This document shows positions 1-64,000 of a stretch of 64,000 nucleotides of DNA, piece by piece (position 1 is the first letter of the stretch; every line of letters begins with the position of its first letter). The stretch is from positions 1-64,000 of the forward strand of contig JAAYHX010000020.1 of the NCBI GenBank assembly GCA_012735215.1, written 5' to 3'. The notes beneath the pieces are model-generated. The model saw nothing but the letters and a program-made list of their open reading frames with translations, was not told the origin of the DNA and ran no database searches. The position numbers and the translations under genes are program-made. Source of the stretch: Tissierellia bacterium (GTDB taxonomy: Bacteria; Bacillota; Clostridia; Tissierellales; Tepidimicrobiaceae).

Positions 1-84
1 TCTTTATATAGCCATACAGCATTTTTATTACTTCAAGGAATTTCTCATCTAAAGTTTTGTATTGTTCTTCACTTGTATAACTCT

Positions 85-139
85 AAAAAACTCGTGTCAC
101 GAATAAAAAAGTCGTATCAAAAAAAAAAAAGTTGTGTTA
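85..139 (+). repeat. Three 15-bp direct repeats at 20-bp spacing
   Basis: Copies at 85-99, 105-119 and 125-139 match the pattern AAAAAAgtYGTRTYA (the first has C for G at position 7). They begin exactly 20 bp apart. An inverted copy, TGACACGACTTTTTT, lies at 332-346. Regular spacing plus an inverted partner is typical of transposase-binding sites at transposon ends (IS21- or Tn7-like), or of another DNA-binding protein. No transposase is visible inside the window. Confidence 0.55.
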
Positions 140-331
140 AAAGTCATGGTGAAAATAGGGCAAAAAGCCTTATTGTAGCCATGATTTTTGTTTTAGGATG
201 AGTAGGGTAAAGGGGTAAGGTATAAGGTTAAAAGTATTGATTTTATTGGATTCGAATAGAGTATTGATGAAAGATATTGAAAAAAACTTTCCCCTTTTCC
301 CTTGAATCGTATCCCTGTTTTTCCCTATTCC

Positions 332-346
332 TGACACGACTTTTTT
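332..346 (-). repeat. Inverted copy of the 15-bp repeat
   Basis: TGACACGACTTTTTT is the exact reverse complement of AAAAAAGTCGTGTCA, the consensus of the three direct repeats at 85-139. Together they bracket about 190 bp of non-coding DNA, which could be a degenerate mobile-element remnant. Confidence 0.5.
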
Positions 347-541
347 ATCTAAAATGAGAGGGGAAATAGGAAAATATTAGGAGAGAAAAACGATTAGAAG
401 GGGTGATTTATGACATGACTTTATTATCTGGAAGAGATTGGGCGAATAGGGTTATGGTTAGAAGGGATAAGGGTTTGAGGGAAAGTCGTTTGGAGCGGAG
501 TTTATTTTAAATATACACTAGTAATTGCAAAAGGAATATTC

Positions 542-593
542 ATTTGTCGTCGACCTATAATAGTGCAAAAACCCCTGGAGGTCGACGACAAAT
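542..593. repeat. GTCGTCGA hairpin of CRISPR leader 1
   Basis: A perfect 15-bp inverted repeat (arms 542-556 and 579-593, core TTGTCGTCGACCT) flanks a 22-nt loop and is followed by a run of T. Near-identical and related copies lie at 28666-28711 and 26614-26665. It forms the distal end of the conserved leader. It could be a transcription barrier or a protein-binding palindrome; its role is unknown to me. Confidence 0.8.
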
Positions 594-721
594 TATTTTT
601 TTGCAACAGTGGCTTAATTTCAATAGATACGGGATAAAATGTTATCTAAATATTAAGAAAATGTAACAATTTATCACTTTGACAAAAAAGTGAGAATTTG
701 ATAATATCAAGGTATAGAATG
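545..721 (+). promoter_or_regulatory. CRISPR leader 1 with sigma-A promoter
   Basis: This 177-nt segment is the same length as 28535-28711 (minus strand) and differs from it at only three positions. It ends at the first repeat. It contains TTGACA at 679-684, a 17-nt spacer, and TAATAT at 702-707, so transcription should begin around 714, just before the first repeat. Conservation between two distant copies supports a functional leader. Confidence 0.85.
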
Positions 722-817
722 GTTACTAGACTACCTATAAGGAATTGAAACGTTTTACGACGTATTCTCTGTTTATCATGTTATACAGTTATTAGCCTAC
801 CTGTAAGGAATCAAAAC
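722..817 (+). CRISPR. Mini-CRISPR array 1: repeat, one spacer, degenerate repeat
   Basis: The first 30-nt repeat at 722-751 ends in the ATAAGGAATTGAAAC signature common in clostridial type I-B arrays. One 36-nt spacer follows at 752-787. The second repeat at 788-817 has five mismatches to the first (TAAGGAATCAAAAC end). This is the classic degenerate terminal repeat, or a psi-repeat as in crRNA-like regulators. No cas gene occurs in the window, so the array depends on Cas proteins encoded elsewhere or is a relic. Repeat and spacer lengths and the preceding leader make the call firm; the function is open. Confidence 0.85.
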
Positions 818-864
818 TCTGCTGTAGCAGGAGTAGGTTTTTAATTCATTATCTAATAACAAAT

Positions 865-904
865 AAAAGGATTGAGTTCTGTTTATTTAGAACCCAATCC
901 TTTT
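865..904 (+). terminator. Terminator of mini-CRISPR locus 1
   Basis: GGATTGAGTTCT (869-880) pairs with AGAACCCAATCC (889-900) with one mismatch, and a T run follows. The stem sequence is shared with the hairpin ending the second mini-CRISPR locus (28353-28391), so it belongs to the duplicated unit. Confidence 0.75.
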
Positions 905-1069
905 TACTTCTATATCTTCTCTAATAAATTGTTAGGGTAGTTGTTTTTTTGTCATATTATAGTTTACTCTTATCTAGGTAGATCTTTTATTAACATTAAG
1001 CAACTAATTATATTCAAGTAGCCTTCAATCTATTGTATAATAGTCTTACATAAATCTAGGAGGAGTTCT

Positions 1070-2971
1070 ATGACTAAATTTGGGGGATATATGGGAAAAG
1101 TCTTAATGATAGATTTAAAAGACAGAACTACTAGCCTTTATCCTTGGTCCGATGCTGAAAGGGAAGCCTATCTAGGTGGCAAGATAATGGCAGCTAAGAT
1201 AATCCGGGATAATGTTGATCCTCATGTAGGGGCTTTTGATGAAGAAAATATCCTAGTGATAAGTACAGGACCTTTAACAGGTACCAATGCTCCAGCATCC
1301 AGCAGATTTAATATTTCCACTATTTCTCCATTAACAGGCTTACTTACTTCTTCAAATTGTGGTGGTGATTTTGGATTAAATTTAAAGAGGGCAGGATATG
1401 ATGCCTTGATAATAAAGAACAAATCTGAATCCCCTATCTGGATTGAGATTAATGAAGACGAAGTCCTATTTCATGATGCAAAGGATTTATGGGGCAAGAG
1501 GGTAAGTGAAACCCAAGAAGCCTTAGATCCAAAGGCTGGGAAGGTAGTTATTGGGCCAGCAGGGGAAAACTTGGTCAAATATGCAAGCATATTCAGCGGG
1601 GAAAGGGCTGCCGGCAGGGGAGGGGTAGGAGCAGTTATGGGGGATAAAAATATTAAGGCCATAACTGTTAAGGGTACTTTGAAGCCAAAAGCTGTTCACC
1701 TAGAGGAGACGAAAGAATTTTATAAAAAATGGATTAAACATTTAAGAAACCATCCTCTAACAGGAAAGCAGCTGCCTACCTTTGGGACAGCAGGATTGAT
1801 TAGCCTAATGCAGCATAGAAATATACTTGCCACAAAAAATTTTACATATGGAAACTACCATGATTTTGATAAAGTATCAGGGGAAAGACTGAGGATAGAT
1901 TTTTTAATAAGGAACAAAGGCTGCACTACCTGCCCTATACAATGTGGCCGACAGGTAGAAGTTGACGGCAGGGTGGTTAAGGGACCTGAGTTAGAAACCC
2001 TAGCTCTTTTAGGACCCAATATATTGAATAATGATTTGGAACTTATACTGAGGTGGAATTTAGAGCTGGATGAACTAGGAATGGACACCATCAGCACTGG
2101 TGGAACTCTTGCTTTTGCTATGGAATTGAATGAGAAGGGATTATGGGAAAATGGCTTAGAATTTGGCAAGGTTGACAATGTATTGAGCATATTTAATGAT
2201 ATAGCTTATAGAAGAGGTATAGGAGATGAGCTGGCTGAAGGGACCAGATACCTAGCTAATAAATATGGTGGTGCAGAATTTGCCATGCATTCTAAAGGAA
2301 TGGAGTTATCAGCCTATGAGCCTAGGTCTGCAGTAGGCCAGGGCCTAGGATATGCCGTATCCAATAGGGGAGGCTGCCACTTAAATGGAGGATATTTAGT
2401 ACTCTTTGAAGGGCTTGGCCTTGCAGTTGACCCCTATACGACTAAATCAAAAACTGAACTTACTATCTTGACTCAAAATTTAATGGAGGCTGTTTCTGCA
2501 GCAGGAAACTGTCTTTTTACCCTTTATGCCATGCTGCCAGAGTATTTAATTTATAACCCCAACAGCAGGATTACTAGACTTACCAACAGACTTTTAACTA
2601 CCAGCCTAGTTGCAAGCATATTAAAGCTTATAGACAGGGCTGATGAAAGGCTATTGCCCTTTAAATTATCTTTAATACCTCAAATAAAGGCTATTGAATT
2701 GGCAACGGGTATGAAGATGAGTATTGGAAAATTCTTGCAGATAGGAGATAGGGGATACAATTTGGAAAGGATATATAATGTGGAAAGGGGAGTAAGGGCA
2801 AAGGATGATTCACTACCCCATAGACTTACAAAGGTTAGGCAAAAAGCAGATGAACCTGGCAGTCTTGTACCCCTAGAGGAATTAAAAGAGAAATACTATG
2901 AGGCAAGAGGTTGGGATGAAAATGGAATCCCGAAAGAGGTTAAATTAAAAAGGTTAAAATTGATAGAGTAA
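1070..2971 (+). CDS. aor: Tungsten-type aldehyde:ferredoxin oxidoreductase
   Basis: This enzyme oxidises aldehydes to carboxylic acids with ferredoxin as acceptor, using a tungsto- or molybdo-bispterin cofactor and a [4Fe-4S] cluster in the cytosol. The 633-aa length fits the family. The N-terminal pterin-binding domain includes AGRGGVGAVMG at 181-191. The cluster ligands are C285, C288 and C292 (CTTCPIQC) plus C481, the same spacing as Pyrococcus AOR. The ATG follows AGGAGG. A MoaD-like gene starts 12 bp downstream, as often seen for AOR operons. In amino-acid fermenters the substrate is probably an aldehyde derived from 2-oxo acids; which one cannot be read from sequence. Confidence 0.93.
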   Translation: MTKFGGYMGKVLMIDLKDRTTSLYPWSDAEREAYLGGKIMAAKIIRDNVDPHVGAFDEENILVISTGPLTGTNAPASSRFNISTISPLTGLLTSSNCGGDFGLNLKRAGYDALIIKNKSESPIWIEINEDEVLFHDAKDLWGKRVSETQEALDPKAGKVVIGPAGENLVKYASIFSGERAAGRGGVGAVMGDKNIKAITVKGTLKPKAVHLEETKEFYKKWIKHLRNHPLTGKQLPTFGTAGLISLMQHRNILATKNFTYGNYHDFDKVSGERLRIDFLIRNKGCTTCPIQCGRQVEVDGRVVKGPELETLALLGPNILNNDLELILRWNLELDELGMDTISTGGTLAFAMELNEKGLWENGLEFGKVDNVLSIFNDIAYRRGIGDELAEGTRYLANKYGGAEFAMHSKGMELSAYEPRSAVGQGLGYAVSNRGGCHLNGGYLVLFEGLGLAVDPYTTKSKTELTILTQNLMEAVSAAGNCLFTLYAMLPEYLIYNPNSRITRLTNRLLTTSLVASILKLIDRADERLLPFKLSLIPQIKAIELATGMKMSIGKFLQIGDRGYNLERIYNVERGVRAKDDSLPHRLTKVRQKADEPGSLVPLEELKEKYYEARGWDENGIPKEVKLKRLKLIE

Positions 2972-2983
2972 GGGATGGGATAG

Positions 2984-3232
2984 ATGGCTAAGGTTAGGTT
3001 ATTTGGTATCTATAGCATAAAAGTAGCCAGGGATGAATTTATAATAGAGGCTGAAAATATTGAAGAGGTATTACAAAAACTAAATGTAATGGAGCCCAGT
3101 TTAACCATGGGCCTGCTAAAAAGAAGCCTCATATTTGTAAACAATAAAAATATTACGGAGCTGAACATGTTTAAGACTAAGGTAGGGCCAAATGACAAGA
3201 TTAGCATCTTATCACCTATTGCTGGAGGCTAA
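2984..3232 (+). CDS. MoaD/ThiS-like sulfur carrier protein
   Basis: This 82-aa beta-grasp protein ends in IAGG, the C-terminal Gly-Gly that ubiquitin-like sulfur carriers need for adenylation and thiocarboxylation. MoaD supplies sulfur for the molybdopterin dithiolene. Its position 12 bp after the aor gene suggests it serves tungstopterin synthesis for that enzyme. No MoaE, MoeB or other cofactor gene is next to it, so partners must be elsewhere. The start follows GGGATGG with acceptable spacing. Assignment as a MoaD-type carrier is firm; dedication to AOR is inferred from context. Confidence 0.8.
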   Translation: MAKVRLFGIYSIKVARDEFIIEAENIEEVLQKLNVMEPSLTMGLLKRSLIFVNNKNITELNMFKTKVGPNDKISILSPIAGG

Positions 3233-3234
3233 CT

Positions 3235-3864
3235 TTAATCCTCCTCTATCCCATATTTTTTCTTGTAATAGTATACTGCCAGCTGAGTCCTATCCCTTAA
3301 GGACAACTTTTCCAACATATTGGATATGTAGTTTCTTACAGTACCTTCACTTAAGTAGAGCTTTTCTGCAATCTCTTTGTTGTTTAGGCCTTCTGCTACA
3401 AGAAGGAGAATATCATATTCCCTATCAGATAGGTCCAGCTCTATATCCTTTTCTGCATATTTCTTTATTCCTGATACTATCTTGGAGTCAAATACCATGT
3501 TTCCAGCATATACAGCATTGATGGCAGGTATTATGCCCTTAATGTTATATTTGAGTATATAGCCTTTGCAACCTATGGAAAGGGCTTGGGCTATGTATTC
3601 CTGATCTTGGAAGGTAGTTATCAGCAATATTTTAGCTTGGGGATCCTTTCCAAGCATATTTTTTGCAGCCTCTATTCCATTTAGCTTTTCCATCCGAATA
3701 TCCATGAGGATCAGGTCAGGCTTGTGCTTTTCATAGAGGAACACTGCCTCTTCCCCATCATATCCCACAGCTGCTATATCTATTCCATTTGCACTTATGA
3801 TGGTCTTTAGGGATTCTACAACTAGAGGATCATCATCTATAATTATAATTTTCAAATTCATCAT
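3235..3864 (-). CDS. NarL/LuxR-type response regulator
   Basis: The protein has 209 aa: a receiver domain (1-120) with acidic D10-D12 and phospho-acceptor D54 in ILMDIRM, then a LuxR-type helix-turn-helix (about 145-205, with LSDREYDILLLVAEGL and LYLSEGTVRNYISN). Its start overlaps the stop of the sensor kinase by 4 nt (ATGA), so the two are translationally coupled. The probable target is the divergent ABC exporter at 5082-8191. The layout matches B. subtilis LnrK (YfiK), which responds to membrane-active antibiotics, but the inducing signal here is unknown. Confidence 0.9.
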   Translation of the reverse strand: MMNLKIIIIDDDPLVVESLKTIISANGIDIAAVGYDGEEAVFLYEKHKPDLILMDIRMEKLNGIEAAKNMLGKDPQAKILLITTFQDQEYIAQALSIGCKGYILKYNIKGIIPAINAVYAGNMVFDSKIVSGIKKYAEKDIELDLSDREYDILLLVAEGLNNKEIAEKLYLSEGTVRNYISNMLEKLSLRDRTQLAVYYYKKKYGIEED

Positions 3865-4916
3865 CCTTTCATCAGAGTAACATGAACTTTAAAGCCCTTG
3901 TCGTAATTATAGTTGAATAATCCATTGTACTTATGGGCTATTTCCTTTATGGATAGGAGTCCAATGCCTTTTGTATTTTTAATGGATTCTTCATCAAAGT
4001 TACTGCCGTTGTCCTTAATCACTATGGAGTAGAACTTTGGCTGCTCATATAGGGATATTTTCAGCTTATCTGCATTGGAATGTTTAGCACAATTTGAAAT
4101 CCCTTCTTTTACAATTGATAGGATATCGTATTTCATATCGTAGCTTAAATCATCATCAATTTTGTATGCAAGCTCCACATCTATACTTGGCACACTGGCA
4201 CAGAGCTTTTCAATCTGGGCCTTTAAATCCAAGGATTCATTGTATAGGTTGTGAATGCTTTTTCTTATGTCCTCCATTCCCCTTGTTAAGGTTTCCTGAA
4301 GGATATCAAGCCTCTTTATTACCTCTTCTTCCTTGGATATTATTTTCAAGGATTCCACCTGCAGGATACTGCTTGATAAGGTATGGCCTACGGCATCGTG
4401 GAGCTCCTTTGCTATCCTATTTCTTTCAGTGAGTATGGCTATATGTATATTCTTTTCCCGATCCTTTTTCAATTGCTCATTGTACTTTTCCAAAAGGAGG
4501 CTGTCCTCTCTTAGCTTATCCCTAGCTCTTATGTTTTCCTCCAGTATTTCCTTTTGCTTCTCGGTGATTGTAGAAATATAGGCTGCAAATATGGAAAGAA
4601 GCAAATTAATTGGATAAAAGTTGGCAAATATTAGGGGAACAAGAAGTATTGAAAATATGTTGAAATCTGTATATAGGTCATAGAGGATAATTGGGATATA
4701 TAATATGAACAGCTCATGGGATATGGACAATACTACAAAGACCATATATAAAAGGGCTCTTGTCCTCTGGTGGTCTACTAACTCCAATAGGGAGGAGATA
4801 ATAAGGGCTATGAGAAAGAATAAGGGTAAATTCTCATTTGGATAGGCCTTATAGGTATTATATAAGCAAAATACTATTATAAATAGCTTCTCAAGAAACC
4901 TTCTCCTATAGCTCAT
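3861..4916 (-). CDS. NarL-family sensor histidine kinase
   Basis: This 351-aa protein has four to five hydrophobic segments in the first 115 residues with almost no extracellular domain, then a coiled coil (118-160), a HisKA_3 dimerisation domain with H173 in ELHDAVGHTL, and a C-terminal HATPase domain with an N-box-like EGISNCAKH and a KGIGLLSI glycine loop. Short-loop, membrane-embedded sensors of this kind (DesK, LnrJ) usually sense bilayer state or membrane-active compounds. It is co-transcribed with and overlaps the regulator, and is divergent from an ABC exporter. Confidence 0.9.
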   Translation of the reverse strand: MSYRRRFLEKLFIIVFCLYNTYKAYPNENLPLFFLIALIISSLLELVDHQRTRALLYMVFVVLSISHELFILYIPIILYDLYTDFNIFSILLVPLIFANFYPINLLLSIFAAYISTITEKQKEILEENIRARDKLREDSLLLEKYNEQLKKDREKNIHIAILTERNRIAKELHDAVGHTLSSSILQVESLKIISKEEEVIKRLDILQETLTRGMEDIRKSIHNLYNESLDLKAQIEKLCASVPSIDVELAYKIDDDLSYDMKYDILSIVKEGISNCAKHSNADKLKISLYEQPKFYSIVIKDNGSNFDEESIKNTKGIGLLSIKEIAHKYNGLFNYNYDKGFKVHVTLMKG

Positions 4917-4994
4917 GACAATAAGCCCCCTAAATTAACAATCTACATGTTACCTTTATTATACTTTTATCAATTACTAAATACAATTCAATTG

Positions 4995-5008
4995 ATGACA
5001 AATGTCAT
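4995..5008. promoter_or_regulatory. Palindrome between TCS and ABC exporter
   Basis: ATGACA-AA-TGTCAT is a perfect 14-bp palindrome in the 165-bp divergent intergenic region, 74 bp before the exporter start. Its place makes it a candidate binding site for the dimeric NarL-type regulator. This is inferred from symmetry and position only. Confidence 0.35.
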
Positions 5009-5081
5009 ATTACTTTATAACTTTATACACTGTGATGGGAAAAGCAAAAGTCATACAATAGTATTGAAATAGGAGCTAGGG

Positions 5082-6023
5082 GTGAAAGAGATGATTGTAA
5101 AGGTTAAGAATGTAGTAAAAAGGTATTCAGAAAAGCTTGCACTGGACCATTTCAATATGGAGGTAAAGGAAGGAGAAATACTAGGCCTATTAGGACCTAA
5201 CGGATGTGGGAAAACAACAGCCATAAACTGTATCCTGTCTCTACTTAATTTTGACAAGGGAGAAATTCAGCTATTTGGTCAGAAGATGACTCCCAATTCC
5301 TACGATATAAAAAGGCAAATTGGACTGGTGCCCCAGGAAGTGTCAGTGTTTGAAAACCTGACAGTAAGAGAAAATATAGATTACTTTTGTGGCTTGTATG
5401 TAGATGATAAAAACACTAGAAGGAGATATGTAGATGAAGCCATTGAATTCGTTGGCCTTAAGGATTATGTAAAATACTATCCTAAAAAGCTCAGCGGGGG
5501 CTTGAAGAGGAGGCTTAACATTGCCTGTGGAATAGTTCATAAACCTAAGCTGATATTTCTTGATGAGCCTACAGTAGCAGTAGATGCCCAAAGCAGAAAC
5601 TTCATACTTGAGGGTATAAGAAAGCTAAACCAAGAAGGCAGCACCATTATCTACACTACCCACTATTTAGAAGAGGCAGAAATGCTCTGCAGCCGGATCA
5701 TCATAATGGATAATGGCAAGGATCTGGTATCAGGGACAACAGAAGAGTTAAAGGCTATGATAACTACCTCGGAGAAAATAGTAGTTAGTTTTTTGAGCTT
5801 AGAGGATGAAATGATAGACTCCATGCACAAGATTCCCCATGTGGTGGATATAGAGAAGAAGGGAGAAGACCTAATCATAAAATTTGAAAATGGCAATAAC
5901 AATTTATCCAATCTAATAAGCTTTATTACAGAACACAAGTTAACCTATAGGAAGCTATATAGCCAGCTACCTACTTTAAATGATGTGTTCCTGGAACTAA
6001 CAGGAAGGGAGTTGAGGGATTGA
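5082..6023 (+). CDS. ABC exporter ATP-binding protein (LnrL-like)
   Basis: This 313-aa ATPase energises export by the two membrane proteins that follow. Walker A GPNGCGKTT lies at 38-46, the signature LSGGLKRRL at 137-145 and Walker B LIFLDEPT at 157-164, followed by a DrrA-type C-terminal extension of about 90 aa. I take GTG 5082 as the start because AGGAG (5071-5075) is spaced well for it; ATG 5091 is the alternative. It is followed within 1 bp by the first permease. Ligand is unknown; the arrangement HK-RR / ATPase-permease-permease is that of the linearmycin exporter locus. Confidence 0.9.
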   Translation: MKEMIVKVKNVVKRYSEKLALDHFNMEVKEGEILGLLGPNGCGKTTAINCILSLLNFDKGEIQLFGQKMTPNSYDIKRQIGLVPQEVSVFENLTVRENIDYFCGLYVDDKNTRRRYVDEAIEFVGLKDYVKYYPKKLSGGLKRRLNIACGIVHKPKLIFLDEPTVAVDAQSRNFILEGIRKLNQEGSTIIYTTHYLEEAEMLCSRIIIMDNGKDLVSGTTEELKAMITTSEKIVVSFLSLEDEMIDSMHKIPHVVDIEKKGEDLIIKFENGNNNLSNLISFITEHKLTYRKLYSQLPTLNDVFLELTGRELRD

Positions 6024-6024
6024 T

Positions 6025-7077
6025 ATGAGCCATTTTATCAGGAATTGTATATATCAAGGGAAAAATCTCTTTAGAGAAGGATCATACACCTTCTGGGTTA
6101 TCTTGTATCCAATAATCTTAGCAACTTTTTTCTATGCAGCCTTTGGAGGAATGATGGATCCAAGTTTTGAGGATTTAAAGGTTGGAGTAGAAGAAAACAG
6201 TGGAATAACCCATGTACTGGAGGAAATAGATTTTATTAACATCTATGAAGTATCTAAAGATGAACTAGTCCAAAAGTTTGAAAATGATGAAATAGATGCC
6301 TTTGTAGATGATAACTTAAACTTAACTGTTAACAAATCTGGTATCAATCAAACCATAATAAAGGAAGTAGTTGAGCAGATTAAGCAAACTATTAAGCTAA
6401 ACAGGCCTATAGATGGATCTGAGTTTTCTGTAAGCTATGTATTGGGAAGGGATCAGGAGTCAAACTCCCTTACAGTTATCTTTTATTCCCTAATAGCCAT
6501 GGTTTCAACCTACGGGGTATTTGCAGGTGTTGAAACAGCTAGTTTAATCCAGGCCAATCTATCAAATATAGCTATCAGGATCAATTCAACTCCCCTTAAG
6601 AAGCAGAACTTTTTGATTGCTGGAGTAATGGTATCCCTATTGCTGAACCTGTTTGCTAATGCTGCCCTGCTTTTGTTTATCAATTATATCTTGAAGATTC
6701 ATCTGTTTAACAATATAAAGTACAGCACTATTATTATACTATTGGGCAACCTATTCGGAGTAATTCTAGGAATATTTATAGGGGTTTCCAACAAAAAAAG
6801 CAGCACAAAGACCCTTATGGCTATTGCTATTACCTTGTTACTATCCTTCTTTTCTGGCATGATGGGACCTTGGATTAAGGTTATGATAGATAAGCATGTG
6901 CCATTTTTAAGTAGGGTTAATCCCATTTCCATAATGAGCAATAATCTATACAGGATTAACTTCTTAGGAAGCACTAAAAGCCTAGGGGAAGGTGTAATTA
7001 TATTGATAGGCTACTGTATAATGTTGCTGTTTGCATCCTATCTCTTCTTAAGGAGGAAAAGCTATGACAGTATATAA
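6025..7077 (+). CDS. ABC-2 type permease 1 (LnrM-like)
   Basis: The 350-aa membrane protein has one N-terminal membrane segment (about residues 24-42), an extracellular soluble stretch of about 120 aa, and five hydrophobic segments from about 150 to the C-terminus (for example at 225-245, 270-290 and 325-345). This is the ABC-2/DrrB topology of drug and lipid exporters. It starts 1 bp after the ATPase stop and its end overlaps the next permease by 14 bp, so a single operon is near certain. It probably forms a heterodimer with the following gene product. Confidence 0.85.
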   Translation: MSHFIRNCIYQGKNLFREGSYTFWVILYPIILATFFYAAFGGMMDPSFEDLKVGVEENSGITHVLEEIDFINIYEVSKDELVQKFENDEIDAFVDDNLNLTVNKSGINQTIIKEVVEQIKQTIKLNRPIDGSEFSVSYVLGRDQESNSLTVIFYSLIAMVSTYGVFAGVETASLIQANLSNIAIRINSTPLKKQNFLIAGVMVSLLLNLFANAALLLFINYILKIHLFNNIKYSTIIILLGNLFGVILGIFIGVSNKKSSTKTLMAIAITLLLSFFSGMMGPWIKVMIDKHVPFLSRVNPISIMSNNLYRINFLGSTKSLGEGVIILIGYCIMLLFASYLFLRRKSYDSI

Positions 7078-8191
7078 ATACTTTATAAAGGTAGCCCTTA
7101 AAAACAAATGGATTATTATCATGTATATAACTATATTTTTTGTCATGACCTTATTAAATAGCACTGATGCCATGAAGAGGGAAGAGAGCTTTGTGGAAAC
7201 TAGATTAAATATTGGGATTATCGATAAGAGCATGAGCGAACTATCTAGTGGTTTAAGAGAATATTTAGAGAAGGAAAACAATATAGTTGATATCCTGGAG
7301 GATGAGGAATATATAAAAGAGCAGATATTCTTAGAAATAGCTGATGCAGTAATTATAATTCCAGAAGACTTTGATCAAAAGGTAGTAAACAAGAAAGAAG
7401 CCATATTGATATATAAAGATGACAGAAAACCCCAAGCCCTTCAAATAGAGAATCAGGTAAATAAATTTCTTGCCTTTGCCAATATAACCTATAAAGATGG
7501 AAGATTTGAATTAGAAGATGTAAAGGAAGCCTTGAATGAAAGTGTAGAGGTACAACTCTTGTCAAGTGGAGACAGCTATGCAAGAACAGGGGTAGATTCC
7601 TGGTTTAGATTTTACTATAAATTTACAGGCTATGTTATTATAGGGGTTTATATTGCAATTATTGGCCTGGTAATGTCCGATTTTAGGGATAAGAATGTAG
7701 ACAATAGAAGGAAAATATCCTCCAAGAGATTTTTAGACTTCAATAAGGAGATGTATCTGGGACAGCTTACCTTAGCGGCAGCAGTAACAGCAGTATTCAT
7801 AGTTGCCAGCATGCTGATTATGGGTAAGAAGCTTGGTGAAGTTTACTATATCAAATACTTGGTCAATCTAATAGTCTTTTCCTTCTCCATCCTGTGCCTA
7901 ACATTTTTAATCAGCAATATTACTAGGAATAAGTATGCAATAACTGCTCTGTCTACTGTATTGTCCTTGGGAACTTCCTTTATTTCAGGAGTCATGGTGC
8001 CTCAGGAACTCTTGGGGGATAAGGTGCTAGCTATAGCAAAGTTCTTCCCCATGTATTATTTTGTAAAGATAAATGATTCTATGATCAAGTCCCTTTTAGA
8101 AGTGCGTTATGAACTATTCATGCAGCTACTTTTTGCAGTGGTCTTTTTATTGATTGGACTCATATTCTCTAAAAGGGCACAGAAGGCATAG
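7064..8191 (+). CDS. ABC-2 type permease 2 (LnrN-like)
   Basis: This 375-aa paralogue of the preceding permease has the same plan: an N-terminal membrane segment (17-32), a large extracellular domain to about 180, then five or six membrane segments. The ATG lies inside the end of the previous gene, behind AAGGAGG, giving translational coupling. With the ATPase it should make a heterodimeric exporter. The closest named system I can suggest from layout is LnrLMN; bacitracin- or lipid-type substrates are equally possible. Confidence 0.85.
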   Translation: MTVYKYFIKVALKNKWIIIMYITIFFVMTLLNSTDAMKREESFVETRLNIGIIDKSMSELSSGLREYLEKENNIVDILEDEEYIKEQIFLEIADAVIIIPEDFDQKVVNKKEAILIYKDDRKPQALQIENQVNKFLAFANITYKDGRFELEDVKEALNESVEVQLLSSGDSYARTGVDSWFRFYYKFTGYVIIGVYIAIIGLVMSDFRDKNVDNRRKISSKRFLDFNKEMYLGQLTLAAAVTAVFIVASMLIMGKKLGEVYYIKYLVNLIVFSFSILCLTFLISNITRNKYAITALSTVLSLGTSFISGVMVPQELLGDKVLAIAKFFPMYYFVKINDSMIKSLLEVRYELFMQLLFAVVFLLIGLIFSKRAQKA

Positions 8192-8305
8192 GGATTATAA
8201 AAAATACATCTTAACTTCTTTTAAGGAGGCCATATGTGATATAATAAAATAAAGTTTTGACAATATCTATTGTTAAATGGAAACTGGAAAGCGGGGGTGT
8301 ATCAA

Positions 8306-9289
8306 ATGGATGGTATAAAGAGAATAAGATTAGCCAATCTGCCAACTAAGATTGAGAGGTTAGATAGGTTAAGTGAACAGCTAGGAAAGAATATATATAT
8401 AAAGAGGGATGACCAAACGGGCACTGAGCTTACAGGGAATAAGATAAGAAAGCTAGAGTACTGTGTGGCAGAAGCTGTGGCAAACAACTGTGATTACCTG
8501 ATTACCTGTGGGGGTATTCAATCAAACCACTGTAGAGCAACTGCAGCAGTTGCAGCCAAATTAGGTTTAGGAGCTTACTTAGTTTTAAGAGGAAATGAAG
8601 ATGCATCAGTTGAAGGCAATCTCTTTTTCGATAAGATGCTGGGTGCAGAGATTAAGTTTGTAACAGCCGATGAATATAAATACCAGAGAGCTGAGATCAT
8701 GGAAGGTATTAAGGAGGAACTGGAGAAGAAAGGCCATAAAGGCTACATAATTCCTGAGGGAGCTTCAAATGGAGTAGGTTCCTTAGGATATATAAATGCC
8801 ATGGAAGAAATCTTGGAACAGGAAAAGGAAATGGGTATAAAGTTTGATGCTATAGTAGTGACTGTAGGTTCTGGCGGCACCTATTCAGGCCTTTACTATG
8901 GTAATAGAATCAATAACAACTCTGCTACTGTTTATGGTTTTAACATAACTGAAGCAAAAGAACATTTCCAAGAGGTAGTACTAAAGTTGCTTAAGGAAAT
9001 CTCCCAATATACTGGCAAGGAAATTCCTGTGGCTAAAGATGAGATAGATATAATAGATGGATACGTGGGCAGAGGTTATGCCCTTAGTCGTCCAGAGGAA
9101 ATTGAGTTTTTAAGCTACCTAGCAAAACTGGAGGGGTTGATTTTGGATCCAGTCTATACTGGAAAGACCATGTATGGGCTAGTTGAAGAGATTAAGAAGG
9201 GAACCTTTGACAAACATGAGAATATTCTATTTATACACACAGGGGGGATATTTGGCTGGGCAGAAGACCAAAGAATTCTACTTAGATAA
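8306..9289 (+). CDS. dcyD: D-cysteine desulfhydrase / ACC deaminase family PLP enzyme
   Basis: This 327-aa enzyme is of the PLP fold II family that breaks D-cysteine to pyruvate, H2S and ammonia, or deaminates 1-aminocyclopropane-1-carboxylate. The PLP lysine is K46 in TGNKIRKLEY, and CGGIQSNHCRA supplies the substrate-binding Ser/Asn segment. I chose ATG 8306 because GGGGGTG precedes it and the alignment with family N-termini starts here; an in-frame ATG at 8270 lacks a ribosome site. D-cysteine desulfhydrase is the likelier activity in an anaerobe, but the two cannot be separated by eye. Confidence 0.8.
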   Translation: MDGIKRIRLANLPTKIERLDRLSEQLGKNIYIKRDDQTGTELTGNKIRKLEYCVAEAVANNCDYLITCGGIQSNHCRATAAVAAKLGLGAYLVLRGNEDASVEGNLFFDKMLGAEIKFVTADEYKYQRAEIMEGIKEELEKKGHKGYIIPEGASNGVGSLGYINAMEEILEQEKEMGIKFDAIVVTVGSGGTYSGLYYGNRINNNSATVYGFNITEAKEHFQEVVLKLLKEISQYTGKEIPVAKDEIDIIDGYVGRGYALSRPEEIEFLSYLAKLEGLILDPVYTGKTMYGLVEEIKKGTFDKHENILFIHTGGIFGWAEDQRILLR

Positions 9290-9304
9290 TTAAGGGGGAT
9301 AAGT

Positions 9305-9664
9305 ATGAAAAAGGCAATAGGGCTGATTACAATACTGGCTTTAGTATTGTTGATAAATGGATGTGCTAAGGAAGGGTCAAGTGAATCATTGGGAATTAGA
9401 GGGGAAATAAAGGAAGTATACCTATCTGAAGATGGGACTACTATTTCAGGGATCTTAGTAGAGGGAGAGCTTCAAGAGGATACCATGTATGACTATGCAA
9501 GTGTTACTATAGATGAGAATACTTCCGTATACAGAGGAGAAGAGGAGGCTGCTGCTGAAGAGTTGGAGGAAGGTTTGCAGGTTGAAATAGTGTTTGAAGG
9601 GCCTGTGGCTGAATCCTATCCAGTTCAAGGAGTAGCCAAGAGTATAAACATACTAGAAGAGTAG
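9305..9664 (+). CDS. Small lipoprotein of unknown function
   Basis: The 119-aa product has a lipoprotein signal peptide with lipobox LING-C20, then an acidic beta-rich domain of about 95 residues. The repeated pattern of short strands (GEIKEVYLSEDGTTISGILVEG, shown in part) resembles small DUF3221-like or OB-fold lipoproteins. It lies 15 bp after the desulfhydrase and 10 bp before msrC and is likely co-transcribed. I do not recognise a specific family. Confidence 0.7.
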   Translation: MKKAIGLITILALVLLINGCAKEGSSESLGIRGEIKEVYLSEDGTTISGILVEGELQEDTMYDYASVTIDENTSVYRGEEEAAAEELEEGLQVEIVFEGPVAESYPVQGVAKSINILEE

Positions 9665-9674
9665 AGGTGGTATA

Positions 9675-10172
9675 GTGTTTAAATTAGACCCTATAAAGCA
9701 GATGAAGGAAGAAGAAAGACTAAAGTATATGAACATACTTTTGAAGGGACAGCTTAGCTCGGAAAAGGACCCTATAGCAAATCTTTCTAATGCATCAGCC
9801 ATAATAATGGCTTGCGTTGAAAGGCTCAACTGGGCAGGCTTCTATATATTAAGGCAGGACCAATTGGTTTTAGGTCCATTTCAAGGCCTACCTGCCTGCA
9901 ACAGGATAGAGATAGGAAAAGGCGTATGTGGTACAGCTGTTGCCACAAGAGAAGTTCAATTGGTACCAGATGTACATGAGTTTCCCGGGCATATTGCCTG
10001 TGATTCTGCTTCCAATTCTGAGCTGGTGGTGCCTATCATAAAGGATGATAAGGTCTATGGTGTATTGGACTTGGATAGCCCTGAAAAGGGAAGATTTACT
10101 GATATGGAGAAGGAATACTTTGTAAAGTTTGTAGATATTTTAAATGATTATATAGATTGGGAAAGAGTATAG
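9675..10172 (+). CDS. msrC: Free methionine-(R)-sulfoxide reductase (GAF domain)
   Basis: This 165-aa single GAF-domain protein reduces free L-methionine-(R)-sulfoxide. The three redox cysteines of the family are present at C75, C85 and C109; their spacing (+10, +24) is identical to that of E. coli fRMsr (C84, C94, C118). The WAGFYI and ELVVPI segments are characteristic. Translation starts at GTG 9675 behind AGAGGTGG. The role is repair of oxidised methionine in the cytosol, consistent with an anaerobe needing oxidative-damage defence. Confidence 0.9.
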   Translation: MFKLDPIKQMKEEERLKYMNILLKGQLSSEKDPIANLSNASAIIMACVERLNWAGFYILRQDQLVLGPFQGLPACNRIEIGKGVCGTAVATREVQLVPDVHEFPGHIACDSASNSELVVPIIKDDKVYGVLDLDSPEKGRFTDMEKEYFVKFVDILNDYIDWERV

Positions 10173-10196
10173 AGCTTTTGAATGTAAAGGTTAGTA

Positions 10197-10245
10197 AAAC
10201 CCATCTGCCCTTCTTAGGAAGTGAATTGGCAAATGGGTTTTTCTT
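10197..10245. terminator. Terminator between convergent msrC and transglutaminase gene
   Basis: AAACCCATCTGCC (10197-10209) pairs, with one bulge, with GGCAAATGGGTTT (10228-10240), followed by a T-rich tail. It sits between two convergent genes and can serve both strands. Confidence 0.75.
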
Positions 10246-10251
10246 TTGTTC

Positions 10252-11598
10252 CTATATCTCTTTTACTTGGACAATCTCCTGGATTATGTCATATTCATAG
10301 GGGTAGATGGGCCTATCGGGATATTCTGCTTCTCCCACCTGATTGTCATAGGGATCGCTTCTTAAATACCTTTTTTCTGGATATAGGTCATAGTGGAACT
10401 CTGAGTTGGCAGCCATTCTGAAGGGGTCTAGGTTGCCAAAGTAGTAGTTCCACCTTTTCATATTTTTATTCCTATAGGCGGAGCCTCCAAAGGACAGATC
10501 GGCAAAGAGCCAACCGTATGGTTCTATATAAAACTGAGCCCAATCATGGCAGCCTATGAACTTAGGATTTACTACCAATCCTGACTGCCATCTAGCAGGT
10601 ATCTTAGCTATTCTGCATAGGGTTATAAACAATAAGGCCTGTATGCCGCAATCACCTTTTAAGTTATAGGCAGCATATTCAGGAATATTGGTTATAACAG
10701 CATATTGGGGTACATAGGAGTACTGAATGTTTTTAGTAATATAGTCATAGATTTTTCTGGCCTTTAATAGGGGATTTGTCTCCTCACCCACTATCATCTG
10801 GCTTAATTCCACTAAATAGGGAGTAAACCTAACATGAGGTAGTACTTCCTCTGTATAAAAGCTTGGCTGGTGCCTAGACACTCCTTCTGCTGAAAGTTCC
10901 TTGTACTTGATATGGTTTTCATAGGAGTATTCTACAGCGAACTCTGTGCCCTTTTCTAAAGCTTCTTCAAAGTATATGGTTCTTTGAGGGTAGTAGGGAG
11001 GACATATGAATTTTGGATTATGGGAAGTACTAAGTATCTCTATCTTTTTAATCTGTTGGGCTTCTTGGGGAATGGGGATATGCACTCTAACAACTTGTCC
11101 ATATCTTGCATATTGGTCTTTTATTCTAAGTCCAGCTTTCACATGGATGTGATACCTAATTTCCTTCTTATCTATTATCTTATCTATTACTTCATCAAAA
11201 AGGGCCGAACTATCTTCCTGGGGATTGATTAGCCGGTCTTTTATATTCACATTAACCTTCATGATGTTTTCTAAAAATCTATTGTGAAAGGTTACTTGGC
11301 CATCTACATAGGCCCAATCTGCATATCTTTCATCCATTAGGGCTTCTAATTCTTCCCTAGTAAAATCTCTTATTTCCTTTTGGGCTAAGGTCAAGGCTTC
11401 ATTAAAGGTATAAATGTATTCCTCCTTCAGCCTTCTAATCCTTTCCTTTTCAAATATTAGCCTTTCTTTTAAAATAGATGGAATATTTCTTTCAAGGTAG
11501 ATCTCTATTAGGGATAAGGCCTTATCATAATTTCCATAATAGACGTATCTTTTAATATCCTCAGGCAGATCTACCAACAGATGCATTAATCTATTCAC
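10252..11598 (-). CDS. Transglutaminase-like cysteine protease family protein
   Basis: This 448-aa cytosolic protein (no signal peptide) has an N-terminal helical part of about 125 residues, a beta-rich middle, and a C-terminal transglutaminase-like core with a complete Cys-His-Asp triad: C317 (KGDCGIQA), H351 (GCHDWAQF) and D367 (FADLSFGG). The GTG start at 11598 is chosen because AGGAGGGG lies 6 nt upstream; an ATG 36 nt earlier has no ribosome site. Relatives are thought to be proteases or peptide ligases, but the substrate is unknown. It is monocistronic. Confidence 0.8.
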   Translation of the reverse strand: MNRLMHLLVDLPEDIKRYVYYGNYDKALSLIEIYLERNIPSILKERLIFEKERIRRLKEEYIYTFNEALTLAQKEIRDFTREELEALMDERYADWAYVDGQVTFHNRFLENIMKVNVNIKDRLINPQEDSSALFDEVIDKIIDKKEIRYHIHVKAGLRIKDQYARYGQVVRVHIPIPQEAQQIKKIEILSTSHNPKFICPPYYPQRTIYFEEALEKGTEFAVEYSYENHIKYKELSAEGVSRHQPSFYTEEVLPHVRFTPYLVELSQMIVGEETNPLLKARKIYDYITKNIQYSYVPQYAVITNIPEYAAYNLKGDCGIQALLFITLCRIAKIPARWQSGLVVNPKFIGCHDWAQFYIEPYGWLFADLSFGGSAYRNKNMKRWNYYFGNLDPFRMAANSEFHYDLYPEKRYLRSDPYDNQVGEAEYPDRPIYPYEYDIIQEIVQVKEI

Positions 11599-11741
11599 TT
11601 TTAACCCCTCCTGTTTTTTCTTGTAGAAGAACATATTTTAATATATTATATAGATATTGCTTCAAAAATGAAAGAAATAAAAGATAGGTATACAATATGA
11701 GACTATATTGCTAGTTGCGTATAGATATAAGTTGTGATAAT

Positions 11742-11788
11742 GTTGTATATATAGTATATGATGGGGTCATGTACACTAGATATTGCGC
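11742..11788 (+). promoter_or_regulatory. Tandem NrdR-like boxes upstream of nrdJ
   Basis: Two 16-bp sites, GTTGTATATATAGTAT (11742-11757) and ACACTAGATATTGCGC (11773-11788), resemble the NrdR box ACACwATATmTwGTGT. Their starts are 31 bp apart, the three-helical-turn spacing typical of paired NrdR boxes. The second abuts the RBS of the RNR gene, so bound repressor would block expression. No nrdR gene is in the window. Confidence 0.6.
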
Positions 11789-11800
11789 AGGAGGGGTTTT

Positions 11801-13933
11801 ATGTTGAAAGTTGAAAAAAGAAATGGAATGATAGTAGATTTTGACGGAGACAAGATAGTTAAGGCTATAAGCAAGGCCATGGTAGAGACAGAAGGTGGTA
11901 TAGATTTTGATTTAGCCGCGGAAATTGCAGATAAGGTATATGAGGCTTTTAAAGACTTGGATGTAGTACATATAGAAAAGATCCAGGACTTTGTAGAAGT
12001 AGAATTGATGAGATCAAGGCCTAATGTTGCTAAAAAGTATATCTTGTATAGGGAAGAAAGGGCAAGGCTTAGGAAACATGGTTGGGCTATGACAGATCTC
12101 CAAAGGGATATATACGAAAAAAAATACAGGCATGATAATGAGACCTTTGAAGATTTTCTAGCTAGAGTAAGTGGAAATAATAGCTTCGTCATGAAGGCGA
12201 TAAAGGATAAGAAGTTCATGCCAGCAGGCAGGATACTTGCTGGTAGAGGGTTAGATAAGTTCGGAAGAAAGGTAACTTTATCAAATTGTTATGTAATGCC
12301 CAAGGTAGAAGACAACATAGAATCCATATTTGATACTGCGAAATATATGGCTAGGACCTACTCCTATGGTGGCGGGGTTGGGGTTTCCCTTTCCAAGCTA
12401 AGGCCAAAGGGAGCTAAGGTAAACAATGCTGCAAGTTCAACAACTGGTGCAGTATCCTTTATGGACCTATATTCAATGGTAACTGGTCTAATAGGAATGA
12501 AGGGCAGACGGGGAGCCTTGATGATCAACTTGGATTGTAATCATCCTGACATAGAGGACTTTATAGATGTTAAGAACGATTTAAACAAGGTTAACTATGC
12601 AAACATATCTGTAAATGTGACAGATGACTTTATGAAGGCTGTGGTAGAAGATAAAGACTATGAACTATACTTTAAAGTAGAAGCCACTGGGGAAGAAATA
12701 AAAAAGACTGTTAGAGCAAGGGACTTGTTTACAAAGATTGCTAGGAACAACTGGAACATGGCCGAACCAGGTTTATTATTCATAGATAAGATCAATAGTT
12801 GGCATTTAATGAGTGAAGATAAGGACTTTGAATTTGCAGGGGTAAATCCCTGTGCAGAGGAGACCTTGCCAGCTTGGGGTAGCTGTAATCTTTCCTCAAT
12901 CAACCTAAGTGAATTTGTTAGGGATCCTTTTAGTGAAAGGGCAAGATTTGAGTTCAACAATTTTGCTGAAATGGTTAGACAGGGAGTTGTCTATCTAAAT
13001 GAGGTATTAGATGAAAACATGAAGCTGCATCCCCTAAAGGAACAGAGGGAAATGGCCAGGGAGCTAAGGCAAATTGGACTAGGTATAATGGGTGTAGCTG
13101 ACATGTTCATAAAAATGGGAATCAGATACGGAAGCCAAGAATCAGTAGATTTAATACATGAAATTGGCAAGGTGTTGATAAATGAGGCATTAAAGCAATC
13201 TGCCCTCCTAGCAAAGGAATATGGTCCCTTCCCTAAATATAAAAAGGAAGCAGTGCTAAAGTCTCCCTTCCTATTAGCTAATGCTAGTGAGGAAGTATTG
13301 GACCTAATAGAGAAATATGGACTTAGAAATAGCCAGCTCCTTACAATACCGCCTACAGGTAGCATATCAACACTAATTGGCTGCAGCAATGGACTAGAGC
13401 CCATATTCCAGATATCCTACACAAGAAAGTCTGAGTCTCTACATCAGGAAGAGACCTATTACAAGGTGTTTACACCAATTGTTAAGGAATATATGGATAG
13501 GTATGGTATTAGCAGGGAAGAGGATTTACCGGATTACTTTGTTACAGCTCATGATTTGAACTACAAAGAGAGGATAGAAGTACAGGCTGCTTGGCAGCAA
13601 TATATAGATGCAAGCATATCCTCCACAGTAAATGTGCCTAATGAGTTCACCGTAGAGGAAGTTGAAGAGTTATACCTTTATGCTTGGAGAAAGGGCTTAA
13701 AAGGCATTACTATCTACAGGGATGGCTGTGCTAGAGATGGAATACTAATTTCCAATAAGGCTAAGATGAGCAAGTTAGAGAAAATTCAAAAACTCCAAGA
13801 AGAACTAAATGAGCTGATAGTAGAACAGTTAAAGGAAGACCCCGATAGCTGTCCTATGTGTGGGGGCAAAATGATCTATAGCGGTGGCTGTTCAGAATGT
13901 CAAGACTGTGGATATAGTCCTTGTGCAGTATAA
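11801..13933 (+). CDS. nrdJ: Adenosylcobalamin-dependent (class II) ribonucleotide reductase
   Basis: This 710-aa enzyme converts ribonucleotides to deoxyribonucleotides using a B12-derived thiyl radical, independent of oxygen. It has an N-terminal ATP-cone (about 1-90) for allosteric control, the redox pair C163 (LSNCYVMP) and C362, and the radical site N349-P-C351-A-E353. The C351-to-C362 spacing equals that of the Lactobacillus enzyme. The C-terminal CPMCGGKM...CQDCGYSPCAV segment is the zinc ribbon and reducing tail of clostridial NrdJ. I start at ATG 11801 behind AGGAGGGG; an in-frame TTG 18 nt earlier overlaps that ribosome site. Confidence 0.93.
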   Translation: MLKVEKRNGMIVDFDGDKIVKAISKAMVETEGGIDFDLAAEIADKVYEAFKDLDVVHIEKIQDFVEVELMRSRPNVAKKYILYREERARLRKHGWAMTDLQRDIYEKKYRHDNETFEDFLARVSGNNSFVMKAIKDKKFMPAGRILAGRGLDKFGRKVTLSNCYVMPKVEDNIESIFDTAKYMARTYSYGGGVGVSLSKLRPKGAKVNNAASSTTGAVSFMDLYSMVTGLIGMKGRRGALMINLDCNHPDIEDFIDVKNDLNKVNYANISVNVTDDFMKAVVEDKDYELYFKVEATGEEIKKTVRARDLFTKIARNNWNMAEPGLLFIDKINSWHLMSEDKDFEFAGVNPCAEETLPAWGSCNLSSINLSEFVRDPFSERARFEFNNFAEMVRQGVVYLNEVLDENMKLHPLKEQREMARELRQIGLGIMGVADMFIKMGIRYGSQESVDLIHEIGKVLINEALKQSALLAKEYGPFPKYKKEAVLKSPFLLANASEEVLDLIEKYGLRNSQLLTIPPTGSISTLIGCSNGLEPIFQISYTRKSESLHQEETYYKVFTPIVKEYMDRYGISREEDLPDYFVTAHDLNYKERIEVQAAWQQYIDASISSTVNVPNEFTVEEVEELYLYAWRKGLKGITIYRDGCARDGILISNKAKMSKLEKIQKLQEELNELIVEQLKEDPDSCPMCGGKMIYSGGCSECQDCGYSPCAV

Positions 13934-13963
13934 TATACAACTAACGGTGGAAGATTGATAATA

Positions 13964-14005
13964 GGGTTTGCGATAGAAGCCACAAAAATCGCAAACCCTT
14001 TTTTT
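13964..14005 (+). terminator. Terminator after nrdJ
   Basis: GGGTTTGCGA (13964-13973) pairs perfectly with TCGCAAACCC (13989-13998), followed by seven T. This is a strong Rho-independent terminator. Confidence 0.9.
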
Positions 14006-14031
14006 GCAATATGCTCCTTGTAATTATAGTT

Positions 14032-14060
14032 TTGAACACCTTACATATCTATGATATAAT
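14032..14060 (+). promoter_or_regulatory. Sigma-A promoter for methyltransferase gene
   Basis: TTGAAC (14032-14037), a 17-nt spacer and a perfect TATAAT (14055-14060) lie 28 bp before the methyltransferase start. The gene therefore has its own transcription start after the nrdJ terminator. Confidence 0.75.
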
Positions 14061-14087
14061 ACCATAAAGTCTGATAGGAGTGGCAAT

Positions 14088-15470
14088 ATGTCTAGCTTAC
14101 ATATAATTGAAAGGTTACCTGAAATAATAAGTAGTGGAAAAAAGAAAGCAGAAGAAGTATTAAATAGATCCAAGGATGATTCACTTTATAATGGGCAGAT
14201 TTTTTTTCCTGAAAGCAATCAAGGAGATAGCTGGATAAACCAGTTCTACCAGGGAGACAATCTGCTTGTAATGGGCAAGTTGATAAAGGAAGGGTACAAG
14301 GGCAAGCTGGATTTAATATATATTGACCCTCCCTTTCTGACCAAAACCAAACATAATGGTAAGATAAATATAGTGGCCCAGGATAAGGAATATACCTTTG
14401 AACTCTTTGCCTATGATGATACTTGGGAAGAAGGTCTTTATTCCTACTTGAAGATGATCTATCCTAGGCTCTATCTTATGAGGGAGCTCTTAAGTGATAG
14501 GGGTACTATCTATGTGCACTTGGATTATAGGACTGTCCACTATGTAAGGATACTGATGGATGAAATATTTGGAGAAGAAAATTTTATGAATGAGATCATA
14601 TGGGCCTATAAGTCAGGAGGGGTAAGTAAAAGGTACTATTCGAGAAAGCATGATAATATTTTGGTTTACACCAAGACTAAGGACTACATATTTAATCCTC
14701 AACAGGAAAAGTCCTATAACAGGGACTTTAAACCCTATAAATTTAAGGGAGTCAAGGAATACCAAGATGAGATTGGCTGGTATACTCTAGTAAATCTGAA
14801 GGATGTTTGGCAGATAGATATGGTTGGCAGGACTTCTAGGGAAAGGGTAAACTATGCAAGCCAAAAACCAGAGGCCCTTATGGAAAGGATAATACTAACC
14901 TCCACCGATGAAAACTCAATAGTAGCTGATTTCTTTGCTGGCAGTGGCACCACCGGAATAGTAGCAGAAAGGCTAAACAGGCGATGGATCATGTCAGACA
15001 AAGGAGACCTATCCTCCATAACCATCCACAAGAGGCTCTTAGAAAATGCTAGCAAGCCCTTCTATAGTTTCAAAGAAAATAATAGAGCGAGGGATGGAGG
15101 AAAACTGTTAATTAAGGGTGAATATATAGATAATAAGACATTGAAGATACACTTAGAACGATATGTAGTTGACATAGACATAAGCATTAAGAAAAAATAC
15201 AGGCAGCAGATGGAGGAGCTAATAGATAATAGTTCCTTGTCTTTAATTGAATTCATTGGTATTGATTTGGACTTTGACGGCAAAATCCCCTTGCTAAGGA
15301 AGCAATATACTAGGGATTCTAATAAGGCTTTAGATTCAAACATGGCAATAGAGGGTAATATTAAAGAAGGCCAGAAGATCCTTGTAGCCTACAAGGATGT
15401 ATTTGGGAAGGGGAATTATGACCTATATCAAATTAGCCAAGGGAGGTTGATCTTGTGTCAAGAGTATTAG
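14088..15470 (+). CDS. Orphan DNA adenine/cytosine-N4 methyltransferase (beta class)
   Basis: This 460-aa S-adenosylmethionine-dependent methyltransferase has motif IV DPPF at 80-83, a target-recognition stretch, then motif X-like SQKPEALMERI (258-268) and motif I FAGSGTTG (283-290). This order, catalytic motif before SAM-binding motif, defines the beta class of type III Mod proteins and some solitary enzymes. DPPF usually means N6-adenine. No restriction subunit or Res helicase lies nearby, so it is an orphan. It overlaps the start of pepD by 16 bp, which suggests a stable housekeeping arrangement. The about 150-residue C-terminal part has no motif I recognise. Confidence 0.88.
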   Translation: MSSLHIIERLPEIISSGKKKAEEVLNRSKDDSLYNGQIFFPESNQGDSWINQFYQGDNLLVMGKLIKEGYKGKLDLIYIDPPFLTKTKHNGKINIVAQDKEYTFELFAYDDTWEEGLYSYLKMIYPRLYLMRELLSDRGTIYVHLDYRTVHYVRILMDEIFGEENFMNEIIWAYKSGGVSKRYYSRKHDNILVYTKTKDYIFNPQQEKSYNRDFKPYKFKGVKEYQDEIGWYTLVNLKDVWQIDMVGRTSRERVNYASQKPEALMERIILTSTDENSIVADFFAGSGTTGIVAERLNRRWIMSDKGDLSSITIHKRLLENASKPFYSFKENNRARDGGKLLIKGEYIDNKTLKIHLERYVVDIDISIKKKYRQQMEELIDNSSLSLIEFIGIDLDFDGKIPLLRKQYTRDSNKALDSNMAIEGNIKEGQKILVAYKDVFGKGNYDLYQISQGRLILCQEY

Positions 15471-16912
15471 AAGGGATAAAGCCAGAAAGAGTATTCTATT
15501 ATTTTGAGGAAATATCCAAAATTCCACGCTGTTCAGGCCAAGAAGAAAAGATGAGCAATTATTTAGCAGACCTAGGTAAAAAACTGGGGCTTGAGACTAT
15601 ACAGGATGAGTATTTAAATGTTATAGTCAAAAAGCCAGGTATTGCAGGCTATGAAAACAGTCCAACTGTAATACTGCAAGGCCATATGGACATGGTGTGT
15701 GAAAAGGAAGAAGCCTCTAATCATGACTTTTCTAAGGATCCTCTTAAATTAAAGATAGAAGGAGACTTTATCACTGCAGAGGGAACAACCCTTGGCGCCG
15801 ATAACGGGATTGCAGTAGCCATGTGCTTAGCTTTGCTGGAATCAGAAGATATACCCCATCCACCCTTGGAGGTGCTCATAACTACTAATGAGGAGACAGG
15901 GATGGATGGTGCAAAGGGACTTGATCCAAATAACTTAAAAGGTAAAATCCTAATAAACATAGATTCAGAAGAAGAAGGTACAGCTCTTGTTAGCTGTGCT
16001 GGAGGAGAAACGAATCTGGTTGCTATTCCCATAGATTGGCAGCCACCAAAGGTTTCCCAGGCATACCATATTAAGGTAATGGGACTACAAGGGGGACACT
16101 CAGGCATGGAAATAAACAGGGGAAGAGGTAATGCTAACAAGATAATAGCTAGAGTTCTTTCCCATGTTAAAAGCAAATTTCCTGTAGAACTAGCCCATAT
16201 AGAAGGTGGCTCCAAGTCAAATGCCATACCTAGAAAGGGACAAGCTTTAGTTGTGGTGGATAAGGAAGAGGAAGAAGCCTTCCTTAAGGCAGTAAAGGAT
16301 ATGGAGAAAATTATACAAAACGAATTAAGGGCTTCAGAACCAGATTTTAGCCTGGCTGTTGAGAAAGTGCAGGATAAAGTTGAAAGGGTATTTACAGAAG
16401 ATAGCTTTGACAGGGTAATTGCAGCCCTAATGTTGATACCAACAGGAGTACAGACCATGAGTATGGAGATAGAAGGCCTTGTTGAGAGCTCAAACAACAT
16501 GGCAATTGTCAAAACTGAAGATAATAGAGTAACCATAGAATCTGCCTTGAGAAGTTCAAAGGGATCTCTAAAAGAATTTATCGGCCAGCAAATAGAAACT
16601 GTTGCAAAGCTGGTTAAAGGAACTTGGGAAAATCGTGGTTCTTATCCTGCTTGGGAGTTTAAGGAAGATTCTAAGATAAGGGAAGTATTTAAAAGGGTAT
16701 ATAAGGAACTATTTGGAGCAGAATTAAAGATAGAAGCTATACATGCTGGATTGGAATGTGGATTGTTTGACGAAAAATTTAATGGAAGTCTTGATATGAT
16801 CTCCTTTGGTCCAAGTATGTATGGTGTTCATACTCCTCAAGAAAGATTGAGCATATCTTCTGTTGAAAGAACCTATGAATTTTTATTAGGGGTTTTAAAA
16901 GAAATAAAATAA
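15455..16912 (+). CDS. pepD: Aminoacyl-histidine dipeptidase (PepD, M20)
   Basis: This 485-aa zinc metallopeptidase splits Xaa-His and other dipeptides in the cytosol. The M20 metal and catalytic motifs are QGHMDMV with H77, GADNGIAVAM, TTNEETGMDGAKGL with the catalytic Glu pair, and a C-terminal HAGLECG with the last metal ligand. The lid domain includes GGHSGMEI. GTG 15455 is within the end of the methyltransferase gene behind GGGAGG. It supports peptide and amino-acid fermentation together with the M18 and M20 enzymes encoded nearby. Confidence 0.92.
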   Translation: MSRVLEGIKPERVFYYFEEISKIPRCSGQEEKMSNYLADLGKKLGLETIQDEYLNVIVKKPGIAGYENSPTVILQGHMDMVCEKEEASNHDFSKDPLKLKIEGDFITAEGTTLGADNGIAVAMCLALLESEDIPHPPLEVLITTNEETGMDGAKGLDPNNLKGKILINIDSEEEGTALVSCAGGETNLVAIPIDWQPPKVSQAYHIKVMGLQGGHSGMEINRGRGNANKIIARVLSHVKSKFPVELAHIEGGSKSNAIPRKGQALVVVDKEEEEAFLKAVKDMEKIIQNELRASEPDFSLAVEKVQDKVERVFTEDSFDRVIAALMLIPTGVQTMSMEIEGLVESSNNMAIVKTEDNRVTIESALRSSKGSLKEFIGQQIETVAKLVKGTWENRGSYPAWEFKEDSKIREVFKRVYKELFGAELKIEAIHAGLECGLFDEKFNGSLDMISFGPSMYGVHTPQERLSISSVERTYEFLLGVLKEIK

Positions 16913-16979
16913 TTTTTGTATAAAAAAAGATAATAATAGTGTATTATTATATTAATCAAATAAAGAGAGGAGAATAAAA

Positions 16980-17294
16980 ATGAATCATGAACATGAACAC
17001 CATGAACACGACCATATTGTATTAACTTTAGATGACGGTTCTAACATTGAATGTCACGTATTGGGGGTCTTCGAAGTAGATGATGTTGAGTATATTGCCT
17101 TAGTACCAATGGATGAGGAAGAAGTATTTTTATATAGATATGAAGAAGATGAAGAAGGAATAAACTTGATAAACATCGAAGATGATGAAGAATTTGAAAT
17201 AGTATCTGAAGCCTTCTACGAGCTATTTGAAGAAGACGAATATGACGATGAATTTGATGAATTAGAAGATTATGACGAAGACTATGACGAATAA
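16980..17294 (+). CDS. DUF1292 family acidic protein
   Basis: This 104-aa protein matches DUF1292 (YrzB-like) in its core, from about ITLDDG-like LTLDDGSNIECHVLGVFE to the EEFEIVSEAFYEL end. It starts with a His/Glu-rich stretch that could bind metal and ends with a very acidic Asp/Glu tail. The RBS is AGAGAGGAG. The family is widespread in Firmicutes, often near yrrK or alaS; here it stands alone between pepD and an aminopeptidase. Function is unknown. Confidence 0.85.
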   Translation: MNHEHEHHEHDHIVLTLDDGSNIECHVLGVFEVDDVEYIALVPMDEEEVFLYRYEEDEEGINLINIEDDEEFEIVSEAFYELFEEDEYDDEFDELEDYDEDYDE

Positions 17295-17307
17295 GCATCT
17301 ATAAAAC

Positions 17308-17349
17308 AAGGTACTTCAGCTGTACAAAATATGGTTGAAGTACCTTTTT
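17308..17349 (+). terminator. Terminator after the DUF1292 gene
   Basis: AAGGTACTTCA (17308-17318) pairs with TGAAGTACCTT (17336-17346), then T. It lies 14 bp past the stop codon and just before the RBS of the next gene. Confidence 0.85.
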
Positions 17350-17373
17350 ATAGCAGTATGGAGGGGGATGAAA

Positions 17374-18675
17374 ATGAACAGAGAAAAAGAATTTGCAAGG
17401 AGTTTGATAGATTTTATTGACAACGGCCCTAGTCCTTTTCATGTGGTAAAGGAGGCAGAGGAATTACTATGTGAAAAGGGATTTGAAGAGCTTAAGTTAT
17501 CAGATAGCTGGACTTTAGAAAAGGAGGGCAAGTACTTTGTAAAGAGCAACAGCTCTGCCCTAATAGCCTTCCGAGTGGGTAAAGGCAACTTGGAGGAAGA
17601 TGGCTTTAAGCTGATCGGAGCCCATACTGACTCTCCTACTTTTAGGATAAAACCAAAGCCAGAAATAGATGTTGAAGGCAAGTATTTGAAACTAAATACC
17701 GAGGTTTATGGAGGCCCTATACTTAGCACCTGGTTTGATAGGCCCTTGTCCCTAGCGGGAAGAATAGCAGTAAGAACTCAAAACCCATTAAGACCAAAAG
17801 AAGTAATAGTGGATATGGAAGATCCTATAATGATTATCCCTAACCTAGCTATCCACATGAACAGGAAGGTCAACGAAGGAGTAAATATCAATCCTCAAGT
17901 TGACACCCTACCGCTATTGTCCATGATAGAGGAAGGTTTTGAAAAAGAAGATTATCTAGTCAAGCTAATAGGAGAAAGGACAGGTATAAAGCCTGAGGAT
18001 ATATTAGACTTTGATCTATTCCTATACACTACAGAAAAGGGCTCCCTAATAGGTCCCAAGGAAGAATTCATATCCATAGGTAAACTGGATAACTTAGCCA
18101 TGGTCCACGCTGGACTACATGGAATTATAGATAGTCAGGCCCACAATGCTACCCGGGTATTAGCATGTTTCGACAATGAGGAAGTAGGAAGCACAACAAA
18201 ACAGGGAGCAGCTAGCCCCTTGCTTAGAACTGTACTAGAGAGGATAGCCATATCCTTTGGAAAGAGCAGGGAGGATTACTATAGGGCTTTAGCTAATTCC
18301 TTCATGATATCTGCAGACATGGCCCATGCACTACATCCTAACAATACTGGGAAAAACGATTTAACCAACAAACCAGTAATCAATGGAGGACCGGTAATAA
18401 AGATAGCGGCAAGTCAGGCTTATACCTCTGACAGCATGTCCATAGCAGTATATGAAAGTATTTGCAAATCGGCAGGCATACCAGTACAGAAATTTGTCAA
18501 CAGGTCCGATGAAAGAGGCGGTTCAACAATAGGTCCTATCTCTACCAGCCAGCTAAATATTCCATCAGTAGATATAGGGAATCCTATATTGGCCATGCAT
18601 TCTGTAAGGGAATTAGGTGGAGTATTTGATCACTACCATGTATATAGATCCTTCAAGGAATTTTATGAAATATAG
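17374..18675 (+). CDS. apeB: M18 family aminopeptidase
   Basis: This 433-aa metallo-aminopeptidase removes N-terminal residues, mostly acidic or neutral, from peptides. Metal ligands are visible in GAHTDSPTFRIKP, in CFDNEEVGS (catalytic Glu) and in ADMAHALHP, with a last His in MHSVRELGG. I choose ATG 17374: GGAGG (17360-17364) is properly spaced for it, whereas ATG 17368 is too close and the earlier in-frame TTG lies inside the terminator. It is likely another step in peptide catabolism. Confidence 0.9.
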   Translation: MNREKEFARSLIDFIDNGPSPFHVVKEAEELLCEKGFEELKLSDSWTLEKEGKYFVKSNSSALIAFRVGKGNLEEDGFKLIGAHTDSPTFRIKPKPEIDVEGKYLKLNTEVYGGPILSTWFDRPLSLAGRIAVRTQNPLRPKEVIVDMEDPIMIIPNLAIHMNRKVNEGVNINPQVDTLPLLSMIEEGFEKEDYLVKLIGERTGIKPEDILDFDLFLYTTEKGSLIGPKEEFISIGKLDNLAMVHAGLHGIIDSQAHNATRVLACFDNEEVGSTTKQGAASPLLRTVLERIAISFGKSREDYYRALANSFMISADMAHALHPNNTGKNDLTNKPVINGGPVIKIAASQAYTSDSMSIAVYESICKSAGIPVQKFVNRSDERGGSTIGPISTSQLNIPSVDIGNPILAMHSVRELGGVFDHYHVYRSFKEFYEI

Positions 18676-18700
18676 TATTTACTAGAGGTGAATTCAATAG

Positions 18701-19534
18701 ATGTATAAACTGATTGCTATTGACCTAGATGGTACCCTGCTGGATGACAGCAAAAGGATACCGGAGGAAAATATAACAGTCCTTAGGGAATTAATAGATA
18801 GAGGTTATGAGATAGTAATAGCCACTGGAAGGAGATATTGGGAGGCCAAGGCTATCATTCAGGATATAGATAGAAACATGGTCATACTTGCTAACAATGG
18901 GAATATAGTAAGAGATGTAGAGGATGATAGGATTTTAATAAAAAAGTATTTAAACATGGAAGACTTTAAGAAGCTCATACATGAAAGCAAGAAGAGAAAG
19001 CTACACCCCCTGATTCTGGTAGATGATTATGAGAATGGTGTTGATATAATTGTAGAATCAGGCAGTGCAAGCCATTTTCACAAGATATATATATCAAGGG
19101 CCCAGAACAGGTATAGGGAAGTAGAAGACTATTTAACTATAGAGGATACAAACATACTATCTGTGGCTTATGCAGGAGATAGAAAGGATATGGAAGGCTT
19201 ATACGACTATATAAATGAACGCTATCCTAACATCTATAAGACTCATTTGATGGAAAACATCCATTTGGCAGAAGCCCTGCTGGAGATAATGAATCCATTA
19301 GGGGATAAGTGGCTCAGCCTATTGGAATATGCCAAGGAAAAAGGTATAGATAAGTCGGAGATTATTGCCATTGGTGATGATAACAATGATATTGAAATGA
19401 TCAAGAATTCAGGCTGCGGAATAGCCATGAAAAATGCCAGCCATCTAGTCAAAGAGGTGGCAGACATAATATCTGAAAAGGACAACAACCAATCAGGAGT
19501 TGCTCACGAGTTGAGAAAGCTGCTGTTAGTCTAA
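18701..19534 (+). CDS. Cof-type HAD superfamily phosphatase
   Basis: This 277-aa hydrolase of the HAD IIB (Cof) class dephosphorylates small phospho-metabolites such as sugar phosphates or FMN-type compounds. Motif I is IDLDGTLLDD with nucleophile D8 and acid D10; motif II lies in IVIATGR; and motif IV is GDDNNDIEM near 225. The C2B cap lies between about 80 and 190. It starts 25 bp after the aminopeptidase and may share its transcript. Substrate cannot be told from sequence. Confidence 0.88.
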   Translation: MYKLIAIDLDGTLLDDSKRIPEENITVLRELIDRGYEIVIATGRRYWEAKAIIQDIDRNMVILANNGNIVRDVEDDRILIKKYLNMEDFKKLIHESKKRKLHPLILVDDYENGVDIIVESGSASHFHKIYISRAQNRYREVEDYLTIEDTNILSVAYAGDRKDMEGLYDYINERYPNIYKTHLMENIHLAEALLEIMNPLGDKWLSLLEYAKEKGIDKSEIIAIGDDNNDIEMIKNSGCGIAMKNASHLVKEVADIISEKDNNQSGVAHELRKLLLV

Positions 19535-19559
19535 TAGTAATGAAAAGGTGGAAGCTTTT

Positions 19560-20516
19560 ATGGATATAAAGGTATACAATGCATATTCTAACTATTTGAA
19601 GAAGAGATTTGGAGAAAAGGTATATAAACTCCCAATAAGCCTGCCTCTTACCTGTCCCAATAGGGATGGCTGTGTAGGAAAAGGTGGCTGCATCTTTTGC
19701 GGTGAGGAAGGGGGTTCCTTTGAGAACCTCTCAAACACTATTCCTGTAAGAGAGCAAGTTTTAAGAAACATGGAATATATAAGCAAGAGGTATAAGGCGA
19801 CAAAATTCATATCATACTTTCAGAGCTTTTCCAACACCTACATGCCCCTAAAAGACTTTAAAAGATATATAGAAGAATCCATAGTGGATAAGGTAGTAGG
19901 CATATCCATTTCTACTAGGCCTGATTGTATTAGCAATGAATACCTAGAATTCCTTTCATACATTAAGGATAAGCACAATCTAGAAATAACCATAGAGTTG
20001 GGCTTGCAGACAGTTAATTACCATACCTTGCAAATCATAAACAGGGGCCATGGTCTGGCAGAGTTTATAGATGCAGTCTCAAGAAATAAGAAATATGGCA
20101 TAAGAACCTGTGTCCACATGATTTTAAACTTGCCTTGGGACAGTAAGCTAGATGTTATAGAAAGTGCAAAGGTACTATCTGCCTTGGCAGTGGAAGAGAT
20201 AAAGCTCCATGCCCTATACATTGTTGAGGGGACCCAATTAGGAGAACTATATAAGAGGGGGAAACTTTCTCTGATTTCAAAGGAGGAGTATGAAGAGAGG
20301 GTAATTACCTACTTAGAATACCTACATGAGGACATAGTGGTCCAGAGAGTTATTGGAAGAGCACCAGAGGAAAACACCCTCTTTGTAAACTGGAATGAGA
20401 GCTGGTGGAAGATAAGGGATGAAATAGTAAAGAAGATGATAGATAGAAATACAAGGCAGGGAATAAAATGCGACTACCTAAACGGGAAAGCCCTGAGGGG
20501 AATTAAAAATTTGTAA
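19560..20516 (+). CDS. Radical SAM protein, YhcC/TIGR01212 family
   Basis: This 318-aa radical SAM enzyme is in the YhcC-like family, related to the Elp3 fold. Cysteines C32, C38, C44 and C47 occur in the TCPNRDGCVGKGGCIFC segment; the last pair, CIFC, with an upstream Cys, should bind the [4Fe-4S] cluster. STRPDCI and ELGLQT are family motifs. ATG 19560 follows AAAAGGTGG; the in-frame GTG at 19548 falls within that site. Members are linked to tRNA or unknown modifications; the reaction is not established. Confidence 0.88.
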   Translation: MDIKVYNAYSNYLKKRFGEKVYKLPISLPLTCPNRDGCVGKGGCIFCGEEGGSFENLSNTIPVREQVLRNMEYISKRYKATKFISYFQSFSNTYMPLKDFKRYIEESIVDKVVGISISTRPDCISNEYLEFLSYIKDKHNLEITIELGLQTVNYHTLQIINRGHGLAEFIDAVSRNKKYGIRTCVHMILNLPWDSKLDVIESAKVLSALAVEEIKLHALYIVEGTQLGELYKRGKLSLISKEEYEERVITYLEYLHEDIVVQRVIGRAPEENTLFVNWNESWWKIRDEIVKKMIDRNTRQGIKCDYLNGKALRGIKNL

Positions 20517-20599
20517 AAAATTAAAGGAAAAGCATAACTTATGTAGAATAAATAATATAACAAAAATTCAGTAAACTATTAATGAAAGGAATGATTCTA

Positions 20600-21025
20600 A
20601 TGGTGCACTTTGTGTTGGGAGCAAAAGGAAGTGGCAAAACCAAATGGCTTATAGATCAGGCCAACAGCGAGATCAAAAAGGGCAATGGAAACATCATATT
20701 CATTGATGTTGATGACAATCACATATTCAGCTTGGATTATTCCGTAAGACTTGTAAATGCCATAGAGTTCAATATTAAGAGTATTGAATCCTTCTATGGC
20801 TTTTTGTGTGGAATTATAGCCAGAGATTATGATGTGGAGAAGATTTATGTAGATGGAATCTATAAAGTCCTTTCGTTAACAAGTGATGACTTATCTAAGT
20901 TATCTGATGACTTAGATTATATTGGGAAAAAATTCGATACTGAATTTTATATAGGTCTAGATATGCATATAGAGGAAGTCCCTGAAAGATTTAGGGCTAA
21001 CTGTGTAGAACTAAAATTAACTTAA
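20600..21025 (+). CDS. Small P-loop ATP-binding protein
   Basis: The 141-aa product has a clear Walker A motif, GAKGSGKTK (7-15), right at its N-terminus, and a hydrophobic strand ending in IFIDVDD, followed by a second strand YVDGIYK that may serve as Walker B. It is short for a full P-loop domain. Three in-frame ATGs (20582, 20591, 20600) are available; 20600 fits the AAAGGA site best. I do not recognise the family and its partner is unknown. Confidence 0.7.
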   Translation: MVHFVLGAKGSGKTKWLIDQANSEIKKGNGNIIFIDVDDNHIFSLDYSVRLVNAIEFNIKSIESFYGFLCGIIARDYDVEKIYVDGIYKVLSLTSDDLSKLSDDLDYIGKKFDTEFYIGLDMHIEEVPERFRANCVELKLT

Positions 21026-21043
21026 GGCAGGAACTTTCCTGCC
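21026..21043. terminator. Weak hairpin between convergent genes
   Basis: GGCAGGAA (21026-21033) pairs with TTCCTGCC (21036-21043). It follows the P-loop gene stop directly and faces the DUF1540 gene. T runs are poor on both sides, so termination is uncertain. Confidence 0.45.
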
Positions 21044-21051
21044 CTAGTCCT

Positions 21052-21237
21052 TTATCCTGTAAACTTAGTATTGTTTGGCCTGAAGGTAGCACAGTCTGTA
21101 TCTTCAGTATTTGTTGCATTTCGTGGTTGAATTTCAATTTTAGCAGCACTACATCTATCACCAGCTGTATGATAATAACAAGTATTGACTACACATTTAA
21201 CTCCATCTAGATGGTCATTAGTTTTCTCTATGCGCAT
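21052..21237 (-). CDS. DUF1540 protein
   Basis: This 61-aa cysteine-rich protein has the pattern VKCVVNTCYYH, C-S-A-AKIEIQP and DTDCATF that defines DUF1540, a putative small metal-binding domain common in Clostridia and Bacilli. The start at 21237 is set by AAGGAG on the minus strand; an upstream ATG at 21321 has no site. No experimental role that I can name. Confidence 0.85.
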   Translation of the reverse strand: MRIEKTNDHLDGVKCVVNTCYYHTAGDRCSAAKIEIQPRNATNTEDTDCATFRPNNTKFTG

Positions 21238-21405
21238 TATTATCTCCTTTCTATTAGTATATTGTTGCCATATAATTATTTTGTATGTTATCTGGTCTTT
21301 TATACAAAGTAATTTTTTCAATTAATTAGAGGCTAGATAAACAATTCTTCCTATTTTATGATATAATCTATTTAAACTAATATAAGTTTAGATAGGGTGT
21401 TATAT

Positions 21406-21957
21406 TTGGAACAGTTGAATAGAAAAGGAATATTTGATACCTTCTTTGAAAACAGGTTATCTTTGATAGTACAGTATACTAATGGAGATATTTCAAAAAA
21501 GGAATTTTTAGAATATAATTTTGATTTTGTACAAGCTATGAATATTAAGCCCTTTAACAAGATTGATAGTTATGAAAAAGGAATGTATAACTATCAGTAT
21601 TATAATGTTTTAGCTAAATATTATACTATGATGGCAAAAGATATAAAGAGGTCTGGAAAGCACAAAAAATACTATAACTATTATAAGCAGTTGGGAAATG
21701 AATACTACCACAAGAAAGACCAGGCTACCTTTTACCTTTTGAAGCATTTAGGGTTTAAAAATGTAGAAGCCTACTTTATCAATGTCAATTCTAAATACTT
21801 GAAGGATAAGCTATATGAAATAGTGCTCCTTGATTATAATGAGGCCATATTCCACTCAAAGAGCTTGTGGCTTTTGGATGTTTTGAAGAAGGAAGGAGTA
21901 TTTATAGAAGGGAAGAAGAGATCTCTCATAGATGATTATATCAACGAAAAGTACTAA
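21406..21957 (+). CDS. Hypothetical protein, helical, Tyr/Lys-rich
   Basis: This 183-aa protein is predicted all-helical and soluble, unusually rich in Tyr, Lys and Asn (for example KYYNYYKQLGNEYYHKK). TTG 21406 is preferred because AGGGTG precedes it; GTG 21397 is the alternative. I do not recognise the family beyond its look of a conserved clostridial cytosolic protein. A terminator follows at once, so it is probably monocistronic. Confidence 0.7.
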   Translation: MEQLNRKGIFDTFFENRLSLIVQYTNGDISKKEFLEYNFDFVQAMNIKPFNKIDSYEKGMYNYQYYNVLAKYYTMMAKDIKRSGKHKKYYNYYKQLGNEYYHKKDQATFYLLKHLGFKNVEAYFINVNSKYLKDKLYEIVLLDYNEAIFHSKSLWLLDVLKKEGVFIEGKKRSLIDDYINEKY

Positions 21958-21988
21958 CCAGGTTGTCCTTAATGGAAACTTGGTTTTA
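21955..21988 (+). terminator. Terminator after the helical hypothetical gene
   Basis: AACCAGGTT and AACTTGGTT form a 9-bp stem (one G-U pair) that overlaps the stop codon, followed by TTTATTTTTATT. Confidence 0.7.
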
Positions 21989-22021
21989 TTTTTATTGCTA
22001 ATATATATAGCCCAGCCTTTC

Positions 22022-22068
22022 CTTGCTCAATTTGGGAAGCATCACCACTCGGGAAATTGATTTGCAAG
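22022..22068. other. Bulged stem-loop of unknown role
   Basis: CTTGC-TCAATTT (22022-22033) pairs with AAATTGA-ttt-GCAAG (22054-22068), with a 3-nt bulge and a GC-rich 20-nt loop, in an otherwise AT-rich gap upstream of an M20 peptidase. It could be a structured leader RNA or chance. I match it to no known riboswitch. Confidence 0.3.
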
Positions 22069-22217
22069 TCATGATGTTTCATAAAAAGTCAGACCTATGA
22101 ATATATATTTGCAATGAAATTTTAATAGAAAAATTTTATGGAAATTTTACAAGAGTTTGCAATAATGTAATAGATTAAGAATATAGATATAAAAGACACA
22201 TTATAAAGGAGGCAATT

Positions 22218-23393
22218 ATGGACATTAAGGAGAGGATAGAAGATATATTTCATGAACTGGTAGAAATAAGAAGAGACTTTCACATGCATCCAGAGCTCAG
22301 CCTACAGGAATACAGGACCAGTGAAAAGATCTCCGAATACTTGAACTCTTGGGGGATAGAGCATGTTAAGGGAATTGCAGGTACTGGAGTTATGGCAATA
22401 ATAAGAGGGAAAAGGGAAGGAAGGACTGTAGCAGCCAGGGCAGACATGGATGCCCTGCCAATTCTTGAAAAAAACAACCTTCCCTTTAAATCGAGGAAGG
22501 AAGGAGTCATGCATGCCTGTGGCCATGACATTCATATAGCCATACATCTTGGAGTGGCTAAAATAATTAAGGATATGGAAGACCAACTAGAAGGCAATGT
22601 GAAGATATTTTTTCAACCGGCAGAGGAAACTGTTGGTGGAGCTAAGATGATGATAGATGAGGGCTGCTTAAAGGATCCTGATGTGGACTATATCCTAGCA
22701 TTGCATCTGGATGCTTCCCTAGAAGTAGGACATGTCCGATTAAAGTATGGAAAGCTTAATGCAGCCAGCAGTGAAGTTTATATAAGGATAAAGGGGAAAT
22801 CTGGCCATGCCGCCTACCCAGAAAGCACAGTAGATTCAATTGTAGTTGCAGCATATGTTATTACAGCCCTGCAAACATTAGTCAGCAGAAATATCTCCCC
22901 TGTTAACTCCCTTGTTCTGACTCTGGGTCAGATCAGTGGAGGAACTAAAAACAATGTTATAGCAGGAGAAGTTAATTTGTCTGGGACTCTAAGAACTCTG
23001 GACTCAGAGACTCAGGATTTTGCCAAAAGAAGGATTAGGGAAATTGTTGAAAACACTGCAAGGGGATTTGGAGCAGAGGCCACTATAGAGTTTGTAGACG
23101 GATATCCTGAGGTAGTGAACAATGAGGAGGTAGTAGATGTATTAAGGAAGACTGCTGAAAGATTGTTTGGCAAAAGCAGAGTTAAATTTAAGGAGCATCC
23201 CAGCATGGGAGCTGATGACTTTGCCTTCTTCTGTAAAGAAACTAAGGCAGCATACTATAATATAGGCTGTGCTAATAGGGGCAAAGGATGGACTGCACCC
23301 CTCCATAGTGAACACTTTATAGCAGACGAAGACTGCATAAAGGTGGGGGTACTGTTACAAGTTGAAACCTTACTAGAACTACTAAAGAACTGA
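22218..23393 (+). CDS. M20 amidohydrolase (N-acyl-amino-acid / hippurate hydrolase type)
   Basis: This 391-aa zinc or manganese amidohydrolase hydrolyses N-acyl amino acids or related amides. Family motifs are HMHPELS, ARADMDALP, HACGHDIHIAIHLG (metal ligands), PAEETVGGAKMM (catalytic Glu) and HSEHF near the C-terminus. The dimerisation domain has GKSGHAAYPE. The start follows AAAGGAGG. It is an M20D-type enzyme like YxeP or AmaA and not an ArgE/DapE deacylase. Substrate is not set by sequence. Confidence 0.9.
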   Translation: MDIKERIEDIFHELVEIRRDFHMHPELSLQEYRTSEKISEYLNSWGIEHVKGIAGTGVMAIIRGKREGRTVAARADMDALPILEKNNLPFKSRKEGVMHACGHDIHIAIHLGVAKIIKDMEDQLEGNVKIFFQPAEETVGGAKMMIDEGCLKDPDVDYILALHLDASLEVGHVRLKYGKLNAASSEVYIRIKGKSGHAAYPESTVDSIVVAAYVITALQTLVSRNISPVNSLVLTLGQISGGTKNNVIAGEVNLSGTLRTLDSETQDFAKRRIREIVENTARGFGAEATIEFVDGYPEVVNNEEVVDVLRKTAERLFGKSRVKFKEHPSMGADDFAFFCKETKAAYYNIGCANRGKGWTAPLHSEHFIADEDCIKVGVLLQVETLLELLKN

Positions 23394-23420
23394 GGATAAG
23401 CTTTTGAGCTTATCCTTTAT
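23393..23420 (+). terminator. Terminator after M20 amidohydrolase
   Basis: AGGATAAGCT (23393-23402) pairs with AGCTTATCCT (23407-23416), with a 4-nt loop and a short T tail. Confidence 0.75.
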
Positions 23421-23516
23421 TAGTATATAAGAGTTTCTGGGACCAGTATTTATGCCACCCCTTTTAATAGCCATAAATCTATTTAATATATTCTTTGGCT
23501 AATAGGAAGTGATATT

Positions 23517-24440
23517 GTGATCAAACCTAAAAGGTTAAAACTAGGTGATACTATAGGTGTAGTTGCACCAGCAAGCCCTACAACTGAAGAAAAGCTTGAA
23601 AGGGTCTATAGGAAGCTAATGCAAATGGGATTTAATGTAGTAATGGGAAGAAGCTGCTTCTCCAAGCGTGGATACCTGGCAGGAGACGATAAAACAAGGG
23701 CAGAGGACATAAACAAGATGTTTAAAAATACAGAGGTGGATGGGATTATCTGTTTAAGGGGAGGATATGGAAGTTTACGGATATTGGACCTATTAGATTA
23801 TGAACTCATCAGGACCAATCCAAAAGTATTTGTAGGTTATAGCGATATAACCGCCCTGCATATAGCAATAAATCAGATATCAGAATTAGTAACCTTTCAC
23901 GGTCCAATGGCAGCAAACTTGATTGAGGATACTTGTAATTTTACATTAGAGAGCTTATATAACTTTATCCTCAATGAAGATTTTAAGCCGTCCATAGAGA
24001 ACCTATCAAGAGAATTAGTTGCTATAAATGGGGGAATTGCAGAAGGGCAGATAATAGGAGGGAACCTATCCTTAATAGCTAGTACAATTGGCACCCCCTA
24101 CGAAATTAACACCAAAGGTAAGATACTCTTCATTGAGGAAATAGGGGAGGAGCCTTATAGGATAGACAGGATGCTTACTCAACTTAGGTTATCTCATAAA
24201 CTTCAGGATGCAGTAGGTATAATCCTAGGAGATTTTAACAATTGTGTACCAGAAAACCCACATATGTCCTTTACCCTAGAAGAAGTAATAGATTTTTATA
24301 TAAGACCCCTCAATAAACCTACTTTAATGAACTTACAAGCAGGGCACTGTAAACCTACAATTACCATCCCCTTTGGGGTCAAAGCTAGGCTTGATGTAGA
24401 CAAAAATGAGATTGTTATACTGGAGGGACCTACAATTTAG
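23517..24440 (+). CDS. ldcA: LD-carboxypeptidase (S66 family)
   Basis: This 307-aa serine peptidase removes the terminal D-Ala from murein tetrapeptides (LdcA-type) or related peptides. The catalytic Ser is S109 in GYSDIT; the Glu lies in LFIEEIGEEPYRIDRML and the His in QAGHCKPTITIPFG. It has no signal peptide, so it would act in the cytosol on recycled muropeptides or on microcin-like substrates (MccF type). GTG is the start. Neighbour dapF makes meso-DAP, consistent with cell wall metabolism. Confidence 0.88.
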   Translation: MIKPKRLKLGDTIGVVAPASPTTEEKLERVYRKLMQMGFNVVMGRSCFSKRGYLAGDDKTRAEDINKMFKNTEVDGIICLRGGYGSLRILDLLDYELIRTNPKVFVGYSDITALHIAINQISELVTFHGPMAANLIEDTCNFTLESLYNFILNEDFKPSIENLSRELVAINGGIAEGQIIGGNLSLIASTIGTPYEINTKGKILFIEEIGEEPYRIDRMLTQLRLSHKLQDAVGIILGDFNNCVPENPHMSFTLEEVIDFYIRPLNKPTLMNLQAGHCKPTITIPFGVKARLDVDKNEIVILEGPTI

Positions 24441-24461
24441 ATATATGATGGAGGTTGTTCT

Positions 24462-25319
24462 ATGAAGTTTACTAAAATGGAAGCTGCAGGAAATGACTTT
24501 ATCATTTTTGACGGATTTGAATATAATATTAAAGACTGTGAAAATTTAGCACTAAGGGTCTGTGATAGGCATTTTGGAGTTGGAGCTGATGGGCTCCTTG
24601 TCTGTCAAGAGAGTAAGCTGGCAGATATTAAGATGCTCTACTACAACTCAGATGGCTCCCAAGGAGAAATGTGTGGAAATGGTATTAGATGTTTTTCAAA
24701 ATACGTTTACGAAAAAGGTCTAGTTAAGGGCAGCACTTTCACAGTAGAAACCTTAGCGGGAATAAAAACTGTGCAGTTAGAAACAGATGAACACAAGAGG
24801 GTAAAGACTGTCAAAGTAAACATGGGGAAAGCTGTATTTGATACGAAATACATAACTGTAAAACTGGAAAAGGAAAAAGCTATAGAGGAGAAGCTGGACA
24901 TAGATGGTGAGGAAATAGTCTTTTCGTCAGTATTGGTAGGGGTACCCCATACGGTTATATTTGTAGAGGATATAAAGGATGTGGACATAAATGGACTAGG
25001 TGGAAAAATTGAAAACCACCATCTATTCCCTAAAAAAACCAATGTTAATTTTGTTGAGATAACTAGCAGGAAAGACATAAATATATATACCTGGGAAAGG
25101 GGAGCTGGAAGAACCCTGGGGTGTGGTACTGGTTCCTGTGCCAGTGTGGTAATAGGGAAATTATTAGGCCGGTTAGACAAAAAAGTTCATGTAAGAACAG
25201 AAGGAGGAGAGTTGGAAGTTAGCGTTGACGAGGAATATGAGATATTTATGAAGGGAGGAGCTAACAGGATTTGCCATGGGTTTATTTATAATGTAAATGA
25301 CTTTATAGTAGATGAATAA
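24462..25319 (+). CDS. dapF: Diaminopimelate epimerase
   Basis: This 285-aa enzyme interconverts LL- and meso-diaminopimelate for lysine and peptidoglycan synthesis. The two catalytic cysteines are C71 (MCGNGIRC) and C221 (LGCGTGSCA), and AAGNDF marks the N-terminus. Length is normal. It starts 21 bp after ldcA and is followed 20 bp later by a transporter gene; no other dap gene is near. Confidence 0.95.
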   Translation: MKFTKMEAAGNDFIIFDGFEYNIKDCENLALRVCDRHFGVGADGLLVCQESKLADIKMLYYNSDGSQGEMCGNGIRCFSKYVYEKGLVKGSTFTVETLAGIKTVQLETDEHKRVKTVKVNMGKAVFDTKYITVKLEKEKAIEEKLDIDGEEIVFSSVLVGVPHTVIFVEDIKDVDINGLGGKIENHHLFPKKTNVNFVEITSRKDINIYTWERGAGRTLGCGTGSCASVVIGKLLGRLDKKVHVRTEGGELEVSVDEEYEIFMKGGANRICHGFIYNVNDFIVDE

Positions 25320-25339
25320 TTGACTAGGGGGAGATAACC

Positions 25340-26596
25340 GTGCCTGATGTAAACAGAAAGAATATGTGGCAATACTACAGATTCCCAATTATACTCTTGT
25401 CCTCAATAATATTGGGAAGCATCATAGGCCTGATAATTGGAGAGAAGGCAGCTGTACTCAAGCCGCTAGGGGATGTGTTCTTAAATATAATGTTCACCAT
25501 AGTGGTTCCACTTGTATTTGTAACTATTTCCAGTGCAGTATCAAATATAGTTGATATGAAACGGCTAGGCAGGATAATTGGCTATATGTTATTGATATTC
25601 ATTATAACAGGCATAATAGCTTCTATAATCATGATAGTTACAGTAAACTTAGTTCCACCGGCTGAAGGTGTTAGTATCCAAGTAGAAGCCAATGATGATA
25701 TTAAGTCACTAAATACAGCAGACCAAATAGTAAAAGCCATAACCGTAACAGATTTTCCAGAGTTGATCTCGCGACAGAATATGCTTCCACTTATTATATT
25801 TTCTATCTTCCTTGGGGCATGTATAAGCTTATTAGGAGAAAGGGCAAAACCCATATCCAACCTACTTAATATACTATCTGATGTATTCTTAAAGATGGTA
25901 TCCTTAATAATGTACTATGCTCCTATTGGATTAGGTGCCTACTTTGCAGCTCTAGTTGGGGAATTTGGGCCAGAACTATTGGGCTCCTATGCAAGAGCAA
26001 TGGCAGTTTACTATCCAATAACCATACTCTATTTCTTCATAGCCTTCTTCTTCTATACCTATTTTGCCAGCGGTATGGAAGGAGTCAAAACCTTCTTTAA
26101 GAACATTTTTCCTGCTGCAGTAACATCATTGGCTACCCAGTCCAGCATTGCAACTATACCAGTCAGTTTATCTGTAGCTAAAAGGGTAGGAGTACCAAAG
26201 GATATTAGAGATATCATTATACCTATTGGGGCTACGGCCCATATGGATGGGTCATGTTTAAGCGCCATACTCAAGATATCCTTCTTGTTTGGTTTGTATA
26301 ATACTCCCTTTGAAGGAATAGGTACCTATATAACAGCCATAATAATATCAGTATTAAGTGGTGTAGTAATGTCAGGAGTCCCCGGAGGAGGACTAATAGG
26401 AGAGATGCTCATAGTAAACCTATATGGCTTTCCACCAGAAGCCTTTCCAATAATAGCCACAATTGGATACTTAGTTGATCCTCCGGCTACCATGATTAAT
26501 GTAACAGGAGATACAGTAGCTGCTATGGTGGTAACTAGAATAATAGAAGGTAAGGATTGGATAGCTAAAAAGCTTACAGCTGGTGAAGTAGAATAG
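25340..26596 (+). CDS. Dicarboxylate/amino acid:cation symporter (DAACS)
   Basis: This 418-aa membrane carrier of the SDF/GltP family takes up glutamate, aspartate or C4-dicarboxylates with Na+ or H+. It has about eight transmembrane segments and two re-entrant hairpins; visible motifs are TQSSIATIPVSL (HP1), HMDGS (TM7) and SGVPGGG (HP2). GTG 25340 follows GGGGGAG. It is likely transcribed with dapF and ends at the GTCGTCGA hairpin. Substrate choice between amino acid and dicarboxylate is uncertain. Confidence 0.9.
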   Translation: MPDVNRKNMWQYYRFPIILLSSIILGSIIGLIIGEKAAVLKPLGDVFLNIMFTIVVPLVFVTISSAVSNIVDMKRLGRIIGYMLLIFIITGIIASIIMIVTVNLVPPAEGVSIQVEANDDIKSLNTADQIVKAITVTDFPELISRQNMLPLIIFSIFLGACISLLGERAKPISNLLNILSDVFLKMVSLIMYYAPIGLGAYFAALVGEFGPELLGSYARAMAVYYPITILYFFIAFFFYTYFASGMEGVKTFFKNIFPAAVTSLATQSSIATIPVSLSVAKRVGVPKDIRDIIIPIGATAHMDGSCLSAILKISFLFGLYNTPFEGIGTYITAIIISVLSGVVMSGVPGGGLIGEMLIVNLYGFPPEAFPIIATIGYLVDPPATMINVTGDTVAAMVVTRIIEGKDWIAKKLTAGEVE

Positions 26597-26613
26597 AGAT
26601 ATAAATTATCATT

Positions 26614-26665
26614 TTGTCGTCGAATACTAAGAGTGAAAACACTTTTGTTCGACGACAATTTTTTT
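26614..26665. repeat. Solo GTCGTCGA hairpin (third copy)
   Basis: An 11-bp perfect inverted repeat (TTGTCGTCGAA at 26614-26624, TTCGACGACAA at 26648-26658) is followed by seven T. It matches the CRISPR-leader hairpins in arm core, in the loop motif AGTGnAAAA, and in the trailing T run plus TTGyAA. No leader or repeats follow. It could end transcription of the upstream symporter gene. Confidence 0.75.
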
Positions 26666-26820
26666 GTAAAGGGAGTATAATCTTGTGAGCATAGAGGTAT
26701 TAACAGCAGAATATTAATATCATTAGAAATCAATAGACAACTATGATATTATATTATTAACATAAGTTCTCGTTATCTAATTTTCAGGGGTGTTGTCTAC
26801 TATTGAAAGGGGGATAATGA

Positions 26821-27342
26821 ATGAGAAAAGTAAGCATAATTCTCTTACTAGTTTTTTTAGCAGTATTTTGTGTTGGCTGCAACTCAAACAAGGGTCCACA
26901 GGCCAAGGCGGAAAAGTTTCTTAATGCGTATTATAGCCAGTACGAAAAGAAAGATGAAATAGAAGAAATTTTTGAGTCAGGGGATCTTAATGGTACAGAT
27001 TCTGATGAACTGGTTATAGTATCTGATGGTGTTCAAGAACAGAAGATAAAGGATTTTATTGACAGGAACTTTAAGGATATGTTAACTGAGAGAGGAAGGG
27101 ATCTATTAGTTTCTAATAGATTGATTCCCAAGGCAGATGTATTGGATTCTGATATTGTCAAAGCTACTATAGTAAAAGTGGAATTTGATACAAGTGAAGA
27201 TGACAATGAAAACCTATCATTTAGCTTAGACATTGATTATGAACATGAGGATGGCAGCAATACTAATTCCTCGGAAAAAGGTTGGATAAGGGTAATAGAT
27301 GAGGAAGGTACCTTGAAAGTAGATGGATTGGGATTTAATTAA
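26821..27342 (+). CDS. Lipoprotein of unknown function
   Basis: The 173-aa product has a lipoprotein signal (lipobox CVG-C20). The mature part is about 150 residues, acidic, with alternating helix and strand, and looks like a small NTF2-like or DUF-type secreted domain. The start is behind GAAAGGGGG. I do not recognise a family. It stands alone, with a strong hairpin downstream. Confidence 0.7.
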   Translation: MRKVSIILLLVFLAVFCVGCNSNKGPQAKAEKFLNAYYSQYEKKDEIEEIFESGDLNGTDSDELVIVSDGVQEQKIKDFIDRNFKDMLTERGRDLLVSNRLIPKADVLDSDIVKATIVKVEFDTSEDDNENLSFSLDIDYEHEDGSNTNSSEKGWIRVIDEEGTLKVDGLGFN

Positions 27343-27369
27343 CATAACAAAGAGCTACATAAAACATGC

Positions 27370-27402
27370 ATATGGCATGGCAAAAACTAGGCCATGCCAT
27401 AT
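27370..27402. terminator. Strong hairpin after lipoprotein gene
   Basis: ATATGGCATGGC (27370-27381) and GCCATGCCATAT (27391-27402) form a perfect 12-bp stem. The T run is short (ATTTAT), so termination strength is uncertain. Confidence 0.6.
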
Positions 27403-27543
27403 TTATCCTGTGGGGCAGAATATATTGTGAAAGCATTGGGAAATCTTTACGTTAAAAACTTTTTAATTGAAAGAAAATTATTGGCAAGGGAATAGTTACA
27501 ATATTTTATAAGGATTTGGAATCTATTTGAGCTAGAAGGTACA

Positions 27544-27990
27544 TTAGTTAGTAGTAGAATTAGCTAAATCAGATATGCAATGGGGACATTTTGTAGCATC
27601 AATGTGGATTTCTGAATAACAATAAGGACATGTTTTGGTAGTGGGTATTTCATCTTGTACTGGCTTTCTCAATCTGTTAATCCATCTAACTATTAAAAAT
27701 ACAACAAAGGCCATTATTAAGAAGTTAATGACTCCTGATATGAAGGTACCATAATTTAATGTGGCTACCTCTGCTTGTTTTGCGGCTTCTAAAGATTCAT
27801 ATTTATTCCCATCTAAAGCGATAAATAGATTACTAAAATCAATACTGTTTGTAAATATGCTTAGTACAGGAATAATAATGTCATTGACCAGAGAGTTTAC
27901 AATACCATTAAATGCACCACCGATTATAATACCAACCGCCATGTCGATCATATTGCCTCTCAAGGCAAAATTCTTAAACTCCTTTAACAC
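27544..27990 (-). CDS. mscL: Large-conductance mechanosensitive channel MscL with zinc-ribbon tail
   Basis: This 148-aa homopentameric channel opens under membrane tension to release solutes. The N-terminal MLKEFKNFALRGNMIDMAVGI signature (first segments; shown only in outline) and the second membrane segment (about 80-102) are typical. The cytoplasmic tail is replaced by a CPYC-x10-CPHC zinc-ribbon (120-137), seen in some Firmicutes MscL, in place of the usual helical bundle. The gene is monocistronic on the minus strand. Confidence 0.92.
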   Translation of the reverse strand: MLKEFKNFALRGNMIDMAVGIIIGGAFNGIVNSLVNDIIIPVLSIFTNSIDFSNLFIALDGNKYESLEAAKQAEVATLNYGTFISGVINFLIMAFVVFLIVRWINRLRKPVQDEIPTTKTCPYCYSEIHIDATKCPHCISDLANSTTN

Positions 27991-28179
27991 CTATTTCACC
28001 CCTCCCTTTTCTCGGTAGTTATATCTATATTTTAATTATAATACTTTTTATATATAAATGAGTAGATGATTATGCTTCCACAAACTTCCAATGAATACCA
28101 GCTATATATAATATTGTTTGTTTTATATATACCATTATAAATTTGAATTAAATTTAAAACTAAGAAGCTAATCAAGCCC

Positions 28180-28362
28180 ATTCATAGTAGAACCTTTAGT
28201 AGTGTAGCCAGCATTACTAACCTCTTTAAGGATAATATGGATATAGCTATGTAGAGCATGAAGACTGTAGATGAAGTAAATGAGAATTCAGAGATCATAG
28301 CATAGACAATTGAGAAGATTATACAATTCCTTAGAAGATATAGAAGTATAAGAAAGGATTGA
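28180..28362 (+). pseudogene. Decayed fragment, possibly a methyl-accepting protein C-terminus
   Basis: One frame reads as a helical, Asn/Ser/Glu-rich stretch (NLFKDNMDIAM, SMKTVDEVNENSEIIA, TIEKIIQFL) interrupted by two TAG codons where CAG or AAG would restore it. Such heptad-like helices resemble the signalling or tail region of methyl-accepting chemotaxis proteins. No start or upstream domain remains. It ends at the hairpin of mini-CRISPR locus 2. The flanking 28019-28179 holds nothing I recognise. Confidence 0.35.
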
Positions 28363-28391
28363 ATTCTATTCAATGTAGAATTCAATCCTTT
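28353..28391 (-). terminator. Terminator of mini-CRISPR locus 2
   Basis: A 16-bp perfect stem (28353-28368 with 28376-28391; GGATTGAATTCT core). It shares AAATAAAAGGATTGA-TTCT with the hairpin that ends locus 1. The T run is better on the plus strand, so it may act in both directions. Confidence 0.65.
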
Positions 28392-28437
28392 TATTTTTGC
28401 CTTTGTCAATAAGATACATCCTACTCCTAACACAGTG

Positions 28438-28534
28438 GAATTAATTCCTTATAGGTAGTCTAGTAACACCCTAAACTCTTTAGGGAAAAAACAAAAAGAA
28501 GACTGTTTCAATTCCTTATAGGTAGTTTAGTAAA
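28438..28534 (-). CRISPR. Mini-CRISPR array 2: repeat, one spacer, degenerate repeat
   Basis: Read on the minus strand, a 30-nt repeat (28534 to 28505) ends in TATAAGGAATTGAAAC and is followed by a 37-nt spacer (28504 to 28468) and a second repeat (28467 to 28438) with 27 of 30 positions like array 1, its last five bases altered to AATTC. The spacer contains the palindrome CCCTAAA-gag-TTTAGGG. The layout equals that of array 1. No cas genes are in the window. Confidence 0.83.
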
Positions 28535-28711
28535 CATTCTATACCTTGATATTATCAAATTCTCAATTTTTTGTCAAAGTGATAAATTGTTACATTTTCT
28601 TAATATTTAGATAATATTTTATCCCGTATCTATTGAAATTAAGCCACTGTTGCAAAAAAATAATTTGTCGTCGACCTCTAGGGGTTTTTGCACTATTATA
28701 GGTCGACGACA
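28535..28711 (-). promoter_or_regulatory. CRISPR leader 2 with sigma-A promoter and GTCGTCGA hairpin
   Basis: This 177-nt segment is the inverted near-copy of 545-721 with three differences. On the minus strand TTGACA (28577-28572), a 17-nt spacer and TAATAT (28554-28549) precede the first repeat by 14 nt. A 12-bp inverted repeat (28666-28677 and 28700-28711) forms its distal end. Confidence 0.83.
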
Positions 28712-28783
28712 GTCTGCTAATTATACTAAGTTATATTCTATTGTTTTTTCTATTCCTTTTACTTGGGCTAGATTAATTAGCTT

Positions 28784-29974
28784 TTATAATTTGCTTACAA
28801 ATTGTCTTCCGTACTCCTTGCATTTCTCTATTCCCTCATCATCTGGCTGCCATAGAAGGCTCAAACCATCATCTACTACCTCAAACTTAGCTTCTTTTAG
28901 TTTTTCAGTAATCATAGGCACGGATTCTCCTGACCAACCATAGGAGCCAAAGGCTGCTGCTTTTTTCTTTTTAAATCCAATGCCTTTTACCATTGCCATT
29001 AAGGCGCCGGTACCAGACATGATGCTCTTATTAACTGTAGAGCAGCCTACTAGTATTGCTTTTGATTTAAACAGTTGTGTTACCATATCGTTTTTGTCTG
29101 TAATGCCTATGTTGTATAGTTTAACAGTTACATCCTTATCTGCCTCCCTTATGCCTTCTGCTATTGCCTCAGCCATCTTCTTTGTTGCATCCCACATGGT
29201 TTCATAGACTATAGTTATCTGATTTTCCTGATAATTATCAGCCCACTCTAAGTATTTCTCAATTATTTGGGCTGGATTATCCCTCCATATTACTCCATGG
29301 CTTGTTGCTATCATATCTACTGGAAGGTTAAAGCTAAGGACTTCCTTTATCTTATTAGTAACTAGAGGACTAAAGGGGGTAAGGATATTTGCATAATACT
29401 TAATAGCTTCTTGATATAGCTCACATTGATCTACTAAGTCATTGAAAAGCTTATTGCTAGCATAATGCTGACCAAAGGCATCGTTGCTAAATAGTATGTT
29501 TTCTCCAGTCATATAAGTAAACATGCTGTCAGGCCAGTGCAGCATTCTAGCTTCTATGAAAATAAGTTTATTGTCCTTGCCAATTTCTAACTCATCGCCG
29601 GTTTTCACTTCTACAAAATTCCAGTCTTGGTGATAGTGGCCCTTTAGTGATTTAACTCCATTTGCAGTACAGTAAATGGGTACATGTGGAATCTCCTTCA
29701 TTAGTAGGGGCAGAGCTCCACTGTGGTCTACTTCTGCGTGGTTAGATACTATGTAATCTATTTCATTGAGGTCTATTTCCTTTTTTAGGTTTTGAACAAA
29801 TTCTTCTGCAAAGGGTGTCCACACGGTATCAATAAGTACTGTTTTTTCGTCTCTGATTAGATAAGAGTTGTAGGATGAGCCCCTGTGAGTGGAATATTCT
29901 TCCCCATGAAAAGTTCTCAATTCCCAGTCTATTTTACCTACCCATGTAACCTTATCACTTATCTTAATAGCCAT
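28784..29974 (-). CDS. fprA: A-type flavodiiron protein (FprA)
   Basis: This 396-aa enzyme reduces O2 (or NO) to water in anaerobes, guarding oxygen-sensitive enzymes. The N-terminal beta-lactamase-like domain has the diiron ligands H79-A-E81-V-D83-H84, a His in MLHWPDS, Asp in SNDAFGQH and His in SHGVIWRDN. The C-terminal flavodoxin domain (from about 255) starts ITIVYETMWDATKKMA. The start at 29974 has AAAGGAGG; an upstream ATG at 30022 is not needed. Electrons probably come from a rubredoxin encoded elsewhere. Confidence 0.93.
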   Translation of the reverse strand: MAIKISDKVTWVGKIDWELRTFHGEEYSTHRGSSYNSYLIRDEKTVLIDTVWTPFAEEFVQNLKKEIDLNEIDYIVSNHAEVDHSGALPLLMKEIPHVPIYCTANGVKSLKGHYHQDWNFVEVKTGDELEIGKDNKLIFIEARMLHWPDSMFTYMTGENILFSNDAFGQHYASNKLFNDLVDQCELYQEAIKYYANILTPFSPLVTNKIKEVLSFNLPVDMIATSHGVIWRDNPAQIIEKYLEWADNYQENQITIVYETMWDATKKMAEAIAEGIREADKDVTVKLYNIGITDKNDMVTQLFKSKAILVGCSTVNKSIMSGTGALMAMVKGIGFKKKKAAAFGSYGWSGESVPMITEKLKEAKFEVVDDGLSLLWQPDDEGIEKCKEYGRQFVSKL

Positions 29975-30170
29975 AAGTATACCTCCTTTTTTATGCTTTC
30001 GCTTATAATTACTGTTACCCAAAAGATGGATATTTAATTAACTAGTGGTAATATAATTTTTTCTTTTTTTACACATCTAATAGATAATTACTATAAATTT
30101 TGAGTAGATAGAAATTTGGGGTATAGTATAGGATAAGGACAAATATAATTATAGAGTGAGGTGAGTATCT

Positions 30171-30416
30171 GTGAGAAATCTGAAGCTGTACTATAAGGAA
30201 GAGTGCCCTTTTTGCAAGAAGGTAATCCAGTACATGAAAAGGAAAAACATAAGTAATGTGGAGATGATGGATATAAAGGCTGATCCTAAGAATCAGGAGG
30301 ATTTGATTAGACTTGGAGGTAAGGATCAGGTACCAATGCTATTAATTGATGGAGAGCCCCTTTACGAATCTGGTGATATAATTCAATGGTTTAAAGACAA
30401 TTATGAGCAAGAGTAG
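30171..30416 (+). CDS. Glutaredoxin-like thiol-disulfide protein
   Basis: This 81-aa thioredoxin-fold protein has the redox motif C12-P-F-C15 and the cis-Pro segment VPMLLIDGEPLYESGDI, as in glutaredoxins and GST N-terminal domains. In anaerobes lacking glutathione it may work with other thiols. GTG is the start. It lies divergent from fprA, so both may answer to redox stress, though no shared operator is evident. Confidence 0.88.
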   Translation: MRNLKLYYKEECPFCKKVIQYMKRKNISNVEMMDIKADPKNQEDLIRLGGKDQVPMLLIDGEPLYESGDIIQWFKDNYEQE

Positions 30417-30428
30417 TATCTTGCTCAT
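30403..30428. terminator. Terminator shared by convergent genes
   Basis: ATGAGCAAGA (30403-30412) pairs with TCTTGCTCAT (30419-30428), overlapping the stop of the glutaredoxin gene. T follows on the plus strand. It faces the DMT transporter gene that ends at 30430. Confidence 0.75.
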
Positions 30429-30429
30429 T

Positions 30430-31362
30430 TTAATTTATATTTGCCTTATCTAGAGATTTACTAAATATTTTTATAAGTTCTCTAGGTTTAATCTGTGCCA
30501 GAATCACCGCTATAAATACTAGAATACAGCCTATAAGCTCCCTGCTAGTCATGGTTTCCTTCAAGAATAGGGCACCACATATTGCTGAAAAGACTGCCTC
30601 CAGACTCATAAGAAGTGAAGCTACTGTAGGGTTGGTGTACCTTTGGCCTATTATCTGCAGTGTATAGGCCACTCCCACTACCATAATTGCTGTGTAAAGG
30701 ATTGGTCCAGCACAGTCTACTATAGCTTCTATATCTGGATTTTCAAATATGTAGGCTGCCAGTAGGGATAGGATGCCTGCTGTTAGAAATTGTACACAGG
30801 ACAGTTTAAGGCTTTCCACTTTAGCTGCATAGGAGTCCACTATCAGGATATGGATAGCCCAAAAGAGTGTGCCAGCTAGTATGATAGCATCTCCTATTTC
30901 CATGAAAAAGCCTTCTTTAATGGAAAGGAGATAAAGACCAATAACAGCCAGTAATACTCCTAACCAGGTATATATATCTACCCTCTTTTTCATGAATATG
31001 CCAATAATGGGCACTAGGACAATATAAAGGGCTGTTATAAATCCAGCCTTACCAGCGGAAGTATATACTAGTCCCCATTGCTGCAAGGAGGCACCAAAGA
31101 ACAAGGCACAGCCGCAGAGGGTGCCACCTGTTAGCAGGTCCTTCCTATTGAATTGAACCATATTCTTTTCTTTGTTACTTTTCTTGTTGACTGTATTGAA
31201 CATGAATATTAATGGAAGTAGGACTACAGCACCTAGGATAAATCTTGCCGCCCCAAAGGTAAAAGGTTCAACATAGTTCATGCCCAGTTTTTGTGATACG
31301 AAGGATGTTCCCCATATGATTGCAGTTAGTAGAAGAAGTATACTACCCTTGATGTTTTTCAA
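30430..31362 (-). CDS. DMT family transporter (two EamA domains)
   Basis: This 310-aa inner membrane protein has ten predicted transmembrane helices in two EamA repeats: about 7-145 (with TAIIWGTSFVSQKLG) and 155-295 (with LMSLEAVFSAICG). The family exports or imports amino acids, nucleosides and other metabolites; the substrate is unknown. It is monocistronic with its start just after the spacer to the SDR gene. Confidence 0.88.
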   Translation of the reverse strand: MKNIKGSILLLLTAIIWGTSFVSQKLGMNYVEPFTFGAARFILGAVVLLPLIFMFNTVNKKSNKEKNMVQFNRKDLLTGGTLCGCALFFGASLQQWGLVYTSAGKAGFITALYIVLVPIIGIFMKKRVDIYTWLGVLLAVIGLYLLSIKEGFFMEIGDAIILAGTLFWAIHILIVDSYAAKVESLKLSCVQFLTAGILSLLAAYIFENPDIEAIVDCAGPILYTAIMVVGVAYTLQIIGQRYTNPTVASLLMSLEAVFSAICGALFLKETMTSRELIGCILVFIAVILAQIKPRELIKIFSKSLDKANIN

Positions 31363-31504
31363 TTTTAGTCACCTGCCATACAATAATTATTGCTATTGAT
31401 GTTAATTATAACATAATTATGGCCTTTTATTGGATTTATTCTTTTGTGCTTATTAGGTTTTCATTAACTAGTCTTGATCCTGATTTAATCCCAATGGAAA
31501 ATAA

Positions 31505-31538
31505 AAAATAATGGGGTGGATTTTTCTAAATCCACCCC
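31505..31538 (-). terminator. Terminator after SDR gene
   Basis: GGGGTGGA (31513-31520) pairs with TCCACCCC (31531-31538). On the minus strand a T-rich run follows. It ends the SDR transcript. Confidence 0.85.
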
Positions 31539-31566
31539 AAGAGTTGGCAGATAGCCTATTTTATCC

Positions 31567-32325
31567 TTAAAAGGCAGTCCATCCTCCGTCAGCTACAATT
31601 GTTGCTCCATTTATAAACCTTGATTCATCTGAAGCTAAGAATACCATTATGTTTCCAATATCTTCTGCTTCCCCCATTACTGGAAGAACTTGAAGACCTG
31701 TCATCAACTTGTCTAATACAGCCTTGTTTGGATTTGATACTGTTCCTCCAATTTCAGTTTTTACACTACCTGGAGCTATGACGTTGCATCTTATTCCTTT
31801 GTCTTGGAACATATAGCCAATATGCTTAGTCATTCCTATTAAAGCGTGCTTGGATGCTACATAAGCCATGCCTCCTCTGGCTCCAAATAAGCCACCTATT
31901 GAAGCTACGTTTATGATGTTACCAGAACCTTGATCCATCATGTATTTGATTACACTTCTTATTAATTTCATAGGACCAGTTAAGTTTACATTCAACACCT
32001 TGTTCCACATTTCATCCGTCATATTGTCTGCTGAAAGATAATCGTCTAATATACCTGCATTGTTAACTAAAACGTCTATTTTTCCAAACTTCTCTATGGT
32101 TTCCTTCACTATTCTGTCTATGTCCTCATCTTTAGACACATCTCCTGGGCAAGCATGAATTTTACCACTTAAGTTTTTAGAAGCTTCTACTAATTCTTCT
32201 AATCGTTCTTTTCTTCTGGCAATAGCGACTACATTTGATCCCTCTTCTGCAAACCTTAAGGCTCCAGCCCTTCCCATACCAGAGCTTGCACCAGTTAAAA
32301 TTACAACCTTATCTTTTAATTTCAT
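31567..32325 (-). CDS. Short-chain dehydrogenase/reductase (SDR)
   Basis: This 252-aa NAD(P)-dependent oxidoreductase of the classical SDR type has the cofactor motif TGASSGMG (11-18), NNAG (88-91), and catalytic S142, Y155 and K159 (YVASK). It resembles FabG and glucose 1-dehydrogenase-like enzymes acting on 3-oxoacyl or sugar or steroid carbonyls. Substrate is not determined by sequence. It stands alone, divergent from the PhzF gene. Confidence 0.9.
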   Translation of the reverse strand: MKLKDKVVILTGASSGMGRAGALRFAEEGSNVVAIARRKERLEELVEASKNLSGKIHACPGDVSKDEDIDRIVKETIEKFGKIDVLVNNAGILDDYLSADNMTDEMWNKVLNVNLTGPMKLIRSVIKYMMDQGSGNIINVASIGGLFGARGGMAYVASKHALIGMTKHIGYMFQDKGIRCNVIAPGSVKTEIGGTVSNPNKAVLDKLMTGLQVLPVMGEAEDIGNIMVFLASDESRFINGATIVADGGWTAF

Positions 32326-32701
32326 TTTACTCCCCCTTATATTTAAAATATTAATTGAGCCTTAACATAACTTTCTCTACTCAGGTATTACTAGGATTTA
32401 TGTAGTAGATATTTTGACAATAGTTGACAATTTATTATATTGTTATTGTTTTAACAATGTAATTATATTATAATATTGCAACCTATTCCAGCTATATTTA
32501 TGATATTATGAAAATTAAAAATTCACAAAATTGTCAACATACTATATATTCTATCTCCCATTATTTTATATAATTGCATCCTTGGGTTTGAAAGTATAAG
32601 GTAGAAGAAGCAATATAAACAATCTTTCACTTTTGAAAAAGGATTTATTTCTGCTTTGGAGAATATGTATATATAATACATGCCTATGAGGAGGGAGTAA
32701 G
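32326..32701. promoter_or_regulatory. 376-bp divergent intergenic region with inverted repeats
   Basis: Between the SDR (minus) and PhzF (plus) genes lies AT-rich DNA with an 11-bp inverted repeat, GTTGACAATTT (32423-32433) and AAATTGTCAAC (32528-32538), a second TTGACAA just upstream (32414-32420) and a small palindrome ATTGTT-tt-AACAAT (32445-32458). These are candidate operators or promoter elements for either gene. No ORF is seen. Confidence 0.35.
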
Positions 32702-33481
32702 TTGAAAATACCTTTTTACCAGATTGACGCCTTTACCAATGAGCAGTTTAAGGGGAATCCTGCTGGAGTCTGTCCTTTAGAAGACTGGCTGGAGGATAGG
32801 CTGATGCAAAATATTGCAGCAGAGAATAACCTATCAGAAACTGCCTTTTTTGTAAAAAGGGGAGGTGAATACGATCTTAGGTGGTTTACTCCAAAGGGGG
32901 AAATAGACCTATGTGGACATGCAACTCTGGCAACAGCCTTTGTTATATTTGAGTACTTGGAAAGAGACTTGGACAAGGTTAGCTTTAATACCAAGAGCGG
33001 AGTATTAGAAGTAACTAAGAAGGACAATTTGCTAACAATGGTATTCCCTTCAAGGGAAGGAGAAAAGTGTGATATTCCTGAAGCCCTAGTTAAAGGCTTA
33101 GGAAAGAAGCCAAGAGAAGTATACAAATCTAGAGATTATATGGCGGTATTTGATTCAGAGGAGGATATATTAAATCTTGACCTAAATATGGATGAACTAA
33201 GAAAATTGGATTGTGTTGGTGTAATAGCCACAGCAAAAGGCAATGAGGTGGATTTTGTATCCAGGTTTTTTGCCCCAAATGTAGGAGTGGATGAGGACCC
33301 AGTTACAGGATCAGCCCACTGTACTCTAATACCCTACTGGAAGAAGGTTTTAGGTAAGGATGAATTTGTTGCCCTACAGCTATCAGATAGAGGAGGAAAG
33401 CTTTACTGTAAAGACCTAGGTGAAACAGTGGAGATAGCTGGAGAAGCCGTTGCATATTTGGAAGGATATATATTTGAATAG
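32702..33481 (+). CDS. PhzF family isomerase
   Basis: This 259-aa protein has the diaminopimelate-epimerase-like fold of PhzF. The catalytic Glu is E46 in NNLSETAFFV, and the second-half motif DEDPVTGSAHC is present. Members isomerise small metabolites; the phenazine pathway itself is not expected here. TTG 32702 follows GAGGAGGGA. It is shorter than the about 280-300 aa of many relatives but retains both halves. Function is unknown beyond the fold. Confidence 0.88.
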   Translation: MKIPFYQIDAFTNEQFKGNPAGVCPLEDWLEDRLMQNIAAENNLSETAFFVKRGGEYDLRWFTPKGEIDLCGHATLATAFVIFEYLERDLDKVSFNTKSGVLEVTKKDNLLTMVFPSREGEKCDIPEALVKGLGKKPREVYKSRDYMAVFDSEEDILNLDLNMDELRKLDCVGVIATAKGNEVDFVSRFFAPNVGVDEDPVTGSAHCTLIPYWKKVLGKDEFVALQLSDRGGKLYCKDLGETVEIAGEAVAYLEGYIFE

Positions 33482-33487
33482 AATCTT

Positions 33488-33518
33488 AAAGGGATGTGTT
33501 ATATAACACATCCCTTTA
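33488..33518. terminator. Terminator between convergent PhzF and MltG-like genes
   Basis: AAAGGGATGTGTTA (33488-33501) and TAACACATCCCTTT (33504-33517) form a 14-bp stem. Both neighbouring genes end near it. Confidence 0.85.
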
Positions 33519-33521
33519 TGG

Positions 33522-34112
33522 CTATTGGGTAAGTACCCTTATTATTTCATCTACTGAGGCATTTTTTGCTATTTCAAATTTACCGTATCTCAACTTTTTC
33601 TCTGTATTAGTTTCTCTTACCTTCTTTAAAAATTCATCCCTGCTTGATACGAGTCCTTGAGAGGCCAATATGTTTCCAATGTCTCCAGGTAGGGAGCCGG
33701 CAGGAATGTTTATGGTTACCTTTTCATTGCTGTTGGCAACCTCCTCATTGCCCTTATCAACCACTTCTTCCTCATTGGCTTCCTTGTCTTGGTTAGATCC
33801 ATTAGAGCTATTGGAGTTTTCCTCTACCTCATTGGCTGGCTTGTCCTCCTGGTCTTCATTAGAGCTGTTGTCCTTTTCCTCTTGTTGGGCTGGAGTATTG
33901 GTATGGTTATTTTCCTCCTCCTGGGAGCTTTCTTCGCTTGCTTCTGAGGATTGAGCATGTAGTTCGTTAACATCAGATATGGCAAATAGTCCATCTATTT
34001 TCCAATTTATTATAAAAGCGATAGCCACTATTATTCCCACCATCAATATGTAATCTATTCCATCATACAGTATGTCTTTTATCTTCTCTATAAAGCTTCT
34101 CACAAGTCTCAC
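33522..34112 (-). CDS. Membrane-anchored protein with YceG/MltG-like N-domain only
   Basis: This 196-aa protein has one membrane segment (about 22-38), then an acidic, low-complexity Asn/Glu/Ser linker (55-128) and a C-terminal domain of about 65 residues (VTINIPAGSLPGDIGNILAS, then KLRYGKFEI). That domain resembles the LysM-like subdomain before the catalytic domain of MltG. The transglycosylase domain and its catalytic Glu are absent. It may bind glycan strands and act as a regulator or anchor. The role is inferred. Confidence 0.65.
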   Translation of the reverse strand: MRLVRSFIEKIKDILYDGIDYILMVGIIVAIAFIINWKIDGLFAISDVNELHAQSSEASEESSQEEENNHTNTPAQQEEKDNSSNEDQEDKPANEVEENSNSSNGSNQDKEANEEEVVDKGNEEVANSNEKVTINIPAGSLPGDIGNILASQGLVSSRDEFLKKVRETNTEKKLRYGKFEIAKNASVDEIIRVLTQ

Positions 34113-34220
34113 CTCTTAATATATTAACATGGTTTACTTAAGCACAAATATTGTATACTATAATTATAGCATAAACTACATGATAAATTATATCATAAAA
34201 AAAGAAAAGGAGATAGAGTT

Positions 34221-35192
34221 TTGAAACAGGTAGTTATTGACAAGAATGATAGTGGTCAAAGGTTAGATAGATTTTTAAAAAAATATCTTTCGGAAGCTTC
34301 CCAAAGCTTCATCTACAAGATGCTTAGAAAAAAGAGGATAAAACTGAATAACAAGAAGGCCGAGCCTAACACAATCCTTTCTGAAGGGGATATTATACAA
34401 TTTTATCTTTCAGAAGAAACCTTAGAGAAGTTTAAGGCTTCCAACCAAATTAAAAAGAGCAGCTTGGTACCGAATATAATCTATGAGGATGAAAATATAC
34501 TATTAATAAATAAGCCCGTAGGAATACTATCCCATTCTGCCAATAAGGAATATGGGAACAATATAGTAGATAGCATGATCCACTACCTGACTACTAAGGA
34601 GGAATACAATCCTCGAATTGAGAAGACCTTTAAGCCTTCTATATGTAATAGGCTGGATAGAAACACAAGTGGTATAATAATAGGAGCAAAGAATTCTGAA
34701 GCTTTAAGGATAATGAATGCGTCAATTAAAGAAGGAAGTGTTCATAAGTACTATAAAACCATAGTGAAAGGGATAGTTAAGGAAGAAGGGATAATTGAAG
34801 CTTATCTGTCAAAGGATGAGGATAAAAATATGGTTAAGATAATAGAGGATGGAAAGGAAGAAGCTAAAAGGATAATAACCAAGATAAAGGTTCTTAAAAG
34901 ATCTAATGACTATTCTCTTCTGGAAATAGAACTGATAACAGGCAGGACCCATCAAATAAGAGCCCATCTGTCTTCTATAGGCCACCCCATAATAGGTGAT
35001 ATAAAGTATGGGGATAGGAGGGTAAATGAGCTTTTCAAAAAGAATTATGGTTTGGAAAGCCAGTTTCTCCATGCCTATAAGGTTGAGTTTTCAAAAGTAG
35101 AGTCACCTTTGGATTATCTAAATGGTAAAGTCTTTACTGCAAGTCCAAGGAGTAAGTTTTTAACAATTGAGGAGGAATTATTTGGGGAATAA
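34221..35192 (+). CDS. RluA family pseudouridine synthase
   Basis: This 323-aa enzyme turns uridines of rRNA or tRNA into pseudouridine. It has an N-terminal S4 RNA-binding domain (12-65) and the catalytic domain with D146 in NRLDRNTSG, a slight change of the usual HRLDRDTSG that keeps the aspartate. TGRTHQIRAHL and GDIKYG are family motifs. The start is TTG behind AAAAGGAG. A TGS-uridine-kinase gene follows after 22 bp. The exact target is unknown. Confidence 0.88.
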   Translation: MKQVVIDKNDSGQRLDRFLKKYLSEASQSFIYKMLRKKRIKLNNKKAEPNTILSEGDIIQFYLSEETLEKFKASNQIKKSSLVPNIIYEDENILLINKPVGILSHSANKEYGNNIVDSMIHYLTTKEEYNPRIEKTFKPSICNRLDRNTSGIIIGAKNSEALRIMNASIKEGSVHKYYKTIVKGIVKEEGIIEAYLSKDEDKNMVKIIEDGKEEAKRIITKIKVLKRSNDYSLLEIELITGRTHQIRAHLSSIGHPIIGDIKYGDRRVNELFKKNYGLESQFLHAYKVEFSKVESPLDYLNGKVFTASPRSKFLTIEEELFGE

Positions 35193-35214
35193 TATAATTA
35201 AGGGGGTAGGTTTT

Positions 35215-36864
35215 ATGTCTAACAATATGAGGGTTTATGTGGAAGGCGTTGGAGAGGTAGAGATTGCTAGTGAAGCTACTTTGGAGGATGTGTGCCAAAA
35301 GGCCTTTGGAAATAAGCATAAGGACTACCTAGGTGCCAGGGTGAAGAACCGGGTACACCATCTTAAGAGGAAGGCAGAGGAAAATTCCTATATTAAGTTC
35401 TTAGATTTAAAAACGGAGGACGGATATAGAATCTATACTCGCACGATTTCTTTAGTCTTCATAATGGCTTGTAAGGAGTTGTTTCCAAGGGATACGGTAA
35501 CCATAGAACAGTTTCTAGGTAATGGTCTATATGCTGAGTTTGCAGCAGGCAAGACCTTAGGTTATTCAGATATAATAAGAATAAGGGAGAAGATGAGGGA
35601 CATAATAGATAAGGATTTGGCCATTAATAGGGAGACTGTATCCTATGAGGAGGCCCTTTCTATATTTGAAGATCAAGGACACCGTGATAAGGTAAGGCTT
35701 TTTAAGACCTTGAAAAGGGAGCAGGTTCAAATATATAGAGTTGGAGATTATGTTGACAGCTTCCATGGATACTTAGCACCTTCTACTGGGTATGTAGAAT
35801 ATTTTGATTTGAAATACTATCATCCAGGGGTAATAATCCTATTCCCAACAGGAGATAGTAACAAGAGGATACCTGAATTTAAGGAGCAGAAGAAGCTGGC
35901 GAAAGTATTCCGTGAGGCCAATAAATGGGCAGAAATATTAGACCTGTCCTTTGTCAGCTCCCTAAATGAGAAGATCCACAATGGAGAGATTGAGGATGTA
36001 ATCAAGATAAGCGAAGCCCTACATGAGAAGAAGATAGCCAAGATTGCAGACATGATCTGTGAGGATGATGATATAAATGTAATATTGATTGCAGGGCCAT
36101 CTTCCTCTGGAAAGACCACCTTTGCCAATAGGTTGGCAGTTCATCTGAAGGTAAATGGGAAGATGCCTATAGCTATATCCTTAGATGATTATTTTGTTGA
36201 TAGAGAAAAGACTCCATTAAATGATAAGGGAGAATATGACTTTGAATCCATAGAAGCTATAGACTTAGAGAAATTAAATGAGGATTTGCTGAAACTTCTT
36301 GAAGGGGAAGAGGTGGAGCTTCCCAGATTCAACTTTATAACCGGCAAGAGAGAGAGATCTGGTGTTAAAGTAAGGGTGGATAAGGAGCATCCAATAATAC
36401 TGGAAGGAATCCATGGCTTAAATCCAAAGCTTACCACCTATATACCTGATAAGAACAAGTTTAAAATATACGTTTCCGCCTTGACTCAACTTAATATTGA
36501 TGCCCATAACAGGATTTCTACCACTGACACTAGATTAATTAGAAGAATTGTAAGGGATAATAAATTTAGAGGCAATGATGTTTTTAAGACCCTGCAAATG
36601 TGGAGGGGAGTTGTTGAAGGGGAGGGAATAAATATATTCCCTTATCAGGAGGAAGCAGATATCATGTTTAATAGTGCCTTGGTATATGAGCTATCCGTAC
36701 TGAAAAAGTATGCCATTCCTCTTTTGGAAAAGGTGGATAACAACAGCACATATTACTCAGAGAGCATTAGACTGTTGAAGTTTTTGAAGTATTTTGAACC
36801 AATAGAGGATGAAAGGGCTATACCAGCCAATTCCATATTGAGGGAGTTTATTGGCGGTATCTAG
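35215..36864 (+). CDS. TGS domain plus uridine/phosphoribulokinase-like nucleoside kinase
   Basis: This 549-aa protein combines a TGS/ThrRS-like N-terminus (a ubiquitin-like TGS domain at 5-70, then the ThrRS second additional domain) with a P-loop kinase of the uridine kinase/PRK family. Walker A is AGPSSSGKTT (293-302), and SLDDYFVDRE and EGIHGLNPKL are further motifs. Such fusions are common in Clostridia and Thermotoga; they are annotated as nucleoside kinase, and they probably phosphorylate a nucleoside or similar. I start at ATG 35215 behind AAGGGGGTAGG. It lies close behind the RluA gene. Confidence 0.85.
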   Translation: MSNNMRVYVEGVGEVEIASEATLEDVCQKAFGNKHKDYLGARVKNRVHHLKRKAEENSYIKFLDLKTEDGYRIYTRTISLVFIMACKELFPRDTVTIEQFLGNGLYAEFAAGKTLGYSDIIRIREKMRDIIDKDLAINRETVSYEEALSIFEDQGHRDKVRLFKTLKREQVQIYRVGDYVDSFHGYLAPSTGYVEYFDLKYYHPGVIILFPTGDSNKRIPEFKEQKKLAKVFREANKWAEILDLSFVSSLNEKIHNGEIEDVIKISEALHEKKIAKIADMICEDDDINVILIAGPSSSGKTTFANRLAVHLKVNGKMPIAISLDDYFVDREKTPLNDKGEYDFESIEAIDLEKLNEDLLKLLEGEEVELPRFNFITGKRERSGVKVRVDKEHPIILEGIHGLNPKLTTYIPDKNKFKIYVSALTQLNIDAHNRISTTDTRLIRRIVRDNKFRGNDVFKTLQMWRGVVEGEGINIFPYQEEADIMFNSALVYELSVLKKYAIPLLEKVDNNSTYYSESIRLLKFLKYFEPIEDERAIPANSILREFIGGI

Positions 36865-36889
36865 TCCATGAGAGAATGGAGGAAAAATT

Positions 36890-38137
36890 GTGTTATCTAA
36901 AACATTGACCATAAGCCTACTGGTAATAATCTTGATATTGACTGGTTGTGGAAGGATAGAAGAGGAACCCATTGTTGATGAACACAATAATGGTACAGAT
37001 CAAATAGTTGAAGAAGATGAAGAAGAAATAGATGAGATAATGAAGATAGTAAATGATATGACTGTAGAGGAGAAAATAGGGCAGCTATTCATCTTTGGAT
37101 TGGAGGGCACAGAAGCTGATGAAAGTGACTTAAGAGCAGTAGAAGAAAACCATATAGGTGGCTTTGTGTTATTAAAGGACAATATAGATGATGCAGACCA
37201 GACAGTCAGGCTGCTCAATACACTAAAGAGCAGGAACAGCTCAAATAGGTTGCCCTTGTTTTTGGCTGTAGATGAAGAAGGGGGCCTTGTATCTAGGCTT
37301 TCTGACATCTACTTGGACCTACCCTTAGCTAGCACTATCGGAGAAATTGACGATGGAGAGGTATCCTTGGAATACGGTCAGATCCTAGGACAAAGGGTAA
37401 GGGAACTGGGGTTTAATCTGAACTTTGCTCCTGTATTGGATATAAATTCCAATCCTAAGAACCCAATCATAGGGAAAAGGGCCTATGGCACAGATGTGAA
37501 TACAGTAGTAAACAACGGCCTTAGGGTAATGGAAGGTATCAATTCAACCAATGTTATATCTGTAGGAAAGCATTTCCCAGGCCATGGGGATACAAGTGTG
37601 GATTCTCATATTGGCTTACCGGTAATAGATAAGAGCCTAGAAGAGATGAAGAGTCTTGAGTTAGTACCCTTTGAAAAGGCCATAGAAGAAGGCATAGATG
37701 CAATCATGGTGGCCCATATTCTCTTTACCCAACTAGATGGGGAGAACCCAGCAACCCTTTCCTATAATATAATCACTGAGCTGCTTAGAGAAAGGATGTC
37801 CTTTGATGGGGTGGTTATTTCAGATGACATGACCATGGGAGCTATTATTGAAAACTATACCATTGAAGATGCAGCTTATAAGTTCCTTAAGGCAGGTGGA
37901 GATATACTTTTAGTTTGTCATGGTCAAGATAACCGGTTAAAGGCTTTAAACAGGATAAAAGATGAGGTAGAAAAGGGCAATATAAGTGAGAAGGAATTAG
38001 ATGAGAAGGTCTACAGGATTGTAAGGCTAAAGATGAAATATGGTTTAAGGGATGGGATAGTTGAAAAATATGATGTAAAGTCTATCAATAACAGAATTGA
38101 ACAAATGCTTAATAGAATAAACCATGGGAGATGGTAG
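36890..38137 (+). CDS. nagZ: Lipoprotein beta-N-acetylhexosaminidase (NagZ, GH3)
   Basis: This 415-aa glycosidase releases GlcNAc from muropeptides. The lipobox is LTG-C20, so the enzyme is extracellular and membrane-anchored. The GH3 hallmark KHFPGHGDT (227-235) with D238-S-H and the nucleophile D312 in ISDDMTMGA are intact. An acidic linker (24-48) separates the anchor from the catalytic domain. GTG 36890 follows GGAGGAAAA. It overlaps the start of addB by 7 bp, so cell wall and DNA repair genes share an operon. Confidence 0.92.
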   Translation: MLSKTLTISLLVIILILTGCGRIEEEPIVDEHNNGTDQIVEEDEEEIDEIMKIVNDMTVEEKIGQLFIFGLEGTEADESDLRAVEENHIGGFVLLKDNIDDADQTVRLLNTLKSRNSSNRLPLFLAVDEEGGLVSRLSDIYLDLPLASTIGEIDDGEVSLEYGQILGQRVRELGFNLNFAPVLDINSNPKNPIIGKRAYGTDVNTVVNNGLRVMEGINSTNVISVGKHFPGHGDTSVDSHIGLPVIDKSLEEMKSLELVPFEKAIEEGIDAIMVAHILFTQLDGENPATLSYNIITELLRERMSFDGVVISDDMTMGAIIENYTIEDAAYKFLKAGGDILLVCHGQDNRLKALNRIKDEVEKGNISEKELDEKVYRIVRLKMKYGLRDGIVEKYDVKSINNRIEQMLNRINHGRW

Positions 38138-41100
38138 TAAAGATGGAGAGGATTGCTTATGTTGGTCCCTATAACAACAGCAGGTCCCGTGAACTCTTTT
38201 ATAGATCCTTGGAGTATTTGAAGGAAAACAAAGGAGATAGGTTTTATTACATACTGCCCAATGGAAAGCTTTTAGAAAAATATAGGATGAGCTTTCTTAA
38301 GGAGGTGGGGCAGACCTTTGACATCAACCTTTTCACCTTTGACAATATTGTGGACAGGCTGCTCAGGGACAGGTTCTATATCAGTATAGATGAGGAAATG
38401 AAGGAAGGGTTAGTGGCCAAAACTATTTTACAACTGAAGAAGAATAACCACTTGCCCTATTATAAGGATATTTCTAGCAAGAGGGGCTTTGTCCGCCAAG
38501 TATCCAATATTATTGGACTGGCTAAAAGGTCCCTTATCAGTCCAGAGGATTATTTGAGACGCTGTCCTGATAAGCCCTTTTACAAGGAGATAGGCCTAAT
38601 CTATCAGGAGTATGAAAAGAAGCTGGGCACCCTAGAACTATTGGATAGGGAAGAAAGCTTTTTAAAGAGTTTGGAAATGTTGAGAAACAACAAGTGCTTT
38701 TTTGATAGCTTGGACTTCGTAATAATTGACTATTTCTTTGATTTTAGACCTCAGGAGCTTGAAATTTTGAAGGAAATGACTAAAGCCAACTGCTCCATAT
38801 ATATTAATATGCCCTTTAATAGGGATGAAAATTTTAATACCTTCAAAGAGACTCTAGACATACTAAAGGAATGGGGCTTTGACATAGTTGAGGAAGAAAA
38901 GAAAGCTGCTAACTATTTTGAAAACCTGGCAAGCCTTTTGTTTACTGAAGGAGAGAAGAGATTGGATATAAATCCAAACATACAGGTCATAAAGGCTTCT
39001 AGCACCTATTTGGAGATAAAGAAAATCTGCGAGTTGATCAAAAGGAAACATGCTGATGGAGTCCAGTTAAAGGATATGGCCCTTGTGTTGGCCAGTCCAG
39101 ATAGGTATATGGATAGGATATTTCAAGTGTTTGAAGAGGAAGGTATCCCTTTATCCATGGACAAGGAAACAAGCCTTATGGAAATTCCCTTGATAAAAGA
39201 ACTTGTTCACATACTGGAGGTTAAGAAAAACAATAGGGACAAGACCAGTATTATCAATAGGGTTAAGAGCAATTTCTTTCCTTTATGCCCTCGGGAGATC
39301 AGGGAAGCTGCTGAATATATGTTGCGAAAGGAGAGTATAAAGGCCTCCTTCCAAGATGAATTGGATAGGTTATTAAGTATTATAGATGAAGAAACCAGCT
39401 CTATTCCTGACAGAGGTAAGCCTGATGAGTTGGCTAAGGCAGTCATGGACTTGATCAAGAAGTATGACGTGGCAGGAAGGATATTGGATATCTATAATTC
39501 AATAGGGGATTATGACTTGTTCAACAGGGATTTAGCAGCTTTAAGCAAGGTCAAAGAAATACTAGATAAGATAAGCAGATTTGGCCATATAATCTATGAT
39601 GAGATAAGCTTGGAGGAATTTATTGATCTTCTGGAAGGCTATCTAAGCCAAGAAGTGGTAGTGGAAATCGTAGGAAACACTGCAGGCATAAGCCTATTAA
39701 CACCTGTAAATGCCAGGGGACATAAATTTAAAGTGCTTTTTGTTATGGGGCTTTCTCAAGGAGATTATCCCAAGGTGGATTCCCACAATTTCTTCTTTAA
39801 GGAGAACAATATAAAGACCTTAAAGAAAATAGGCATTGATGTGAAAAGTTACCATGAAATATTGGATAAGGAATCCCTCATGTTTTCTACCATTATTTCC
39901 TCTTGCTTGGATACTTTATACCTATCATATTCTCAGCCTTCTACAGAAGATGCAGAAGCAATACCTTCCATATTCCTAGATGAGCTGCTTAATAGAATTC
40001 AGGGGAAGGTGGATGTAGAAGTAGTAGATATGGAATACCTTTTAAAGGATGACCTAGCTAAGCTGACTACTAATGATGAGCTATCCAGATATATACTAAG
40101 CAAATATCAAGCTGGATCCTGTGAAGATGAGCTGTTCCATATGTATAACTCCCTAGATGGTTTAAAGCTAAAGGAGGTAAGTGAAAGCGTATTTTGTGAG
40201 GTCACAAGGATTAACGATGGCTTCAATGAATATAGTGGCCTCATTGGGGATAGTGCAATTATAGAGGATTTGAAGGACATCCACAGGGACAAGGTTTATT
40301 CTATCAGCTATCTGGAAGCCTACGGCAAATGCCCCTATTATTTCTTGCTCAATAACATATTAAAGATTGAGGAGATGGAGAGGGAGTTTGAGGATTTCAC
40401 ACCCTTAGATAGGGGAGCTATAAATCATGAGGTTTTGGAAGAATACTATACTGTTTACAAAAAGCAGATTGAAGACCATGTACTAGGAAGAGGGGAGTTT
40501 GAACCAGAGGGAACCTATGATTTCATCCTAGCTAGGGTTAAGGAAAGGATCAAATCCCTTGCTGTAGACATAGACAAACCCCTGTGGAAGCTAAGAATTG
40601 AAAACAATGCTACAATTCTGCTGGACTTTATAAAGGCGGATTTGGATAGATTAATGAAGTTAAAGGAAAAGGTTCTACCCTATGATTTTGAGGTTGCCTT
40701 TGGCAGGGATGAGGCCTTTAAGGTACAGATAGGAGATTTGGAAATTCCATTTACTGGAGTTATAGATCGGATAGACAAGTATGTAGAAGAAGACAAGTAT
40801 ATCTTAATTGATTATAAAAGTTCTACAGGTGGAGTACGGGGAATATCACACATGATTTCTGGGCTATCTTTACAGTTGCCAATCTATATCCTATCACAAG
40901 AGGATAAAAGGGTAGTTGCTGCTATGTATGGAGTTCTGTCCACTGGTGACTTTAAGCTAGTATTAGGTAATTCAGAAGAAGATAATTTGATGAAAAAAAC
41001 AAAGAAGGCAGCCTTGGACCAGGACCAACTGGATCAGCTTATAATTATATGCAAGGATCACATTAAGTCCTATATAGATTCCATATTAGAAGGGGATTTT

Positions 41101-41178
41101 TCCATAAATCCCAAGGAATGCTCAAGCTACTGCATATATAAGGACATATGCAGATATAAGGAAATATTGGAGGTATAG
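38131..41178 (+). CDS. addB: ATP-dependent helicase/nuclease subunit B (AddB)
   Basis: This 1015-aa partner of AddA processes double-strand breaks to 3' ends for RecA and recognises Chi. It has an N-terminal UvrD-like but degenerate helicase region and a C-terminal PD-(D/E)XK nuclease with LIDYKSS. The cluster ligands are a Cys in YGKCPYYF and the three Cys in CSSYCIYKDIC near the end, an Fe-S staple. The Walker A is not obvious. The start may be ATG 38131 or ATG 38143. The gene abuts addA by 2 bp. It is slightly shorter than the Bacillus protein. Confidence 0.92.
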   Translation: MVVKMERIAYVGPYNNSRSRELFYRSLEYLKENKGDRFYYILPNGKLLEKYRMSFLKEVGQTFDINLFTFDNIVDRLLRDRFYISIDEEMKEGLVAKTILQLKKNNHLPYYKDISSKRGFVRQVSNIIGLAKRSLISPEDYLRRCPDKPFYKEIGLIYQEYEKKLGTLELLDREESFLKSLEMLRNNKCFFDSLDFVIIDYFFDFRPQELEILKEMTKANCSIYINMPFNRDENFNTFKETLDILKEWGFDIVEEEKKAANYFENLASLLFTEGEKRLDINPNIQVIKASSTYLEIKKICELIKRKHADGVQLKDMALVLASPDRYMDRIFQVFEEEGIPLSMDKETSLMEIPLIKELVHILEVKKNNRDKTSIINRVKSNFFPLCPREIREAAEYMLRKESIKASFQDELDRLLSIIDEETSSIPDRGKPDELAKAVMDLIKKYDVAGRILDIYNSIGDYDLFNRDLAALSKVKEILDKISRFGHIIYDEISLEEFIDLLEGYLSQEVVVEIVGNTAGISLLTPVNARGHKFKVLFVMGLSQGDYPKVDSHNFFFKENNIKTLKKIGIDVKSYHEILDKESLMFSTIISSCLDTLYLSYSQPSTEDAEAIPSIFLDELLNRIQGKVDVEVVDMEYLLKDDLAKLTTNDELSRYILSKYQAGSCEDELFHMYNSLDGLKLKEVSESVFCEVTRINDGFNEYSGLIGDSAIIEDLKDIHRDKVYSISYLEAYGKCPYYFLLNNILKIEEMEREFEDFTPLDRGAINHEVLEEYYTVYKKQIEDHVLGRGEFEPEGTYDFILARVKERIKSLAVDIDKPLWKLRIENNATILLDFIKADLDRLMKLKEKVLPYDFEVAFGRDEAFKVQIGDLEIPFTGVIDRIDKYVEEDKYILIDYKSSTGGVRGISHMISGLSLQLPIYILSQEDKRVVAAMYGVLSTGDFKLVLGNSEEDNLMKKTKKAALDQDQLDQLIIICKDHIKSYIDSILEGDFSINPKECSSYCIYKDICRYKEILEV

Positions 41179-41180
41179 GT

Positions 41181-44100
41181 ATGAAGAATACTAAGGAACA
41201 GGATTTAGCTATAAGGACCATAGATAAGAATTTGGCTGTTAATGCAGGGGCTGGAACTGGGAAGACAAAGGTCCTAACTGAAAGATATCTATACATTCTA
41301 GACAAGGGTAACTTGGAGGAAAACAAGGAGATAGAGTCAATAGTAGCCATAACCTTTACCAATAAAGCAGCTCAAGAGATGAAGGATAGAATAAGGGGAG
41401 AGCTGAAGAAGAGATTTTCTGAAGGCAGTAAATGGCGTAGATTCTATAGGGACTTGGAAAAGGCCAATATTTCAACCATACACAGCTTTTGTGGTAACAT
41501 GATTAGAGAAAACCCCCTGAAAGCAAAGGTGGATCCCATGTTTACGGTTATGGAACAGGCTGAGGGGGACTTATTACTTGAAGAGGTAATACTGGACCTT
41601 TTGTATGAGGGGCTTGAAAAGGATGACAACCTATACCAATTTATTAGACTTATTAAAAAGGACGATCTTAACAGGATATCAGAGGAGTTAATGAACATAT
41701 ATCATAAAATAAGGACAGCGGGATATTCCTTTGAGGAAGTAAAGGATATGACCCTGTCCCGTATAGATAGTTTCTCCCTTGATGAAGGAGAACTTGATAG
41801 GATAAGGGATCTATTTATATATTTAATAGGCAAGGCCAGGAAGAGTTCTAAGCTGGCTAAACTACCAACTGATGAGGTTTGGATAAGGTTTAAAGAAGGC
41901 TCATATGGTGAGGAAGAGCTAGTTCCTATACTGGACTATTTGAAAGACAATATTGGAACTAATAAAAAGGAAGAGGAAACAATTGATGAGCTTAAGATTC
42001 TAATAAATAAAGCACAATCCATTAAGGATAAAGAAAACAAGTGGGTTTATGAAACATTATTAGACCTTTTGATCAGAATAGATAAGGAATACAGGCGAAG
42101 AAAAGACGATCTAGGAGCCTTGGACTTTGATGATTTGCAGATCTTGGCCTTGAAACTCTTAGAGGACAAAGCCATTAGGGAGGAATATCAAGCTAGATAT
42201 AGGTATATCATGGTAGATGAGTTTCAGGATACCAATGAAGTGCAGAGGATGATTTTCTATAGGCTCTGTTCAAGGGAAAAGCCTTTGGATAGGAACAACT
42301 TATTCGTAGTAGGGGATCCTAAGCAGTCCATATATGGTTTTAGAGGTGCGGATTTGGATGTATTCTACCAGGTGGTAGAGGATATTGAGCGGGTTTCCAA
42401 CCAGAAGCCTATTAGCCTAGATAAGAATTTCAGGACAGTAGATACGGTGCTAAATTTTGTTAACTCACTATTTTCACTCCTTATGGGAGAGAGGTATATA
42501 AGCTTAAAGGAACATCATAAGTCGGCTAATAGAGTAGATGTAGAGATACTAGAGAAGGAAGAGGTAGAAGTTCCACCTAACATAGGGGAGTCCGAATATA
42601 ACTTATATGTAGAAAGCAGGCTTATAGCAAGTAGGATAAGGGAGCTAGTTGATGAAGGCCTGTATAACTATGGTGACTTTTGTTTGCTTTTCAGGGCCTC
42701 TACCAATGATCATATTTATGAGGAGGCCTTAAGGGAATATGGAATACCTTACTTTAATTTTGGTGGCAAGGGTCTGCTTGAAAGTCAGGAGATCAAGGAT
42801 TTGATAAATGGGCTTAAGGCAATAAGCAATAGGTATGATACCATAGCTACTATTGGATTTTTGAGAAGCCCCATGGTAGGCCTCTCCGATAGAAGCTTGT
42901 ACTGGCTATTAAGGAACAAGAAAGACAGCTTGCTAGATACCTTAGGGGAACCAATAGCCCTTATACAAGGCAAGGAAGGGGATAAGATCGCTAGGGCAAA
43001 GGCCATATTACTAGAGTTAATCATGAAGAAGGACCTATACAGTGTTTCAAAACTGTTAAAGGAACTGCTCATGAGGACCCACTATTTGGATAGCCTAATG
43101 TTTCTACCTGGCGGAAGGCAGATGGTTTCAAACGTAATCAAGTTTATGGATCTTTGTACAGAATATGATAGAAGTTCTGTAGGTTCCTTGGAGGATTTTA
43201 TAGACCATATTGAAAAGCTAAAATTAAAGGGCAATATAGAAGAAGCTCAAGCAAAAATCTATACGGAAGATGCCAATGTGGTTAAGCTGATGACTATTCA
43301 TAAGTCTAAAGGATTGGAGTTTCCAGTGGCTATAATCCCTCAAATGGCTAGAGGATTTAGAAACGATTCACCCCTTGCCCTCTTTGATAAGAATATAGGA
43401 ATAGGGCTGAAGATAGGAGAGAACTCACCCTTATACAACTGCGTTAAAGAAGAGATTAAGGCAAGGGATGATGAAGAAAACAAGCGGATTCTTTATGTAG
43501 CCATGACTCGGGCCAAAGAAAGGCTTATAATTGGATTTCAGGGCAAAAACAGCGGTTTCAAAAAAATGATAAAAGATCTTATTGACTTGGATAGTGTAAA
43601 ACTTATTGATAATACAGCTGGTAAGCCAGCTAAATCGGAGGTAATAAGGCTATTGAAACCTGACTTATTTAAGATGAAAACCTTTGATAAGAGCAAGTTC
43701 CCTCTTGTTGGACCCCTTGCAGGTTTTGGGAAGAAGAAGTTTATCAGCTTTAATGCCAGCCAATTTATAGAATTTTGTCAGTGTAAGAGAAAGTTTTACA
43801 TGAAGTATTATAGAAAGCTTCCTTCGGATATTGTTAGGGACAATGTTAGGGAAGGACAGGATGGGCAATTGTTAGATAGTCTCACTAAGGGAAATATAGT
43901 TCATAGCTTCTGCCAGCATTATAGCAGTGGAACTGATAAGATAGACTTGTTGAGGCAGATTGTTAATTCCTATGGTATAAGCTATGATAGAGAAGTAGAA
44001 GAGATACTTTTGACCTATATTGACAACTACTTAAGATATCATAGAGAAGACTATGATCAGGTCTTTTCGGAAAAGGAATTCTTTTTAAGGATGGAAGATG

Positions 44101-44474
44101 TTTATATTCGTGGTATAATAGATAGAATAAATATCAAAGGCAATAGCTGTGAGATACTGGATTTTAAGACTAATAGGGTAACAGATCTGTCTGACTTAAG
44201 TAAAAGGTATGCTCCTCAGATTAAGCTGTATGTAAACGCTTTGAAGAGGATTACTAATCTAAATATAAAGGGAGCTTATATACTTTTCCTTGAAACAGGA
44301 GATATAGAAGAAATTGACATCAGTGAGTCCAGACTAAAGGAAAACTTGGATACAGTCTTGGATTTTATCAATTTTGTCAACAGCAAGAGCTCTATAGATG
44401 ACTATGAAGCATCTAATAATTGCAATCATAGATGTGAATATAGTATAATGTGTAATCATAATTTTAACAAATAG
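41181..44474 (+). CDS. addA: ATP-dependent helicase/nuclease subunit A (AddA)
   Basis: This 1097-aa UvrD-type helicase-nuclease has Walker A NAGAGTGKTK (21-30), ITFTNKAAQEM, a DEFQDTN motif II, VGDPKQSIYGFRGAD motif III, and VAMTRAKERL motif VI. The C-terminal nuclease domain keeps GIIDRIN and EILDFKTN. It works with AddB. It is somewhat shorter than the 1230 aa of B. subtilis AddA. It directly follows addB and is followed by a small membrane protein. Confidence 0.95.
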   Translation: MKNTKEQDLAIRTIDKNLAVNAGAGTGKTKVLTERYLYILDKGNLEENKEIESIVAITFTNKAAQEMKDRIRGELKKRFSEGSKWRRFYRDLEKANISTIHSFCGNMIRENPLKAKVDPMFTVMEQAEGDLLLEEVILDLLYEGLEKDDNLYQFIRLIKKDDLNRISEELMNIYHKIRTAGYSFEEVKDMTLSRIDSFSLDEGELDRIRDLFIYLIGKARKSSKLAKLPTDEVWIRFKEGSYGEEELVPILDYLKDNIGTNKKEEETIDELKILINKAQSIKDKENKWVYETLLDLLIRIDKEYRRRKDDLGALDFDDLQILALKLLEDKAIREEYQARYRYIMVDEFQDTNEVQRMIFYRLCSREKPLDRNNLFVVGDPKQSIYGFRGADLDVFYQVVEDIERVSNQKPISLDKNFRTVDTVLNFVNSLFSLLMGERYISLKEHHKSANRVDVEILEKEEVEVPPNIGESEYNLYVESRLIASRIRELVDEGLYNYGDFCLLFRASTNDHIYEEALREYGIPYFNFGGKGLLESQEIKDLINGLKAISNRYDTIATIGFLRSPMVGLSDRSLYWLLRNKKDSLLDTLGEPIALIQGKEGDKIARAKAILLELIMKKDLYSVSKLLKELLMRTHYLDSLMFLPGGRQMVSNVIKFMDLCTEYDRSSVGSLEDFIDHIEKLKLKGNIEEAQAKIYTEDANVVKLMTIHKSKGLEFPVAIIPQMARGFRNDSPLALFDKNIGIGLKIGENSPLYNCVKEEIKARDDEENKRILYVAMTRAKERLIIGFQGKNSGFKKMIKDLIDLDSVKLIDNTAGKPAKSEVIRLLKPDLFKMKTFDKSKFPLVGPLAGFGKKKFISFNASQFIEFCQCKRKFYMKYYRKLPSDIVRDNVREGQDGQLLDSLTKGNIVHSFCQHYSSGTDKIDLLRQIVNSYGISYDREVEEILLTYIDNYLRYHREDYDQVFSEKEFFLRMEDVYIRGIIDRINIKGNSCEILDFKTNRVTDLSDLSKRYAPQIKLYVNALKRITNLNIKGAYILFLETGDIEEIDISESRLKENLDTVLDFINFVNSKSSIDDYEASNNCNHRCEYSIMCNHNFNK

Positions 44475-44506
44475 AAGTATAAAATCTGTGAAATGGAGAG
44501 AGAAGT

Positions 44507-44713
44507 ATGTTGCTTATAGGATTAGCTTTTTTTGCCTTAGGTGGTTATTTTATACTAAGCGAGATATATACTGTAAGGAAAATAGATGATGAGTTAGTAG
44601 TAGTGTCAAAGGAATTACAGAAGGATACAGACCAGTTTAAGTATAAGCTATTTATGGGTATACTTTCCTTTGTTCTTGGATTATTTGCCATCATAAACAA
44701 TATTATCTATTAA
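44507..44713 (+). CDS. Small two-helix membrane protein
   Basis: This 68-aa protein has two hydrophobic segments (about 2-20 and 48-66) with a charged middle (RKIDDELVVVSKELQKD). The RBS is GAGAGAAG. It is placed between addA and the large membrane protein gene, with which it overlaps closely in spacing (11 bp to the next start). No known family. Confidence 0.6.
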   Translation: MLLIGLAFFALGGYFILSEIYTVRKIDDELVVVSKELQKDTDQFKYKLFMGILSFVLGLFAIINNIIY

Positions 44714-44723
44714 GGGTGTGTAT

Positions 44724-46631
44724 ATGAACAGACAGACAGTGCTTATTAACTTTACAGTCCTATTTGTATTATTATTTATATTTACTCCTACTGTTTTTGC
44801 TTCCAGTGAAAAGACCTTGTTGGTTCTAGTGGATGAGCTTAATTTTGATGACATAGATCTTATTGGTGAGAAAATCCAATGTGGTGTTGGCTTCTTAAAT
44901 ATTAGGACCTTAGAAGAAGAGTCAGAAGAGAGCCTGTTTCTTTCCATAGCCCTAGGGAGAAAGGTAGGCACCTCTGCTGGTTTTCGGGGGCTATATAAGG
45001 GAAATAATGGGGAGATAATAGTATCTGGTTTTGAGGATATGCTGGAGAATACTGTCAATGGAGGAGACCATTCTTTTGATGCTCTGTTAGGGGAAAGGCT
45101 TAAGGACAGAGGAATATCCTACATGGGCAGTGATTCTTCTGCTATAGTTGCTGCAGATGATAAGGGTCATATTCAAGCAGGGGAGATTAGTATAGAGTAT
45201 GAGCTTGATTGGCTGGTGGAAAAAACAGACTTCCACCTTAAAGGTTCTAATATACTGGTGGTATCCTATGATGTAAACAAGGACAAGGAAAGGCTTGTGC
45301 TGCTAAGGGATTACTTAAAAGAGTTTGATGGGCACAGGCTTATCCTCTTGCCTAAAAGGGTTTCCCAGGATATGGAGAAGCCATTTAACAACTATATAGT
45401 ACCAGTTCTTTGTAAGCTTGATTATAGAAGGGGAATCGTTACCAGCTCTTCTACCAGGAGAGAGGGTTTTATTGTTTTAGAGGATATTTACGGGGAACTA
45501 ATATCCACCTATGATAATAGGGATAGTTCAATTATAGGTAATGCAATTGAAGTAATTGAGAAGGATGATAACCTTAATTATATAAGGGAGCTTTACAGGA
45601 ATACCAACAATTTAGTACTGATCAGCTACATATATCATGGGATTATATACGCTATCCAGTTCTTTGCTGCACTAGTACTATACAGGGTAAGAAGACGGGG
45701 TGTCTTGGATAAGGTGCAATTTATATACTCCTTTGGAATAGTAAGCATATTTATAAGTTTTATCATGGGAATTTCCAATTATCATATAAATATATATTTG
45801 TACCTGTTCATAAACTTGCTGGTATCCTATATGATAGCTTCTATAATGAAGGATAGAGGGGTAGATACCATAGGCCTGTTTTCCATCTTTACTTATGGGT
45901 ATATAGTGGTTACAGCCTTGTTTTTCCCTCAAGTTATTTATAAATCCTATATTGGTGTTAACAACTTATTCTATGGTGCCAGATACTATGGGTTTAACAA
46001 TGGGATGATGGGAGTTTTTATAGCCTCATCTATTGTTAGCTGCTTATTCATCAAGGAAAGAACAGGCAATGATCTGGTTGCTAATATAGCCTATATTTTC
46101 TTTTCAATTATCAATATAATATTGTTATCTGCTCGAATAGGGGCTAATACTGGTGGCTTCATAACTGCCTCTTGCTTGTTCTTGATACTACTCTATGACA
46201 GGTTTTTGAAGAAAACCAGCAAGCCAAAGACTATAATCAGCTTGGTAGTTCTGGGTGTGATCTTTTTTGCCCTCAACATGTATTTTGATGTATTAAGTGA
46301 GGAGAAAAGCCATGCTATAAGCTTCCTAATTCGAGTAAAGGAGTACGGTATTAAGGAATTATTAAGTATGATTATGATAAAGCTAGTAGAGTTGGCAAAG
46401 CTGACTATAATGCCGCCCTTTAGCATAGCTATAATCTCTCAGCTATTATCAATAAAATACTTATATGGAAGGTTGGATAGAAGATTTGCAAGGGAGGCTA
46501 TACTTATACTTATAGTTTCAGTGATAGGATTTTTGATTAATGATACGGGAAATATTGCCTTTATCTTCATGAATAACTTTCTTATTGCCTTGCTTATAGA
46601 TAGATATTTAAAGAGTAGTTTTTTTATGTAG
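44724..46631 (+). CDS. Multi-spanning membrane protein with extracellular alkaline-phosphatase-like N-domain
   Basis: This 635-aa protein has a signal-like first segment (ending about residue 27), an extracytoplasmic region to about 290 starting with LLVLVDELNFDDID that resembles degenerate alkaline phosphatase or sulfatase folds, and about ten transmembrane segments from 295 to the end. The motif GARYYGFNNGMMG in the membrane part resembles GARYYGIGNEYMG in other Clostridia. The family lacks an assigned function. ATG 44724 follows AAGGGTG. It may be a cell-envelope enzyme, but that is a guess. Confidence 0.65.
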   Translation: MNRQTVLINFTVLFVLLFIFTPTVFASSEKTLLVLVDELNFDDIDLIGEKIQCGVGFLNIRTLEEESEESLFLSIALGRKVGTSAGFRGLYKGNNGEIIVSGFEDMLENTVNGGDHSFDALLGERLKDRGISYMGSDSSAIVAADDKGHIQAGEISIEYELDWLVEKTDFHLKGSNILVVSYDVNKDKERLVLLRDYLKEFDGHRLILLPKRVSQDMEKPFNNYIVPVLCKLDYRRGIVTSSSTRREGFIVLEDIYGELISTYDNRDSSIIGNAIEVIEKDDNLNYIRELYRNTNNLVLISYIYHGIIYAIQFFAALVLYRVRRRGVLDKVQFIYSFGIVSIFISFIMGISNYHINIYLYLFINLLVSYMIASIMKDRGVDTIGLFSIFTYGYIVVTALFFPQVIYKSYIGVNNLFYGARYYGFNNGMMGVFIASSIVSCLFIKERTGNDLVANIAYIFFSIINIILLSARIGANTGGFITASCLFLILLYDRFLKKTSKPKTIISLVVLGVIFFALNMYFDVLSEEKSHAISFLIRVKEYGIKELLSMIMIKLVELAKLTIMPPFSIAIISQLLSIKYLYGRLDRRFAREAILILIVSVIGFLINDTGNIAFIFMNNFLIALLIDRYLKSSFFM

Positions 46632-46733
46632 ACACGACCAAGTGGGGGATGCTCTTTAAGCTTCAATAAAAATAATAGAAGATGAAGCAGAAGGTCTAAT
46701 AAAGAATAACTGCATAAAGGAGGGGTTGGTAGG

Positions 46734-48458
46734 GTGCTAAAGAAGTTTATCTCATACTATAAACCTCATAAGAAACTTTTTTTTATAGATATGTTCTTTG
46801 CTTTCCTGATTTCGGCAATTGATTTGGTCTTCCCAATGGTATCCAGGGAGCTAGTTAACAATGTAATACCAGATAAACGGTTGGATTTACTGATAAAGTG
46901 GAGCATCTTACTGGTAATATTATTTGTCATAAGATATATAGGCAACTATATTGTATCCTATTGGGGGCATGTGCTAGGAGTATATATTGAGTATGATATG
47001 CGAAAGGAACTATTTGCCCATTTACAGACCTTGCCCTTTAGCTATTACGATAATACAAAAACTGGCCACATCATGTCCAGATTGGTTAACGATTTAAGGG
47101 ACGTGGTTGAACTGGCCCACCATGGTCCAGAGGATATATTCATCTCAGGGATTATGCTAATAGGTTCTTTTGTGCTGTTACTTAGAGTGGAGTGGCGGCT
47201 TACCCTCATAGTATTTTCTTTTGTACCCTTAATCCTATGGTTTACCTTGTCTAAGAGGGTAAAGATGGAAAACGCTTTTAGAAAGGTAAGAAAAAAGATA
47301 TCAAATATAAATGCTTACCTTGAAAACAGTATATCAGGAATTAGGGTGGTTAAAGCATTTACCAATGAGGATTATGAGATTGAAAAATTTGACTATAGCA
47401 ATGATGAATATAAGGAAGCTAGAAAAGAATCCTACAAGTCTATGGCAGAGTTTCTATCTGGAATAAATATCACTACAGATATGCTCAACCTAGTTGTAAT
47501 TAGTTTTGGGGGCTACTTTGCCTATAGGGAACTCATAACCATTGGAGATTTGCTTGCCTATACCATGTATATAAGCTATTTTATGCAGCCTATAAGAAGG
47601 ATGGCTAATCTAATGCAGCAGTTGCAGGAAGGCATGACCGGCTTTGAAAGATTTGTGGAAGTTATGAACATAAAATCAGATATAGTCGATAAGGAAGATG
47701 CTGTAGAACTAAAGGATGTGAAGGGACATATTCAGTTTAAGGGTGTTTCCTTTAGCTACAATAATGAGGGGAAAAAGGTCCTTAAGGATATAGATATAGA
47801 CATAGAACCAGGAAAGACTGTGGCTTTAGTGGGGCCCTCAGGAGCAGGAAAGACAACCTTATGCCACTTGATTCCTAGATTCTATGATATTGATAAGGGA
47901 GTTATTTTAATTGATGGTATAGATATTAGAGATGTTAAATTAGCTTCTTTAAGGAAGAATATAGGGATAGTACAACAGGATGTGTTTTTATTTACAGGTA
48001 CCATCAAAGAAAACATAGCCTATGGGGACCCTACTAAATCCCATGAGGAAATAGTTGAGGCAGCTAAAAAGGCTAGAATACATGATTTTATAATGTCTCT
48101 TCCAGAGGGTTACGAATCATATATTGGTGAGAAAGGAGTTAAGCTGTCTGGAGGGCAAAAGCAGAGATTATCTATAGCAAGGTTGTTCTTAAAAAATCCA
48201 CCAATACTGATATTGGACGAAGCTACTTCTGCCTTGGATAATCAAACAGAGATCCTAATACAAAAGTCCTTAGAGGAATTGGCAAGGGGAAGGACTACTC
48301 TTGTGATTGCCCACAGGCTTTCTACTATTAAAAACGCGGATGAAATAATAGTATTGACTAATAATGGGATAGAAGAGAGAGGAAGCCATGAAGAGCTAAT
48401 GGCAGCCAATGGCATATATAAAGGATTATATGAGTCCCAGTTTAGAAAAGTTCAATAA
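46734..48458 (+). CDS. ABC transporter ATP-binding/permease (MsbA/LmrA-like half-transporter)
   Basis: This 574-aa protein has six transmembrane helices (about 15-300) followed by a nucleotide-binding domain with Walker A GPSGAGKTT (near 365), the signature LSGGQKQR and Walker B ILILDEATSALD. It forms a homodimer exporting lipids, drugs or peptides. GTG 46734 lies behind AAGGAGGGG. It is followed by a terminator-like hairpin; a drug or lipid export role is inferred only from the family. Confidence 0.9.
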   Translation: MLKKFISYYKPHKKLFFIDMFFAFLISAIDLVFPMVSRELVNNVIPDKRLDLLIKWSILLVILFVIRYIGNYIVSYWGHVLGVYIEYDMRKELFAHLQTLPFSYYDNTKTGHIMSRLVNDLRDVVELAHHGPEDIFISGIMLIGSFVLLLRVEWRLTLIVFSFVPLILWFTLSKRVKMENAFRKVRKKISNINAYLENSISGIRVVKAFTNEDYEIEKFDYSNDEYKEARKESYKSMAEFLSGINITTDMLNLVVISFGGYFAYRELITIGDLLAYTMYISYFMQPIRRMANLMQQLQEGMTGFERFVEVMNIKSDIVDKEDAVELKDVKGHIQFKGVSFSYNNEGKKVLKDIDIDIEPGKTVALVGPSGAGKTTLCHLIPRFYDIDKGVILIDGIDIRDVKLASLRKNIGIVQQDVFLFTGTIKENIAYGDPTKSHEEIVEAAKKARIHDFIMSLPEGYESYIGEKGVKLSGGQKQRLSIARLFLKNPPILILDEATSALDNQTEILIQKSLEELARGRTTLVIAHRLSTIKNADEIIVLTNNGIEERGSHEELMAANGIYKGLYESQFRKVQ

Positions 48459-48471
48459 GTTGTGGCAAATG

Positions 48472-48517
48472 AACCTCCCTTCACATATTATATAGTGAAT
48501 ATGCAAGGGAGGTTTTG
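48472..48517 (+). terminator. Terminator hairpin holding the next gene's ribosome site
   Basis: AACCTCCCTT (48472-48481) pairs with AAGGGAGGTT (48505-48514), followed by TTGTT. It should end the exporter transcript. The right arm, AAGGGAGG, is also the Shine-Dalgarno of the gene starting at 48520, so the folded stem would hide that site. Confidence 0.8.
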
Positions 48518-48519
48518 TT

Positions 48520-48834
48520 ATGGGAATGAATTATCCAGAACTATATTATAGGATCTATCCTAAGGCTATTGAATGCATAGATAGATATTTTCAAAACAAC
48601 CCACATACAATAGATATAAGTGATGAAGTTGTAGAGGCCCTAGTAGATGAGGTCTATGAGATGATGCTTGACGAGTGTCCAGAGTTAGACCAGGATCCCA
48701 TAGAAAGAAGAAGGGGAAGATATAGATCTCTTCAAAGACCTATATATGGCAGGAGAAGGCTCGCAAGGGATATAATTGCTATAATAATTATTTCAGAGCT
48801 ATTAAGAAGACTAAATCCCCGATTATTCTACTAA
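48520..48834 (+). CDS. Hypothetical small protein, acidic N-part, Arg-rich C-part
   Basis: This 104-aa protein has an acidic, helical first half (EVVEALVDEVYEMMLDEC) and an Arg-rich tail ending in a short hydrophobic patch IIAIIIISELLRRL. The RBS sits within a hairpin. A terminator follows. I do not recognise a family. The hydrophobic patch near the end may touch the membrane. It is a single-gene unit. Confidence 0.65.
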   Translation: MGMNYPELYYRIYPKAIECIDRYFQNNPHTIDISDEVVEALVDEVYEMMLDECPELDQDPIERRRGRYRSLQRPIYGRRRLARDIIAIIIISELLRRLNPRLFY

Positions 48835-48860
48835 AATAGGCTAATTATAGCCTATTTTTT
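48834..48860 (+). terminator. Terminator after the 104-aa gene
   Basis: AAATAGGCT (48834-48842) pairs with AGCCTATTT (48849-48857), followed by a T run. Confidence 0.85.
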
Positions 48861-48957
48861 CAACTGTAACTATTTTGTAAAGCATTTTATATTCCTATGT
48901 AGTATGCTATATATAAGTATTTAGGACAGTCATGGGACTTCTGAAGGGGGAATTATA

Positions 48958-49893
48958 ATGGGAAATAAACACAGAAATAAGTCGAAGAAAGGCAATATAA
49001 TGTTAACTGTAGCATTTTTGATAGTGGCTATATTGATTTTTATTGAAATTTCTGTTGCCTATGAGGTTTCTTTGGTTTATAGGGAGAAGAAAACTGATAT
49101 GCAGGAAGCAGAAGCAGAACCAGTACATAGACAAATATTCGGGGAAAATCTTGGAACTGCCAAGTGGGATAAGCTATATGAGGAAAAGGCAGTGAAGATG
49201 GATAGGGCTCATAAGGATAGACTTGAAGAAATCAAAGGGAGGGAAGCAGAGGAAAAGAAGAATGGAACCAATCCCGACAAAAAGAGCCCAGAAGATAAAG
49301 CTGTTGAGAACAAGAAAATTGCTTATCTGACCTTTGATGATGGACCATCTCAGTATGTAACACCCCAAATATTAGACATACTCAATAGCTATGGTGTAAA
49401 AGCCACCTTTTTTGTATTGGGGAAACAGGCAGAAATAAACCCCCATTTATTAAAAAGGATTCACCAAGAAGGACATGCTATAGGCAATCACACCTATAGC
49501 CACAACTATGGATTTTTGTATAAGGATATGGAGAACTTTTTGTATGAGTTAGAAAAGACGGCTCAAGTACTTAAAAACATACTGGGAGATGATTTTGAAA
49601 CCAATATAATTAGATTTCCTGGAGGATCCTTTGGAGCAAAAAGAGCCCCCTTTAGAAAATTCGTGGTAGAAAAAGGGTATAATTATATAGATTGGAATTG
49701 TATTAATGGGGATGCAGAAGGCCATTATCTTCCTGCACAAAAATTGTATAATAGATTTAAGGGTACTTTTAAAAATCAAAAAGAGTTGATAGTATTAATG
49801 CATGATGCAGATGGAAAGATAACTACAGCTCAAGCTCTACCAAATATCATTGAGTTCCTAATAGAAAGGGGCTATGAGTTCGGTACTTTTTAG
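48958..49893 (+). CDS. Membrane-anchored polysaccharide deacetylase (NodB domain)
   Basis: This 311-aa protein has one N-terminal membrane anchor (about 16-36), a charged linker and a NodB catalytic domain from about 118. The motifs are TFDDGPS (catalytic base and metal Asp), HTYSH (metal His) and RFPGG. It removes acetyl groups from peptidoglycan or another envelope glycan, often giving lysozyme resistance. It begins behind GAAGGGGG and sits 14 bp before the regulator gene, so it is the first gene of the TCS operon. Confidence 0.9.
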
Positions 49894-49907
49894 TTGGAGG
49901 TAGTGGA

Positions 49908-50627
49908 ATGGAATTTAAGAATAAGATTTTAGTAGTTGAAGATGAAGACTCCATTAGGAAGTTTATTACCATCAATTTGGAAAGGGAAGGTTTTCAGGTA
50001 CTAGAGGCTGAAACTGGAGAAAAGGCTATAGAGATATCAAGGAATCAGGATGTGGATGTGGTGGTGCTGGATATAATGCTTCCAGGGATTGATGGTTTTG
50101 AAGTATGCAGAATACTCAGGGAAGAGCAAGATGGGATTGGAATTATCATGCTTACTGCAAAAACTCAGGATATAGATAAGATAATGGGGCTCCAGTCTGG
50201 GACGGATGACTATATGGTAAAGCCCTTTAACCCATTGGAATTAATACTTAGGATAAAATCTTTACTAAGAAGGATAGATGCAAATAATGTAGACAAGAAT
50301 GTAATATTTGATGGACCTTTTAAGATAGATAAGTATTCAAGAAAGTTTTATAAAAACAATAGGGAAATAGACTTAACACCTACAGAATATGCTATTATTA
50401 AGCTTTTTATTGAGAACCCAGGCAAAGCCTTTGATAGAAATGAAATTCTAAACCTAGTATGGGGCTATGATTTCATAGGAGATACTAAGATTGTTGATGT
50501 TAACATAAGAAGGCTTAGATCTAAGATTGAAGATGACTCCAAGAAACCTGCCTATATTGAAACTGTATGGGGAGTAGGTTATAGGTGGAGAACGAAACAG
50601 CATGCAGGTGGAAATGATGAAGAGTAG
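49908..50627 (+). CDS. OmpR/PhoB-type response regulator
   Basis: This 239-aa protein has a receiver domain with D12-E-D14 region and phospho-site D55 (VVVLDIMLPG), the conserved switch residues in MLTAKTQ and VKPF, and a winged-helix DNA-binding domain (about 135-232) with LTPTEYAI and WGVGYRW. It follows the deacetylase gene by 14 bp and overlaps the histidine kinase start by 11 bp. It may control the operon or envelope genes; the sites it binds are not visible. Confidence 0.93.
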   Translation: MEFKNKILVVEDEDSIRKFITINLEREGFQVLEAETGEKAIEISRNQDVDVVVLDIMLPGIDGFEVCRILREEQDGIGIIMLTAKTQDIDKIMGLQSGTDDYMVKPFNPLELILRIKSLLRRIDANNVDKNVIFDGPFKIDKYSRKFYKNNREIDLTPTEYAIIKLFIENPGKAFDRNEILNLVWGYDFIGDTKIVDVNIRRLRSKIEDDSKKPAYIETVWGVGYRWRTKQHAGGNDEE

Positions 50628-52023
50628 CATAAAGATAAGGCTAGTAGGAAATTTCATGCTTATTATTGTAATTACAGTCTTAATACTGGAGGTTTTTCTA
50701 TTTAATGCTATTAAGGAGTATTACTATAAAAGCATGGAGGAGATATTATCCAATCAGGTTGCTTTTTCATCAGAATATTATTCTAGGTATTTTTCAGCTA
50801 GTTCCTTAGAGGATATAGTATTGGATGATGTGGATGTTTTTTGGTATCAAACTTCCGCTCAAGTACAGATACTTGACCATAATGGAAATGTTTTAATGGA
50901 TTCCATTGGAGTAATTCATTCAGAGGATTCTATAAAGACAATAGATGTGATCAGCGCTTTACAAGGGAATATTGGTTCATGGATAGGAAATGTAGAGTAT
51001 GATATTGACCCGGTTATAGCTGTTTCTCATCCCCTTATGGTGGAGGGGAAAATTGTGGGAGTATTGAGGTTTATATCCTCCTTAAGGGAGACCAATAAGA
51101 TTATTTCAAAGGCATATAAGATGTTAGCTATAATAGGTATTACTGTAATTGCTATATCTGGAATTGTCAGCTATTTTCTAGCCAATACAATTGTAAAACC
51201 ATTAAATGAAGTAACCCAAGTGGCACAAAAGATGGCTGATGGTCAGCTAAAGGTTAGGTCTGTAAAAAGATTCGATGATGAAATAGGTCAGCTTTCAGAT
51301 ACATTAAATTATATGGCTGAGGAATTAATACGAAAAGAAAAGCTTAAGAATGACTTCATTTCGTCAATTTCACACGAGCTTAGAACCCCTTTGACTTCCA
51401 TAAAGGGGTGGGCAGTTACATTAAAGTCAGATGAGCTGAGTAGCAATGACCTGCTCAGGGATGGTCTTGACATAATTGAAAAGGAAAGTGACAGATTATC
51501 TGATATGGTTGAGGACTTGTTGGATTTTTCTAGGCTGGTATCAGGAAGAATAACTTTGGAGAAGGATGAGATAGATATAATTGAATCCATTGAGCTTATC
51601 AGCAAACAGCTAAGGCCAAAGGCAGAAAACAAGAATATCCAATTTAATGTCATATATGAACCTGACATCACCTATATAATTGCTGATGAGAACAGAATAA
51701 AACAGGTATTGATAAATCTACTAGACAATGCCTTTAAGTTTACCCAGGAAGGTGGAACAGTTACCTTGAGAGTTAATAAAAATGATGATTTTCTAGTAAT
51801 AGAAGTTGCCGACAATGGACCCGGTATCCCAGAAGAGGATATTCCATATATTAAGGAGAAATTCTATAAGGGCAGGAACAGCAAATCCCATACGGGATTG
51901 GGCTTGTCCATATGTGATGAGATTGTGAAACTGCATGGAGGCTTTATGGAAATAAAGAGCAAGTTTGGGGAAGGTACAGTTGTAATAGTCTCACTACCAT
52001 TAAGGGGCGTGAATCTTCAATGA
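50617..52023 (+). CDS. Membrane sensor histidine kinase
   Basis: This 468-aa kinase has transmembrane segments at about 9-31 and 168-190, an extracellular sensing region of about 135 residues between them, a HAMP domain (about 195-245), H253 in SSISHELRTPLTSIKGW, and a HATPase domain with NLLDNAFKF (N box), DNGPGIP (G1) and TGLGLSI (G2). ATG 50617 follows GCAGGTGGA at good spacing; ATG 50602 in the regulator gene is less likely. It overlaps both neighbours. Signal is unknown, likely envelope stress. Confidence 0.9.
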   Translation: MKSSIKIRLVGNFMLIIVITVLILEVFLFNAIKEYYYKSMEEILSNQVAFSSEYYSRYFSASSLEDIVLDDVDVFWYQTSAQVQILDHNGNVLMDSIGVIHSEDSIKTIDVISALQGNIGSWIGNVEYDIDPVIAVSHPLMVEGKIVGVLRFISSLRETNKIISKAYKMLAIIGITVIAISGIVSYFLANTIVKPLNEVTQVAQKMADGQLKVRSVKRFDDEIGQLSDTLNYMAEELIRKEKLKNDFISSISHELRTPLTSIKGWAVTLKSDELSSNDLLRDGLDIIEKESDRLSDMVEDLLDFSRLVSGRITLEKDEIDIIESIELISKQLRPKAENKNIQFNVIYEPDITYIIADENRIKQVLINLLDNAFKFTQEGGTVTLRVNKNDDFLVIEVADNGPGIPEEDIPYIKEKFYKGRNSKSHTGLGLSICDEIVKLHGGFMEIKSKFGEGTVVIVSLPLRGVNLQ

Positions 52024-53510
52024 GAAGTATTATATGTGTAATCGTGCTCATAGGATTGGTGTTTATGTTAACAGGCTGTGGATTAGATTCCTTTGAGATA
52101 GCTGAAAACATTGCTGCGCCTAGAAATTTAAACCTGCCTATTTATGGTGAGTGGGTTATAGAAGATTTTAGAATGAGTACCATTAGCAGCATGGATAGGG
52201 ATGAAGCTGCAGAATACCTTGGAACAAAGGTTGTTTTTCATGATAAGTTGGTTTCTATTGGAGAAAATTATTGCTTAAATCCATCTTTTAAAATTAAAAA
52301 TGTCAATGCTGATGAATATTTGACCTACTACTATAAAACTAGACCAGGGCTTCTTAATATCAAATCAGATAGGATACAGGTTGTTTCTGTTTCAGATAAG
52401 GAACAGTTTTTCAATGAATTCATTAAGGTGGATGAGGACCTTATAATCGTAAATATAGATGGGGTATTTTTCTATTTAAGCAAGGAAACTGATCTGATAG
52501 AAAATGATAATTCTAAGCTCTTGAGCTTGCCTGAGGAGATAGATATGGCTGAAGAATCATCATCTAAGGAAAATGGTATTGGTTCTGGCATATTGATAGG
52601 CTTAAAGTCTCTAAATATTGGCCAGGAGGAAAATATGGAGTCTTGGAATTATAGGACCATCTTCATCCGAAGCTACAATAGGGAGATAGTCAACATACAG
52701 GAGACAGATGGATTGATGTTGCCCAGGAGAAGTGGTTTTTGGAAGATAGAAGTAAAGCGGCAAGAGCTTGATGGCAAGATAAACGATGAAATAAAAGCCT
52801 ATCAGTTGGATAAGAAAACTGAATTGAAAACAGCAGTAGATATGAACTCTTTAGATCAGGACACTAAAGAAAGTGGACAAGAGCAGAGTACAATAAAAAC
52901 CATCTTGTTTGCAGCCAACGATTATATTTCCATAGAGAATATCCACTATAGGAACAAGGGCCAGAGATATTTGGAGTTTTACCCTATAGACAATATAGGC
53001 ACAGGTAAATCTATTAAAATATCTGATATCATGGGAGAAGCAGGAAAGGAAGCTCTAATACAAGGTTTTAATAAAGAGATGGCAAAGGAAATGGATAACC
53101 ATACCATTGTGGATGTGACTCCTAAGGAAAACAGCTTTGGCCTATTTAGAAGGAATGGCATGTGGATATTTAAGGGAAGAGTAAACTACATGGAAGATGG
53201 CAATTATCAATATAAGGATTTTAATATTAACATCCTTCCAACAAAAGAGCTAATAAGCTTTGATGAATTAGCAATTCCATGGAAGGCCATAAAGGCAAAG
53301 GTACCAGAAGCTGTAGATGCTTTTACTTCGCCAAATGAGGATCTGGCAATAGTGTTAACCTATGGTCATATATTGGTATTTAGAATAGAGAATGGAGAAC
53401 TATCCGATGAGCCAATAGAGAGGATAAAGCTGAATTCTGGTGAAAAGGTAGTAATGGCAGAGTGGGCTTTAGGCAAATACTCCCTCTTGTGGGATGAACA
53501 GTTCAAATAA
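52020..53510 (+). CDS. Lipoprotein of unknown function in TCS operon
   Basis: This 496-aa lipoprotein has lipobox LTG-C20 and a large extracellular body with no cysteine or enzyme motif that I recognise. Its start overlaps the kinase stop by 4 bp (ATGA), so it is tightly coupled to the two-component genes. It may act as a partner or input for the sensor kinase, as other lipoproteins next to TCS do. That is inference from position. Confidence 0.7.
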   Translation: MRSIICVIVLIGLVFMLTGCGLDSFEIAENIAAPRNLNLPIYGEWVIEDFRMSTISSMDRDEAAEYLGTKVVFHDKLVSIGENYCLNPSFKIKNVNADEYLTYYYKTRPGLLNIKSDRIQVVSVSDKEQFFNEFIKVDEDLIIVNIDGVFFYLSKETDLIENDNSKLLSLPEEIDMAEESSSKENGIGSGILIGLKSLNIGQEENMESWNYRTIFIRSYNREIVNIQETDGLMLPRRSGFWKIEVKRQELDGKINDEIKAYQLDKKTELKTAVDMNSLDQDTKESGQEQSTIKTILFAANDYISIENIHYRNKGQRYLEFYPIDNIGTGKSIKISDIMGEAGKEALIQGFNKEMAKEMDNHTIVDVTPKENSFGLFRRNGMWIFKGRVNYMEDGNYQYKDFNINILPTKELISFDELAIPWKAIKAKVPEAVDAFTSPNEDLAIVLTYGHILVFRIENGELSDEPIERIKLNSGEKVVMAEWALGKYSLLWDEQFK

Positions 53511-53515
53511 AAGAA

Positions 53516-53548
53516 AACAAGCTTCGCTACAGGGCGAAGCTTGTTTTT
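53516..53548. terminator. Terminator between the TCS operon and glpP
   Basis: AACAAGCTTCGC (53516-53527) pairs with GCGAAGCTTGTT (53534-53545), a 12-bp stem and a 6-nt loop, followed by TTTAT. The glpP gene ends within it on the other strand, so it serves both. Confidence 0.9.
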
Positions 53549-54116
53549 ATTCAAATATATGCCAGATGTATTTTTTCGAACTTACTAGGCCAACTGCTCC
53601 TGCATTTAAGCTTTTTATAGCATCATCCTTGTCCATGATTAAGCCGCTGGCAATTACAGGTATCTTGGTTTCCTTATATAGCTGTTCAATTGTTCTGGGT
53701 ATTACCCCTGGTAGAATTTCCACAACATGGGGCCGAGTAGCCTTGATTGTTTTTATACTTTCTTTAAGGGAAGCAGAATCAAAAATCTGCTTCCTATAAA
53801 TAGTAAAGGCTCCAAATTCCTTAGCTAATTTTATCAAATTGTCCTTACTGGTGATTATTCCATTAGGTTTGATTTTGGTTACTATGTACTCCAAGCCCCA
53901 AGTATCCTTAGAGAAGCCATCAATTAAGTCAACACAAATATATATTCCCTTATCCCTAGACTGTACCCTATGAGCTATTTCCTTTAAGTTAAATATATTT
54001 CCAGTGAGCAGAAAAATGCTATTACATGGAGAAGATATTGCCTCATCTAAACTGTCTAATTCATACATGGCAGCAATGACTGGGTTTTCTAACAAACTAT
54101 CGAAAAAGTTATACAA
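53547..54116 (-). CDS. glpP: GlpP family glycerol-3-phosphate-responsive antiterminator
   Basis: This 189-aa protein with a TIM-barrel-like fold is of the GlpP type, which in B. subtilis binds glycerol-3-phosphate and stops termination in glp mRNA leaders. Family segments such as FLLTGNIFNL, CVDLIDGFSKD and VEILPGVIPR are clear. No glpF, glpK or glpD gene lies near, so its targets are elsewhere. It is monocistronic. Confidence 0.9.
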   Translation of the reverse strand: MYNFFDSLLENPVIAAMYELDSLDEAISSPCNSIFLLTGNIFNLKEIAHRVQSRDKGIYICVDLIDGFSKDTWGLEYIVTKIKPNGIITSKDNLIKLAKEFGAFTIYRKQIFDSASLKESIKTIKATRPHVVEILPGVIPRTIEQLYKETKIPVIASGLIMDKDDAIKSLNAGAVGLVSSKKYIWHIFE

Positions 54117-54265
54117 AAAACCACCTCATGTTCAAAAAAATTATAATATTTACCATTATTTTATCACATAAAAATAGCATGGTAAAGCTTATACTAGGTG
54201 TATATTTTTTGAATGGTATAGAAGAATATATACTATATAAAAAACTTTAATGATGGAGGATGTTC

Positions 54266-55186
54266 ATGTTTAAGGATAAGCTCTCATCTATCATGGCTCA
54301 TGTGGCGATGCTATTGGCTTTAGAATCATACGAGCCAAACAAGCCAGTTGAAAGTATTAAAGAGAAACCAATTGAGATAAAGGTTGATGAAGTTGAAAAC
54401 CATGAAATAGCTATGCCTGACATATCAGGTCCTGTAGAAAACCTGCCCTGGCAATATGATAAAGAATTTTTAAAGGCTACAAAGGAACATAATGCTAATG
54501 TTTTAATGGGAGCTTTTTGTTCTGTCCTTATAGATCCACTACCCGGAGAAGAACACAATGTAATATTAGCTGCTAGTTCAGTTAAGGGAATCCTAGTAAA
54601 GCCCAATGAGATATTTTCTCAGAATAAATCAATTGGACCCTATACAAAGGAAAGGGGTTACCGAGTAGGCACCTCTTTTGCAGGTCCAAATTTAGTGGAA
54701 ACAGAGGGCGGGGGTGTGTGCAAGATTGCTACAACCTTATATAATGTGGCTGTACTATGTGATTTAGAAATAGTTGAAAGACATCATCATTCCATGCCTG
54801 TAAATTATGTACCCCTTGGACAGGATGCCACAGTTGCTTACGGTCACAAGGATTTTCGCTTTAGAAACAATAAGGATTATCCAATACTTATTTGGTCTGA
54901 AATCATAGGCAACAGGCTTTATATTGGTTTTTATGGTCAGGAAAAGGGACCTACAGTAGAGTGGAGCCACAATATTATTAACACTATTAAATATCCAACC
55001 CACTACAGGGAAAATTCCCAACTAAAGGAAGGGGAAAACAGGGTTATTATAAAGGGAATCAATGGAGGTACAGTGGAGTCAAAGGTGATAATTAGATATA
55101 AAGATGGTCAAGTTAAGACAAAAAACCTAGGTATAAGCAGCTACTATCCTCTGCCTGAGCTAATAGAAATAGGGGTAAAGAAATAA
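54266..55186 (+). CDS. VanW family protein
   Basis: This 306-aa protein has a VanW domain with the conserved FSQNKSIGPYTKERGYR, GGGVCKIATTLYN and NKDYPILI blocks (parts shown). It lacks a clear signal peptide, though the start is modestly hydrophobic. VanW proteins are linked to the glycan or peptidoglycan surface and to vancomycin clusters, but the role is not known. ATG 54266 fits the GGAGG at 54255; ATG 54260 is too close. It is followed by convergent recX. Confidence 0.85.
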   Translation: MFKDKLSSIMAHVAMLLALESYEPNKPVESIKEKPIEIKVDEVENHEIAMPDISGPVENLPWQYDKEFLKATKEHNANVLMGAFCSVLIDPLPGEEHNVILAASSVKGILVKPNEIFSQNKSIGPYTKERGYRVGTSFAGPNLVETEGGGVCKIATTLYNVAVLCDLEIVERHHHSMPVNYVPLGQDATVAYGHKDFRFRNNKDYPILIWSEIIGNRLYIGFYGQEKGPTVEWSHNIINTIKYPTHYRENSQLKEGENRVIIKGINGGTVESKVIIRYKDGQVKTKNLGISSYYPLPELIEIGVKK

Positions 55187-55191
55187 GGGTG

Positions 55192-55803
55192 TTATTCTAA
55201 TATATCCTTCAAAACCTTCCTAATGCAGTCATAGGAAAATCCTTTCTGTTCTAAAAAGCGGCCTAATTTTCCATATAGTACTTTCTGGTCATCCCTTTTA
55301 TAGGTTTTCATCTTTTTTATGGCCAAGTCATAGGCTACATGGTATTCGTCTGGATATTCACCTAAGGCATCCTCAATCATTTCCTTTGGGATTCCTTTTT
55401 TATACAGTTCCAATCGGATTTTATTTGGCCCATATTTATTTAGTCTTACTTTATCTTTCATAAAGGATTTGGCATATTGGCTGTCATCTATTAGATTGTA
55501 GTCCCTCAAATAATTAATAGTATCTTTAATTATAGGATCCTCAAAACCATCCTTTAGGAGCTTGTCTATGATCTCCCTAGTGGATCGATTCCTATAGGAT
55601 AATAAGCTTAAGGCTTTATTTCTAGCTTTTAGCTTTTCTTCTTCTAACAGGACCTTTTCAATAAATGTTTGGTCAATTTCCATGTTTTCATGTAAGGCGT
55701 ATTTTAGCTCTATTTCTTTTAGTATTCCGAAGGCAAAATTACCATCTATATAGATATTTACTCTATCAGGATTTTTCTGTGATTCTATTTTTGTAATTAT
55801 CAA
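55192..55803 (-). CDS. recX: Regulatory protein RecX
   Basis: This 203-aa all-helical protein binds RecA filaments and limits their activity. RNRSTREIIDKLLKDG and related three-helix repeats mark the RecX fold, and the C-terminal KLGRFLEQKGFSYD segment belongs to it. It is separate from recA, which is not in the window. It lies convergent with vanW by 5 bp and is preceded by two hydrolase genes on the same strand, 19 bp apart. Confidence 0.9.
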   Translation of the reverse strand: MIITKIESQKNPDRVNIYIDGNFAFGILKEIELKYALHENMEIDQTFIEKVLLEEEKLKARNKALSLLSYRNRSTREIIDKLLKDGFEDPIIKDTINYLRDYNLIDDSQYAKSFMKDKVRLNKYGPNKIRLELYKKGIPKEMIEDALGEYPDEYHVAYDLAIKKMKTYKRDDQKVLYGKLGRFLEQKGFSYDCIRKVLKDILE

Positions 55804-55822
55804 ATTATCACCTACTTTGTTT

Positions 55823-56809
55823 TCATAGAGTTCCAGTAAAAGCTCTTCTTATGAACCTGGTAGTTCTCTCAAGTATGTTTACTGTAGAGATGTCATTGAG
55901 GGTGGTGTCAAAGGAATGGTTACCTTTTTTGTGGACCAAGAGTAAATGTTTTACACCGCACTCCTTCAACTTTTGAACAAACTTAATTGTAGAATTAAAG
56001 GGAACAACAGTATCTAATTTTCCGTGAACTAACAAACAGGGTATCATGTTTTCACTAACCCAGCTGAGTGGTGAGTAGTAACTATATATTTCATCCTTTT
56101 CCTGTGGATTAGCTTTTATGGTTTGTCTAGTTGCAAATTTTGAAAAAATGGACTTATTATCTGAAACAAATATATCCTTCAAATCTGTTGGTGGATAATA
56201 GGCTACTACAGCCTTAATTCCTTCCATTCTGGACTTGTTATTCATCTTGGTGAAATAGGTAGAGTATAGAAGGGACATATGGGCACCTGCAGAAAGTCCC
56301 ATGAGTATTATATTGTCCTTATCTATAGATAGTTTATGGTGATTTTCTTTTACATATTTTAAAGCATCGCTATAGTCTGATAGGATATCTTCCATGCTGT
56401 TTTTATATCCATATCTATAGTCAATGCTTACAACAGCAAAATTCTTTGAAGCTAAATACTTGCACCAGGATACATTATTTGGCTGATTTCTAAAGCCAGA
56501 AATCCATCCCCCACCATGACAGAAGAACACTAAAGGATACTTTTTATTATTACCTGGAAGCCATAGATCCAGCTTTAGCTTTCTGTTTTTTAGTTTTTTA
56601 TAGACAAAAGTTTTACATGAAAAATCCTTGTTAATCTCAATGGGCACTCTGGAAGTGAGGACCTTCCAAGTGTATATTATGGCAGATATGATGAAATAGT
56701 AAATTCCTAAAGTAGCATCTTGTATAGTCAGCAACAGAAAAATTAATATCATGTACAGCTTGTTTATAACAAAAAAGGATCCCTTTATTTTTTCAATAAA
56801 CCTCTCCAT
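55823..56809 (-). CDS. Membrane-anchored alpha/beta hydrolase (HSL/esterase type)
   Basis: This 328-aa protein has two hydrophobic N-terminal segments (14-30 and 33-52) and a hydrolase domain with an oxyanion motif HGGGW (98-102), the nucleophile S173 in GLSAGAH, an Asp in HGKLDTVVPF and a His in KKGNHSFD. It should cleave carboxyl esters; substrate is unknown. It follows the other hydrolase gene on the minus strand, so they form a two-gene unit, perhaps with recX. Confidence 0.85.
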   Translation of the reverse strand: MERFIEKIKGSFFVINKLYMILIFLLLTIQDATLGIYYFIISAIIYTWKVLTSRVPIEINKDFSCKTFVYKKLKNRKLKLDLWLPGNNKKYPLVFFCHGGGWISGFRNQPNNVSWCKYLASKNFAVVSIDYRYGYKNSMEDILSDYSDALKYVKENHHKLSIDKDNIILMGLSAGAHMSLLYSTYFTKMNNKSRMEGIKAVVAYYPPTDLKDIFVSDNKSIFSKFATRQTIKANPQEKDEIYSYYSPLSWVSENMIPCLLVHGKLDTVVPFNSTIKFVQKLKECGVKHLLLVHKKGNHSFDTTLNDISTVNILERTTRFIRRAFTGTL

Positions 56810-56827
56810 ATTATATCCACCTATGTG

Positions 56828-57832
56828 TTATTTTACTAAAGGATTTTCTATCTTTTCTCTGGACAACAATGCTTTCTTTATTTCCTTTTCATTGATGTTT
56901 AACTTGTATAGCATGTATTTTGCAAGAAAGTAGCCAAAGGGCAACCAGTTAACATGACTGATGGGCAGCACTTTTCTATTGGCTCCTTCCATTTCCCAGT
57001 ATAGCAGCTTCCTAGATTCTAAAGAAAGAGTCCTATCAAAATATGCGTCAATGAAGGTTACCTTACTCATGTCTAAAAGATGAGCATAGGCTATGGGGTC
57101 TACTTTAAACAGAGGATGAATGTCTCCATTTATGATTTCTTCTAGGGACATTTTCTTTACCTTTGAAAATTGTTCATTATATACCCTATAAAGTTTTTCC
57201 TTGTTTTCTAAATAATACTCTGTTTTTAATCCCCTGTCAAATAGCCTCCTGGCAAACTTAGTTACAGGAGATTCGTGGATTATCTGGGGCACATGGCCTC
57301 CAGTAGTCATAAATAGAAGATGGTTTATTCTAGTGTCTATAGCTCCTACTATTGTGGATACCATACCTCCTAAGCAGTAGCCTAAGATCATGTTGTTTTC
57401 CTTCCATAGTCCCATTTGTTCCATTAGATCAATGGTGCTTAAGGTATCAACAACTCCATGTTCCCAAAATCTAAACATAATGTCTATATCAGGGAAAAGG
57501 TAGCTTCTGCCACTTACAGAGTTTTCTTCAACCCTGGTGTAGTTTCCTGGCAGTATTAAAATGCCGCTGCAGACCCCTGCACTGGCTAGTAGGGGTCCTA
57601 GTTTTAGTATAAATTTTATATTTCTACTGCCTAAGCCATGAAGGATTATGGTAGAGGCCTTTATTTCATTTTTAGGTTCATATAGATATAGCTCTACATT
57701 TTCAGTGCCAGGGGCGAAATTCTTATACAAGGTATTGAACCTAACATAGCTGCACCTGTAATTTTTTCCTTTAAATATATGGCCTGAAATGTAGTCTATT
57801 TTTTGTTTTGTGTAATTAAAATTGATAATCAT
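56828..57832 (-). CDS. Alpha/beta hydrolase with cysteine nucleophile
   Basis: This 334-aa cytosolic protein has an alpha/beta hydrolase core: ILHGLGSRN oxyanion loop near 63-71, and a nucleophile elbow GYCLGG with C153 in place of Ser. This elbow is typical of dienelactone hydrolases and also of polyhydroxyalkanoate synthases. A His in SHVNWLPFG near 306 could complete the site. Function is not clear; the Cys suggests a thioester or lactone chemistry. It starts the hydrolase-hydrolase-recX unit. Confidence 0.75.
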   Translation of the reverse strand: MIINFNYTKQKIDYISGHIFKGKNYRCSYVRFNTLYKNFAPGTENVELYLYEPKNEIKASTIILHGLGSRNIKFILKLGPLLASAGVCSGILILPGNYTRVEENSVSGRSYLFPDIDIMFRFWEHGVVDTLSTIDLMEQMGLWKENNMILGYCLGGMVSTIVGAIDTRINHLLFMTTGGHVPQIIHESPVTKFARRLFDRGLKTEYYLENKEKLYRVYNEQFSKVKKMSLEEIINGDIHPLFKVDPIAYAHLLDMSKVTFIDAYFDRTLSLESRKLLYWEMEGANRKVLPISHVNWLPFGYFLAKYMLYKLNINEKEIKKALLSREKIENPLVK

Positions 57833-58036
57833 TTTAATTCCCTTTCTAAAGACTTGTTTATCCTATTATTCCATTATATTACCCTAAATAGCAGTTAATC
57901 TTTCAGGATTTATTGCATAAGTTAAGCATATAGGACATTACATATCATTATATCAAAATACTAAGTTGAAAAAGTGTTTTACTTATAGAATAAAGTTGTT
58001 AGAATATAAGTATAAGTGAAAATTGGAGGGAGAGAT

Positions 58037-58486
58037 TTGAAAAAATTTTTTGGTACAATAGGAATGACATTAGGCTCTTGGATTATGTGGTTAGGATTGT
58101 TTGCACTAATATGTCCTTTTTTGTTTCCATTTCCCATGTGGATTGAGTTGAAAAAGTATTTTAATCTAGTAGCCTTTATTTTCCCTTTGGGCTTTGTACT
58201 AAGATATTTTTCTATGTATGATAAGGATTTGTTAGGAAGATTTCCATATTTATTTAAGGATTTATTTTTTATATTAATCTTAGTTGCTGTTCCTTGCGCA
58301 TCAGTGCCTATTACCTATGCTGTATATCAGAGGGAAGGATACTTGGCAATTCTTAAAGGACTTATACTTATTGCCATTGGCATAGTTGGCTACTTCTACA
58401 TGGATTATTACATAAAGGATAAGAAAGGTAAAAAGCATAAGGAAGAAGCAGAGGAAGACTTTGAGGAATACTATGAGGAAGAATAA
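58037..58486 (+). CDS. Small membrane protein of unknown function
   Basis: This 149-aa protein has four hydrophobic segments (about 5-30, 36-55, 72-95 and 102-122) and a charged, acidic C-terminal tail. TTG 58037 is chosen because GGAGGGAG precedes it at proper spacing; the upstream GTG at 58016 includes that site. I do not recognise a family. A terminator follows. Confidence 0.65.
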   Translation: MKKFFGTIGMTLGSWIMWLGLFALICPFLFPFPMWIELKKYFNLVAFIFPLGFVLRYFSMYDKDLLGRFPYLFKDLFFILILVAVPCASVPITYAVYQREGYLAILKGLILIAIGIVGYFYMDYYIKDKKGKKHKEEAEEDFEEYYEEE

Positions 58487-58494
58487 GATCTGGA

Positions 58495-58534
58495 AGCCCT
58501 GATTTCTTAATAATAGGAAATAGGGCTGTTTTTG
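58495..58534 (+). terminator. Terminator after the small membrane protein gene
   Basis: AGCCCT-gATTTC (58495-58506) pairs imperfectly with GGAAAT-AGGGCT (58517-58527 region), followed by GTTTTTG. A usable Rho-independent terminator. Confidence 0.65.
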
Positions 58535-58701
58535 ATTATTTAAATTGAAATATGCTAATCATATGGATAAAAAGCTAAATAGTAGCAGGAGAAGTAATAA
58601 TTTTATCGAATAATAGATAATATAATTATTGTCTTGTGTTAATAATCAAAGTAATGATTGTATTTGGATAGACTATATAGGGACCATTGGAGATGATTAA
58701 T

Positions 58702-59163
58702 ATGTACAGTCCTACCTATGGAAAGGTATCTTATGAAAGAATGATTGAAATAATCAAGGATTTTATAAAGCAGTCTCCCCACAGCAACTATAAGATTTCA
58801 GTTGGCACTGATACCCATAATTTTGATTACACCAAAACAGTAATAGTAGTAGCAATACACAGGGAAGGAAGCGGGGGAATATTTTTCTACGATATCAAAA
58901 ATGTAAAAAAGATAACCAATCTCAACCAAAAAATAATATATGAAACTGAAAACAGTTTAGATCTGGCCACCAAGCTTTCCCAGACTCTACGGGATGAAGC
59001 TATAAATCTCGGTATAAACATTCATGTGGATGTTGGTAAAAATGGCAAGACATCAAAACTCATACCAGAGATAGCAGGATGGATTAAGGCTTGTGGATTC
59101 AACTGTGAGACTAAGCCAGAATCCTATGCAGCTTCCTCTATAGCAGACAAGTATTCTAAGTAG
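58702..59163 (+). CDS. ykuK: YkuK-like RNase H-fold protein (DUF458)
   Basis: This 153-aa protein matches DUF458/YkuK: ISVGTDTHN near 33-41 with the first acidic residue, TVIVVAIH and IHVDVGKNGKTS. The fold is RNase H-like, and a nuclease role is thought possible but is unproven. ATG 58702 has GGAG at workable spacing; upstream in-frame TTG and ATG are less likely. It stands alone before a promoter at 59185. Confidence 0.85.
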   Translation: MYSPTYGKVSYERMIEIIKDFIKQSPHSNYKISVGTDTHNFDYTKTVIVVAIHREGSGGIFFYDIKNVKKITNLNQKIIYETENSLDLATKLSQTLRDEAINLGINIHVDVGKNGKTSKLIPEIAGWIKACGFNCETKPESYAASSIADKYSK

Positions 59164-59184
59164 AAACAAGGGGATCCAAGCAAT

Positions 59185-59212
59185 TTGACATGATACTCCT
59201 GTGTAATATAAT
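59185..59212 (+). promoter_or_regulatory. Near-consensus sigma-A promoter for yibE/F gene
   Basis: TTGACA (59185-59190), a 16-nt spacer and TATAAT (59207-59212), both hexamers perfect, lie 55 bp before the yibE/F start. Confidence 0.8.
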
Positions 59213-59267
59213 GATATAAGGCAGATTTCTTATACTATACATAGCAATATAAAATAGGAGGTTAAAT

Positions 59268-60386
59268 ATGAAGAATAAAGTGTGGATCTTCTTGTTATTG
59301 TTCTTATTAGTTCCCTTAAAAGCCCAAGGGGAATATTTGGAACCTACAGAAATACATATGGAAAGGGCTATTGTTCTTGAAGTTGAGGAAGGAGAGGGAA
59401 CAGAAGATATAGGGGGCATGCCTATAAAAGTACAATATGTAACACTTGAAATCCTAAGCGGTAAGTTTAAAGGAAAGGTCTTTGATACGGAAAATCATTT
59501 GTCCAATAATTTTGCATATGATATATCGGTAAAAGAAGGAGACAAGGTAATTGTAGCAATTGAAGAATATGAAGAGGATCATGTGGAAGTCTATATTTCT
59601 GATTATGCCAGACAGAGCCATATCTTCTATCTGCTAGCCCTGTTCATATTATTAATACTCATAATTGGTAGGAAGAAGGGCTTTAAGGCAGTGGTGACAC
59701 TGACCATTACAGTTCTTGTAATAATAAAGGGCGTATTGCCCTTGATGTTAAGGGGAATGAATCCAATTCCTATCTCCATTGTTGCTTCCATTTTCATTAC
59801 CATAATTACTATTTTTATCATTGCAGGGCTTAATACTAAGAGTATAGCTGCCATTGTTGGCACTAGCAGTGGTGTAATTATTGCTGGACTTATAGCCTAT
59901 TTCGTTGGCAGTCAGGTTAGGTTAACAGGACTGAGCGGTGAAGAAGCCACCATGCTTTTGGTCTTATATGAGGGGGTATTGGATTTTAAGGGTTTATTGT
60001 TCTCAGGAATAATATTGGGAGCCTTGGGAGCCATAATGGACGTGGGAATGTCTATAGCTTCTTCTATAGAGGAAATCCATAATGCAAATAATAATCTTAC
60101 AAAAAGGGAATTATTCAATTCAGGTATGAATGTTGGGAAGGATGTAATGGGAACTATGACCAATACCTTGATATTAGCATATACTGGAAGTTCCATACCC
60201 TTACTGCTCCTGTTTATGGCCAATGAAACATCCTTGATAAAAATTGTGAATTTAGATATTATAGCAACGGAAATAGTTAGATCCCTATCAGGAAGTATAG
60301 GGTTAGTTCTAACCATTCCGCTAACAGCTTTAGTTTCCGCCTTCTTAATAAAGAGAAAAGATTTAAATAAGCAAGATTCAGTTTAA
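59268..60386 (+). CDS. YibE/F family membrane protein
   Basis: This 372-aa protein has a signal segment (4-19), an extracellular domain of about 100 residues (with a TLEILSGKFKGKVF pattern typical of YibE/F), and seven or eight membrane segments. The family occurs in Firmicutes and actinobacteria; transport is suspected but no substrate is known. RBS AGGAGG is ideal and the strong promoter suggests steady expression. It ends at a terminator facing the niacin-type transporter gene. Confidence 0.88.
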   Translation: MKNKVWIFLLLFLLVPLKAQGEYLEPTEIHMERAIVLEVEEGEGTEDIGGMPIKVQYVTLEILSGKFKGKVFDTENHLSNNFAYDISVKEGDKVIVAIEEYEEDHVEVYISDYARQSHIFYLLALFILLILIIGRKKGFKAVVTLTITVLVIIKGVLPLMLRGMNPIPISIVASIFITIITIFIIAGLNTKSIAAIVGTSSGVIIAGLIAYFVGSQVRLTGLSGEEATMLLVLYEGVLDFKGLLFSGIILGALGAIMDVGMSIASSIEEIHNANNNLTKRELFNSGMNVGKDVMGTMTNTLILAYTGSSIPLLLLFMANETSLIKIVNLDIIATEIVRSLSGSIGLVLTIPLTALVSAFLIKRKDLNKQDSV

Positions 60387-60396
60387 TGTAGTAAAT

Positions 60397-60436
60397 AAAA
60401 CCATAATTAATCAAAATTTGGTTAATTATGGTTTTC
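60397..60436. terminator. Terminator between convergent yibE/F and ECF genes
   Basis: AAAACCATAATTAA (60397-60410) and TTAATTATGGTTTT (60422-60435) form a 14-bp perfect stem for both strands. Confidence 0.85.
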
Positions 60437-60456
60437 CTATTTTTAATTAACATTAA

Positions 60457-60963
60457 CTATAATTGATTATGTTTTATATTTGTAAAATTGAAGACCCTTG
60501 CCTTATGAAGAAATTTTACTATAACATAGGAGATAAATCCGTCAGCTAGATGGTGAAGAAAGGTGCCAACTCCAGTTATTAAGAGCAAGTCATATACGTT
60601 AAATCCTATAAATGGCATTACTATGAGAACTTCTAATAACCCATGTAGTGGTCCTGTAACAATTACAGTCTTTGAAAAGGACCAGCCTTTTTTAATAAGT
60701 AATCCGCCCAAAAGACCTACAAATACATGCATGAAAGCCCTGGCACCAATTAATGGCCCTAGATTTAGAAAGAATCCTAAGGCAGATCCAATTCCTGTCA
60801 TTATAGCTACCTCTGGTCCCAATAACATGGATATAAACATGGGGACATGGGCACCAAGGGTTGCTGAAAAGGGTGGAATTATTATTTTGAAAAAGACTGC
60901 AAAGGGTATGACTATGGCGAGGGCAGTAAGTAGGCCAGTTATAGCAAGTTTTCTAGTTTTCAT
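60457..60963 (-). CDS. ECF transporter S component, probably niacin (NiaX-like)
   Basis: This 168-aa integral membrane substrate-binding unit has five to six helices and works with a shared EcfA-EcfA'-EcfT module encoded elsewhere. The LGAHVPMFISMLLGP stretch and the C-terminal HHLADGFISYVIVKFL fit S components of the niacin/small vitamin type. The RBS is TAGGAGGT. A NiaR-like palindrome lies just upstream, supporting a niacin role. S component is firm; niacin is likely but not certain. Confidence 0.75.
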   Translation of the reverse strand: MKTRKLAITGLLTALAIVIPFAVFFKIIIPPFSATLGAHVPMFISMLLGPEVAIMTGIGSALGFFLNLGPLIGARAFMHVFVGLLGGLLIKKGWSFSKTVIVTGPLHGLLEVLIVMPFIGFNVYDLLLITGVGTFLHHLADGFISYVIVKFLHKARVFNFTNIKHNQL

Positions 60964-61015
60964 GTTCAGTACCTCCTAAGACAACATAATATAATATAAA
61001 GATAGCAGATGTATA

Positions 61016-61037
61016 TACACATGTCAATATAGGTGTA
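61016..61037 (-). promoter_or_regulatory. Candidate NiaR operator upstream of ECF S component
   Basis: TACACATGTC-AA-TATAGGTGTA is a 22-bp imperfect palindrome 53 bp upstream of the S-component start. Its half-sites resemble the TACACCTGTC pattern I recall for NiaR (YrxA), the niacin-responsive repressor. The outer arms extend the symmetry (61010-61043). Confidence 0.4.
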
Positions 61038-61130
61038 TATGCAAATTATACATATATTTTAAATTAATTTGCCCATATATTAACCATTTATTATTAATAG
61101 GGAAGTAGAGCTTGCTAAATCTTTTATAAA

Positions 61131-61159
61131 TTGTAAAATTAGCTCATTAATAGTATAAT
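61131..61159 (+). promoter_or_regulatory. Sigma-A promoter for UPF0182 gene
   Basis: TTGTAA (61131-61136), a 17-nt spacer and a perfect TATAAT (61154-61159) lie 45 bp before the UPF0182 start. Confidence 0.7.
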
Positions 61160-61203
61160 GAAAGCAAAATTACCTTATCTATTTGCTGGGAGGAGATGGG
61201 CCT

Positions 61204-63975
61204 TTGAATAAGAAGAAATATATTATACCCATAGTTATAATACTGTTTTTAATCGTAATAAGTTCCTTTGATACAATAATTAGCTTTGTTACTGATTACC
61301 AATGGTTCAACAAGTTAGGATATAGGGATACATTTTTAACAAAACTTAATACCCAGATTAGGATTGGACTTATTTCTTTTACCTTGTTGTTTGTTATAAT
61401 CTACTCTTACCTTCAGCTTATAAAGAAAAAGTACTATATTGAGTTGGGGCTAGAGGAGAAGGATGGGAAGGAAAAATGGATAAATAGGATTTTTGCAATA
61501 TCCTCAGCCTTTATTGCATACTATGGTGCCTTTATTCTTTCGGGTAAATTATGGTTTAATCTGCTTCTATACATCAATAGAAGCCCTTTCAATATTAAGG
61601 ATCCAATATTTAATAAGGATTTGTCCTTCTACATATTTACCTTGCCTTTTTATAAGGAAATCCTTAGTTTAGTCTTAGTGGTTATAATGATGCTAATCCT
61701 TTTGACTTTTGTTACATATATCATGTTGTTTTCAGTTAGAAGACCCAGCGAAAATATTTTTCAAGAACAGGAAATATTTGGAGACTTTAAAAAGCCAATA
61801 TTAAACAAGTTTATAAATAAAAGAGCATTGAAGGAAGCCCTGCTTAACATGTGGATACTGGGTTCTTTAATATTGGCCATACAAGGAATAAACTTTATAC
61901 TTAATAAATACATGCTTTTATATTCTAATAGAGGAGTCATATTTGGAGCTGGTTTTACAGATGTGAAGGTAACCCTTAAGGTATATTGGCTTATAGGTAT
62001 TGGTTTGATTATTTCTGCAGTCTCCTTACTTATATATACTGTAAAGGGAAATATGAAAAGGGCTATAGCTGGGCCCTTGGTTTTAATAGGAATATTCATC
62101 ATAGGCAATATTGCAGGTGGCCTGGTACAGAGATTTATTGTAGAGCCTGATGAGGTTTCAAAGGAAGAGGCATATATTGAGCACCATATTGAGTTTACCC
62201 AGAGGGCTTATGGTTTGGACAAGGTGGAGGAAAAGGAGTTCCCGGTAAGTCAAAACCTGACAAAAGAGGACTTAGCAAACAATAAAGCCACCATCAACAA
62301 CATAAGGATAAACGACTACAGGCCTATTGCCCAGGCTTATAATCAGTTGCAGGCTATAAGGCTTTACTATACTTTTAACGATGTGGATATAGATAGATAC
62401 TATGTTGATGGAGAGTATACACAAGTATTTTTGTCTGCTAGAGAATTGGATCAAAAAAATCTTCAAAACAAGACCTGGATTAATAAACACCTAAAATACA
62501 CTCATGGTTATGGTCTTGTATTATCACCTGTGAATGCAGTAACCTCTAGTGGGCAACCAGATCTTCTTATTAAAAATATTCCACCAGTTAACAAGACAAA
62601 TCTTAATATAGATAAGCCGGAGATATATTTTGGAGAGTCTACCAATGAATATATTATTGTAAATACGGATGAAATGGAATTTGACTATCCAGAGGGGTCT
62701 GATAACAAACAGACAAAATATGAAGGGGCTGCAGGTATAAGGCTTGGTGGTATAAATAAGCTGCTGTTTGCCTTAAAGGAAAGGGATTATAAGATACTAA
62801 TATCCAATAACATTAAGTCAGACAGCAGAATAATAGTATATAGGAATATTATGGAAAGGATAAAGAAGATTGCTCCTTTTATAGATTATGATGATGATCC
62901 ATATATAGTTATTAATCAAGAGGATGGGAAACTGTACTGGATTATTGATGGTTACACAACTACTGATAAATATCCCTACTCTAAACCTTATTCAGAGAAG
63001 ACCTCTACCAATTATATAAGGAACTCTGTAAAAGTGGTTGTAGACGCTTACAATGGGACAACCAGATACTATATATTTGATGGAGAAGATCCCATTATCC
63101 AAACCTATAGAAAGATATTTCCAGACTTGTTTTTAGATAAGTCCCAAATGCCTGAAGGGCTTATGAGCCATATAAGATATCCTATAAACTATTTTGATAT
63201 ACAAGCAGAAATATATAAAACATACCACATAGGTAATCCAATGGTTTTTTACAATGAAGAGGACCTATGGGATATAGCCCAAGAGAAGTACATGACGGAG
63301 GTTTTAGAAGTAGAGCCTACTTATGTGATGTTTAAACTTCCCGATGAAGAAGAAGTAGAGTTCTTGCTTACTGTTCCTTACACACCTAGGACAAAGCCTA
63401 ATATGACTTCCTTATTTGTAGCCAGAAATGATGGAGAAGACTATGGAAAGCTGTTTATATACAAGTTCCCTAAAGGGGAGACTGTAGATGGTCCTATGAT
63501 GGTGGAGTCAAGAATAGATCAAACCACCTCCATATCTGAAGAAATGACCTTGTGGAGTCAACAGGGTTCAAGAGTATTAAGGGGTAACATGATCATAGTT
63601 CCCATTGAAAGCTCCCTACTATATGTAGAGCCCATATACCTGGTATCGGACAATGAAAACAGCCTTCCAGAGATGAAAAGGGTTGTTCTTTCCTATAAGG
63701 ATCAGATTGTAATGGAAGAAACTTTAGATAAGGCATTAAATAGGGTATTTAATATTAAAGAGGAGGAAGATGCAAAAATAGATGAATCTAATGGGGAAAA
63801 ACCAGAAAGTCCTGAAGAGAAGGGGAAAGATCAGGAACTACCCAAATTGATTCAAAGGGCAATTGAGCTTTTTAATAAAGCTAAGGAAGCCTCTCAAAGT
63901 GGAAACTGGGCAGATTATGGAGAATACATTAATGAACTAGAAAGGGTATTAAAGGAGTTAGAAAAGACCTATTAG
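61204..63975 (+). CDS. UPF0182 family membrane protein
   Basis: This 923-aa protein of the COG1615/UPF0182 family has seven predicted transmembrane segments in the first about 300 residues, followed by a large extracellular domain (about 310-860) with family blocks such as TRYYIFDGEDPIIQ and HIRYP, and a charged C-terminal coiled region. TTG 61204 is chosen from AGGAG (61191-61195); an earlier in-frame TTG at 61183 overlaps that site. Function is unknown. The gene is complete and ends 25 bp from the window edge. Confidence 0.9.
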   Translation: MNKKKYIIPIVIILFLIVISSFDTIISFVTDYQWFNKLGYRDTFLTKLNTQIRIGLISFTLLFVIIYSYLQLIKKKYYIELGLEEKDGKEKWINRIFAISSAFIAYYGAFILSGKLWFNLLLYINRSPFNIKDPIFNKDLSFYIFTLPFYKEILSLVLVVIMMLILLTFVTYIMLFSVRRPSENIFQEQEIFGDFKKPILNKFINKRALKEALLNMWILGSLILAIQGINFILNKYMLLYSNRGVIFGAGFTDVKVTLKVYWLIGIGLIISAVSLLIYTVKGNMKRAIAGPLVLIGIFIIGNIAGGLVQRFIVEPDEVSKEEAYIEHHIEFTQRAYGLDKVEEKEFPVSQNLTKEDLANNKATINNIRINDYRPIAQAYNQLQAIRLYYTFNDVDIDRYYVDGEYTQVFLSARELDQKNLQNKTWINKHLKYTHGYGLVLSPVNAVTSSGQPDLLIKNIPPVNKTNLNIDKPEIYFGESTNEYIIVNTDEMEFDYPEGSDNKQTKYEGAAGIRLGGINKLLFALKERDYKILISNNIKSDSRIIVYRNIMERIKKIAPFIDYDDDPYIVINQEDGKLYWIIDGYTTTDKYPYSKPYSEKTSTNYIRNSVKVVVDAYNGTTRYYIFDGEDPIIQTYRKIFPDLFLDKSQMPEGLMSHIRYPINYFDIQAEIYKTYHIGNPMVFYNEEDLWDIAQEKYMTEVLEVEPTYVMFKLPDEEEVEFLLTVPYTPRTKPNMTSLFVARNDGEDYGKLFIYKFPKGETVDGPMMVESRIDQTTSISEEMTLWSQQGSRVLRGNMIIVPIESSLLYVEPIYLVSDNENSLPEMKRVVLSYKDQIVMEETLDKALNRVFNIKEEEDAKIDESNGEKPESPEEKGKDQELPKLIQRAIELFNKAKEASQSGNWADYGEYINELERVLKELEKTY

Positions 63976-64000
63976 ATTTTGCTCTTGTATCTACTTATGG

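Follow-up and report, generated by a model that had tools for sequence, protein, structure and literature searches.

The window analysed here is a 64,000-nucleotide stretch of DNA from a Tissierellia bacterium, and positions 545–904 of its plus strand carry a CRISPR unit with a single spacer. The leader (545–721) is 177 nt in length; it contains the strong, conserved hairpin GTCGTCGACC..GTGCAAAAACCCC..GGTCGACGAC (546–589) at its start and one sigma-70-type promoter (679–707) near its end. The promoter, which scored 10/12 in a consensus scan, is composed of TTGACA (679–684), 17 nt and TAATAT (702–707), with a TG preceding the −10 box; it occupies the same position in the array leaders of relatives. 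Repeat 1 (722–751) is the intact 30-nt sequence GTTACTAGACTACCTATAAGGAATTGAAAC, and its score of 39 bits lies above the gathering score (37) of the Rfam family CRISPR-DR2. It is followed by one 36-nt spacer (752–787) and by the terminal repeat 2 (788–817), which carries five changes and reaches 28.3 bits with CRISPR-DR2. An inverted-repeat terminator (865–904) closes the unit. An earlier note on this DNA had described the 177-nt leader, the promoter, the repeat, the 36-nt spacer, the degenerate second repeat with five changes and the terminator, and each of them was borne out.

Since contig C9 and the window share their first base, the sequence upstream of position 545 is known for only 544 bases. 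The window contains the unit from end to end, which shows that it is not a truncated piece of a longer array, as the earlier note had considered it might be. The repeat core was found four times in the window versus 0.03 times expected by chance, and two of the four sites belong to a second one-spacer unit (28,438–28,534, minus strand). The window also gave matches to Rfam LhrC, Spd-sr07 and mir-2796, all of them far below the gathering scores and rejected; the mir-2796 match is the leader hairpin.

The second unit, the other copies in the genome and the leader hairpin had all been overlooked by the earlier note. The repeat and the whole unit served as queries in searches of the source genome (1.885 Mb, 98.96% complete, 25 contigs). 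As a whole, the second unit spans positions 28,353–28,711 of the minus strand. Its leader (28,535–28,711) is identical to 545–721 at 174 of 177 positions; repeat 1 (28,505–28,534) has two changes, the 37-nt spacer (28,468–28,504) is unrelated to that at 752–787, and the terminal repeat (28,438–28,467) is degenerate at its 3′ end, with three changes. The terminator lies at 28,353–28,394. The downstream parts of the two units are much more diverged than their leaders. Their homology begins abruptly and precisely with the hairpin and extends beyond the terminator as far as a common ACTTCTATATCT; the flanking sequences are unrelated.

Outside the window, C9 contains one five-spacer array (77,310–77,915) with the same repeat, leader layout, hairpin, promoter and terminator. 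The five repeats at 77,491–77,786 are identical to repeat 1 of the window unit, and its last repeat is likewise degenerate. At C9:97.4–97.8 kb, a degenerate array stands upstream of cas6 and is flanked by two csx1-type genes, and degenerate or one-spacer copies were found at C4:57.4 kb, C1:36.4 kb and C22:0.45 kb; those at C22, C4 and C9:97.4 kb are visibly decaying. In the C1 copy (36.36–36.46 kb, minus strand), a one-spacer unit, the second repeat runs directly into the terminator stem. The arrays at 28.36 kb and C9:77.88 kb are followed by sequence related to the terminator at 865–904. Further occurrences of the terminator sequence, AAAGGATTGAGTTCT..AGAACTCAATCCTTT, in the genome are at C9:77,879–77,917, C3:1687–1725 and C24:62,753–62,795, and the copies on C3 and C24 stand after ordinary genes.

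The leader is homologous to the array leaders of the family. A pattern search for the hairpin in about 85,000 species genomes gave matches in 16 contigs, including those of Tissierellia, Tepidanaerobacter, Thermosediminibacter, Ammonifex and Geobacillus. In every matched contig with enough following sequence, a CTACCTATRAGGRATTGAAAC-type repeat begins 3′ of the hairpin, and in the array leaders of relatives, those of long arrays included, the repeat core comes about 160–200 nt after the start of the hairpin. Of 20 genomes from this family, 14 match the unit. Across the leaders compared (L037–L051 and L056–L082), the 44-nt hairpin has a nearly invariant stem core and the loop GTGCAAAAACCCC, and stands at a near-fixed distance upstream of Firmicutes arrays. 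In an alignment of 25 sequences, 89.8% of the stem cells are paired and both sides have changed at 5 of 13 pairs, counts that are weakened by the kinship of the sequences. The hairpin possibly has a role in spacer acquisition or in insulation from upstream transcription, and it may help to locate leaders that belong to this repeat family and to study how spacers are acquired. A search of the open-access literature with the hairpin sequence returned no relevant paper among the matches listed.

Units that combine this leader with one spacer or none also occur in relatives (L073, L061 and L067), and their spacers differ or are absent. In another relative, L041, a csm (III-A) operon is followed by an array with an identical repeat and leader. 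In Geobacillus thermodenitrificans (L047), positions 3816–4090 carry a second leader and one spacer between two repeats, directly upstream of cas6, and the long array, with its own leader, comes after cas6. This small unit is a better candidate for a CreR-like RNA than the window locus; the 5′ part of its spacer has no seed match of at least 9 nt elsewhere in the 8 kb examined.

Among the stretches read, the cas genes nearest to the unit are located about 95–99 kb away on C9, and the effector operons lie on other contigs. The C9 locus (96.0–100 kb) encodes two CARF-HEPN Csx1 proteins and one Cas6 (99,216–99,953). C23 carries a complete I-B operon, cas6-8b-7-5-3-4-1-2, followed by arrays of a different repeat. 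C20 carries one III-D operon (L086, 7169–15,162) with its own Cas6-type protein and Csx20; the surrounding 20 kb that were read contain no array, and it may borrow crRNAs from scattered arrays. Cas6 was detected by PADLOC and NCBIfam, and was missed here by the family PF10040. The C9 Cas6 is 28–37% identical to the Cas6 proteins that adjoin arrays or repeats of this class at six other loci, whereas the C23 Cas6 matches three of these weakly. Owing to this better match to array-linked Cas6 proteins, the C9 protein is most likely the processing enzyme of the unit; the assignment is not certain, since the csm locus of L041 encodes a Cas6-like protein of another kind. The earlier note had called the locus self-contained, which holds for the transcription unit only, since the likely Cas6 is encoded on the same contig, 98 kb off. 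A search of the source genome for a relative of the L041 csm cas10, run without a positive control, found none. The effector for the crRNA is uncertain, because the I-B operon adjoins another repeat, the III-D operon is without array, and the L041-type cas10 was not found.

The earlier note had proposed searching the spacer against phages, plasmids and the host genome, also with partial seeds of 8–12 nt; in the collections and stretches given below, the spacer has no meaningful match. Against phages and plasmids, the spacer at 752–787 gave only chance-level matches (E of 0.1 or more), as did that of the second unit against phages, and the spacers of the five-spacer array had no match in the phage collection either. 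No exact match to the inner 20 nt of either window spacer, or to the repeat, was present in viral contigs. The 5′ 20–22 nt of both window spacers, allowing up to three mismatches, found only the loci themselves in the self-targeting search. In 119 other genomes of the order, the spacer at 752–787 had one match with three mismatches, and a reversed control gave four. In the window and the cas loci read (157 kb; L052, L054 and L086), its 5′ prefix has no match of at least 8 nt, and its best ungapped identity is no better than that of shuffled spacers; genome-wide, seeds of 8–10 nt are expected many times by chance.

Taken together, these observations indicate that the unit is very probably a solo (orphan) CRISPR array of the CTACCTATAAGGAATTGAAAC repeat family, cut down to its leader, one spacer and a degenerate terminal repeat. 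The repeat family is best read as a type I-B/III-type family that is widespread in the lineage. Repeat 1 is shared with a multi-spacer array, and homologous leaders with the promoter stand before long arrays in relatives. Loci with the same leader and repeat form a graded series in the genome and the family, with five, one or no spacers, which supports the earlier note's own second thought that the locus may be a relic array. A perfect first repeat together with a degenerate terminal repeat is the normal state of array ends. A near-identical sister carries an unrelated spacer, so the window units act like arrays rather than like copies of a single RNA gene. The unit is thus a real but ordinary leftover array, one of several small copies in the genome and its relatives.

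Because the promoter and the first repeat are intact, transcription and Cas6 processing of the unit are plausible on sequence grounds. RNA polymerase would start near position 714, about 7 nt past the −10 box, and the terminator would halt it near 905, so that a single RNA of about 190 nt results. Cas6, most likely the C9 protein, would cut repeat 1 and leave AUUGAAAC plus the spacer; the 3′ part of the crRNA would be trimmed, or would keep the remainder of repeat 2. A trans-encoded effector, either III-D at C20 or I-B at C23, might then load the crRNA as a minor immune memory, or the crRNA might be functionally idle.

As a sub-case of the solo-array reading, the unit could be fully dead, neither transcribed nor processed any longer. 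We regard this as a serious possibility, although the less probable state of the array: the single spacer, the degenerate terminal repeat, the failure to find a cognate csm effector and the visible decay of other copies all fit it, but an intact promoter and repeat 1 speak against it, as does a leader nearly identical to the second unit's, which suggests a recent duplication or conversion, or constraint. In another reading, leader, array and terminator form one dispersible cassette, bounded by hairpin and terminator, that is copied (or copies itself) around the chromosome, after which spacers are gained and lost locally. The exact extent of homology between the two window units, from hairpin to ACTTCTATATCT within unrelated flanks, and the presence of several units per genome point in this direction, and such a cassette would seed new one-spacer arrays around the chromosome. 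However, neither a transposase nor a target-site duplication came to light, nor any intermediate, and ordinary segmental duplication with gene conversion of the leader would look alike; we consider the cassette unlikely.

Least probable is the crRNA-like regulator of CreR or CreA type that the earlier note had put forward, in which one crRNA would direct Cascade to a promoter that it matches in part, so that cas genes or a toxin are repressed: although a repeat, a spacer and a degenerate repeat with their own promoter and terminator have the right form, and a complete I-B effector operon is present in the genome, the unit does not lie beside a cas operon, its spacer lacks a seed match in the loci read and is not conserved in the 119 genomes of the order, and the sister unit carries another spacer behind the same leader. 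Nothing that we found suggests a special gene-regulating RNA at 545–904. The locus calls for caution, as a lone one-spacer mini-CRISPR with promoter and terminator resembles a regulatory RNA, whereas comparison across the genome shows ordinary arrays at differing stages of decay.

Compared with known systems, the unit resembles the CreTA antitoxin RNA CreA (PMC9458426) in having two repeats around one spacer, a degenerate repeat and its own promoter. In CreTA modules, however, divergence is greater in the first repeat (PMC9458426), whereas here repeat 1 has no changes and repeat 2 has five; the linkage to a cas operon is also missing, and no seed match was found in the loci read. Like the CreR autoregulators of cas genes, the unit is a crRNA-like single unit. 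Different from CreR, which targets the cognate cas promoter (PMC12737573, a review), it is not located at a cas operon, and its spacer has no prefix match of at least 8 nt in the cas loci read. Closer are the solo arrays (cited in PMC8616872): the unit has a leader, a genuine repeat of the lineage, 36–37 nt spacers and no adjacent cas genes, with cas genes elsewhere, but it has only one spacer and several near-copies per genome. With the solitary repeats (Racr) and mini-arrays borne by viruses (PMC10651486), it shares a short repeat unit downstream of a promoter; unlike them, it is chromosomal, located between ordinary genes, and preceded by a full leader. The copy at C4:57.4 kb (L027, about 800–960) has one spacer and a promoter, and the stretch around it resembles a decayed prophage. 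It is closer to the Racr and mini-array kind (PMC10651486) than the window unit is, and might represent an RNA anti-CRISPR or a mini-array carried by a phage.

Follow-up and report, generated by a model that had tools for sequence, protein, structure and literature searches.

Two one-spacer CRISPR units in the window

The window, by which we mean the whole stretch of 64,000 nucleotides that was analysed (Tissierellia bacterium, assembly GCA_012735215.1, contig JAAYHX010000020.1, positions 1 to 64,000), contains two short CRISPR units, locus 1 on the plus strand and locus 2 on the minus strand. Each of the elements that the initial annotation had placed on the minus strand of locus 2, namely leader, promoter, repeat, a spacer of 37 nt, degenerate repeat and terminator, was located (Table 1). 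CRISPR arrays are recognised by at least two repeat copies at spacer distance and by a leader directly upstream that is homologous to the leaders of other arrays; locus 2 has both, its repeat copies starting at 28534 and 28467 of the minus strand, 67 nt apart. The putative promoter lies just upstream of the first repeat, and 46 nt separate the second repeat from the terminator-like hairpin. A tiny ORF behind a Shine-Dalgarno-like AGGAG, noticed by eye in locus 2, was dropped because it is absent from locus 1.

Table 1. Elements of the two CRISPR units, with positions in the window.
Feature	Position	Strand	Remark
Locus 1, whole unit	545-903	+	element order as in locus 2
Locus 1 leader	545-721	+	inverted repeat at 545-590
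Locus 1 first repeat	722-751	+	identical to consensus; Rfam CRISPR-DR2
Locus 1 single spacer S1, 36 nt	752-787	+	
Locus 1 terminal repeat, degenerate	788-817	+	
Locus 1 AGGAGTAGG	829-837	+	
Locus 1 terminator-like hairpin	866-903	+	
Locus 2, whole unit	28353-28711	-	complete minimal one-spacer CRISPR array
Locus 2 leader-distal inverted repeat TGTCGTCGACC...TAGTGCAAAAACCCCT...GGTCGACGACA, 46 bp	28666-28711	-	fold z -8.0
Locus 2 leader, 177 bp	28535-28711	-	97-98% identity with locus 1 leader
Locus 2 putative sigma-70-like promoter, TTGACA-17-TAATAT	28549-28577	-	consensus match only, 10/12
Locus 2 first repeat, 30 nt	28505-28534	-	2/30 off consensus; 3' tag ATTGAAAC intact
Locus 2 single spacer S2, 37 nt	28468-28504	-	
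Locus 2 terminal repeat, 3' end degenerate	28438-28467	-	
Locus 2 AGGAGTAGG, common to locus 1	28420-28428	-	marginal alone
Locus 2 intrinsic-terminator-like hairpin	28353-28391	-	dG -19.1, z -6.8

The repeat of locus 1 attains the Rfam gathering score for CRISPR-DR2 and belongs to a known repeat family; the repeat of locus 2, which differs from it at two of 30 positions, has no gathering-level Rfam match of its own. Locus 2 had been described as a second unit of the same design as locus 1 that shares its terminator sequence, and an alignment of the two over their full length bears this out. In the MAFFT blocks, leader and first repeat are identical at 202 of 207 positions, the post-repeat stretches at 27 of 47 and the terminators at 31 of 41; the second repeats agree at 23 of 30 positions (MAFFT columns, including two gap columns). 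The spacers are unrelated, with 14 of 37 positions identical. The homology of the blocks was judged by local alignment against 1000 dinucleotide-preserving shuffles. The terminator block reaches a score of 42 (best shuffle 28), and the stretch just beyond it still scores 35 (best shuffle 33). This reveals that homology between the two loci covers the unit in full: the similarity runs past the leader, into the terminator and beyond, contrary to the outcome that the initial annotation had named as its refutation. The flanks upstream of the inverted repeat are unrelated (score 20, attained by 113 of the 1000 shuffles), so that the border of the unit is sharp at the inverted repeat. The post-repeat stretch without the terminator is marginal (score 18, attained by 37/1000 shuffles), and its best match between the two loci is AGGAGTAGG itself; the claim that both units keep this stretch is thus correct as to its presence, with a weight that is marginal when taken alone. 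The terminator stems differ in one pair, G-C in one locus and A-T in the other, with pairing kept, and one further position is unpaired in the stem of locus 1.

Loci 1 and 2 are thereby confirmed as paralogous units, each with an inverted repeat, leader, promoter, repeat, spacer, 3'-degenerate repeat and terminator. The near-identical leaders suggest a recent duplication or gene conversion; however, the 3' parts have diverged, and a simple one-step duplication does not explain everything.

Related arrays, cas genes and spacers

Locus 1, used as the query against the organism's own assembly (25 contigs, 1.885 Mb, about 99% complete), returned 15 matches. A five-spacer array at C9:77312 has a leader of 75% identity and the same terminator hairpin as loci 1 and 2, and its terminal repeat is likewise degenerate at the 3' end. 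Locus 2 is thus built like an ordinary array of this genome, cut to one spacer. Further one-spacer arrays lie at C4:57.4 kb and C1:36.4 kb; a degenerate array at C9:97.5 kb has three spacers, and on C22 a leader is followed by just one repeat. Within 211,003 bases of own sequence, 3 kb of which were counted twice, the GGATTG..CAATCC terminator hairpin occurs at four sites; three follow arrays (locus 1, locus 2 and C9:77312), and the fourth, on C24, is a stray match to the terminator alone with no array.

Two spacers of the degenerate array (L058:380-830, C9:97.4-97.8 kb) resemble, in antisense and as judged by eye, regions of Shine-Dalgarno sequence and start codon, as if they were guides against mRNA starts. 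An antisense resemblance between a spacer of the same array and the sequence for the C-terminus of Cas2 is not claimed, as the nucleotide match of 25/38 is attained by shuffles.

With locus 2 as the query, matches at E 0.001 or better were found in 37 of 60 other genomes. The leader thus recurs in relatives; the terminator is reached by none of the matches listed, and the leader-repeat-terminator layout that had been looked for is present in a form with zero spacers in L022 (G011), where an inverted repeat, leader, one repeat and a terminator-like hairpin follow one another on the reverse strand from position 1497. In L037 the leader is followed by a single degenerate repeat, and degenerate repeats also enclose the two spacers of L074 and the one spacer of L093. 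The occurrence of related copies with five, one or zero spacers indicates that these are states of one unit, whose borders are visible as the inverted repeat on the 5' side and the terminator on the 3' side. In the mini-array of L093 (positions 100-420, a Tissierellia MAG) both repeats end in the changed sequence GAACCGTAATC, and by eye that of the first repeat could pair with TACGGTT inside the spacer.

Elsewhere the repeat family of loci 1 and 2, GTTACTAGACTACCTATAAGGAATTGAAAC, adjoins cas1b/cas3/cas4/cas6 and csm5/Csx1 genes, i.e., type I-B and type III systems. The genome under study has a single Cas1 match, within a type I-B operon on C23 with the order cas6, cas8b1, cas7, cas5, cas3, cas4, cas1, followed by an ORF of 92 amino acids that we take from its position to be cas2. 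The array of this operon has a different repeat, ATTAATAGAACTACAGTAGAATGTAAAG, dissimilar to the family of loci 1 and 2. A type III-D operon on C20 (31.2-38.8 kb; L066:5168-12754) encodes Cas6, Cas10 and Csm3-like, Csx10-like and Csm2-like proteins; in a 20-kb stretch that takes in about 5 kb in front of the operon and 7 kb behind it, there is no array of either repeat family. At C9:96-100 kb, about 68 kb from locus 2 on C9, two Csx1 genes flank the degenerate three-spacer array, and a further, stand-alone Cas6 gene (C9:99.2 kb) follows them. This Cas6 shares 34% of 236 residues with a Cas6 that adjoins an array of the same family in another genome, and has 24% identity to the I-B Cas6 of its own genome, which makes it the likely processing enzyme for the repeats of loci 1 and 2.

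The initial annotation had concluded from the different spacers that the two RNAs would have different targets. The difference between the spacers is clear; for neither of them was a target found. Neither spacer, searched as a 34-nt core that tolerates up to three mismatches, has any match besides itself in the own genome and 248 others of the order (249 in all), and the first 21 nt of S2 match, at the same tolerance in the own genome, S2 itself and one low-complexity site with three mismatches. Viral contigs contain neither S1 (searched as a codon-degenerate pattern) nor S2 (searched as an exact 22-nt piece), and phage records yield chance-level matches only (best E 0.1). Both spacers are thus unique, and no source sequence was found in the own, order-wide, viral or phage searches. 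When the 13 spacers of the genome's own arrays were compared with own and relative stretches, none was clearly above its shuffles (four each, a rough control).

An inverted repeat that opens the leaders

The inverted repeat with which the leader opens is, in our opinion, the part of the unit that most merits the attention of specialists. When up to three mismatches are allowed, its loop piece TAGTGCAAAAACCCCTGGAG is present at four sites of the own genome (the reversed control has no occurrence), and each of these is a CRISPR leader: that of locus 1, of locus 2, of the five-spacer array or of the I-B array. In the I-B array, whose repeat is unrelated, the inverted repeat lies 138 bp before the first perfect repeat. 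The element therefore opens the leaders of two repeat families; the coordinates noted for it, beside those in loci 1 and 2, are L046:13311-13356 and L054 near 11057-11098. However, the loop occurs together with the I-B repeat pattern in only one of 61 genomes, the own one, and its sharing between repeat families consequently rests on a single case.

A pattern scan of named species genomes detected 33 stretches with the inverted repeat, which are by construction pre-selected by the pattern and come from Tissierellia, other Bacillota and records labelled Chloroflexota and Caldatribacterium. A repeat of the family of loci 1 and 2 follows downstream in 31 of the 33, the exceptions being L073, with only 30 nt of flank, and L067, with no repeat within 222 nt. 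The outer stem hardly varies between loci; a few paired changes are seen (L036, L027, L072, L084 and L099). For 20 of the 33 loci, upstream ORFs (20 in total) were examined, and they include cas1b, cas3, cas4, cas6, csm5 and Csx1-type genes as well as unrelated genes and unknowns, and the C-terminal 197 of the 330 residues of the own Cas1 find matches of 41-53% identity in eight of the 33 loci.

How far the inverted repeat lies from the array was surveyed in 49 rows, which combine own loci, those found with the locus 2 query and those of the pattern scan, identical ones merged. A repeat is found downstream in 46 of these (none for L034, L067 and L073), and in 45 of the 46 the repeat core begins 114-169 bp from the end of the inverted repeat, L037 being the exception at 106; behind each of locus 1 and the five-spacer array, the survey counted one extra chance repeat. 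The distances cluster, with 139-143 bp the most common and others near 130 and 152. We claim no helical phasing for them, as the best period was about 12.5 and not 10.5 and the genomes are related. As a general reading, we rejected the idea that the inverted repeat is the terminator of an upstream gene, as the T-run is missing in several loci and the distance to the array is narrow.

Leader motifs that guide Cas1-Cas2, such as IHF sites or upstream motifs, are known, and like them the inverted repeat is a conserved DNA element within a narrow range of leader positions; it differs from them as a 46-bp candidate element with a conserved loop that lies 114-169 bp upstream of the repeat core. The inverted repeat may thus be an adaptation element or signal. 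In the open-access literature we found no description of it when looking for its loop letters or for inverted repeats and hairpins in leaders, but it may be known. If it guides acquisition, then type I-B and type III arrays of several phyla would have a testable DNA signal in common, one that would also help to explain the persistence of arrays without a Cas1 of their own.

Possible roles of the one-spacer units

We consider it fairly probable that locus 2 is an ordinary minimal leader-bearing CRISPR array of the GTTACTAGACTACCTATAAGGAATTGAAAC family and a sister of locus 1, whose single crRNA would pass through the stand-alone Cas6 into the type III-D complex as an immune guide. Under this reading one ancestral array was duplicated, and the two descendants now hold one spacer each, be it through shrinkage or because they never grew. 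A short transcript would start a few bases before the first repeat and end at the terminator; the stand-alone Cas6 would cut both repeats and release one crRNA with the tag ATTGAAAC, which would then be loaded into the III-D complex encoded on C20. Locus 2 is probably still able to yield this one crRNA. Short or orphan I-B and type III arrays of the CRISPR-DR2 family resemble loci 1 and 2 in having a leader, a repeat with the ATTGAAAC tag, a spacer of normal length, a terminal repeat that is degenerate at its 3' end, and cas genes in trans; loci 1 and 2 differ from them in having only one spacer, and this genome in the terminator hairpin shared by three arrays. As a mini-array, locus 2 would add another example to the dispersed short CRISPR arrays. 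Several observations speak against this reading: the first repeat of locus 2 carries two changes, the searches found no target for S1 or S2, and one small genome contains more one-spacer units than expected under plain decay. In addition, the III-D operon has a different Cas6 of its own, so that the III-D complex is only a candidate effector for a locus 2 crRNA.

An alternative explanation is that loci 1 and 2 are pure relics, left unexpressed or unused after the loss of a cognate I-B system. The only Cas1 of the genome belongs to a system with another repeat, and the degenerate array at C9:97.5 kb and the one-repeat remnant on C22 also speak for this explanation. However, both repeats retain their body and the first one its tag, the promoter has been kept, and so has the terminator stem, with a compensatory change; the genome also encodes a Cas6 of the cognate type, Csx1 and a III-D effector. 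We regard relics as a possible but rather unlikely explanation.

The units might also be seed arrays into which the I-B Cas1-Cas2-Cas4 can still insert spacers, acting in trans by way of the leader element that they have in common with the I-B array, a notion that is compatible with an ordinary minimal array as described above. It draws on the inverted repeat before the I-B array with its unrelated repeat, and on the similarity of the own Cas1 to Cas1 proteins encoded in inverted-repeat loci. We consider it unlikely, as there is no sign of new spacers, the repeats of the two families are dissimilar, and the pairing with the other repeat was seen in one of 61 genomes. Its most specific form, in which the inverted repeat is an undescribed adaptation element that is seen by Cas1b-type machinery or a partner, serves two unrelated repeat families from one Cas1-Cas2-Cas4 set, and keeps units with one or zero spacers as landing pads, is quite unlikely and we offer it as speculation.

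Another possibility is that loci 1 and 2 encode regulatory RNAs like CreA or CreR, in which partial complementarity leads a Cas complex to a host promoter to repress toxin or cas genes. A single spacer flanked by one good and one degenerate repeat, a stand-alone transcription unit with its own (here predicted) promoter and terminator, several dispersed copies and the lack of a phage match are all in keeping with such a role. However, seed matches of S1 and S2 in nine regions (upstream of the cas operon and of neighbour genes, and in the flanks of both loci) are at chance level and revealed no toxin or cas promoter target, the best overall match in 211 kb of own sequence is equalled by shuffled spacers, and the spacers are absent from the 248 other genomes of the order. 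Promoters elsewhere in the own genome are covered by the mismatch-tolerant spacer searches described above. Neither locus has a cas operon or a toxin linked to it, and a 3'-degenerate repeat closes the ordinary five-spacer array as well. In CreTA, according to PMC9458426, the first repeat has diverged more than the second, whereas at loci 1 and 2 it is the better kept. A CreA- or CreR-like role thus finds no support, and we judge it improbable.

That the units are virus-borne mini-CRISPR arrays employed in conflicts between phages is very improbable: a single spacer and a repeat resembling those of host arrays fit such arrays, the former as described in PMC8616872, but the searches described above found no viral match for the spacers, both loci carry a complete leader of their own, and their surroundings look chromosomal, with four of five tested neighbours encoding housekeeping proteins (aldehyde ferredoxin oxidoreductase, a flavodiiron protein, MscL and an EamA transporter) and the fifth having no Pfam match.

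As a separate observation made by eye, the stretch between locus 2 and mscL (window 28100-28350) looks like a decayed fragment of a chemotaxis receptor on the plus strand.
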